Part shown: piece after piece, positions 1 to 33,673 of the stretch
Layout of the letters: every line of letters starts with the position of its first letter
How positions within the stretch are numbered: the first letter of the stretch is position 1
Source of the DNA: Acidimicrobiia bacterium
GTDB lineage: Bacteria; Actinomycetota; Acidimicrobiia; Acidimicrobiales; CATQHL01
Assembly (NCBI GenBank): GCA_021296415.1
Contig: JAGWAL010000006.1
Location: 3,710 to 37,382, forward strand
Length of the DNA stretch: 33,673 nt
Reading direction: 5' to 3'
Notes under the pieces: model-generated
What the model saw: only the letters and a program-made list of their open reading frames with translations
Database searches by the model: none
Told to the model about the DNA's origin: nothing
Translations under genes and position numbers: made by a program

Positions 1-115
1 TGAGCGTCCCCCAACTCGGCGCCGGCTGGTCGGGTTCGTCGATCAGCGCCGGCCGGTCGGGATAGACGTGCGCCGCCCGGTCGATGAAGTCCCCCACGGT
101 CAGCGGTACTTTCAT
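1..115 (-). CDS. Acyl-CoA synthetase (AMP-binding), N-terminal fragment
   Basis: This is the first 38 codons of a gene that leaves the window at its left edge. The start is ATG at 115-113, preceded by a purine-rich GGGAGGG ribosome site. The peptide begins MKVPLTVGDFIDRAAHVYPD and continues with a DEPDQPAPSWGTL-like stretch. This matches the usual N terminus of fatty-acyl-CoA synthetases of the ANL superfamily, which activate a carboxylic acid with ATP and transfer it to coenzyme A. The AMP-binding motifs lie outside the window, so the substrate cannot be judged. The gene is divergent from the dehydrogenase at 358. A TAGATT hexamer about 45 nt upstream on the minus strand could be its -10 box. 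The family call rests only on the N-terminal pattern. Confidence 0.7.
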   Translation of the reverse strand, partial: MKVPLTVGDFIDRAAHVYPDRPALIDEPDQPAPSWGTL

Positions 116-357
116 GCGCCCTCCCGCTCGCCCGAGTCGTGACTGGTCGTGCAATCTAGCCTTGGCGCTCGGCGGCCTCGGCACCGGCGCGAGACTGCTG
201 AGCCGAGCCGTTCGGCTGCCGACTTGAACTGGACGTGCCTGGATTCCGGCCTTCGCCGGAATGACCAGCGGCGCGACCGGATTGACGGCGAAGCGGGATC
301 GGCATGACGGGCATGGAGCCGGGACATCCACAGGAAGACACGATCGAGGGAGCGACG
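116..357. other. Divergent intergenic region
   Basis: No convincing gene lies here; the open frames crossing it are compositionally biased shadows. It should hold the promoters for the two divergent genes. It also contains a palindromic dispersed repeat at 240-265, listed separately. Confidence 0.6.
240..265 (+). repeat. Dispersed palindromic repeat, copy 1
   Basis: The core is a perfect hairpin with 8-bp arms, ATTCCGGC at 243-250 and GCCGGAAT at 255-262, closed by a CTTC loop. A second copy lies at 33533-33557 in the opposite orientation and matches 23 of 25 positions. Both copies are intergenic. This looks like a REP-type short palindromic repeat, of a kind known between genes in many bacteria. 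Confidence 0.7.
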
Positions 358-1258
358 ATGAGGAGCCAACCGCTGGTGGCCGTGGAACCGGATTGCTGGC
401 GACGGGCCTCGCTTGCGGTGGCCGTCACCGCCGCCGGCGAGCGAGGCCGAAGGTCTCATCTGGGCGGACCCGCAGAACCCTCACCTGCTGGGGCCGGTGC
501 TCGACGCGGCGCCGCAGCTGCACTGGATCCAGCTGCCCTACGCCGGCATCGAGCCCTACCTGCAGTTCCTGGACGGCGAGCGTCTCTGGACGTGCGGCAA
601 GGGCGTGTACGCCGAGCCGGTGGCCGAGATGGCCCTGAGCATGCTGCTCGCCGGCATGCGCAGCCTCACCAGCTACATCGGTGCCCGCAGCTGGCTGGGC
701 CCCGAGGGCCGCAACCTGCGCGGCGCCAACGTGGCGATCCTCGGCGGCGGGGGCATCACCAGCGAGCTGCTGAAGCTGCTGGAACCGTTCGACTGCGACA
801 CCACGGTGCTGCGCCGCCACCCGGCTCCGATGCAAGGCGCAAGCGTCGTGGGCATCGCGGGGCTGACCGGGGCGCTCGCGGCTGCCGACGCCGTCGTCGT
901 GGCGCTGGCGCTGACTCCCGAGACGAGAGGGATCATCGACGCCGCGGCGCTGGACGTGATGACCGAACACTGCTGGCTCGTCAACGTGGCGCGCGGCGAG
1001 CACATCGTCACCGACGACCTCGTCGCCGCGCTCCGCTCGGGCGGCATCGCCGGCGCGGGGCTGGACGTCACCGACCCGGAGCCGCTACCGGACGGCCACG
1101 CCCTCTGGGATCTCCCCAACTGCATCATCACGCCCCACGTGGGCAACACCCCGGAGATGGGGCTGGAGCTGCTGGATCGCCGCGTCACGGAGAACGTGCG
1201 GCGCTACGGGGCGGGCGAGCCGCTCCTGGGGCCGGTGGACGTGGCGCTGGGCTACTGA
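358..1258 (+). CDS. D-isomer-specific 2-hydroxyacid dehydrogenase, apparent frameshift near residue 28
   Basis: An NAD(P)-dependent 2-hydroxyacid dehydrogenase of the D-isomer family. The main frame (413-1258) shows the nucleotide-binding loop ILGGGGIT, the substrate arginine in VNVARGEH, the acid in TDPEPLPDG and the catalytic histidine in ITPHVGNT. Its only available start is TTG 413, which gives an odd proline-rich N terminus and drops the first beta strand. A better start, ATG 358 with a GAGGGAG ribosome site, reads MRSQPLVAVEPDCW in another frame and looks like the missing strand. The two frames meet at a duplicated CGAG at 438-445. Removing one copy joins them into a single 298-residue frame. 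The family is near certain. Whether the gene is broken, uses TTG 413, or reflects an assembly error is open. Confidence 0.82.
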
Positions 1259-1276
1259 CCGCTGCGGCCGGCGCGC

Positions 1277-2626
1277 TTAGGGCTCCGAGGGGATCCGCAC
1301 CTCCACCACCCGGCTGGCGCCGCCGTCGTGGCGGATCACCCGTAACGCCCGTCCCCCGACGGCGTGCCGGTTGGGGCCGAACGTCGCCGAGTCCATCCAC
1401 AGGTCCACGTCGTCGAACCGCTCGATGTCGGCCGCCAGGACGATCGGGTCGAGGCTCCCCGTGCGTTGCGCGGCCCGGATGAAGATCCACAGCGCCTCCG
1501 CGCCGGTCACCGCCCACCCCACGCGGTCGTCCACGGTCGCCTCGATCTCCCCGCGCTCCACCCGGTCCTGATCATCGCCGGCGGGCTCGCGGCGGAGATC
1601 GCCGGTGATGATGGAGGCGAAGTAGGCGTTCACCTGATTGCTCGGATCGTCGCCGTACGTGGACGCCTCGCTTATCACCACCAGAGGTTCGTGCCCGGGG
1701 ATTTCATAGCGCAGCGCCGCACCGTCCAGAGCCGCCGAGGCCAGCACCGGCGTCGTGACGCCCGCCGTTCGCAGGAGCCCGAAGAACGCCGCGCCGCTGC
1801 CCCCGACGGCGGCGCAGATGACCGCCATCGGGAAGTTGGCGATCGGTGACAGAGCAAGGGCGGTGGCGTCCTCCCCGACGACCGGCTGCGCGGCGATCCA
1901 ACGACGGTCGAACGAGAACGAGTAGGCGACCGCTCCCCCCAGCTCGCCGAACCGGCTGCCGAAGGCGTCGCACTGGCGCGTGGCCTCGTCGTTGTCGGAC
2001 TCGACGAGAGTCGCCACCGAGCGGAACCCGGCCTCGGCGGCGTGCTCGGCCATGGCCCGCCCGTAGGCCGCGGCGGACGTTCCCGCGCTGAAGGTCAGGG
2101 GCCGGACCGGCTGGGGCAATGGCCCGCACGGGATGATCACGAGCACGCCGGCGCGCCCTGCCTCCTCGAGTATCGGCCGGTTGAAGAACGGGTCGCACGT
2201 GGCGAAGATCACCGGGACATCCCGATCGACGAGCCGGAGCGCCGCCTGGTACGCCGTGTTGAGCTCCGATCGGGTGTCCTCGTAGATGATCTCCAGAGGT
2301 CTCCCCCGCAGCCCCCCGGAGGCGTTCACCTGGCGCACGGCGTACTGCAGGGCGTCCAGGACGGGCCCGTCGCGGGGCGCCAAGCGGCCTGTGGTGGCCA
2401 TCGCCACGCCGATGCGCACAGGCTCGGGACCGGCGAGCCCCGCGGGCGGGGGGGTCGAGGCGCCGGCCGGCGGCGCAACTGGTGCGACCGCGGTGCTCTC
2501 CCGCACAGGCGCGAACCCGGGCGAGGTTCCGTCGGTGGGCTCGGACTCCGACGGGTCGCCGGCGCAGGCGGCGGCCACCAGGACCGTCGCCGTCAGAATT
2601 GCCGCGACCCCGCAGCGGCTGCGCAC
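1277..2626 (-). CDS. ABC-type branched-chain amino acid substrate-binding lipoprotein (LivK-like)
   Basis: A 449-residue periplasmic-binding-protein type 1 (Peripla_BP_6/LivK family) receptor. It begins with a lipoprotein signal peptide: basic start, hydrophobic stretch and lipobox VAAAC, with the acylated Cys near residue 21. A low-complexity Pro/Ser/Thr linker follows to about residue 65, then the binding fold (PVRIGVAMATTGRLA, later VIFATCDPFFN). The family captures small ligands, often branched-chain amino acids or amides, for an ABC importer or for sensing. No permease or ATPase gene is nearby, so it may be an orphan receptor. The start is GTG 2626. It lacks a Shine-Dalgarno sequence but has TAACCT seven bases upstream, suggesting leaderless transcription. 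The gene is convergent with the dehydrogenase gene, 18 bp apart. Confidence 0.88.
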   Translation of the reverse strand: MRSRCGVAAILTATVLVAAACAGDPSESEPTDGTSPGFAPVRESTAVAPVAPPAGASTPPPAGLAGPEPVRIGVAMATTGRLAPRDGPVLDALQYAVRQVNASGGLRGRPLEIIYEDTRSELNTAYQAALRLVDRDVPVIFATCDPFFNRPILEEAGRAGVLVIIPCGPLPQPVRPLTFSAGTSAAAYGRAMAEHAAEAGFRSVATLVESDNDEATRQCDAFGSRFGELGGAVAYSFSFDRRWIAAQPVVGEDATALALSPIANFPMAVICAAVGGSGAAFFGLLRTAGVTTPVLASAALDGAALRYEIPGHEPLVVISEASTYGDDPSNQVNAYFASIITGDLRREPAGDDQDRVERGEIEATVDDRVGWAVTGAEALWIFIRAAQRTGSLDPIVLAADIERFDDVDLWMDSATFGPNRHAVGGRALRVIRHDGGASRVVEVRIPSEP

Positions 2627-2633
2627 GGAACGC

Positions 2634-2639
2634 AGGTTA
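2634..2639 (-). promoter_or_regulatory. Candidate leaderless -10 box for the substrate-binding protein gene
   Basis: On the minus strand, TAACCT (TANNNT) lies 7 nt before the GTG start at 2626, and no Shine-Dalgarno sequence lies between. Transcription would begin at or next to the start codon. Confidence 0.5.
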
Positions 2640-2710
2640 CGTCGGCGGGATTGTTCCGGGCGGCTCAGCGGCCGGTGTCGCTCCGATGCCGGACCCGCCG
2701 GGGGCCTCGA

Positions 2711-3715
2711 TCAGCTCGCCACCAGGGCGCGCAGCGACTGCCGCAGCGATCCTGCGGTTGCGATGACGGCCGACGGCTCGTAGCCGCAGTGCGCCATGCA
2801 GCTGGCGCAGCGCTCGTCGCGCCCGCGCCCGTACTGATCCCAGTCGGTCGTCTCGATGAGTTCCCGGTAGGTCTCGGTGTAACCGTCGGCCATGAGGTAG
2901 CAGGGTCGCTGCCAGCCGAACACGGAGTAGCTGGGGATTCCCCATGGGGTGCACTGGAAGTCGGCCTTGCCCTCCAGGAAGTCCAAGAAGAGCGGCGAGT
3001 GGTTGAGGCGCCAGCGCTTGCGCCGCCCGTCGGCGAAGCTCTCGCGGAAGAGTTCCCGGGTTTGCTCGACCTGCAGGAAGTGCTCCTGGTCGGGAGCCTT
3101 CTCGTAGGCGTATCCGGGAGAGACCATGACCGAGTCGACTTCCAGGTCGTCGTTCAGGAAGTCCAGCACGCCCCGCACCGACTCGGGCGTGTCGGTGTTG
3201 AAGAAGGTGCTGTTGGTCGTGACCCGGAATCCCCGCGCCTTGGCCTCCCTGATCGCCTCGACGACCTCGTCGAAGACACCCTGGCGGGCCACGGCGATGT
3301 CGTGGCGCTCGCGCAGACCGTCCACGTGCACCGCCCAGGAGAAGTACGGCGAGGGCTTGAACCGGTCCATCTTCCGCCGCAGGAGCACGCCGTTGGTGCA
3401 GAGGTAGACGAAGCGCTTGCGCTCCAGCAACGCCTCGACGATCTCGGCGATCTGCGGATGCAGCAGGGGTTCGCCGCCGGCGATGGACACCATCGGCGCG
3501 CCGCACTCCTCCATGGCCGACACGCAGTCCTCGACGCTGAGGCGCTTGCGGAGAATCTCGGTGGGGTGCTGGATCTTGCCGCATCCCGGGCATTCCAGGT
3601 TGCAGGCGAACAGCGGCTCCATCTCCACGATGATCGGGTACTTGGAGCGCCGACGGACCTTGTTGTTGAACATGTAGAGGCCCACTCGCGCGGCCTGTCG
3701 AAGCGGGATGCCCAT
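2711..3715 (-). CDS. hpnH: Adenosylhopane synthase HpnH (radical SAM)
   Basis: A 334-residue radical SAM enzyme. The HpnH family adds a 5'-deoxyadenosyl group from S-adenosylmethionine to diploptene, forming adenosylhopane, the first step to C35 hopanoids. The cluster motif CNLECPGC places the iron-sulfur ligands at Cys38, Cys42 and Cys45, followed by SIAGGEPLLHP and the LCTNG strand. A C-terminal cysteine set (CASCMAHCGYEPS) is also typical of HpnH. The start ATG 3715 is chosen because GGAGGT lies 9 nt upstream and the protein begins MGIPLRQAARVGLYM, as homologues do. Its start overlaps the hpnG stop by one base (TGATG), so the two are translationally coupled. It is the last gene of the hopanoid operon. 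Confidence 0.95.
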   Translation of the reverse strand: MGIPLRQAARVGLYMFNNKVRRRSKYPIIVEMEPLFACNLECPGCGKIQHPTEILRKRLSVEDCVSAMEECGAPMVSIAGGEPLLHPQIAEIVEALLERKRFVYLCTNGVLLRRKMDRFKPSPYFSWAVHVDGLRERHDIAVARQGVFDEVVEAIREAKARGFRVTTNSTFFNTDTPESVRGVLDFLNDDLEVDSVMVSPGYAYEKAPDQEHFLQVEQTRELFRESFADGRRKRWRLNHSPLFLDFLEGKADFQCTPWGIPSYSVFGWQRPCYLMADGYTETYRELIETTDWDQYGRGRDERCASCMAHCGYEPSAVIATAGSLRQSLRALVAS

Positions 3716-4322
3716 CAGCGAGTACCTCCAGGGGCTGCTCGTTCCAGCCCTCGATGACTGTCCTGCCCGGGGAGTGCCTCCCGGGCGTCCAACGTTGCGG
3801 CGATGCGGGACAGCACCGCCAGGGCGCGGCGCGCCCGCCACGGTAGCGAAAACGACACCAGCTCCGCGGCCGGCGTGTCGCAAACGACCCTGACCACGGC
3901 CAACGGTGCCGGATCGGCCGCCAGCAGCCACCACGACTCCATGTCGACGGCCAGGGTTCCGTCGGCGGCGAGACGGCTGCGCCGCGCCCCGCGCACCGGC
4001 CGGGACACCGACCGGACCGGGCCGCGCACCGCGGCGATGCCCGCCTCGCGGAGCCCGACCCTGATGCGCTCGGATTCCGCACCCCAGGTGGACCGATCGG
4101 GACCGGGACCGCGCACGGTGTCAGCCACGATCACCTCACCCGGTTCCAGGGAATCGCTGACCGATCCGGCCAGTCCCAGCACGATCGCGCCGGGCCGGTC
4201 CGCCATGCGAACGACGCGGCGCGGCGCGGCCCCATGCCGGTGCGCGCGACGCCGGCGCTCGAGGCCCCCCGGCGCGCCGCCGCCGCTTCGAGGCGCAAGG
4301 GGCACCAGATCTCGAGGCTCAC
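3715..4322 (-). pseudogene. hpnG: hpnG, hopanoid-associated phosphorylase, frameshifted
   Basis: A nucleoside-phosphorylase-fold protein. HpnG releases adenine from adenosylhopane, leading to ribosylhopane. The frame opens at GTG 4322, overlapping the cyclase stop as GTGA, and reads SLEIWCPLRLEAAAARRG then VARTGMGPRRAA, a normal HpnG N terminus. The rest (MADRPGAIVLGLAGS, DSLEPGEVIVADTV, then AVDMESWW and VVCDTPAAEL) is in another frame ending at 3715. The span of 608 nt is not a multiple of three. The switch falls on three tandem GCGGC units at 4216-4230 (plus strand). Deleting one unit leaves 603 nt and a continuous frame. An internal ATG at 4206 could give only a 163-residue protein lacking the phosphate-loop region. 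It may be a real mutation, a slippage-prone site or a sequencing error; the operon is otherwise intact. Confidence 0.82.
4216..4230. repeat. (GCGGC)x3 tandem repeat at the hpnG frameshift
   Basis: Three perfect 5-bp units on the plus strand lie exactly where the coding frame of hpnG changes. Five is not divisible by three, so gaining or losing a unit switches the frame. Loss of one unit restores a continuous hpnG. Confidence 0.7.
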
Positions 4323-6280
4323 TGCGACGGCCCCTCGCCCCCGGTGGCGCGCCGGTACCGTCCCAGGGCCATGGTCGGGAAGATCTGCCGGTAGAGGTGG
4401 TAGTTGATGTAGAAGTAGCCCTGGAAGCCGGTGCCGGTGTACTGCGGTTCGTCCCAGGTGCCGTCGGGCCGGCACGTGCTGGCCAGCCACTCCACGCCGC
4501 GGCGGGTGGGTTCGCCGTACTCGTCGGCCGCCAGGAGCGCAAGCAGGGCCCATGCGGTCTGTGATGCGGTGGGATCGCCGCGGCCCCGCCAGCTGTCGGA
4601 GTCGTACGAGCGCAGGTCCTCACCCCAGCCACCCTCGGGGCCCTGCGTGGCGTGCAGCCAGCGGACCGCCCGGCGGATGCGACGATCGCTGGGCGGGACG
4701 CCCGCGGCGCGCAGCGCCGGCAGCACGGCACCGAGCCCGTAGAGGTGGTTGACGCCCCAGCGCCCGAACCACGAGCCGTCGGCCTCCTGGTTGACCCACA
4801 TCCAGTCCACGGCACGCCGCAGGCGCCGGGCATCCACCGGGATGTCGGTGTGGGCGCGGACCCAGCACAGCATCTCCACCACGTGGGCGGTGACGTCGGC
4901 ACTCGGGGGATCGATGACCTCGCCGAAATCGCAGAAGGGCAACTGCTCGCACAACCGCCGGACGTTGTCGGCGTCGAACGCCGCGTAGCCGCCGTCGCTG
5001 CTCTGCATGCCTTCGGCCCAGGCGACGGCCCGGGCAATCGCCGCGGTGGCGCGCTCGGGGTCCGACGCCTCCGCCTGTCCCAGCGCCAGCACCACCTCGG
5101 CGGTGTCGTCGAGGTCGGGATAGTTGTCGTTGTGGAACTCGAAGGCCCAGCCTCCGGGGGCGAGTTCGGGACGGCGGGCCGCCCAGTCGCCGCGCACCCG
5201 CACCTCCTCGTCCAGCAGCCAGTCCGCCGCGGCAACCATCGCCGGGTGATCGCGGCGCAGCCCGGCGTCGCCGAGCGCCACAACCGCCAGAGCCGTGTCC
5301 CACACCGGCGACTGGCAGCACTCCATCCAGCGCATGTCCCCGTCGCGAACCTCGAACGTGTCGAAGCACGCCAGGGCCCGGGCCAGGACGGGGTGATCCA
5401 GCGAGTAGCCGCGCAGGTGCAGGGCGATGATCGAGTACACCCAGGGCGGCTGGATGCCCCCCCAGCAGCCGTCGGACTCCTGGCGGCGGATGATCCACTG
5501 CTCGGCGAGCTTCATGGACATCTCCCGGAGCCGCCACATGGGCCGGCGGTAGTACTTGTGCAGCAGCTTGTCGAAGCGCTGGAAGCAGCCTGCGGAGGTG
5601 TTGATCGACCGGCGGCGGCGCTCGGGCGGCACCTCCCCGGTGCGCAGCTCGTCCAGCGAGATGCCGAGGTCGACGCTGGGCCGGTAGGTGCTGACGATCG
5701 TGAGCGGCACGATCGTCTGGCGGGCCCAGCAACCGAAGTCGTAGATGTTCAGCGGCACCCAGCGCGGCAGCAGGATCAGCTCGGGGGGAATGGCGGGCAG
5801 GTCCTCCCACGCCCACAGGCCGAACAGGGCCAGCCACAGCCGGGTGAACACGCGCGAGCACTCCAGGCCGCCGAGGTCGCGGACGAACTCCGCGGCCAAG
5901 CGCATGTGCTCGGCATCGGGACTGTCACCGGCGAGGCGCAGCGCCGTGTAGGCCTCCACCGCCAGCGACAAATCGGAGGGTCCTCCGTAGTGCGACGACC
6001 AGCCGCCGTCGGCACACTGCTTCGACCGGATCCAGTTCGCCGTGAGCGTCAGAGTCTCATCGTCCAGGATGCCCAGGAAGGCGCGCAGCAGCAGGTCTTC
6101 GGCCTCGATGGCCACGTTGGTCTCCAGGTCGCCCCTCCACCAGCCGGCCTCGTCCTGCATGCGCAGCAGCGCATCGGTCGACCTGCGCAAGGTGTCGGCG
6201 GTCGCCTGTTGGAGCTCGCCGTCAGCCGCCCCCGATGAGCCCCAGGGCAGCGCCGGCAGCGAACGTTTTGCCATGGTCAT
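4319..6280 (-). CDS. shc: Squalene-hopene cyclase
   Basis: A 653-residue class II triterpene cyclase (hpnF/hopE) that folds squalene into hopene and hopanol at the membrane. The protonating motif DLDD occupies residues 389-392 in the context NYPDLDDTAEVV. Several QW-type repeats are visible (DGGWSSHYGG, DGSWFGRWG, EGGWGEDL, DGTWDEPQ), and the C terminus has GYFYINYHLYRQIFPTMALGRY. The length is normal. The start ATG 6280 has GGGAGG seven bases upstream and follows the prenyl synthase stop by 15 nt. The stop overlaps the hpnG GTG by 4 nt. No domain is missing, so it should be active. Confidence 0.97.
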   Translation of the reverse strand: MTMAKRSLPALPWGSSGAADGELQQATADTLRRSTDALLRMQDEAGWWRGDLETNVAIEAEDLLLRAFLGILDDETLTLTANWIRSKQCADGGWSSHYGGPSDLSLAVEAYTALRLAGDSPDAEHMRLAAEFVRDLGGLECSRVFTRLWLALFGLWAWEDLPAIPPELILLPRWVPLNIYDFGCWARQTIVPLTIVSTYRPSVDLGISLDELRTGEVPPERRRRSINTSAGCFQRFDKLLHKYYRRPMWRLREMSMKLAEQWIIRRQESDGCWGGIQPPWVYSIIALHLRGYSLDHPVLARALACFDTFEVRDGDMRWMECCQSPVWDTALAVVALGDAGLRRDHPAMVAAADWLLDEEVRVRGDWAARRPELAPGGWAFEFHNDNYPDLDDTAEVVLALGQAEASDPERATAAIARAVAWAEGMQSSDGGYAAFDADNVRRLCEQLPFCDFGEVIDPPSADVTAHVVEMLCWVRAHTDIPVDARRLRRAVDWMWVNQEADGSWFGRWGVNHLYGLGAVLPALRAAGVPPSDRRIRRAVRWLHATQGPEGGWGEDLRSYDSDSWRGRGDPTASQTAWALLALLAADEYGEPTRRGVEWLASTCRPDGTWDEPQYTGTGFQGYFYINYHLYRQIFPTMALGRYRRATGGEGPSQ

Positions 6281-6295
6281 ACTTCAACCTCCCGT

Positions 6296-7312
6296 TCAGA
6301 AGTCCCGATCGACGATGAAGTCCGCCAACTCCAGCAGTTCGGCCGCCGCAGCCGGGTCGATCTCCACTGCATCCAGTGCCTCCGCCGCACGATCCATGCA
6401 CTCCCGCGCCGCTGCGGCGGTGACGGCACGACCGCCCACCTCCTCGACGAGCACCGCGGCCCGGGCGATGTCGGCCTCCTCCAGGTGGTCCCGCCTGTAG
6501 AGGTCGGCCAGTTCTGCGGCGGCGGCGCTGTTCGAACTCAGGGCGACCGTGACGGGGAGGGAGCGCTTGCGCTCGCGCAGGTCGTTGCCGGCGGGTTTGC
6601 CCGTGACGGCGGGCTCGCCCCAGATGCCCAGCAGATCGTCGACGGCCTGGAACCCCCGGCCCAACTCGTCGCCGAACCGGCGCAGTCCGGCGACGGTCTG
6701 CGCCGGCGCCCCCGCAAGGATCGCCCCGACCGCGCTGGCGTGGGCGAGCAGCGCGCCCGTCTTCAGCGAGATCATGTCCCAGCAGTCGGCCACCGAGACG
6801 TTGTCGCGGCCGTCGAGCGACATGTCCAGCGACTGTCCGGCGATCATGGCGGCCGTCGCCCGGGCGAGGTCGGCGGCAGCGGCGGCTCGGGGCGGCGTCG
6901 CACCGTCCAGCAGAGCCTCGAACGCCAACGCCATGACGGCGTCGCCGACGATGATGGCATGGTCGGTGCCGTAGACCTTCCAGACGGTGGGCCGGTGACG
7001 GCGCTCGGCGTCATCGTCGACGATGTCGTCGTGGATGAGCGAGTAGTTGTGGATCAGTTCGACCGCCACCCCGCCCGGGATGGCCACCTCGGATGCCGCG
7101 CCGACCGCCTCGGCGGACAGCACCGCAAGGGTGGACCGCACCCCCTTGCCACCGCCGGAGTTGCCGAGTGCGACGCCCTGGGCGTCGGTCCAGCCGAAGT
7201 GGTAGCGGACCGGGACGGCGAGTTCGGTCGCCAGGCGGTCGACCGCAACCACGAGCGCGGGCTGCACGAGTTCGCCGGCCCGCCGGAGCACCGCAGGTGC
7301 GGACCGCTTCAT
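6296..7312 (-). CDS. Polyprenyl (farnesyl/geranylgeranyl-type) diphosphate synthase
   Basis: A 338-residue all-helical isoprenyl diphosphate synthase, the HopD/IspA-like member of actinobacterial hopanoid clusters. It should condense isopentenyl diphosphate with allylic diphosphates to supply farnesyl diphosphate for squalene. The first aspartate-rich motif is DDIVDD at residues 95-100. The second is DDLLG at 225-229 (then IWGEP), so the third Asp of a classical DDxxD is replaced by Gly, as I recall for other actinobacterial members. The KxxxDLRERKRSLPV-type region follows. The start ATG 7312 overlaps the hpnE stop as ATGA. Product chain length cannot be read from sequence. The farnesyl role is inferred from the neighbours. 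Confidence 0.92.
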   Translation of the reverse strand: MKRSAPAVLRRAGELVQPALVVAVDRLATELAVPVRYHFGWTDAQGVALGNSGGGKGVRSTLAVLSAEAVGAASEVAIPGGVAVELIHNYSLIHDDIVDDDAERRHRPTVWKVYGTDHAIIVGDAVMALAFEALLDGATPPRAAAAADLARATAAMIAGQSLDMSLDGRDNVSVADCWDMISLKTGALLAHASAVGAILAGAPAQTVAGLRRFGDELGRGFQAVDDLLGIWGEPAVTGKPAGNDLRERKRSLPVTVALSSNSAAAAELADLYRRDHLEEADIARAAVLVEEVGGRAVTAAAARECMDRAAEALDAVEIDPAAAAELLELADFIVDRDF

Positions 7313-8697
7313 GCCGCCACCGCCGGCGCGTCGGGAAGGTCGGCGCGCGGCTCGGACGGCCGCGCCGCGGCCGCGAACCCGGTCGCCAGCCGTGCCGCCT
7401 CGACCCCGCTGCGCACGGCGCCCTCCATCGTGGCCGGCCAGCCCGTGTCGCACCAGGCGCCGGCCAGGAAGACGCCCGCCAGCGCGGTGCGGGCGCCGGG
7501 GCGCAGCTCGTGGGTGCCCGGTGCCCCGAAGAAGGTTGCGGCGCGCTCACGCGTGACGATCGAGTCGGTGACGCGGGCACCGCCGGCGGCAGGCAGCAAG
7601 CGGGCCATCTCGGCCTCGAAGTGCCGCACCAGATCGGGCGAGCGGCGCCCGATGTACGACCGCGCCGCCGACAGGGAGACGGTCAGGCACTGCCGCCCGT
7701 CGTCGAGTCCGGACGCCTCGGTGTGGTCGAAGACGAACTCCACGTCGCTGCCCACGCCTGCGGCCATCGGCAGCTCCATCACGGGGCGGTCGTAGACAAG
7801 ATGCACGTTCACGATCGGCGAGACGCCGAGCTCCTCGAGTCGCTCCTGGCTCGCCACGGCGCCCGCCGGCAACAGCGGGCCGGCGGCAGCGTGGGGCACC
7901 GCCACGACGACGGCGTCGGCCTCGATCGGCCGGCCGTCGGTCTCCACGACGGGTCGCCCGTCCGGGCCGGGGCGCACGCCCCGCACCGCAGCGCCCGTCG
8001 TGACATCGGCTCCGGCCGCCTCCAGCGTCCGCCTCGCCGCGTCGCCGTGCAGCACCGACAGCGGCACCTTCGCCCAGCCGATGTCACCGGCGTCGGCACG
8101 GCTCAGCAGCCCGGTCCGGAACACCATGGCGGCGAGCTTGAGGGACGCCTCGGCCGCCGGAACGTTGACCGTCGGCAGCACGATGAGATTCCACAGCGCC
8201 TCGACGGTGGCGGTGTCGGTGCCCCGGGCCGCCAGCCAGTCACCGAACGTCATGCAGTCCAGGGCGGGATCCTCGGGGTCCAGGCGGCGCAGCGCCATGG
8301 CGGTGCGGACGACCCGCAGCCGGCGGCGGCGCCCCAGGTGCGGGTAGGTCAGCAGCGACGCCAGGAGGTGCAGCGGTGCGGGGCCCGCGGTGCGGCGGAT
8401 GGCGCCGATCGGGCCGCCCGGACGCAGCACCGGGACCTCCAGCCGGCTCTGCAGGCGCACCTTGTCCGCCGACCCGATCCGCTCCAGGAACCGCCGGTAG
8501 GCGTCGCAGCAGCGCATGAACACGTGCTGGCCGTTGTCGAAGGAGATGCCGCGGTGCTCGAACGACCAGGTCGCACCGCCCAGGCGAGGGCGCCGCTCCA
8601 GCAGCGTCACGGCGGCGCCCCGGTCGGCGGCCTCGACGCCCGCCGCCAGGCCGGCAAGGCCGCCGCCGACCACCACGACCCGCTGCCGATCGTTCAT
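7309..8697 (-). CDS. hpnE: Hydroxysqualene dehydroxylase HpnE (FAD-dependent)
   Basis: A 462-residue flavoprotein of the amine oxidase/phytoene desaturase superfamily. HpnE reduces hydroxysqualene to squalene, the last step of the HpnC-HpnD-HpnE route. The FAD Rossmann motif VVVVGGGLAGLAAG is at residues 7-20, followed by ERRPRLGGATWSF. The second flavin segment near the C terminus reads LAGVFLAGAWCDTGWPATMEGAVRSG, split here only by the usual wrapping of the fold. The ATG 8697 start overlaps the hpnD stop as ATGA. Length and context fit the hopanoid desaturase-like family rather than carotenoid desaturases; no carotenoid gene is nearby. Confidence 0.94.
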   Translation of the reverse strand: MNDRQRVVVVGGGLAGLAAGVEAADRGAAVTLLERRPRLGGATWSFEHRGISFDNGQHVFMRCCDAYRRFLERIGSADKVRLQSRLEVPVLRPGGPIGAIRRTAGPAPLHLLASLLTYPHLGRRRRLRVVRTAMALRRLDPEDPALDCMTFGDWLAARGTDTATVEALWNLIVLPTVNVPAAEASLKLAAMVFRTGLLSRADAGDIGWAKVPLSVLHGDAARRTLEAAGADVTTGAAVRGVRPGPDGRPVVETDGRPIEADAVVVAVPHAAAGPLLPAGAVASQERLEELGVSPIVNVHLVYDRPVMELPMAAGVGSDVEFVFDHTEASGLDDGRQCLTVSLSAARSYIGRRSPDLVRHFEAEMARLLPAAGGARVTDSIVTRERAATFFGAPGTHELRPGARTALAGVFLAGAWCDTGWPATMEGAVRSGVEAARLATGFAAAARPSEPRADLPDAPAVAA

Positions 8698-9572
8698 GGC
8701 CGCAGCCCCACCATGCTCCGCACGGCGACCAGGGCCTTCTCGCGGGCCGGCAGCCGGACGCGCATGCTGAGCGGCCGCTCGGGATGGGTGAGGATGCGGT
8801 CCAGCAGCCGCCGGTAGATGCCCGCCATCGCCGCCGTGCAAGCCCGGCTGCGATGGTCCAGATGGTCCAGCAGGACGAGCCCTCGCTCGAACCAGCTCGC
8901 CGCCTGCTCGCCGACGTGCCGCACCAGCGCCGCCACACCCTCGGGCGGCCCCCACTCCCCCGGGCGGATCCCGCAACGTTGTCGCTCCCGCTCGGGCAGG
9001 TAGATGCGTCCCATGGCGTGGTCCTCGCCGATGTCGCGCAGCATGTTGGTGAGCTGCAGCGCCACGCCGAGTTCGTCGGCCAGCACCGGCGCCTCGTCGC
9101 CGGCGCCGGATCGGACCTTGTCGCGGGTGCCGAAGACCCCCAACGACAGGCGGCCCACCGAGCCCGCCACCAGGCGGCAGTAGCGCACCGTGTCGTCCAT
9201 GGTCTCGTACGTCGTGCCGGTCACGTCGTGCTCGCAGCCCTCGACGATCTCGTGCAGCACCTCCAGCGGGATCGGGTAGTGCTCGGCGGCGTCGGCCAGT
9301 CCCACGAGGACCGGGTCGGCCGGATCGGCCAGGTCACCCGCCGCCAGCGCGTCGATGCAGGCGTGCATCTCTCCGAGCGCCGCCAGCTTGCGGTCCTTGG
9401 GCCACTCACCATCGCCGACGTCGTCGATCCTGCGGGCCATGGCATAGAGCGCCGCCATCGCCCGGCGCTTGGGCGGCGGCAGCAGGCGGATGCCGTAGGC
9501 GAAGTTGCGGGCCTCGGCCCACGTGATCTCCTCGCAGCGCCGGTACGCCGCCTCTGCGGTGAGCGCGGTCAC
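8694..9572 (-). CDS. hpnD: Presqualene diphosphate synthase HpnD
   Basis: A 292-residue squalene/phytoene synthase family enzyme. HpnD joins two farnesyl diphosphates to presqualene diphosphate. Both catalytic aspartate motifs are visible: ARRIDDVGD near residue 50 and LTNMLRDIGED followed by GRIYLP near residues 175-195. The start is GTG 9572, which overlaps the hpnC stop as GTGA. This gives a normal N terminus (TALTAEAAYRRCEEITW). An in-frame start further upstream would add 34 residues of arginine-rich sequence within hpnC and is rejected. It differs from its neighbour HpnC in having the canonical QLTNxLRD form of the second motif. Confidence 0.94.
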   Translation of the reverse strand: MTALTAEAAYRRCEEITWAEARNFAYGIRLLPPPKRRAMAALYAMARRIDDVGDGEWPKDRKLAALGEMHACIDALAAGDLADPADPVLVGLADAAEHYPIPLEVLHEIVEGCEHDVTGTTYETMDDTVRYCRLVAGSVGRLSLGVFGTRDKVRSGAGDEAPVLADELGVALQLTNMLRDIGEDHAMGRIYLPERERQRCGIRPGEWGPPEGVAALVRHVGEQAASWFERGLVLLDHLDHRSRACTAAMAGIYRRLLDRILTHPERPLSMRVRLPAREKALVAVRSMVGLRP

Positions 9573-10513
9573 GCCAGGCTCCGCCGGCGCAGCACGGCGC
9601 CAAGGTACAGCGGCACGAAGCGGCGCAGCAGCCGTAGCGGGCCGGCCTGCCGGGTGGTGCTCAACACCTCGCACCCAGCGGCCTCGATGGCGTCGAGGCC
9701 GGCGAGTCCTCCGGCCACGAAGCCGGTGATCGCCAGCCGGGCATGTCCACGCAGCGACGCCACGAGCTCCCTGCCGCCCTCCAGCAGATCCCGGGCGCGG
9801 CCGGCTTCGAAGGCCACGAGCTTGCGCAGCGGCTCGCCGGCCACGGGGGCCGCCAGGTCGGCACGGGTGCAGCCGAAGCGCTCCATGTCGACCGCGGGCA
9901 GGTAGACGCGCCCGGCGGCGGCGTCCTCGCCGACGTCCTGGAGGTGTTCGAGCACCTGCAGCCCGCTGCAGACGGCGTCGGAGGCAGCCATGCGCTCCGG
10001 TGTGGAGGCCTCGAAGACGGCCAGCACGAGATGGCCGACCGGGTTGGCCGACAGCTCGCAGTACCCCAGCAGTTCCTCCCAGTCGGCGTAGCCGCCCTTG
10101 GTCTGGTCGAGCCGGTTGGCCGCCAGCAGCCGGTCGAACGGCGTGCGGGGGATGTCGAACTCGCGCACCACCGCCGCGAGACGACGGAAGATCGGGTGTC
10201 GCGGGGATCCGCCATCGCCGGCGTAGAGGTCGTCGATCTGGCGCTCCAGCCAGTCGAGCGCCGCCGTGCGATCCCCCGGGTACTCGTCACCGAGATTGTC
10301 GACCAGCCGGGCATAGCCGTAGATCGCCTCGAGATGCCGGCGCAGCCGGCGCGGCAGCACCCGCAGTGCAACCGGGAAGTTCTCCCCGCCGGTGCGCGCC
10401 ATGATGGAGTCGCTCTCGGCGTACTGCTCGACCGGCTCGGTCGGAGCCGCCGCGGCCGTGGGAACCGGCCGGCCGCCGACCCCGGCCCGGCCCACCGTTG
10501 GTTCGCTGGACAC
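9569..10513 (-). CDS. hpnC: Hydroxysqualene synthase HpnC
   Basis: A 314-residue squalene/phytoene synthase family member, the first biosynthetic gene of the hopanoid operon. HpnC converts presqualene diphosphate to hydroxysqualene. It shows YGYARLVDNLGDE (first aspartate motif) and VLEHLQDVGEDAAAGRVYLP (second motif, in the HpnC form with EHLQD instead of TNxLRD). ENFPVALRVLP near the N terminus is an HpnC signature. The start GTG 10513 is chosen for GGAGG five bases upstream. GTG 10525 and ATG 10402 are alternatives, and the first ~37 residues are low complexity. Its stop overlaps hpnD by 4 nt. Confidence 0.93.
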   Translation of the reverse strand: MSSEPTVGRAGVGGRPVPTAAAAPTEPVEQYAESDSIMARTGGENFPVALRVLPRRLRRHLEAIYGYARLVDNLGDEYPGDRTAALDWLERQIDDLYAGDGGSPRHPIFRRLAAVVREFDIPRTPFDRLLAANRLDQTKGGYADWEELLGYCELSANPVGHLVLAVFEASTPERMAASDAVCSGLQVLEHLQDVGEDAAAGRVYLPAVDMERFGCTRADLAAPVAGEPLRKLVAFEAGRARDLLEGGRELVASLRGHARLAITGFVAGGLAGLDAIEAAGCEVLSTTRQAGPLRLLRRFVPLYLGAVLRRRSLA

Positions 10514-10518
10514 GGCAT

Positions 10519-10523
10519 CCTCC
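10519..10523 (-). promoter_or_regulatory. Ribosome binding site deciding the hpnC start
   Basis: GGAGG on the minus strand, spaced 5 nt from GTG 10513. It favours this start over GTG 10525, which would overlap the site itself. Confidence 0.6.
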
Positions 10524-10579
10524 ACCCGTACGGACCCACCGGTCAGAGCTGATTCCCACAACGGCAAGCAACCTACACA

Positions 10580-10605
10580 AACACTGACCGCTCGGTCCAT
10601 GTGTT
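10580..10605. promoter_or_regulatory. Nested palindrome, candidate operator for the hopanoid operon
   Basis: The inner arms are GACCG (10586-10590) and CGGTC (10593-10597) around a 2-nt centre. The outer arms are AACAC (10580-10584) and GTGTT (10601-10605). The form is that of TetR-family operators. It overlaps the expected -35 and spacer region of the TAGGTT -10 box for hpnC, a position suited to repression. The adjacent MerR-TetR hybrid is the obvious candidate ligand, which is inference. Confidence 0.5.
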
Positions 10606-10651
10606 GCGGTAGCGCCGCCGTTGCGCGGAGGCTATCCCGAGTGGTCCGGTC

Positions 10652-10707
10652 GCGGCGCCGGAGACCGTCCGGGTGCGGCGCCGGAGACCGTCCGGGTGCA
10701 GCGCCGG
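10652..10707. repeat. 23-bp tandem repeat, about 2.4 copies
   Basis: Two perfect 23-bp units (10652-10674 and 10675-10697, beginning GCGGCGCCGGAGACC) are followed by a partial third unit with one change. It lies just downstream of the regulator stop, upstream of the hopanoid promoter. Confidence 0.8.
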
Positions 10708-10713
10708 CGGCCG

Positions 10714-11514
10714 CTAGCCCGGCGTCGGGACGCGCGGGTCTCGCCCGCCCACCAGCGACCGGAAGACCTGCACGGTGGCGTCCAGGATCACCATCCCGGC
10801 GGCGGCGTGGCTCTCGGCCTCGCCGGGCAGCAGGATCTCCCCCATCTCGGTGGCCAGCAGCCGGAACGTGTCGCGCGCCTCGGCGACGTACTCGGGCTCG
10901 AACAGCATGGACCTCTTGGCCAACTCCAGCAGGACCGGCAGAGCGGGACGCAGGGCCGCGGCGCAGATCTCCGCCGCGGCGCGCATGTCGACCGGCTGGG
11001 GAAGTTCGGCGACCTCGCGGCGGAAGCGCTCCAGGGTCTGCAGCACCACCCGCTCGGCGGCGCGCACGAAGACCTGACTCTTGGACTCGAAGTGGCGGTA
11101 GAAGGTGCCCTTGGCGACGTCGGCGCCCGCGCACAGGTCGGCGACGCTCACCTCGCCGTAGCTGTGCAGGCCGAACGCCTCGATGGCCACGTCGAGGATC
11201 CGCTCGGCCACGACGGACTCCTCGGGACCGCCGCCGAGCTGCGGTGCCTGCAGGAGCGCGCTGTCGCGGTCGGCGAGGATCTCCGGCAGGACCTCGGCGA
11301 TCTTCGCCAGCGAGAGGCGCTGGCGCTGCCGGAGGCCGCGGATCACGCGCAGCGCGTCGACGTGCTCGGGGCCGTACAGGAAGCGCTTGGGCGCGATCCG
11401 GGCGGGGGGCGGCAGCAGACCCCGCCGCACATAGTGATGCACCGTGGATGCCGGTACGCCGGTCCGGTCCACCAACTCCGCCATCGCGAAGCCGTCCGTG
11501 CGCTGAGCGTCCAT
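10714..11514 (-). CDS. MerR-TetR hybrid transcriptional regulator
   Basis: A 266-residue protein with two DNA-binding folds in one chain. Residues about 8-75 form a MerR-type winged helix: AELVDRTGVPASTVHHYVRRGLLPPP, broken here by family convention into helix-turn-helix and wing, then RQRLSLAKIAEVLPEIL. Residues about 100-150 form a TetR N-terminal domain (AERILDVAIEAFG, ADLCAGADVAKGTFYRHF, ESKSQVFV). The C-terminal helical region would be the TetR ligand-binding and dimer domain. The start ATG 11514 has GGGAAG close upstream. It lies directly upstream of the hopanoid genes on the same strand and is divergent from the MATE transporter. A role as local repressor of one or both is plausible but unproven. 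Confidence 0.88.
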   Translation of the reverse strand: MDAQRTDGFAMAELVDRTGVPASTVHHYVRRGLLPPPARIAPKRFLYGPEHVDALRVIRGLRQRQRLSLAKIAEVLPEILADRDSALLQAPQLGGGPEESVVAERILDVAIEAFGLHSYGEVSVADLCAGADVAKGTFYRHFESKSQVFVRAAERVVLQTLERFRREVAELPQPVDMRAAAEICAAALRPALPVLLELAKRSMLFEPEYVAEARDTFRLLATEMGEILLPGEAESHAAAGMVILDATVQVFRSLVGGRDPRVPTPG

Positions 11515-11668
11515 CTCTTCCCGCGTCGATGAGTAGCCCGTGTAGGCCGAACAGTACTCCGCCCGTCGCGAGACCGCGGCCGCTGGCCGACAGAATGGCG
11601 CGCAGGCGCGCCGTGCCCGGTTCGGTGTGCCCCAGCCCCGTGAACCGAGCGGCCCCGGAGGCGGATCA
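11515..11668. promoter_or_regulatory. Divergent promoter region, regulator / MATE transporter
   Basis: This 154-bp region must hold the start signals for both genes. At 11643-11654, AACCGAGCGGCC resembles the inner hopanoid palindrome read on the minus strand (GACCGAGCGGTC), matching 10 of 12 positions. It lies 14 bp before the MATE start. A TACTGT hexamer on the minus strand is a possible -10 for the regulator. Confidence 0.4.
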
Positions 11669-13006
11669 GTGAGTCCCCCCACACCAACGAACCCGGCGAG
11701 CACCCGCCGGCGCTGGGATCGTGAGATCTTCCGGCTGGCGATCCCCGCCTTCGGCGCGCTCGTGGCCGAGCCGGCGTACGTGCTGGTGGACACCGCCATC
11801 GTGGGCCACCTGGGCACGCCGCAGCTCGCCGGCCTGGCGCTGGCCGGTCAGCTGCTGCTCAGCGTCTACGCCCTGTTCATCTTCCTGGCCTACGGCACCA
11901 CGGCGGCCGTTGCCCGGCTGCTGGGCGCGGGCCGGGCGGCCGACGCCGCCCGCTGGGGGGTGCAGGCCCTGCTGCTGGCACTGGTCGCCGGCGTCGCCGC
12001 GGGCGGCCTGCTGTACGGCCTCTCCGATCCGCTGCTGCGGCTGCTGGGCGGCGAGGGTGAGGTGCTCGTACAGGCCCGCATCTACCTGCACATCAGCCTG
12101 GCCGGGCTGCCGGCCCTGCTGCTCATGCTGGCTGGCGTGGGGTACCTGCGGGGCGGGCTGGACATGGCCCGTCCCCTGAAGGTGGCGGCGCTGACGGCTG
12201 CCGGGAACCTGGTGCTCGAGGTGATCCTGGTGTACGGACTGGGTTTCGGCATCGGCGCCTCGGCCCTGTCGACGGTGGTGGCCCAGTGGGTGGGCGCGGC
12301 GCTGTTCGTTCGCTGGGTGCTGCAGGAGGCGCGCCCGCACGTCTCCGGCCTGCGGCCCGACCCGGCCGTCCTGCGCAGGCTTGTGGCCACCGGCGGCTCG
12401 CTGCTGGCCCGCACCGCGGCCCTGCAGGGGGCCTTCGTGGCGGCCACCGCGGTGGCGGCCCGCACGGGTGTGGCCGACCTGGCGGCGCACCAGGTGAACG
12501 CCCAGCTGTTCGCCTTCTCGGCGCTGGCACTGGACGCGCTGGCCATCGCCGCCCAGGGCATGGTCGGCACGAAGCTCGGCGCCGGCGACGGTGCCGGCGC
12601 CCGCGGCGTCAGCCGCCGCGTCACCTGGTGGGGGCTGGTCTTCGGCCTGGTGGCGGCCCTGGTTGCGCTGGGTTTGCGTCCCGTGCTGCCGCAGCTGTTC
12701 AGCAACGATCCCGCCGTGGTGGCCCTGGCGGGGTTCCTGATGCTGCACCTGGCGCTGATGCTGCCGATCAACGGCGTGGTCTTCGCCCTCGACGGCGTGC
12801 TGATCGGCGCCGGCGACCTGCGCTACCTGGCCGGCGCCATGGGCGCCGCGGCCGCTGTGTTCGTCCCCTTGGCCGTGGGGGTGCGCCTCGCCGACGCGGG
12901 GATCGGCTGGCTGTGGGGCGCCCTGGTGGTCTTCATGGCCGCCCGGCTGGCGGGCGTGCTGGTGCGGTTCATCGGGAGCCGCTGGGTGCGCGTCGGCGGG
13001 CACTGA
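11669..13006 (+). CDS. MATE family efflux transporter (DinF-like)
   Basis: A 445-residue polytopic inner-membrane protein of the MATE family, which exports organic cations or drugs using an ion gradient. The first helix region reads IFRLAIPAFGALVAEPAYVL then VDTAIVGHLGTPQLAGLALA, the classic DinF/MATE signature. About twelve hydrophobic segments follow in two halves, with the second-half signature around AHQVNAQLFAFSALALDALAIAAQ. The start GTG 11669 is preferred because GGAGG lies about 8 nt upstream. A GTG at 11627 would add 14 proline- and glycine-rich residues. It is divergent from the MerR-TetR regulator, so it may belong to the same regulon. The substrate is unknown; an extrusion role linked to hopanoids is only a guess. 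Confidence 0.93.
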   Translation: MSPPTPTNPASTRRRWDREIFRLAIPAFGALVAEPAYVLVDTAIVGHLGTPQLAGLALAGQLLLSVYALFIFLAYGTTAAVARLLGAGRAADAARWGVQALLLALVAGVAAGGLLYGLSDPLLRLLGGEGEVLVQARIYLHISLAGLPALLLMLAGVGYLRGGLDMARPLKVAALTAAGNLVLEVILVYGLGFGIGASALSTVVAQWVGAALFVRWVLQEARPHVSGLRPDPAVLRRLVATGGSLLARTAALQGAFVAATAVAARTGVADLAAHQVNAQLFAFSALALDALAIAAQGMVGTKLGAGDGAGARGVSRRVTWWGLVFGLVAALVALGLRPVLPQLFSNDPAVVALAGFLMLHLALMLPINGVVFALDGVLIGAGDLRYLAGAMGAAAAVFVPLAVGVRLADAGIGWLWGALVVFMAARLAGVLVRFIGSRWVRVGGH

Positions 13007-13138
13007 GCCGGCAGGCGGCTCTCGGCTGCTTCGGCGCCATCGCCATCCCGGCAGCCGGCCGCGCCGCGCCGGGCAACCCCGGGCTCGCGATCAGCGGGCC
13101 ATCCACACCCCGCCGGTGCGGTCGTCCACCAGCGTGAG

Positions 13139-14932
13139 CTACTCGCAGGCCGCCGGGGCGAGGTCGTCGAAGGCGGGAATCGGCTCGAGGTCACGGCGAT
13201 CCATGTCCGCCATGACGAGGTCGGCCTCCCGGCGATAGCCCGAGCGGCGGGCCGCCGTGATCCGGCGCTGGAAGCACTGCTCGCAATCGGGCGTGACCGC
13301 CAGTCCCCGCAGCGTCGCCCAGCGGGCGACATCGTTGCGACCCAACTCCAGCGCCACATCGGCCAGCTTGTGGGCCGTGCTGTCCACGAGATACTCCACG
13401 TGGCTGCGCCAGGAGACATCGGCCCACGAGAACGTCGCGCCGCTGCCACCGCCGAAGGGCGCGCCCCGGACCAGCCAGAGCGCGGCGTGCAGGCACTCCA
13501 GCGCCTGCTCCGCCGGCACCCGCTCGGCGAGCCTGCGCCATGCCGTGAACCGCTCCAGATCGGTCGTGACCTCTGCCGACAGCCGGTACACCCCTTCGGC
13601 AGTGACACGGGACAGGTACGGATCGCCGCCGGCGTCCCGACCGAGGCAGACGCGCGCTCGCGACACCACGTTGGCGAAGGCCTTGGGACTCGGCACCGCT
13701 TCGCTGCAGCGCCACAGCCAGTAGCGGAGCCGGTCCGCGGTGGCCCCGTCGCGGTGAAAGGCGAGGAAGCAGGCCAGATCCAGTGCTCGCTGCGACGTGA
13801 ACGGCGACAACGCTCCCACCGCCTGCACGACGCCCAGGACCTGCAGCTCCACGGGGCCGGGCGTCACCTCGGCGATGTCGGCGCCCAGGCGGACGTCGGG
13901 CGGTTCACCCGTCCAGCCGTACCCGCTGATTCCCGGACACGGCGCCGCACGGAAAGCAGAGCGCCCGTTCCCGCGACCGGCGCCTGCGCTCCCGCCCCAC
14001 GCGCCGATCGAGTTCTCCGGTGCCCTGAAGAGCGATTCCCGGGGCAAGCCCGCCGGTCGCGGCAAGCGAGCCCAGGAATGTCCCAACTCCAGATCCACGC
14101 CGACCGGCTCCCAGCGAAGTCGCCGTCCCGCCACCTCGAACACCCAGCCAGGACCCGGGTGCCCGCTGTCGGATGCCGCCGGGTGGTGCGCGCCACCCCC
14201 GGTCACGACCACGAGTCCGGGACCGGCAAGGGAGCACATCTGTTGGCGCATCGCCGGATCTCGGGCGTGCGGATCGATGACCACGAGCGGCGCCGTGGTG
14301 CGCCCCCCGCGCACGCGCAGCTCCGGCAACGCCGTGCGGCGCGCTTCGGCGCCTCGCGCCCGCTGGACCTCGACATCGCCGAGGGCCTCGCGCGGGGACT
14401 CGACGATGCGGACGTTGTCGAGATGAGCGAGTCGCGGCCCGCAGTCCACGCAGACGATCCGCGCCCGGCCGCCGAAGTGATCGGCCGCCAACTCGGCGGC
14501 CAGGGACTCGGCCAGCGCCAGCACGTCTGCCGGCGCGCCGACCGCCTCGAACGTGCCGAACTCCTCGAGATTTCCCAGCACGAGCGATCCGTCCGAGCGC
14601 AGCCGGCCCAGCGGCACCAGCAGTGGCCACGGCATCCCCCGGGCAGGCAGCACGTCGGGCACGCCGAGAGCCGAACGGTCGATCATCCAGGTCAGGCCGC
14701 CGTCTATCGCATCGAACCCCTCGGCCGGATCCAACCGAGGCTCGCCCAGCAGCAAGCCGATGGAACGCGACGAGGCGGTGACCGCCACGAGCTGCGGTAG
14801 AGAACGTCCGTGCAACCGTTCCGGAAGCCCGGCCATCAGGTGTTGGAGCTCGCAACCGAGGCCGCTCCGACCGTCGGCCGTGCCGCCGCCGGACGTGCTC
14901 GTCGGATCGGATGGTGCTGTGGCTCTTTGCAC
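13139..14932 (-). CDS. SARP-type regulator with BTAD domain and long N-terminal region
   Basis: A 597-residue cytoplasmic protein. Residues ~361-465 resemble the OmpR-like winged helix of SARP regulators (VELQVLGVVQAVGALSPFTS, then ADRLRYWLW and NVVSRARVCLG). Residues ~460-590 are the helical bacterial transcriptional activator domain (DLERFTAWRRLAE, LECLHAALWLVRGAPFGG, RSHVEYLVDSTAHKLADVAL). I do not recognise the first 360 residues; they contain alternating hydrophobic strands and no membrane segment. The start is GTG 14932, fixed by AAAGGAGG seven bases upstream; the open frame reaches further but has no comparable site. It lies 50 nt after the LysM gene and closes the Tad pilus operon. 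In other actinobacteria, as I recall, LysM and BTAD parts occur in one chain. It probably regulates pilus genes (inference). Confidence 0.85.
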   Translation of the reverse strand: MQRATAPSDPTSTSGGGTADGRSGLGCELQHLMAGLPERLHGRSLPQLVAVTASSRSIGLLLGEPRLDPAEGFDAIDGGLTWMIDRSALGVPDVLPARGMPWPLLVPLGRLRSDGSLVLGNLEEFGTFEAVGAPADVLALAESLAAELAADHFGGRARIVCVDCGPRLAHLDNVRIVESPREALGDVEVQRARGAEARRTALPELRVRGGRTTAPLVVIDPHARDPAMRQQMCSLAGPGLVVVTGGGAHHPAASDSGHPGPGWVFEVAGRRLRWEPVGVDLELGHSWARLPRPAGLPRESLFRAPENSIGAWGGSAGAGRGNGRSAFRAAPCPGISGYGWTGEPPDVRLGADIAEVTPGPVELQVLGVVQAVGALSPFTSQRALDLACFLAFHRDGATADRLRYWLWRCSEAVPSPKAFANVVSRARVCLGRDAGGDPYLSRVTAEGVYRLSAEVTTDLERFTAWRRLAERVPAEQALECLHAALWLVRGAPFGGGSGATFSWADVSWRSHVEYLVDSTAHKLADVALELGRNDVARWATLRGLAVTPDCEQCFQRRITAARRSGYRREADLVMADMDRRDLEPIPAFDDLAPAACE

Positions 14933-14939
14933 CGTCGGT

Positions 14940-14947
14940 CCTCCTTT
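14940..14947 (-). promoter_or_regulatory. Ribosome binding site deciding the SARP/BTAD start
   Basis: AAAGGAGG on the minus strand, 7 nt from GTG 14932. It is the strongest such site in the operon and argues that this gene is translated separately from the LysM gene ending at 14983. Confidence 0.75.
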
Positions 14948-14982
14948 CCGCTGGTCAGCAAGCCTGCCCAAAGCGGGTGGCG

Positions 14983-16203
14983 CTATCCGGGGCCTTGCCG
15001 GGCCGGATCTGCCGGAGTTGGTGCCGGATCCGGGACGCCCGCGGCCACATGGGACGAAGGACCCGCAGCAGCCGTCGGCAGGCGCAGCCGCCACCCCGGA
15101 TGGATGAGGTTCGGGTCGCGGAGGGTGCCACCCCCTGGCAGCGGTCCCGCGTTCAAGTCGTAAATGTCCCGCCACGCCAGGGCGTCCCCCAGGTGCTGCT
15201 CGGCAAGGCGCCACAGCGAGTCGCCGGGTTTCACGACGACCCAGCCGGAGACCCGGATCTCCGCGGTCGCCCATTCCGCCACCGGCACTGCCTCCGGCGC
15301 GGCCGAACCGGCCAGCGCCGTGACGGTGTCCGGAGGTGCCCACCTGTCGGGCTCACGCGAGGCGACGGACGCAGGCGGGTTGTCATGCGTCATGCCGCCG
15401 GCCGGGATCCTTGCACCAGCAGTTGCCGGGACATCGGGTGAGGGCACCGCTGCCGGAGACCGGTCCCGCGCGCCGGGCCCGGTCGTCGGCACCGGCAGCG
15501 CCACGGATCGCACCGCCGGCGGCGCCACGGGCTCCGCCGGCGCCAGGATCGGCGCGCTCGCGTCGGGCAGGGCTGCCGGCGCTGGCACCGCCGAAGCCAC
15601 CGTCGACCCAACCGGCGGTGGCGCCAGGATCGGAGCAGGCGGGCTCGAAGCGGTCGCAGCGCCGGACGGCGCGCCCGGCGGTGCTGATCCGGACGGTGCC
15701 GATCCAGCTGCGACGCCGGCGCCGGGTATCTCGGCGATCTGTCCGGCGGTTCCCGGCGCCGGCTGCCCGGTGGGCACCGGGACCGAGACACCCGCGAATG
15801 ACGGCGTCGCCGCGAGGGCGGGCTGGCTGACCAGCCCGAGAGTGCCCGCCGCCGTCACCGCGATCGTCACGAGCCAGGCCACGATCGGCTGTACGCCTAC
15901 GGCTCCCAGAGGCATCCGCCGGGCCGTCCGTCCCCGGCAGGCGGCCGCGACCTCTGCGGCGCACGAGATCGCAACCTGTGACCACCAGATCCAGACGACG
16001 ACCGCCACGACCCGGATCGCGATGCCCGGCGGGAGGACACCGCTCTCGACCGCCGCGGTGACCGACGACCATGCCGGCAGCGCAGCCGGCAGCGGGTTGC
16101 CGACAAGTCGCACCAGGCACGCCGGCACCCCGATGAGGAAGGCCCCCAGCAACACACAGGCCGCGACACCCGACAGCGCCGCAGGCAACTTCCGCTCGTT
16201 CAT
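14983..16203 (-). CDS. Membrane protein with C-terminal LysM domain
   Basis: A 406-residue protein. Three hydrophobic segments are visible at about residues 8-30, 61-85 and 105-127. A long Pro/Ala/Gly/Ser-rich linker (~135-315) leads to a LysM domain at ~321-376: WVVVKPGDSLWRLAEQHLGD, then DIYDLNAG and LIHPGWRLRLP. LysM domains bind N-acetylglucosamine polymers such as peptidoglycan. With three membrane passes and a cytoplasmic N terminus, the LysM would face the cell wall. The start ATG 16203 has GAGGTG close upstream. The gene lies between the Tad pilin-like genes and the SARP/BTAD gene. A role in anchoring the pilus or sensing the wall for the adjacent regulator is inference. Confidence 0.85.
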   Translation of the reverse strand: MNERKLPAALSGVAACVLLGAFLIGVPACLVRLVGNPLPAALPAWSSVTAAVESGVLPPGIAIRVVAVVVWIWWSQVAISCAAEVAAACRGRTARRMPLGAVGVQPIVAWLVTIAVTAAGTLGLVSQPALAATPSFAGVSVPVPTGQPAPGTAGQIAEIPGAGVAAGSAPSGSAPPGAPSGAATASSPPAPILAPPPVGSTVASAVPAPAALPDASAPILAPAEPVAPPAVRSVALPVPTTGPGARDRSPAAVPSPDVPATAGARIPAGGMTHDNPPASVASREPDRWAPPDTVTALAGSAAPEAVPVAEWATAEIRVSGWVVVKPGDSLWRLAEQHLGDALAWRDIYDLNAGPLPGGGTLRDPNLIHPGWRLRLPTAAAGPSSHVAAGVPDPAPTPADPARQGPG

Positions 16204-16279
16204 GTTCACCTCGCTGTTCGCTGTCTCGACTCGCCGGCCGGCCCGACCGGCATCACCCGCCACGGCGGAAACCGTTCGG

Positions 16280-16711
16280 TCATCTCGCCGACGACCTGGC
16301 GGAACTGACGCCCCACGTGGCGCGCGCCTCATCGGAGGCGCTCAGCGTTACACGCCGGCGGCCCAGCCCCAGCACGCGCACGGCGACATCGCTGCTCAGG
16401 CGCACCGAGGCCTGGTCGCCTCGAACGGTCACGTCCGCCTCCAGACCCGAGCGAGCGGCAACCGCCCGCGCCGCGGCGACAGCGGCGGCGGCGTCCAGAC
16501 GGACCGACCCGCTGGCGCGGTAGTACGTCACGTCGACCTCTTGGACGGCCGCGCGGGCGGACTGCCGGGCAAGGTCCGACAATGCCCGCCGCTGGCCGCG
16601 CAGCTCCGCGGAGTCGACCACGATGGAGACGGTGAGCAGGAACGCCACGAACAGCACCGCCACGAACAGGCTGATGACGCCCGCATCGGACCGGTCGCCC
16701 CGGCGGCCCAT
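16280..16711 (-). CDS. TadG-like pilus-associated membrane protein
   Basis: A 143-residue protein with one N-terminal hydrophobic helix (GVISLFVAVLFVAFLLTVSI) followed by VVDSAELRGQRRALSDLA and an alternating strand-rich region. This is the layout of the Rv3657c/TadG-like helicase/secretion neighbourhood (TadE-like) proteins in actinobacterial Tad loci. Unlike the three pilin-like proteins upstream, the residue five after the glycine is Phe, not Glu, so processing by the prepilin peptidase is not expected. ATG 16711 overlaps the preceding stop by one base (TGATG). The exact role in Tad assembly is unknown. Confidence 0.8.
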   Translation of the reverse strand: MGRRGDRSDAGVISLFVAVLFVAFLLTVSIVVDSAELRGQRRALSDLARQSARAAVQEVDVTYYRASGSVRLDAAAAVAAARAVAARSGLEADVTVRGDQASVRLSSDVAVRVLGLGRRRVTLSASDEARATWGVSSARSSAR

Positions 16712-17136
16712 CAGGTACCGCCCCGACGCCTGTCCACGACCTCCGTACCGGTCACCTCCAGCGTCACCGAACCCGGCATGCGCAGGAGCGTCAGGTCCGC
16801 GAGCCGTGTGACGCAGCGGATGGTCACCGACACCGATCCACCGGGGCGCAAAGCCCTCACGTCGGTCTGTACGTCCAATGCGGAGCACCGGACCTGGCGC
16901 CGACCCAGCGTCGCAACCGCCACCCGCTCGGCTGCGCCGGTCGCCGCCGACGGGTGCTGGCGCAGCGAGGCCGCTCGAGCGGCCTCGGAGGCGGCGTCTC
17001 GCATCTCGCCGCGCGTCTGGCCCAACCGCCACGCGGCCGCCACGAGCATGAGCGCCCCGAGCACGCCGACGACGACCAGTACGAACTCCAGCGAGAGGAC
17101 CCCTCGCCGGTCGCTCGACGATCCTGGCGCGCTCAG
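16711..17136 (-). CDS. TadE-like pseudopilin, probable CTG start
   Basis: A 141-residue TadE-like protein. Around residues 12-34 it has a prepilin-type signal, RRG then VLSLE, followed by a hydrophobic helix FVLVVVGVLGALMLVAAAW. Cleavage after Gly with Glu at +5 is the class expected for Tad prepilins. The first ATG or GTG codons in frame (GTG 17064) lie inside that helix and would destroy it. CTG 17136 overlaps the upstream TGA as CTGA, mirroring the ATGA and GTGA overlaps elsewhere in this operon, and GGAGG lies 7 nt before it. I therefore place the start there. The rest is a short soluble domain with two cysteines. Confidence 0.75.
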   Translation of the reverse strand: MSAPGSSSDRRGVLSLEFVLVVVGVLGALMLVAAAWRLGQTRGEMRDAASEAARAASLRQHPSAATGAAERVAVATLGRRQVRCSALDVQTDVRALRPGGSVSVTIRCVTRLADLTLLRMPGSVTLEVTGTEVVDRRRGGT

Positions 17137-17570
17137 CGCCGACCCTCCGGGATGAATCGCTCGACGGGTCCCTGCACCCGATGGCTCACCCGGGTCGGCA
17201 GCCCGGGCACGATACGGGGAGCGCTCGCCGAGACGGTGACCGTCACCTCGCCGTCCCGCACGTCCACGCCGGTGGACAGGTCGCGCACGAGTCGTTCATC
17301 GCCCACGACGGTCCGCGCCAGAGCGGGAGCCACCGCCGGCGAGCCTCCAGCGGCTTGGACCGCCTCGAGCACCGTGTCGGCGGCATCGGTCACCGCCAGG
17401 GAGGCGTTGAAGACCAGGCCGAAGTGGATCACGCTCATCACGAGAGCCAGCAGGACGCCGTACAGCAGGACGAACTCGGTGGTCACCGCGCCGGAGTCGT
17501 CGGTACTCGCCGGGCGAGTCATCCACCGCGCCGCCCACGGCCGCACGGGACCGCGCGCTTCGACTGACAC
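17133..17570 (-). CDS. TadE-like pseudopilin
   Basis: A 145-residue TadE-family protein. The prepilin signal reads DDSG then AVTTEFVLLYGVLLALVMSV, with Glu at +5 after the predicted cleavage, near residues 25-46. A soluble domain of about 95 residues follows (TVSASAPRIVPGLPTRVSHR near the end). Such pseudopilins are thought to prime or adjust the Flp pilus. GTG 17570 is used as the start but its ribosome site is weak; ATG 17522 would shorten the leader by 16 residues and keep the signal. The gene follows flp by 9 nt, and its stop overlaps the next gene by 4 nt. Confidence 0.83.
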   Translation of the reverse strand: MSVEARGPVRPWAARWMTRPASTDDSGAVTTEFVLLYGVLLALVMSVIHFGLVFNASLAVTDAADTVLEAVQAAGGSPAVAPALARTVVGDERLVRDLSTGVDVRDGEVTVTVSASAPRIVPGLPTRVSHRVQGPVERFIPEGRR

Positions 17571-17579
17571 CGCGCATCT

Positions 17580-17825
17580 TCACCCGTCGCCCAGGAAGGT
17601 GTCCGGGTCGGTGTCGACGTTCACGTTCGTCGGGATCTCACCGGCTACGTCCGAGGTGAGATTGCGGACCACGCTCACCACCACGATGGCCAGCGCGGCC
17701 ACGCCGGCCACGAGCAACGCCCACTCGGTCGTCGTCAGCCCTCGCTCGTCGTCTCGCAGCTTGGCCCGGATCCGCGACGCCGTCGCCGTCAACCGGATCC
17801 AGCCTCGAAGGGACAGTTCCTGCAT
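17580..17825 (-). CDS. flp: Flp-type pilin
   Basis: An 81-residue Flp pilin, the main subunit of the Tad pilus. The leader of 29 residues ends in DDERG. The mature part begins LTTTEWALLVAGVAALAIVV, giving Gly-1 and Glu+5, then a short hydrophilic tail. The prepilin peptidase at 22903 is the expected processing enzyme. ATG 17825 has GGAG seven bases upstream. It is separated from tadC by 98 nt, the largest gap inside the operon, and a hairpin lies in that gap. This fits separate control or higher expression of the pilin. Confidence 0.92.
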   Translation of the reverse strand: MQELSLRGWIRLTATASRIRAKLRDDERGLTTTEWALLVAGVAALAIVVVSVVRNLTSDVAGEIPTNVNVDTDPDTFLGDG

Positions 17826-17873
17826 TTTTCACTCCGTTCTGTTGCTTCTTCGACGCGGTCTGCCCGCGGTGTC

Positions 17874-17900
17874 CTCCGGGTGCGCTCGAGCGTCCCGGAG
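17874..17900 (-). other. Intercistronic hairpin between tadC and flp
   Basis: CTCCGGG (17874-17880) pairs with CCCGGAG (17894-17900). The interior holds the self-complementary CGCTCGAGCG. There is no T tract, so it is not an obvious terminator. It may stabilise the downstream flp message or mark an RNA processing point. Confidence 0.5.
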
Positions 17901-17923
17901 AGGGTGGTCGTACCCGGCGCTGC

Positions 17924-18811
17924 TCACAGCATCTCCAGCAGTGATCTGAGGGCCGGGTAACCGACGAACATCACGAACGCGATTGCGACGACCACGGTGG
18001 GTATGGACATGCGCTCGGTTGTCGAATCGGCCTTCATGCGGGCGTTGGCCAGTTCGAGCGCGCTCAGCATCTCGGCCTTGCAGGCGAGCGCATCGGAAGG
18101 GCTGGCGCCCTGCTCGGCCGTGAGCCGGATGGTGGCCGCAAGTTCCTCCACGTCCGCCACGCCGATCTCGTCCGCCAGTCGCTGGAATCCCGCCGAGGGA
18201 GGCCTGCCGTTGACACGGCTCCAGTCCATGGCGGCCTTCAACTCGTCAAAGGCCCAGCCGCTGCCGACTGCGGCGGCCTGGTACAGCGCCCCATCGCTGT
18301 GGCTGCCCCCGGCCACCAGGATCTTGACGAGATCAAGGTAGGCACTGAGCGCCCGCAGGAACTCCTCCCTCCGCTCGGCAGCCTTCTTGCGCAGGGCAGC
18401 GTCGGCGCCCACGTACCCGCCGAGCACCCCGAGGACGATGAGCAGGAGGATGATCCAGACCGGCGGCGCCAATCCCACGAGGCGTGCGCCGTAGCCCACG
18501 ACGGCGAGTGCGCCGCTCGCCGCCAGAGCCCCCGACAGCTTGGCGAAGGCGTGCTGCGCGTGGCTGCGGCCCACGATTCGAAGATCCTCCGCCAGGATGC
18601 CCAGGTCGAAACCGAGGGACTCCACGACCTGCAGGGCGCGGCGCTCCGCCCCGACGCGCCAGCCGGAAGGCTCAGACGCATCGTCGGTGCCGTCCCGGCG
18701 CGGCTCGTGGAAATCGCGCAGGGCACGCAACAGCGGCACCGGGCGCCGCACGAGGCCCCGACCCACCAGCCAGATGCCGGCGCCGAGGAGCGCACCCACC
18801 AGCGCGGTCAT
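17924..18811 (-). CDS. tadC: Tad pilus inner-membrane platform protein TadC
   Basis: A 295-residue type II secretion system F-domain protein. A hydrophobic N terminus (MTALVGALLGAGIWLVGRGL) is followed by a second membrane region (PPVWIILLLIVLGVLGGYVG), a cytoplasmic helical F domain (FLRALSAYLDLVKILVAGG, MDWSRVNGRPP, ADVEELAATIRLTAEQG) and a final membrane helix (IPTVVVAIAFVMFVGYPAL). With TadB it forms the assembly platform for the Flp pilus. ATG 18811 overlaps the tadB stop as ATGA. Confidence 0.93.
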   Translation of the reverse strand: MTALVGALLGAGIWLVGRGLVRRPVPLLRALRDFHEPRRDGTDDASEPSGWRVGAERRALQVVESLGFDLGILAEDLRIVGRSHAQHAFAKLSGALAASGALAVVGYGARLVGLAPPVWIILLLIVLGVLGGYVGADAALRKKAAERREEFLRALSAYLDLVKILVAGGSHSDGALYQAAAVGSGWAFDELKAAMDWSRVNGRPPSAGFQRLADEIGVADVEELAATIRLTAEQGASPSDALACKAEMLSALELANARMKADSTTERMSIPTVVVAIAFVMFVGYPALRSLLEML

Positions 18812-19674
18812 CGCGCCAGACGCGCCAGTCCGGCGGCGGCCGGGTCGAAGTACCGCGCCGGGGGCTGCACGCGGCCGAGGCGTGCCAGCAACCAGAACCC
18901 GCCCAGGAACACGGCGCCGATGCCCGCCAGCACGGCCTGACCCTGGGCACTGTCGTAGGGCGCCAGGTAGCCGCGGTCCACCAGGTACAGCCCGCCGGCC
19001 ATGACCGCCGTGGTTCCCACGATGAGGCGGGACGAGGTGCGGTAGCGAGCCCGCCCGGCGTCGGCCTCGATCACCAGGCGGCTCTCGGCACGGACGACCT
19101 CGGCCTGCGAGCGGAGCAAGGACACCAGATCCTGCGCCCCCTGGATCGACGCCAGGATGAGCGATGCCGCGACCTTGTCGACGGCGGGATGGGCCACGTC
19201 GGCGGCGAAGCGCAGCAGTGCCTCGGGGAGCGGCCGCACCTCCAGGCGAGCAGCCAACTCCTGCACCTCCCGGCGGATGGCTGCCGGCGCGGCGCTCGCC
19301 GAACCCGTGATCGCCCGTTCGATGCCGCCTCCGGCGGCCAGGATGGCGTAGAGCATCTCGATCCACCCGGCGATGGCATCGCCCCGCTCGCTGATGGCGC
19401 GCAATCCTCTGCCCTTGCCGAATCGCCCGGCGAACAGCACGATGCCCGCGGCCACGAGGACGCCGGCGCTCAGCCATCCGGTGACGGCGAAGACGAGGAT
19501 CCCCGCGGCGATGGCGACCGAGCCGCGGCGCAGCGCGGTCATCGACGCCTCCACGCCGCCGGCGGCCCGGCGGTGGGCTCGGGGGATCATCACGCGGCCC
19601 CGCAGTCCGGCGAGGAGCACCCAGAGTCCCAGGCCGGCGACCGCGCCGGCACCCAGGATCGGCAGGTTGCTCAC
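18808..19674 (-). CDS. tadB: Tad pilus inner-membrane platform protein TadB
   Basis: A 288-residue type II secretion system F-domain protein. N-terminal hydrophobic segments (ILGAGAVAGLGLWVLLAGL and SVAIAAGILVFAVTGWLSAG) precede a helical cytoplasmic domain (GWIEMLYAILAAGGGIERAI, LILASIQGAQDLVSLLRSQA). Two C-terminal membrane segments follow. GTG 19674 overlaps the tadA stop as GTGA, and the stop overlaps tadC. Arrangement and length match actinobacterial TadB. Confidence 0.93.
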   Translation of the reverse strand: MSNLPILGAGAVAGLGLWVLLAGLRGRVMIPRAHRRAAGGVEASMTALRRGSVAIAAGILVFAVTGWLSAGVLVAAGIVLFAGRFGKGRGLRAISERGDAIAGWIEMLYAILAAGGGIERAITGSASAAPAAIRREVQELAARLEVRPLPEALLRFAADVAHPAVDKVAASLILASIQGAQDLVSLLRSQAEVVRAESRLVIEADAGRARYRTSSRLIVGTTAVMAGGLYLVDRGYLAPYDSAQGQAVLAGIGAVFLGGFWLLARLGRVQPPARYFDPAAAGLARLAR

Positions 19675-21092
19675 TGTTCCCACCAGCCCTCCGGGCGGTT
19701 CATGAGCGAGGCGTCGAAGCCCTGCTCGGTGAGCCTTCGCAGGGTCGGTTCGACCCGCAGCGGCTCGCCGGAGGGAACGGCCCAGCCCTTTGGCGAGGGA
19801 CGCCAGATCTCGTTGGACAGCACGTGCGTGTCCGTCGAGCCGATCACCTCGCGGATGCTCGTGACACGCCTCGTCCCACCGACCGCCTCGACGTGCACGA
19901 CGAAATCCAGGGCCGAACCCACGAGGCGGTAGGTGAAGGACCGGGAGAACTGCTGCGGGGTGAGCGAGGCGTACATCGTGAGCCGCTCGAAGGCCTCGAC
20001 GGTGCTGTTGGCGTGGATCGTGCAGAGGGAGCCGTCCTGGCCAGCGGTCATGGCGAGCAACATCCCCAGTACCTCCGGACCGCGGACCTCGCCGACAACG
20101 ATGCGGTCGGCGTGCATCCGCAGGCACTCCCTCAGCAGCGCCTCCAGCGAGAAGGCCCCGGCGCCCTCGACGTTGGGCGCGCGGGCCTCCAGAACGCCGA
20201 TGTCGGGATGCAGGTCGGCGTAGTGGTGCAGGCCCAACTCCAACTCGTCCTCGACGGTGATGATCCGCTCGTGCGCCGGGACCTCGTTCAGCAGGCTGCG
20301 CACCAGCGTGGTCTTGCCGGCACCCATGCCTCCGCAAACCACGATGTTGAAGCCGGCGCGCACCGCCGCAAAGAAGAACGACTCGATGGCCCGGTCGAAC
20401 ATGCCCGAGGCCCGCAGCTCAGCGAGGCGCGCCAGGTCCGGGTCATGCAGGCGGATGGTCACCATGGGCACGAGCGACACCGCCATGACGGCGTGCAGCC
20501 GACCCCCGTTGGGCAGGCGCATGTTGAGCACAGGCGACGACACGTCGAACCGCCGACCGCTGCGATCCAGGGTGGCACCCACCCAGCGGATCTGCTCGAC
20601 GAGTTCCTCGTTGCTGGACGCCACCGGCTCACCGCGGCGCTTGTTGCCCCGCCGATCCACCAGCCAGACGTCGTCACAGCCATTGATGTGGATGTCGGTG
20701 AGGTCGGGGTCGTTCAGGAACTTCTCCCACGGCCCGGTCCCGAACGCGTACGCCAGCGCGGTGCGTGCCAGGTCCTCCTCCGCGGCCGCCTCGAGCAGGG
20801 GAACCCCGATGACCAGCCGGTGCTGCGCCAGGCTCAGCATCCACTCGCCGATCACGGCCCGGGCGCGCTCGCGGCGATCTTTGTCGCTCGGACGTCGCCC
20901 GGCGCGGTTCTCGTGCTCGATCCAGGCGGCCAACTCGCCGCGCAGATGTTCCAGCAGACCCTCCAGCAGGCCCTCGTCGCCGTCGATGCCATGATCGCGG
21001 TGGGGGCCGTGAGGGCCACCGGGCGTCCGGTGGTGCGCGGCGGCGCCTGCGTCTGCCGCCGGCTCCCCCGGTCGGCGCTCCGGAGTGCTCAT
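19671..21092 (-). CDS. tadA: Tad pilus ATPase TadA (CpaF)
   Basis: A 473-residue secretion ATPase that powers Flp pilus assembly on the cytoplasmic face. The Walker A motif GGMGAGKTT lies near residues 254-262. The Asp box follows as IITVEDELELGL, Walker B as RIVVGEVRGPEVL and the His box as SLCTIHANST. The N-terminal domain shows FLNDPDLTDIHINGCDDVW, typical of CpaF. The first ~35 residues are rich in Pro, Gly and His. ATG 21092 overlaps the cpaE stop as ATGA. All catalytic elements are intact. Confidence 0.96.
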   Translation of the reverse strand: MSTPERRPGEPAADAGAAAHHRTPGGPHGPHRDHGIDGDEGLLEGLLEHLRGELAAWIEHENRAGRRPSDKDRRERARAVIGEWMLSLAQHRLVIGVPLLEAAAEEDLARTALAYAFGTGPWEKFLNDPDLTDIHINGCDDVWLVDRRGNKRRGEPVASSNEELVEQIRWVGATLDRSGRRFDVSSPVLNMRLPNGGRLHAVMAVSLVPMVTIRLHDPDLARLAELRASGMFDRAIESFFFAAVRAGFNIVVCGGMGAGKTTLVRSLLNEVPAHERIITVEDELELGLHHYADLHPDIGVLEARAPNVEGAGAFSLEALLRECLRMHADRIVVGEVRGPEVLGMLLAMTAGQDGSLCTIHANSTVEAFERLTMYASLTPQQFSRSFTYRLVGSALDFVVHVEAVGGTRRVTSIREVIGSTDTHVLSNEIWRPSPKGWAVPSGEPLRVEPTLRRLTEQGFDASLMNRPEGWWEQ

Positions 21093-21838
21093 GCCGCATC
21101 CGGGCGGGGCACGCCCGCCGAACTGAGATGCGCCAGGAGATCGGTCACGACCCGCGTACTGCGTGCCAGGAGTGACCGCCGCAGCGCCCGGACGCGCCCG
21201 GTGTCGCTTGCCAGCCCCGCAGCGCCGCGGGCGTCGGCAGCAACCGAGCCGAGTACCCAGGCGCGGTCGCCGGTGGTCTGGCGCAGCGCGGCGTCTATCT
21301 CCGCAACCGGGTACGGGCCGTCGCCCGCCACAACCGCAAGCAGCGGTGCCCGCTCGGACAGTCCGCCAGCCCTGTCGAGCAGCACGGCAAGGCTCTCGAA
21401 GCACGGCGGGAGCACGACGACGACGACGTCGGCCTGCTGGCGCAAGCGGGCCGCCGGCTTGCTCGCACGGAAGCGACCGGCATCCACGAGCAGGTCGGTG
21501 TCCGGCAGACTCCGGTGCAGCGCGCCGAAGTCGATCTGCTCGAGGGCCGCACCGGTGGACTCGCCGCCCGCCGCCACCAGCACCGCAGGGCCGTCGGGCA
21601 GGCGCTGGCAGGCCGACCAGAACTCCGTCTCGCTCATCCCGTGCCGCGACACGGCGGCGAAGCTCACCAGGCTCGGCTGGGTGGGATGCAGCCCGAACCG
21701 CGGCGCCACCGCGCCTCCGTCGGCGTCGGCCTCCACGAGAGCCACCCGGCGGTGGCGTGGCCACTGGTAGGCGACGCACGTGGCGAGGGTGGTCACGCCC
21801 GGGGCGCCCTTGAGCGAGCCGAGGACGACGAGGCTCAC
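21089..21838 (-). CDS. cpaE: CpaE/TadZ-like MinD-family ATPase
   Basis: A 249-residue SIMIBI-class P-loop protein. Its deviant Walker A is LKGAPGVTT at residues 9-17. It is followed by VALVEADADGGAVAPRFGL, the switch-type region DLLVDAGRF, and a strand of valines (ADVVVVVLPP). CpaE/TadZ proteins place the Tad machine in the cell. There is no N-terminal receiver-like domain, so it is shorter than proteobacterial TadZ, as is usual in actinobacteria. GTG 21838 overlaps the cpaB stop as GTGA. Confidence 0.88.
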   Translation of the reverse strand: MSLVVLGSLKGAPGVTTLATCVAYQWPRHRRVALVEADADGGAVAPRFGLHPTQPSLVSFAAVSRHGMSETEFWSACQRLPDGPAVLVAAGGESTGAALEQIDFGALHRSLPDTDLLVDAGRFRASKPAARLRQQADVVVVVLPPCFESLAVLLDRAGGLSERAPLLAVVAGDGPYPVAEIDAALRQTTGDRAWVLGSVAADARGAAGLASDTGRVRALRRSLLARSTRVVTDLLAHLSSAGVPRPDAA

Positions 21839-22641
21839 AGCGCCACCTCGGCCAGCCGCGGGCCGGCCTCGGTGGCCGCGACCACCCGTGCCGCCACCGT
21901 TCTCGGCACGAGGAGTGACACGAGCGCGTCACCGCCCTCCCCGCTGCCGAGCCACTGGACGTCGAACACCTCCACGCCCGCCACCACCACGGGGTTCTCC
22001 CAGCCGATCATCGGCTCGGTGGTGAGCAGATCGACGACGTCACCCGCGGCGAGCGTGCTCACGGGGTACCGGCCGGCGCCGAGCCGCAGACCGACCACCG
22101 CGAAGTCGGGGGGGATCACCGGACCGACCTGCAGCAGGGCCCCGCTCACGAACGCGCCCGCTCTGGCGTCGAATGCCACCGTCCGTCCGATGACTTCGCC
22201 GGCGGCGGCTGCGTTCAGCACATCCACCGGGACATCGACATCGAGGCTCGCCACACGGAGGTCGGTCGACGCCACCACCTGGCCGCGCCGGAGGTCGTTG
22301 GCCCAGACGAGCACGGACGCGCGCGGTGCCTCCCGCCCGGCCAGCATGAGGGCGCCGATCGCTCCGAGCCCGACGAGGACGACACCCACCGCAAGCTCCG
22401 GGATGCGCCGACCGATCGAGCGTGCCGCCGCCGGCGCCGCCGGTGACTTGGCGCCTACGGATCCTGGGGACTCGCCCTGTGGCGCCGAACGACCGCCGAG
22501 GGTCGAGGCGCCCGGCGCACCGCGACCCTGTCCGGAGGGGCGGGCCGGCCCCGAGTCCTGCGAACCGGCGAACCGCGCCGCGCCGGATTGGTGGGGGTCG
22601 GAGTTCGCCGGCTCCGTGACTGCAGGACCTGTGAACGGCAC
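21835..22641 (-). CDS. cpaB: Flp pilus assembly protein CpaB (SAF domain)
   Basis: A 268-residue protein. A disordered Pro/Gly/Ser-rich cytoplasmic region (to ~75) precedes one membrane helix (ELAVGVVLVGLGAIGALMLA). An SAF domain begins VLVWANDLRRGQVVASTDLR and includes GEVIGRTVAFDARAGAFVSG. CpaB/RcpC proteins belong to the outer part of the Tad apparatus; in actinobacteria the domain should face the cell wall. The start is GTG 22641, set by AGGAGGT seven bases upstream. An in-frame ATG at 22695 lacks such a site. This is the first gene of the pilus operon. Confidence 0.88.
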   Translation of the reverse strand: MPFTGPAVTEPANSDPHQSGAARFAGSQDSGPARPSGQGRGAPGASTLGGRSAPQGESPGSVGAKSPAAPAAARSIGRRIPELAVGVVLVGLGAIGALMLAGREAPRASVLVWANDLRRGQVVASTDLRVASLDVDVPVDVLNAAAAGEVIGRTVAFDARAGAFVSGALLQVGPVIPPDFAVVGLRLGAGRYPVSTLAAGDVVDLLTTEPMIGWENPVVVAGVEVFDVQWLGSGEGGDALVSLLVPRTVAARVVAATEAGPRLAEVAL

Positions 22642-22648
22642 CGGCTTG

Positions 22649-22655
22649 ACCTCCT
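22649..22655 (-). promoter_or_regulatory. Ribosome binding site deciding the cpaB start
   Basis: A perfect AGGAGGT on the minus strand, 7 nt before GTG 22641. It places the start 18 codons inside the longest open frame. Confidence 0.75.
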
Positions 22656-22748
22656 CTGCACACGTGGGCCGTCTGGGGCTGCCCTCTGGCTGCAAGAGGG
22701 CCGGACGGCGCAGTGCTGCGCTGCCGGCAAGGGCGGTCCGACCGCCGC

Positions 22749-22765
22749 GGGACGGGATCCGTCCC
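22749..22765. promoter_or_regulatory. GC-rich inverted repeat upstream of cpaB
   Basis: GGGACGG (22749-22755) and CCGTCCC (22759-22765) are perfect 7-bp arms around 3 nt. A minus-strand TTGACG lies next to it at 22771-22766, but no suitable -10 follows it. It could be an operator or a leader hairpin for the pilus operon. Confidence 0.4.
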
Positions 22766-22843
22766 CGTCAACTTCCGGCGTTCGCCGCGACACGGCATCC
22801 GGATCGGAATCGAGCGAGGCGTACCTTAGAGCCGTTCACTCGG

Positions 22844-22867
22844 ATTTACAACTAAAACCATGTAAAT
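22844..22867. promoter_or_regulatory. AT-rich inverted repeat between cpaB and the prepilin peptidase gene
   Basis: ATTTACA (22844-22850) and TGTAAAT (22861-22867) are perfect arms around a 10-nt spacer, inside an AT-rich stretch of about 65 bp (22840-22905). It sits between two divergent pilus transcription units. It looks like a dimer-binding operator or a shared promoter element; I cannot name the regulator. Confidence 0.5.
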
Positions 22868-22902
22868 GTTGGAAATATATTCATAGGAGTCTATACCGAA
22901 TC

Positions 22903-23445
22903 ATGCCGAATCGCCGCATCGGGACAGCGTTGGTCGTGCCGGCCCTCGGCATCGGCGCCTCGGTCAGCAATCTGGAGGCGGCTCTCTTCGCCCTCTGGCT
23001 GGCCACCCTGGTGATCCTGTCCTGGTGCGACCTGCGGACCCGCCGTATCCCCACGGGCATCGTCAACCCCGCGACCCTCGCCGGCGCAGTGGCACTCGGC
23101 GCCACGGCCTGGCGCACCGGTGCATTCGCCCGGCTGGGCGCGGCGGTCGCCACCGCCGCTGCCGCCTACGCGGCCTTCGCCGTGCTGCACGCCCTGAACC
23201 CCGGCGGGTTGGGCTACGGCGACGTGCGACTCAGCGGTCTCCTGGGGCTGTTCCTGGGATGGCTCGAACCCGCGGCGATGCCGGCGGGCGCGCTCCTGGG
23301 GGCCGGTGGTGCCGCACTCGTGGCGCTGGTGATGCTGGTGCGCAGCCGCGACCGACGCGCGACGCTGCCCTTCGGACCGTTCCTGGCCGGCGGGGCGGCC
23401 ACGGTGGCGCTGCTGCACAGCGCAGCGCCGCTGGGCTTCGGCTGA
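22903..23445 (+). CDS. Prepilin peptidase (A24 family, CpaA/TadV-like)
   Basis: A 180-residue polytopic membrane aspartic protease that cleaves prepilin leaders. The two catalytic aspartates are in SWCDLRTRRIPT (after the first helix pair) and in the GYGD motif (GGLGYGDVRLSGLLGLFLGW). It lacks the N-terminal methyltransferase domain of PilD, as CpaA/TadV-type peptidases do. ATG 22903 is used as the start; AGGAG lies 12 nt upstream, rather far. Upstream in-frame sequence is a shadow of cpaB. It is divergent from the pilus operon and should process Flp and the two TadE-like proteins, which all carry Gly-1/Glu+5 signals. Confidence 0.93.
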   Translation: MPNRRIGTALVVPALGIGASVSNLEAALFALWLATLVILSWCDLRTRRIPTGIVNPATLAGAVALGATAWRTGAFARLGAAVATAAAAYAAFAVLHALNPGGLGYGDVRLSGLLGLFLGWLEPAAMPAGALLGAGGAALVALVMLVRSRDRRATLPFGPFLAGGAATVALLHSAAPLGFG

Positions 23446-23492
23446 GGATGTCCGGTTGTAGCCCGCTCCGCCGAGGGCTGCCCGGCCGAGGA

Positions 23493-24893
23493 TCACTCGC
23501 TGCGGCGCCAGACCTCCAGGGCCGAGCGCATGGCGGGGTCCAGCCACGTCTCGAAGCGCTTGCGGGCCACGGGGAGGGTGTCGCGGAAGTTGATCTGGAA
23601 CGGCTCCCGGGACACCACTTGGTGGTCGTAGATCTCGCCGCCCCGCTTGCGGTAGAAGATGAGGATCGCCGCGATCACGCCACGGAACGACTGCCCGACG
23701 GCGTGGAACGACAGCAGGATCTCCGAGCGACCGTTGGGCGTGTCCAGGCCGATGCGGTTCCAGGCGCTGTAGTTGCGCAGGTTGGCGAAGTACCCCTGGC
23801 GCCGGACGCCGTCGATGACCTGCTTGCGGTGCCAGCTGCGGCGCTCGGGATGATCCGGCGGCGAGTAGTCGGCGAAGACCCGGCGCTCGCCGCTGTCGTC
23901 CTCGATGGCCTCCCCGAGGTCCGACTCGATGCCGGCGATCCGCCCCTTGGCGTGCCAGAAGACCTCCGTCGCCACCGTGACGGCCTCGGCGAAGCGGCGG
24001 CGCAGACTCGACGGACCCGCCCGGAACTGGTCCGAGATCTCCGAGATCACGCCGGTCAGGTCATCGGGCTCGGCGGGCACCCGGCCCAGGGCGCTGACCG
24101 CCTGCAGGAAGCTCCGGCGCTGGGAGGTGGCCACAAGGTGCGACAGGCCGGCGAGCCCGTCGGAGCCGGCGGCGGCCGCCGCGTCGGAGAAGGCGTTGCG
24201 GTCCTCCCGGCGCACGGTGAGCGGGAAGAGATCCGCTGCCATCAGCCAGTACGAGGCGGCCGCCCGCGCCACCCGGTCGCTGATGCGGCCGAACGGTCGC
24301 AGGCGCCCGAGACTGTGGACCAGCCAGGCGGCCGCCAACTCCGGCGCAGAATCGTCGGTCCGCGCCACCAGCACGTCGATGACCTGCCGAAGGCCGTCCG
24401 AACCCGGCTCCGCGCCGGGGTCGGGGCTGACCCAATCACCGGTCGCCGGATCGATCTCGGGAACCTGCAGGCGATGCTGGAGTTCGCCGAGCAGCTCCGG
24501 ATCCACGACCGGGTGCTCGTGGTCCTCCTCGTCGACGCGATCCAGCAGCCACAGCAGCGCCTCCTGCAGACCCGAGAGGACGTCCACCTGCCACTGCGCC
24601 ATGCTTCCGGCGCCGACGGCGTCCCGGCCGGCGGCGTCGAAGCCGTTCGCCGCCAGCCGGAATGCGAGGCTGCGGTCGACGTCGACGAGATGGTCGGCGG
24701 ACGCCAGGTCCAGCGCCCATTCGCGGGCCATCCTCGCCTCCACGGCCGCCAGTCCGTCGGGGTTCTCGTCCAGCAACAGGTCGCGAAGGTCGGCCCAGGC
24801 CTCGGCGATCGCAACGCACTCGAGACTTGGCGCGTCCCAATCGATCACCGCGTGATCCCCCAAGAGACCGTTGGCAGCATCCCCGTTCTGCAT
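23493..24893 (-). CDS. Fic-fold protein with degenerate active site
   Basis: A 466-residue protein with no membrane segment. Residues ~130-255 have the layout of a Fic domain. ELAAAWLVHSLGRL precedes RPFGRISDRVAR at 199-210, and FPLTVRREDRNAF then matches the post-motif strand and loop. Aligned to HPFxxGNGRxxR, the catalytic His is Arg199 and GNG is replaced by Ile-Ser-Asp, while Pro, Phe and both motif arginines remain. Fic enzymes transfer AMP or other groups using that His, so this one should lack normal activity. The C-terminal ~200 residues (YFANLRNYSAWNRIGL, EILLSFHAVGQSF, GVIAAILIFYRKRGG) form a domain I do not recognise. ATG 24893 has no clear ribosome site and follows an AT-rich region. 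It is convergent with the prepilin peptidase gene. Its function is unknown. Confidence 0.8.
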   Translation of the reverse strand: MQNGDAANGLLGDHAVIDWDAPSLECVAIAEAWADLRDLLLDENPDGLAAVEARMAREWALDLASADHLVDVDRSLAFRLAANGFDAAGRDAVGAGSMAQWQVDVLSGLQEALLWLLDRVDEEDHEHPVVDPELLGELQHRLQVPEIDPATGDWVSPDPGAEPGSDGLRQVIDVLVARTDDSAPELAAAWLVHSLGRLRPFGRISDRVARAAASYWLMAADLFPLTVRREDRNAFSDAAAAAGSDGLAGLSHLVATSQRRSFLQAVSALGRVPAEPDDLTGVISEISDQFRAGPSSLRRRFAEAVTVATEVFWHAKGRIAGIESDLGEAIEDDSGERRVFADYSPPDHPERRSWHRKQVIDGVRRQGYFANLRNYSAWNRIGLDTPNGRSEILLSFHAVGQSFRGVIAAILIFYRKRGGEIYDHQVVSREPFQINFRDTLPVARKRFETWLDPAMRSALEVWRRSE

Positions 24894-25298
24894 AGATTTC
24901 TTTTCTATACAACAGCACTCGACAGCAATTGTCGGTGTATTGTAATGTATCTTGAATTATCCTTACCTACGGCGCCTGACGTTAGCAGCTAGTGCAGGGG
25001 TGCCGGAAATCCTTGCGCCGCAGAACTATCGCGGCGGCCTTTCTCGCAAGCATCACGCCTCCACGGGCGTGTCGGAGCTGAAAGTGTCCTGATCAGGCGA
25101 TTCGGTCGCGGCCGTGCCGTGGGTATGAGTCGCGGCGCGCCCGCCTCGGCCGGTGCCGGCGCGCCGCGCCGGTCTCGCCGCGCCGGTGGGTCCGGAATCT
25201 CGGCCCGCCGGCCGAAACCGCCTACGCGCCGCGCCGCCCGCCGGCCGCGCCGACCCGAATTCCACGATCCCGAGGGCCCGCAGTGTGAGAATCGACAC
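24894..25298. other. 405-bp divergent intergenic region
   Basis: The left ~75 bp is AT-rich and should hold the promoter of the Fic-fold gene. It includes an inverted repeat, CGACA (24920-24924) and TGTCG (24930-24934). A 10-bp palindrome CCTGATCAGG lies at 25088-25097. The right ~170 bp is GC-rich, with open frames full of Arg, Ala and Pro that I take as non-coding. GAGAAT before 25299 is a candidate -10 for the topoisomerase gene. I see no RNA gene. Confidence 0.5.
25284..25292 (+). promoter_or_regulatory. Candidate extended -10 for parC
   Basis: TGT then GAGAAT ends 6 nt before ATG 25299, with no Shine-Dalgarno sequence between. The hexamer departs from TANNNT at its first base but has the TGn extension. 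Confidence 0.35.
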
Positions 25299-27773
25299 AT
25301 GAGTTCCCGACGTCGAGCCGGCCCGGTCGCGGGCGTGCCGTTCGCCGGCCAGATCCTGGACACGCCGATCACCGAGGAGGTGTCGGAGTCGTTCCTGGCG
25401 TACTCGCTGTCGGTGATCACCTCGCGGGCGATTCCCGATGCGCGCGACGGTCTCAAGCCGGTGCAGCGCCGCATCCTGTACTCGATGTTGCGCATGGGGC
25501 TGCGGCCCGACTCGCCGCATCGCAAGTGCGCCCGGGTCGTGGGCGACACCATGGGCAACTACCACCCCCACGGCGACGCCGCCATCTACGACGCGCTGGT
25601 GCGCATGGGCCAGGACTTCAGTCGCGCCATCCCGCTGGTAGACCCCCAGGGCAACTTCGGCACGCTCGACGACCCGCCGGCGGCGGCCCGGTACACCGAG
25701 TGCCGGCTGGCGGCGGCCGCCATGGAGATGCTCGACGAGTTGGACGAGGACACCGTGGACTTCCGCCCCAGCTACGACGGCGAGGCCGCCGAGCCGGTCT
25801 GCCTGCCGGGGAGGCTGCCGAACCTGCTGGTGAACGGCACCAGCGGTATCGCCGTGGGCATGGCCACCAACATGGCCCCGCACAACCTGCGTGAGGTCCA
25901 CGAGGCGGTGCGGCTGCAGATGGCCGACCCCGACGTCTCGGTCGAGGACCTGCTGGCCGTGCTGGGTGGGCCGGACTTCCCCTCCGGCGGGGTGATCCTG
26001 GACGACGGGCTGGCCGAGACCTACGCCGGCGGGCGGGGCACGATCCGGATCCGGGCGCGCGCCGAGATCATCGACGTGGGCGGGCGGCGCCAGGCGATCC
26101 GCATCCGGGAGTTGCCATGGCTGGTGGGCCCGGAGAAGGTCGTGGGCCGGATCAAGGAGGTCGTCGCCGCGGGCCGCCTCGAGGGAGTCGAGGACGTCAA
26201 GAACCTGTCGGACCGCCACACCGGATTGTGCATCCAGGTGGACTGCCGGCCCGGCACCGACGCCGCCGCCGTGCTGAGCCGGCTGTGGCGGCTGACTCCC
26301 CTGGAGGAGACGTTCGCCCTCAACAACGTCGTGCTGGCGGGCGGCACCCCCGTGACCTGCTCGCTGAAGGAGTTGCTGGCGCACTACATCGACCACCGGC
26401 TCGACGTGGTCGTGCGCCGCACGCGCCATCGGGCCGCCGCGGCCACCGAGCGGCTGCACATCCTGGAGGGGTTGATGACCGCCCTGGACGGCATCGATCT
26501 GGTGGTGTCGATCATCCGCGGCAGCCGCACCGCGGAGGTGGCCCGGGAGGCCTTGTGCGAGCGCCTGGGACTCAGCGAACCGCAGGCCGAGGCGGTTCTG
26601 GCGATGCGGCTGCGCCGCCTGGCCGCCCTGGAGCGGGAGAAGATCATCGAGGAGGGCGACAAGCTGGTGGCGGCCCTGGCCGGTTACCGCGAGCTGCTGC
26701 GATCCGGCGAGCGGCAGCGGGCCGTGGTGCTGGCCGAACTCGGCGCCCTGGCCGAGCGTTACGGCCGGGATCGCCGGACGCTGATCCGGCCTGCGAGCGA
26801 AGCCGAGGCCGGCACCGCCGCGCCCGCCCGGCCGACCGCCGACAGCGCCGAGGCGTGGCTGGTGACGCTGTCGAGCACCGGGCTGCTGGGGCGGTCGCCG
26901 GTGAGCGCGCCGCGGCGGCGCACGCTGGGGCGCCACGACCTGGTGCGGGCCTCGGCTCTCGCCGGATCCGGGGAGACCGCCTGGGCACTCACCAGCGAGG
27001 GGCGCGCCGTGCCGTTGGCCGCCGCCTCGGTGCCCGAGATCGCCGGACGCAGCCGGGGCGCTCCCGGCGGCGACGTGGCCGGCCTGCCGGCCGGGGAACG
27101 GATCTGCGGCCTCATGGCGGCGACGGCCGCCGCCGGCGGCACCGGGGCCACCTCACGCGATGCCGCCGACGTGGCCGGCGTCGCCGACGTGGTGATGGTG
27201 ACCCGCCGCGGTGCCCTCAAGCGTCTCGCCGGCGAGGAGTTGGGCGCCGGCAACCGGGCTCCCGCCGCCCGCGTCGTGTTCCCCCTCGCCGGCGGTGACG
27301 AGCTCGTGACGGCCTTCGCCTGCCCTTCCGGGGCCGACATCGTGATCGTGGCCGGCGACGGTTCGGTGCTGCGCACCTCCTCGGGGAACCTCCCGCGACG
27401 CAAGGGGCTCGCCGCCGGCACCGCCGGGATGAAGCTGCGGGCGGGGGCCTCGGTCATCGGCGCCGGAGCGGTCTTCGGTGAGGCCTACGTCTTGGTCGTG
27501 ACCACGTCCGGGGCCGCCAAGGCCACACCTGCCGGGGACTTCACGCCGGCGGGGCGCGGCGGCATGGGCGTGCGGGTCTGCTCGCTGCGCGACGGCGAGC
27601 GCCTGCGGGACGCCTACGCGGGGCCGCTCGTGGACGTGTTCGTGGTGACCGGCGCCCGGCCGAGCGCCCCCGACGGCGAGCCGGTGCCGTTCCCCTTCCC
27701 GCCGACGCGGCGCGGCCTCGTGGCCCGCTCGGGCCCCAAGCCGATCCTGGCCGTCGGCCAGAGGAGGTGGTGA
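25299..27773 (+). CDS. parC: Type IIA topoisomerase subunit A (ParC/GyrA)
   Basis: An 824-residue DNA-cleaving subunit of a type IIA topoisomerase. The N terminus has ITEEVSESFLAYSLSVITSR and RDGLKPVQRRILYSM. The catalytic tyrosine is Tyr132 in ARYTECRLA. The quinolone-contact region reads YHPHGDAAIYDALVRM, with Ala where E. coli GyrA has Ser83. The C terminus has beta-pinwheel-type repeats, but I find no GyrA box (QRRGGKG), favouring topoisomerase IV over gyrase. ATG 25299 is preferred; the frame extends upstream only through Arg/Pro-rich sequence. It lacks a Shine-Dalgarno sequence and may be leaderless. The stop is followed after 2 nt by the B subunit. Confidence 0.95.
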   Translation: MSSRRRAGPVAGVPFAGQILDTPITEEVSESFLAYSLSVITSRAIPDARDGLKPVQRRILYSMLRMGLRPDSPHRKCARVVGDTMGNYHPHGDAAIYDALVRMGQDFSRAIPLVDPQGNFGTLDDPPAAARYTECRLAAAAMEMLDELDEDTVDFRPSYDGEAAEPVCLPGRLPNLLVNGTSGIAVGMATNMAPHNLREVHEAVRLQMADPDVSVEDLLAVLGGPDFPSGGVILDDGLAETYAGGRGTIRIRARAEIIDVGGRRQAIRIRELPWLVGPEKVVGRIKEVVAAGRLEGVEDVKNLSDRHTGLCIQVDCRPGTDAAAVLSRLWRLTPLEETFALNNVVLAGGTPVTCSLKELLAHYIDHRLDVVVRRTRHRAAAATERLHILEGLMTALDGIDLVVSIIRGSRTAEVAREALCERLGLSEPQAEAVLAMRLRRLAALEREKIIEEGDKLVAALAGYRELLRSGERQRAVVLAELGALAERYGRDRRTLIRPASEAEAGTAAPARPTADSAEAWLVTLSSTGLLGRSPVSAPRRRTLGRHDLVRASALAGSGETAWALTSEGRAVPLAAASVPEIAGRSRGAPGGDVAGLPAGERICGLMAATAAAGGTGATSRDAADVAGVADVVMVTRRGALKRLAGEELGAGNRAPAARVVFPLAGGDELVTAFACPSGADIVIVAGDGSVLRTSSGNLPRRKGLAAGTAGMKLRAGASVIGAGAVFGEAYVLVVTTSGAAKATPAGDFTPAGRGGMGVRVCSLRDGERLRDAYAGPLVDVFVVTGARPSAPDGEPVPFPFPPTRRGLVARSGPKPILAVGQRRW

Positions 27774-27775
27774 GG

Positions 27776-30016
27776 GTGGCGTCCGGCGACCCGACGCTGC
27801 AGCTGTTCGATCCGGCGCCCGGGGACGCCCCGGGGCCCGCTGATGGCGGCGAGTCCGCGGAGACCGACGAACCCGGGCGGGCCGAGGGTTCCCGCCGTCA
27901 GGCCGGGCGCGGCGGCAACGGCGCCGCCGTGGCGCCGCCGTCGTCAGCGGCGGAGCCTCCTTCCGGCGTGGCGGGAGCGGCGGGCGGAGCGGACACCCCG
28001 GGCGACTACGAGGCCGACTCGATCCAGACCCTGGAAGGGCTCGAGGCGGTTCGCAAGCGGCCCGGCATGTACATCGGCGGCACCGGGGTGGGGGGGCTGA
28101 TGCACCTGGTGTGGGAACTGATCGACAACGGCGTCGACGAGGCGGCGGCCGGGCACGCCCAGCGCATCGACGTGACCTTCGGTGGCGACGGCTCGGTGAC
28201 GGTGCGCGACGACGGCCGGGGCATCCCGGTCGGGAATCCGCCGGGGCGCGACCGCTCGGCCATCGAGGTGGTGTTCTGCGAATTGCACGCCGGCGGCAAG
28301 TTCGGCTCCGGCACCAACGGGTCCGCCTACACCGCCAGCGGGGGGCTGCACGGCGTGGGCGCCTCGGTGGTCAACGCCCTGTCGGAGCGGATGCGCGTCG
28401 AGGTGGGCCGCGACGGCCACGTGTGGCGGCTGGACTTCTGCGAGCGGCAGGCGGGACACCTGGACGGCGGCCGGTTCACGCCGACGCACGAGCTGCAGCG
28501 GCTGAAGCCCACGCGGCGGACCTTCACGCAGGTTCGCTTCTGGCCCGACTGGGAGCTCTTCGACGAGGATGTCGCCTTCGACTTCGCCGCCACCTGCGAG
28601 CGGGTGCGGCTGATGTGCCATCTGGTGCGGGGTTTGCGCCTGACGGTCAGCGACCGGCGCCGGGGCGCGGACCCCGAGCCGTTCGACTTCCGCTCCGAGA
28701 AGGGCCTGGGCGGCCTGGTGGCCGAACTGGCCGCCGGCAGCGCCGTCACCCGGGTGATCGACATCGCCGGGCGGGGCAGCTTCGAGGAGAAGGTGCCCGT
28801 GGACGGCAAGCTCACCGCCGTCGTGCGGGAATGCTCGGTCGCCGCCGCGCTGCAGTGGACCGACGGTTACCGCAGCGACGTGCGCAGCTTTGTGAACACC
28901 ATCCCCACGCCCGTCGGCGGGACGCACCTGGCGGGGTTCGAACGGGCGCTGACCCGGGCGGTCAACGACGTGCTCCTCGACGGCTCCAAGCGGCTCGCCC
29001 GGGCCGGCGAGCGGGCCGGCCGCGAGGAAGCTCAGGAGGGACTTGTCGCCGCCCTGCAGGTCGTGGTGCCGGAGCCGCAGTTCCGGGGCCAGACGAAGCA
29101 GGAACTGGGCACGCCGGCGGTGCAGTCCATCGTCTACGAGGCCGTCAAGTCGGCGCTCGTGGCCTGGTTCACGACCGACGGGCCGCGCAGCAACGTGACG
29201 GCGCTGCGCGCCAAGATCACCGACGCCGTGGAGGCCCGGGCGGCGTCGAAGCGCCTGCAGGCCGACCGGCGCAAGGCGTCGTCGCTCGGCTCGGCGGGCC
29301 TGCCCGACAAGCTGGCCGACTGCCGGGTCCACGGACCGAACAGCGAGCTCATCATCGTGGAGGGCGAGTCGGCGGCCGGTCCGGCCAAGGCGGGCCGCAA
29401 CGCCCACAACGTCGCCATCCTGCCGCTGCGCGGCAAGCTGGTGAACGCCGCCAAGGCCTCGCTGCGCCAGGTGCTCGACAACGCCGAGGCGCAGGCGCTG
29501 TTCCGCTCGGTGGGCGCCGGGGTGGGCGCCGACTTCGACCTGTCCGCCGCCCGCTACGGGCGCATCGTCATCCTCTGCGACGCGGACGTGGACGGCAGCC
29601 ACATCCGCTGCCTGCTGCTGACGCTGATCCATGCGTACATGCGGCCCATGCTCGCCGAGGGCCGGGTCTTCGCCGCCCAGCCGCCGCTGTACACCACGCG
29701 GGTCGGCAAGCAGACCCACCGCGCCTTCAGCGACGCCGAACGTGACGCCGTGACGGCACGTCTGGCCAAGGGCCGGCGCGGCGGCGCCGAGACGATCCGC
29801 TGGCAGCGCTTCAAGGGGCTCGGCGAGATGAACACCGACGAGCTGGCGCACTGCGCCCTGGACCCCGGCACCCGCACGCTGCGACGGATCACGCTTGCCG
29901 ACGCCGCCGCCGCCCGGAAGCTGCTGGAGGTGCTGATGGGGTCAGACGTGGCGCAGCGCCGCGACTACATCGGCCGTCACAGCAGCGTGATCGACCCCGC
30001 CAGCCTGGACATCTGA
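27776..30016 (+). CDS. parE: Type IIA topoisomerase subunit B (ParE/GyrB)
   Basis: A 746-residue ATPase subunit. Residues 1-~77 are a low-complexity extension. The GHKL ATPase domain follows: LEGLEAVRKRPGMYIGG, ELIDNGVDEA, RDDGRGIPV, GGLHGVGASVVNALS. The transducer domain comes next, then the TOPRIM domain with IIVEGESAAGPAKAGR and LCDADVDGSHIR. EGESA instead of EGDSAGG resembles Streptomyces ParE as I recall it. The C terminus has RFKGLGEMNTDEL. GTG 27776 is chosen because GAGGAGG ends 8 nt upstream; GTG 27770 or 27767 are alternatives overlapping the A-subunit stop. The two subunits form one operon, here A before B. Confidence 0.94.
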   Translation: MASGDPTLQLFDPAPGDAPGPADGGESAETDEPGRAEGSRRQAGRGGNGAAVAPPSSAAEPPSGVAGAAGGADTPGDYEADSIQTLEGLEAVRKRPGMYIGGTGVGGLMHLVWELIDNGVDEAAAGHAQRIDVTFGGDGSVTVRDDGRGIPVGNPPGRDRSAIEVVFCELHAGGKFGSGTNGSAYTASGGLHGVGASVVNALSERMRVEVGRDGHVWRLDFCERQAGHLDGGRFTPTHELQRLKPTRRTFTQVRFWPDWELFDEDVAFDFAATCERVRLMCHLVRGLRLTVSDRRRGADPEPFDFRSEKGLGGLVAELAAGSAVTRVIDIAGRGSFEEKVPVDGKLTAVVRECSVAAALQWTDGYRSDVRSFVNTIPTPVGGTHLAGFERALTRAVNDVLLDGSKRLARAGERAGREEAQEGLVAALQVVVPEPQFRGQTKQELGTPAVQSIVYEAVKSALVAWFTTDGPRSNVTALRAKITDAVEARAASKRLQADRRKASSLGSAGLPDKLADCRVHGPNSELIIVEGESAAGPAKAGRNAHNVAILPLRGKLVNAAKASLRQVLDNAEAQALFRSVGAGVGADFDLSAARYGRIVILCDADVDGSHIRCLLLTLIHAYMRPMLAEGRVFAAQPPLYTTRVGKQTHRAFSDAERDAVTARLAKGRRGGAETIRWQRFKGLGEMNTDELAHCALDPGTRTLRRITLADAAAARKLLEVLMGSDVAQRRDYIGRHSSVIDPASLDI

Positions 30017-30062
30017 GCGCGGCTCCCTTCCCGCAGCCCAGCGCGCTGCCGCACACCGGCAA

Positions 30063-30068
30063 TACCCT
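30063..30068 (+). promoter_or_regulatory. Candidate -10 box of the helicase gene
   Basis: TACCCT (TANNNT) ends 9 nt before ATG 30078, with no Shine-Dalgarno sequence between. The message would be leaderless or nearly so. Confidence 0.4.
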
Positions 30069-30077
30069 GCCGCGGCG

Positions 30078-32939
30078 ATGACATTCCCGGGACCCGAGGC
30101 GCTGGGGCGAGGGCTGGTGATTGCCGCGGGCGCCGATCTCGGCGCCGATCTGGCCGCGGCGCAGGACTGGGAGCGGGTGCGGGTGGACGCCGCGCTCCTG
30201 GCCGACGGCGGGGGGCTGGGTGAGACGGTCGAGCGCTTGCACCGGGCCTGGGCAGGCCGGTGGCCGGTGGTCGTGGAACTGGACCTGCCCGCCGGGACGG
30301 TGGCGTGGCTGCGCACGCCGGCCACCGTGGATGTCGAGCCGTACCTGCTGGGCGCCGAGTTCACCCTGCTGGTCGAGCGGCTGCAGTTCCTGCTGTGGCG
30401 CAACAACTACGACGCCCGCAGCGGCGAGCCGGTGTGGTGGTGGGCCCGCAAGGCCGCCGGCCTGGGGGCTCGGCCGGGCGGGCGGACCGACGTGGTGCTG
30501 GACGACGGCACCGAGGCCTGGGTCGACGGCGGGCCGCGCCAGCCTCTGGACCTGCCGGGCATGCCGATCGTGCATGCCGAGTCGCTGGAGTCGGGCCGAC
30601 TGCGGCTGCAGCCCCCGCCCGGCGGCGCAACCGGGGACGGCACCCTGCTGGCTCCCGATCAGCGGGCGGCCGTGGAGCACATCCGCGGGCCGGTGCGTGT
30701 CGTGGCGCCGGCAGGCTCCGGCAAGACCCGCACGCTGAACGCCCGGCTGCTGCACCTGGTGGACGACCGCGGCGTCGAGCCGTCCCTGGTCACCGCCGTG
30801 GCGTACAACAACCGGGCGGCGGCGGAGATGCGCCAGCGGCTGCAGCGCCCCGACCTGCAGATACGGACCATCCATTCGCTCGGCTGGCGGATCGTCCGGG
30901 ACGTGCGACCCGATGCCACCCTGCTCGGCGAGCGGGAGGTGCGGGGCCGCCTGCAGCGGATCCTGCCGCACACCCGGCGGGCCGGCACCGACGTCTTCGG
31001 GCCGTACATCGAGGCCCTGGCGGACGTGCGCATCGCCCTGCGGCACCCCGAGACGGTCGAGGTCGAGCGAAACGACGTGCCGGGGTTCGCCGACATCTTC
31101 GAGACCTACCGCGCCGGTCTGGCCGAGCGGGACGAGTGCGACTACGACGAGCAGGTCTACGACGCCATCCGGCTATTGCTGGCCGATCCCGAGCTGCGGG
31201 CCCGCTGGCAGATGCGCTGCCGGCACCTGCTCGTGGACGAGTTCCAGGACCTCACGCCGGCCTACCTGCTGCTGCTGCGCCTGCTTGCCTCGCCGGCGCT
31301 CAACGTCTTCGGCGTGGGAGACGACGACCAGACCATCTACGGCTACGCCGGGGCCGACCCCGGGTTCCTGCTGGACTACGAGCAGCTGTTCCCGGGCGCC
31401 GGTGAGGCCGCATTGGAGGTCTCCTACCGCTGCCCGCCCGAGGTGGTGAGCGCCGTCGGGCACCTGCTGGTGCACAACACCCGGCGGCTGCCGAAGACCG
31501 TCCGATCCGCCTCGGCCGGGCACACAGGCTCGGCCGGAACGAGGTCACCGGGAGTCGACCCGCTGCAACACCAGCCCTCGAGTCCTGCCGCCTCCGCCCC
31601 CACCACGACACGCACCGAGATCCTCGCCGCATCCGCCAACGACACCCCACGTCCCGGCACCGAGACCCCAACCCCCGTCGCCCCCTTCACGATCCTGCGC
31701 CTGGCCGACGAGCGGATGGCGGCGGCGGCCGCGGCGGTCGTCACGGACTGGCGGGCCGAGGGCGTCCGCGAGTCCGAGATCGCCGTGCTGGGGCGGGTGA
31801 ACTCGATGTTGCTGCCGACTCTGGCGGCGCTGGACGAGGCCGGCGTGGGAGCCCGCTGCCTGCTCGGGACCTCGCTGCTGCACCGCAACCTGATCCGGGC
31901 CGCGCTTGCGTGGATGCGGCTGGCGCTGCGGCCCGACGCCATGGATCCCCGCGACCTGATCGAGGCAGCCCGGCGACCCGGCCGGAAGATCAACCGGCTG
32001 TCCCGCGAACTCCTGGAGGGCGCCTGGGACGTGTCGCTGGAACAGCTCGCCGCCCTCGGCACCGACCTGAACGAACGGCACCGGGAGTACTGGAGCGGCT
32101 TCGTGGCCGACATCAGGGCCGCCTCCCGCCTCGTCGCCGGGGGCTGCGACTCTCGCACACTCGTGGAGTTCCTGATGCAGGAGATCGGCCTCGGGCGGGC
32201 GGCCGGCTCGCTGGACTCCGGGCGCACCCGACCCGACCGGGCGACCCATGCCGACGATCTGCTGGCACTGCGGCGCACCGCCGCCGTCTACCCGGACCCA
32301 GCCGGATTCCCTAGGCAACTGGCGAGCCTGCTGCGACGTACGACCGAGGAGGGCGACGGCGTGCTCCTCACCAGCATCCACCGCGTCAAGGGCTTGGAAT
32401 GGGACCGCGTCGTGGTGTTCAGCGCCGACGAGACGCTGATGCCGCACCAGCTCGCCCTCGACATAGAGGAGGAACGCCGGGTGCTGCACGTCGCCATCAC
32501 CCGGGGCCGCAGCCAGGTCGTGGTACTGGCCGACGAGAGCCGGCCCTCCCGCTTCCTGGACGAGCTGGAAGGCCGCCCGCCGAAGCCCGACCCCGGGCGC
32601 ACGACGCTGCTGGAGGCGATCAGGAGGCCGCCGCGGTCCGCGACCTCCCGGACCGCCAAGGGGGCCACTCCTGTTCCGGGTGACGAGGAGCCCTATGACG
32701 AGGATCTGTACGAGTCGCTGCGTCAGTGGCGCCTGCAGGAGGCCCGCCGGCTGGACGTGCGGGCGTTCCACGTGTTCAGCAACCGGGTGCTCCGGAACAT
32801 CACCCGGGCCGCTCCCACCACGGCGGCTGAGCTGGCCGCAACCTCCGGCGTCGGGCCGGCCAAGCTGGCCTCCTACGGCGCGGCGGTGCTGGATGTCATC
32901 CGAGCCCACCACGCCGGCAACGGGCACGCAGAGAATTAG
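30078..32939 (+). CDS. UvrD/Rep-family DNA helicase with N-terminal extension and HRDC domain
   Basis: A 953-residue superfamily 1 helicase that should translocate 3'-5' on DNA. Residues 1-~188 form an N-terminal region I do not recognise, with FTLLVERLQFLLWRNNYDAR and two tryptophan-rich spots. The motor then begins: LLAPDQRAAVEH, Walker A APAGSGKT at ~210-217, LVDEFQDLTPAYLLLL, GVGDDDQTIYGYAGADP, and later LLTSIHRVKGLEWDRVVV and RRVLHVAITRGRSQ. A Ser/Thr/Pro-rich stretch of ~70 residues interrupts the motor after HNTRRLPKT. The last ~75 residues are an HRDC nucleic-acid-binding domain (ARRLDVRAFHVFSNRVL, TTAAELAATSGVGPAKLASY). ATG 30078 begins 61 nt after parE and has a candidate -10 just upstream. 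Confidence 0.93.
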   Translation: MTFPGPEALGRGLVIAAGADLGADLAAAQDWERVRVDAALLADGGGLGETVERLHRAWAGRWPVVVELDLPAGTVAWLRTPATVDVEPYLLGAEFTLLVERLQFLLWRNNYDARSGEPVWWWARKAAGLGARPGGRTDVVLDDGTEAWVDGGPRQPLDLPGMPIVHAESLESGRLRLQPPPGGATGDGTLLAPDQRAAVEHIRGPVRVVAPAGSGKTRTLNARLLHLVDDRGVEPSLVTAVAYNNRAAAEMRQRLQRPDLQIRTIHSLGWRIVRDVRPDATLLGEREVRGRLQRILPHTRRAGTDVFGPYIEALADVRIALRHPETVEVERNDVPGFADIFETYRAGLAERDECDYDEQVYDAIRLLLADPELRARWQMRCRHLLVDEFQDLTPAYLLLLRLLASPALNVFGVGDDDQTIYGYAGADPGFLLDYEQLFPGAGEAALEVSYRCPPEVVSAVGHLLVHNTRRLPKTVRSASAGHTGSAGTRSPGVDPLQHQPSSPAASAPTTTRTEILAASANDTPRPGTETPTPVAPFTILRLADERMAAAAAAVVTDWRAEGVRESEIAVLGRVNSMLLPTLAALDEAGVGARCLLGTSLLHRNLIRAALAWMRLALRPDAMDPRDLIEAARRPGRKINRLSRELLEGAWDVSLEQLAALGTDLNERHREYWSGFVADIRAASRLVAGGCDSRTLVEFLMQEIGLGRAAGSLDSGRTRPDRATHADDLLALRRTAAVYPDPAGFPRQLASLLRRTTEEGDGVLLTSIHRVKGLEWDRVVVFSADETLMPHQLALDIEEERRVLHVAITRGRSQVVVLADESRPSRFLDELEGRPPKPDPGRTTLLEAIRRPPRSATSRTAKGATPVPGDEEPYDEDLYESLRQWRLQEARRLDVRAFHVFSNRVLRNITRAAPTTAAELAATSGVGPAKLASYGAAVLDVIRAHHAGNGHAEN

Positions 32940-32967
32940 TTGCCAGTTGGCCGACAGCTGAGGGTGT

Positions 32968-32980
32968 TGCGGGTCCCGCA
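32968..32980. promoter_or_regulatory. Palindrome upstream of the flavin reductase gene
   Basis: TGCGGGTCCCGCA has perfect 6-bp arms around a single base. It lies 6 bp upstream of the TAGGGT -10 box at 32987, inside the spacer and -35 area, where a repressor could act. Confidence 0.4.
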
Positions 32981-32986
32981 CCGGCC

Positions 32987-32992
32987 TAGGGT
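32987..32992 (+). promoter_or_regulatory. Leaderless -10 box of the flavin reductase gene
   Basis: TAGGGT ends 6 nt before ATG 32999, with no ribosome site. The surrounding CCTAGGGTCGGG recurs exactly before the gene at 33619. Confidence 0.55.
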
Positions 32993-32998
32993 CGGGAC

Positions 32999-33496
32999 AT
33001 GGCACTCAGTGACGAACTCGTCAACAGGCTCACCTGGAAGATCCCGAACGCCCTGGCGCTGATCGGCTCCCGGGCGGGCGAGGAGCGCAACGGCATGACG
33101 GCGAGCTGGATCTCCCAGCTGTCGATGGAGCCGGTGCTGATCGGCGTGTCTGTCGAGAACACGGCTGTGACGCACCGGTTGATCAGCGAGGGCGGATCGT
33201 TCACCGTGAACCTCTGGGACGCCGAGCAGACCAGGGTGTTCGTGAAGTTCTCCAAGCCTGCGGCGTATGCGGACGGCACGCTGAACGGGCGGCCGGTGCG
33301 CGAGGCCACCACCGGCGCCCCCGTGTTCGAGGAGGCGATCGCCTGGCTGGACTGCGAGGTGCGCCACGCGCTGGACCTGGGCACCCACACCCTGTTCGTG
33401 GGCGAGCTGGTGGACGGCGGCATCAACGACGACGACCCCCGGGCGGCCGCCATGAGCGACACCCGCATGAAGTACGGCGGCGTGAAGCGCCACTAG
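32999..33496 (+). CDS. Flavin reductase-like FMN-binding protein
   Basis: A 165-residue protein of the flavin reductase-like split-barrel family, which binds FMN and often reduces flavin for a partner oxygenase. Visible family features are ALALIGSRAGEERNGMTASW near the N terminus, EPVLIGVSVENTAVTHRLI, SFTVNLWDAEQTRVFVKFS and the late strand DLGTHTLFVGELVDGGI. The length is normal. ATG 32999 is used; it has no Shine-Dalgarno sequence but a TAGGGT box 6 nt upstream, so the message is probably leaderless. No monooxygenase partner is in the window, so the substrate is unknown. Confidence 0.9.
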   Translation: MALSDELVNRLTWKIPNALALIGSRAGEERNGMTASWISQLSMEPVLIGVSVENTAVTHRLISEGGSFTVNLWDAEQTRVFVKFSKPAAYADGTLNGRPVREATTGAPVFEEAIAWLDCEVRHALDLGTHTLFVGELVDGGINDDDPRAAAMSDTRMKYGGVKRH

Positions 33497-33532
33497 GAGT
33501 CTGCCGAGAGGTGCCGCGGACCAGCCCACCCA

Positions 33533-33557
33533 TCATTCCGGTGAAGGCCCGAATCCA
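33533..33557 (-). repeat. Dispersed palindromic repeat, copy 2
   Basis: This copy is inverted relative to that at 240-265 and differs at two positions (C to T and G to C). The hairpin arms keep one mismatch and one G-U-type pair. Confidence 0.6.
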
Positions 33558-33606
33558 CGGTCCGACGGATCCGCGGGCGCCCGCCGTCCGCTAATCACCA
33601 CACCCC

Positions 33607-33612
33607 TAGGGT
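33607..33612 (+). promoter_or_regulatory. Leaderless -10 box of the last gene
   Basis: TAGGGT ends 6 nt before GTG 33619. It is the same element, with the same spacing, as before ATG 32999. Confidence 0.5.
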
Positions 33613-33618
33613 CGGGCC

Positions 33619-33673
33619 GTGTTCGAGTGGCAGGCACGTGCCGTCCGGCTAGCGCCGAAGCTGGTGCTTGCGG
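33619..33673 (+). CDS. Unidentified protein, N-terminal fragment
   Basis: Eighteen codons run off the right edge: GTG then FEWQARAVRLAPKLVLA. I do not recognise the family from this. The main support for a gene is the TAGGGT element six bases upstream, identical in sequence and spacing to the one serving the flavin reductase gene. Confidence 0.45.
   Translation, partial: MFEWQARAVRLAPKLVLA

What the first reader, a model, noticed from the sequence alone, without database searches (positions are those of the whole stretch)
23493..24893. Fic-fold pseudoenzyme next to the pilus locus
Residues 199-210 (RPFGRISDRVAR) align without gaps to the Fic motif HPFxxGNGRxxR. The catalytic His has become Arg, and the anion-binding Gly-Asn-Gly has become Ile-Ser-Asp. 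The scaffold Pro, Phe and the two arginines are kept, and the preceding and following Fic elements are recognisable. The frame is intact over 466 codons with normal composition, so selection seems to keep the protein for something other than canonical AMP transfer. It may bind nucleotide or a partner, or do a different reaction. An unrecognised C-terminal domain of about 200 residues is attached.
Basis: partly seen in the sequence, partly recalled or inferred. Interest (0 to 1): 0.68.

Follow-up and report, generated by a model that had tools for sequence, protein, structure and literature searches.

The report
Conserved dead-enzyme Fic protein beside topoisomerase
A bacterial symbiont genus of (probably) marine sponges keeps, at one fixed chromosomal site, a copy of a Fic enzyme whose catalytic motif has been replaced by a new conserved motif, so the protein probably works by binding something rather than by attaching AMP to proteins.

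Summary
The 466-codon minus-strand gene at 23493-24893 is a real gene with a Fic fold whose catalytic motif reads RPFGRISDRVAR. It is not a recent local mutation. Orthologues (69-94% identity among themselves) sit at the same locus in 7 of 8 genomes of the genus; in the eighth, the contig ends inside parC. All seven have RPFGxxSDR(V/L)AR: Arg199, Ser205 and Asp206 are invariant, and Arg199 is kept through four different codons. The metal-ligand position and the first Gly vary freely. The target-docking flap is deleted, and its remnant evolves neutrally (dN/dS 0.97). The rest is constrained (0.34 overall; 0.17 over residues 351-466).

The protein arose once, on a long stem branch, from an active-type family (HPFxDGNGR) with the same C-terminal domain. 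That domain matches no Pfam family and no PDB fold. I conclude it is a true pseudo-AMPylase kept as a non-enzymatic binding protein. Nucleotide binding in the usual mode is unlikely.

But the sister genus has the same pilus-par junction without the gene, so that link may be incidental. New variant of a known kind; function unproven.

The parts
23493..24893 (-). Fic-fold pseudo-AMPylase gene, 466 codons
   Evidence: ORF; seven orthologues in the genus; Fic fold; dN/dS 0.34
24264..24299 (-). Degenerate Fic motif RPFGRISDRVAR (residues 199-210); genus consensus RPFGxxSDR(V/L)AR
   Evidence: relatives outside the clade have HPFxDGNGRVAR
24348..24503 (-). Remnant of the flap region (residues 131-182): the RPNNPTRxDGxxHEYCPPEHV segment of intact relatives is deleted; the remainder evolves neutrally
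   Evidence: Alignments; dN/dS 0.97
24684..24725 (-). Former N-terminal inhibitory helix (residues 57-70). Intact relatives read ETGIIE(R/G/N), i.e. (S/T)xxxE; here the Thr is lost and the Glu is kept in 6 of 7 orthologues (Asp67 in the window)
24108..24347 (-). Rest of the Fic core (residues 183-262) including the helix after the motif
   Evidence: AF2 pLDDT mostly 65-91; dN/dS 0.36
23496..24107 (-). C-terminal domain (residues 263-466): long helix, helix, antiparallel sheet, C-terminal helix; most conserved part; shared with the intact Fic relatives
   Evidence: AF2 model pLDDT 75, pTM 0.74; no Pfam match; no significant PDB or viral fold match; dN/dS 0.17 for residues 351-466
24894..25298 (.). 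Divergent intergenic region between the Fic gene and parC (about 405 bp)
25299..27773 (+). ParC/GyrA-like type II topoisomerase subunit A (neighbour, not part of the gene)
   Evidence: NCBIfam PRK05561, E 2.9e-204, above its cut-off
27767..30016 (+). ParE/GyrB-like type II topoisomerase subunit B (neighbour); keeps the Tyr that Fic toxins AMPylate (NGSAYTASGGLHG)
22588..23445 (+). Probable prepilin peptidase of the Tad-type pilus locus (named from sequence by eye), convergent with the Fic gene (neighbour)
   Evidence: ORF and synteny; no NCBIfam match

Best explanation
The gene encodes a genus-specific pseudo-AMPylase: an ancient paralogue of a self-inhibited, class II-like Fic protein with a C-terminal sensor-like domain. 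It lost the catalytic His, the metal ligand, the anion-binding GNG loop and the docking flap, and then fixed a new loop (RPFGxxSDRxAR). Most likely the Fic fold is now a rigid scaffold, and the protein acts by binding a partner or ligand through its strongly conserved C-terminal domain, without transferring AMP. Shown: fold, homology, single origin, loss of the motif and flap, conservation of the new motif, selection. Inferred: no AMP transfer (about 0.85 likely), no canonical ATP binding, and action by binding (about 0.55 likely).
For: Fic homology. Conserved new motif in 7 of 7 orthologues, with Arg199 kept through CGA, CGG, CGC and AGG codons. Metal-ligand position 203 is R/R/S/L/N/N/A and first-Gly position 204 is I/G/L/M/L/L/G. 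Flap deleted and its remnant neutral (dN/dS 0.97) while the gene as a whole is 0.34, similar to neighbouring parC 0.27 and the probable prepilin peptidase 0.37. C-terminal residues 351-466 most constrained (0.17). Single origin, support 100/100, stem 2.41 changes per column. Intact relatives with the same C-terminal domain. Precedents: the BepC FIC domain recruits GEF-H1 without needing its motif or flap (PMC7842960); an acidic residue at the second Gly is judged to block triphosphate binding in Bep8 (PMC8401265).
Against: No partner is known, and no biochemistry could be done. The C-terminal fold matches nothing, so 'binding domain' is inference. The Fido fold can catalyse without the Fic motif: AvrB is a metal-independent rhamnosyltransferase (PMC10866546). 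The conserved Arg199/Asp206/Arg207/Arg210 set could be a new active site.
Confidence: 0.55

Rival explanations
1. It is a topoisomerase IV regulator. The pseudo-Fic still recognises the ParE/ParC encoded next door, binds without modifying it, and inhibits it or shields it from active Fic toxins.
For: Divergent from parC in every genus locus examined at length. The ParE target tyrosine is present. Fic proteins are known to AMPylate ParE, and the inactive Fic-1 H135A still binds ParE (PMC7479194). Genus genomes carry up to 13 Fic domains, so shielding would have a use.
Against: The flap that registers targets is gone. The sister genus has the same pilus-par junction with no Fic gene, and other genera have this topoisomerase without it. 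Intact relatives are not near par genes. The whole neighbourhood is syntenic in the genus, so adjacency carries little weight.
Confidence: 0.13
2. It is an antitoxin or dominant-negative partner of active Fic proteins in the same cell, working by Fic-Fic contact or by competing for the signal sensed by the shared C-terminal domain.
For: Active-type paralogues with the same C-terminal domain in G006 and G007. Inhibitory-helix Glu kept in 6 of 7 orthologues. Heterologous Fic-Fic neutralisation is known in Campylobacter fetus (PMC5651007).
Against: No paralogue with this C-terminal domain was found in G001, G003 or G004 (G001 and G003 are 91-94% complete), yet the gene is conserved there. Intact relatives carry their own inhibitory helix. 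The inhibitory Thr is lost.
Confidence: 0.12
3. It is an enzyme with new chemistry. The rebuilt loop (Arg199, Ser205, Asp206, Arg207, Arg210) forms a different active site that uses another co-substrate, as AvrB does.
For: Seven motif positions besides P and F are invariant across 69-94% identity, whereas 203 and 204 are free. AvrB precedent, metal-independent (PMC10866546).
Against: Loss of the flap removes the usual way of presenting a target chain. Conservation could equally be structural. No co-substrate pocket could be examined on the model.
Confidence: 0.13
4. It is a decaying gene or an assembly artefact.
For: The window assembly is 77.5% complete; the window copy has the longest terminal branch of the clade and Asp67 in place of Glu.
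Against: Intact frames in seven separate assemblies with no stops, and dN/dS of 0.34.
Confidence: 0.02

Closest known systems
Class II-like Fic proteins with this C-terminal domain (L008, L009, L011, L012, L022, L025 and others; HPFxDGNGRVAR), scoring to PADLOC PDC-S04 and SoFic models
   Same: Homologous over the full length (28-33% identity, profile probability 100%), same domain order, same C-terminal domain
   Different: They keep His, Asp, GNG, flap and inhibitory Thr/Glu; the window clade has lost all of these but the Glu (6 of 7)
BepC, Bartonella effector with non-canonical motif HxFxKGNGRxxR (PMC7842960)
   Same: Fic domain whose known action on GEF-H1 is binding, independent of motif and flap
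   Different: BepC keeps His, GNG and ATP binding, and is an injected effector with OB and BID domains
Bep8 (motif PFxxGNE; PMC8401265)
   Same: Acidic residue at the second glycine, thought to exclude triphosphate nucleotides; degenerate motif on a kept Fic fold
   Different: Host-targeted effector with BID domain; first Gly and Asn kept
Campylobacter fetus Fic2 (PMC5651007)
   Same: Degenerate motif, predicted not to adenylylate, in a cell with several other Fic proteins
   Different: Only the second Gly and final Arg are changed; toxic to E. coli ribosomes; paired with Fic1 as antitoxin
AvrB (Fido superfamily; PMC10866546)
   Same: Fido fold without the Fic motif; no metal needed
   Different: A plant-pathogen effector with demonstrated rhamnosyltransferase activity; not known to share the C-terminal domain
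Doc clade D2, consensus Qx[F/Y]x[D/E][G/V]NKR (PMC4454073)
   Same: A natural clade in which the catalytic His is replaced
   Different: His to Gln, rest of the motif largely kept, single-domain Doc proteins

Membership tests
Fic/Fido superfamily (PF02661) | Fic fold | tested here: met
   AF2 plus Foldseek: listed PDB matches are Fic proteins (6i7l E 8.5e-5; 3cuc TM 0.64-0.66 by target)
Fic/Fido superfamily (PF02661) | Homology to members over the curated cut-off | tested here: met
   Full-length profile match to intact relatives, E 5.8e-55; the window protein alone is below the Pfam cut-off (14.4 against 24 bits)
Active Fic AMP transferase | Motif HxFx(D/E)GNGRxxR | tested here: not met
   RPFGxxSDR(V/L)AR in 7 of 7: His, acidic residue, Asn and second Gly changed in all, first Gly in 5 of 7; F and both Arg kept
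Active Fic AMP transferase | Flap hairpin that docks the target | tested here: not met
   Segment deleted relative to intact relatives; remnant neutral
Active Fic AMP transferase | AMP transfer from ATP | not testable with these tools
   Needs an assay on purified protein
Class II Fic (N-terminal inhibitory helix) | (S/T)xxxE(G/N) before the Fic core | tested here: not met
   Thr lost in all; Glu kept in 6 of 7, Asp in the window
SoFic / PDC-S04 anti-phage defence | Match to PADLOC models | tested here: inconclusive
   Window protein E 0.025 to PDC-S04; the intact relatives match SoFic and PDC-S04 strongly
SoFic / PDC-S04 anti-phage defence | Protection against phage | not testable with these tools
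   Needs plaque assays
Bep effectors | C-terminal BID domain for type IV secretion | tested here: not met
   The window protein matches no Pfam family but Fic at E up to 10; no BID match among members
FicT toxin-antitoxin (class I) | Adjacent small antitoxin gene | tested here: not met
   Neighbours are parC (divergent) and a probable prepilin peptidase (convergent); no small gene was seen in between, though ORFs under 60 aa were not listed

The most novel reading that the evidence does not exclude
A chromosomal pseudo-AMPylase, descended from a Fic toxin or defence protein, that has become a resident non-covalent regulator or shield of topoisomerase IV, next to whose genes it is fixed.
Probability: 0.1. 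Interest if true: 0.75.

Novelty: new variant of a known kind. Interest (0 to 1): 0.42.

Why it matters
Fic proteins with lost motifs are known mostly as injected effectors. This is a vertically kept chromosomal clade in which catalytic residues, nucleotide loop and docking flap were all lost while the C-terminal domain and a rebuilt loop are under selection. It offers a clean natural case for asking what a Fic fold does without AMP transfer, and points to an uncharacterised C-terminal domain shared with active-type Fic proteins, some on phage-like contigs.

Tried and rejected
Recent local mutation: rejected, the motif is fixed in 7 orthologues. Decay or pseudogene: rejected, no stops, dN/dS 0.34. 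Chance resemblance to Fic: rejected. Class I toxin-antitoxin pair: no antitoxin gene seen adjacent. Functional link to parC-parE from synteny: weakened, since the sister genus G008 has the pilus-par junction without the gene, other genera carry the same topoisomerase without it, and intact relatives are not near par genes. A C-terminal domain identity from Pfam, NCBIfam, PHROGs, PDB profile search and two fold searches: nothing significant; the weak CapZ hits (E about 0.1, TM 0.27) are not believed. Plasmid search with the window protein: no match. More phage members: only two full-length ones from four scans.

Full report
Observation. The 466-codon gene on the minus strand at 23493-24893 is present. 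Residues 199-210 read RPFGRISDRVAR. The Pfam Fic model finds the place but only at 14.4 bits, E 0.071, below its cut-off, and NCBIfam gives nothing. The single sequence is therefore not enough to call it Fic, and relatives were needed.

Relatives. Seven of the eight genomes of the window's genus hold an orthologue, in separate assemblies; five of these were also found as named records (Acidimicrobiia or unclassified bacterial MAGs). Isolate names such as IRC4 and APA suggest marine sponges, which I infer and did not check. The eighth genome, G002, has a topoisomerase contig that ends inside parC (L103), so its gene may simply be unassembled. Identity among the seven is 69-94%. More distant full-length relatives (28-33% identity) occur in other families, and in G006 and G007 of the same genus as paralogues; they carry HPFQDGNGR(V/I)AR or HPFEDGNGRVAR. 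Searches of 397 genomes of the order, 395 of the class and 396 of the phylum found no member of the degenerate clade outside the genus (with motifs read).

Homology and fold. Profiles of the degenerate and intact sets match over 447 columns with E 5.8e-55. The intact profile gives the window protein 239.5 bits against 7.9 for the best of 2000 shuffles. The joint profile finds solved Fic structures (3cuc, E 2.3e-23; FICD). The AF2 model is modest overall (mean pLDDT 61) but good over much of residues 20-266, and the 50 PDB matches listed by Foldseek are Fic proteins. The alignment used for that model held two intact relatives from phage-like contigs.

What was lost and what was fixed. In all seven orthologues the catalytic His is Arg. 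The acidic metal ligand is R, R, S, L, N, N or A. The first Gly is I, G, L, M, L, L or G. Asn is Ser, and the second Gly is Asp. Pro, Phe and both Arg are kept. So 'ISD' should be read as 'xSD'. Arg199 is kept through four different codons (CGA, CGG, CGC, AGG), which points to selection on the amino acid; Ser205 and Asp206 use one codon each and are less telling. The flap segment of intact relatives (RPNNPTRxDGxxHEYCPPEHV) is deleted, and what remains of the region has dN/dS 0.97, as neutral sequence would. The rest is constrained: N-terminal part 0.31, Fic core 0.36, residues 351-466 0.17. Overall 0.33-0.34 resembles the neighbours (parC 0.27, parE 0.23, probable prepilin peptidase 0.37). These are Nei-Gojobori estimates without correction for base composition.

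Origin. A maximum-likelihood tree puts the seven in one clade (100/100) on a stem of 2.41 changes per column, among intact proteins. Terminal branches are 0.02-0.28. This reads as one origin, fast change, then constraint.

C-terminal domain. Residues 263-466 are shared with the intact relatives. Modelled alone (from residue 262) the domain has pLDDT 75 and pTM 0.74: long helix, helix, antiparallel sheet, C-terminal helix. No Pfam, PDB-sequence, PDB-fold or viral-fold match is significant. In the phylum sample it was seen in 7 of 396 genomes; where the frame is whole, it is attached to a Fic domain. It is the most conserved part of the degenerate clade.

Setting. This order is the same in all genus loci long enough to show it. 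Fic toxins AMPylate ParE, and a His-to-Ala mutant still binds it (PMC7479194), so a topoisomerase link is attractive; the ParE tyrosine they modify is present. But in the sister genus the pilus genes and parC lie about 560 bp apart with neither the peptidase nor the Fic gene between them, about eight other genera have this topoisomerase without the gene, and intact relatives are not near par genes. Adjacency may be an accident of insertion.

Mechanism. I think it most likely that this is a pseudo-AMPylase acting by binding, with the Fic fold as scaffold and the C-terminal domain as the contact or sensor. Nucleotide binding in the usual pose is unlikely, because an acidic residue at the second glycine is thought to exclude triphosphates in Bep8 (PMC8401265). 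A binding-only role has a precedent in BepC (PMC7842960); Fic-Fic neutralisation has one in C. fetus (PMC5651007); new chemistry on a motif-less Fido fold has one in AvrB (PMC10866546). None of these is shown here.

Novelty. Degenerate Fic motifs, including loss of the His, have been described (PMC4454073; PMC8401265). What is new is this chromosomal clade, its fixed replacement motif, the paired loss of motif and flap, and its unassigned C-terminal domain. The library searched holds open-access papers only. I call it a new variant of a known kind.

Noticed in passing
G006, G007, G004, G001: Genus genomes are rich in Fic domains: 13, 10, 10 and 8 matches to PF02661; the window's own assembly shows none at E 0.001.
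   Followed up: partly
G001:C76:45988-46308 and G005:C432:7186-7503: A second, ordinary Fic gene (HPFLDGNGR(L/V)GR, 389-391 aa) lies about 6-8 kb beyond parE on the same contigs.
   Followed up: no
L021:3001-4470 and L047:2983-4464: Two contigs from the viral collection carry intact members of the same Fic family with the same C-terminal domain; by eye, L047 lies beside a terminase-like ORF and L021 near capsid-like ORFs.
   Followed up: partly
L037 (G017:C114) and L146 (G894:C143): Other Fic proteins with the His replaced: GPFAAGNGRVGR and QPFADGNGRVAR, rest of the motif largely kept.
   Followed up: no
L096 (G008:C2), about 8080-8640: In the sister genus the pilus genes and parC lie close together, without the prepilin peptidase and Fic genes found between them in the window's genus.
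   Followed up: yes
window 30078-32939, + strand: UvrD/Rep-like helicase with a C-terminal stretch like the end of RecQ (TIGR01389, residues 870-943).
   Followed up: no
window 25299-30016: The parC-parE type topoisomerase is sporadic in the order: present in the genus and about eight of the other genera sampled, absent in most.
   Followed up: partly
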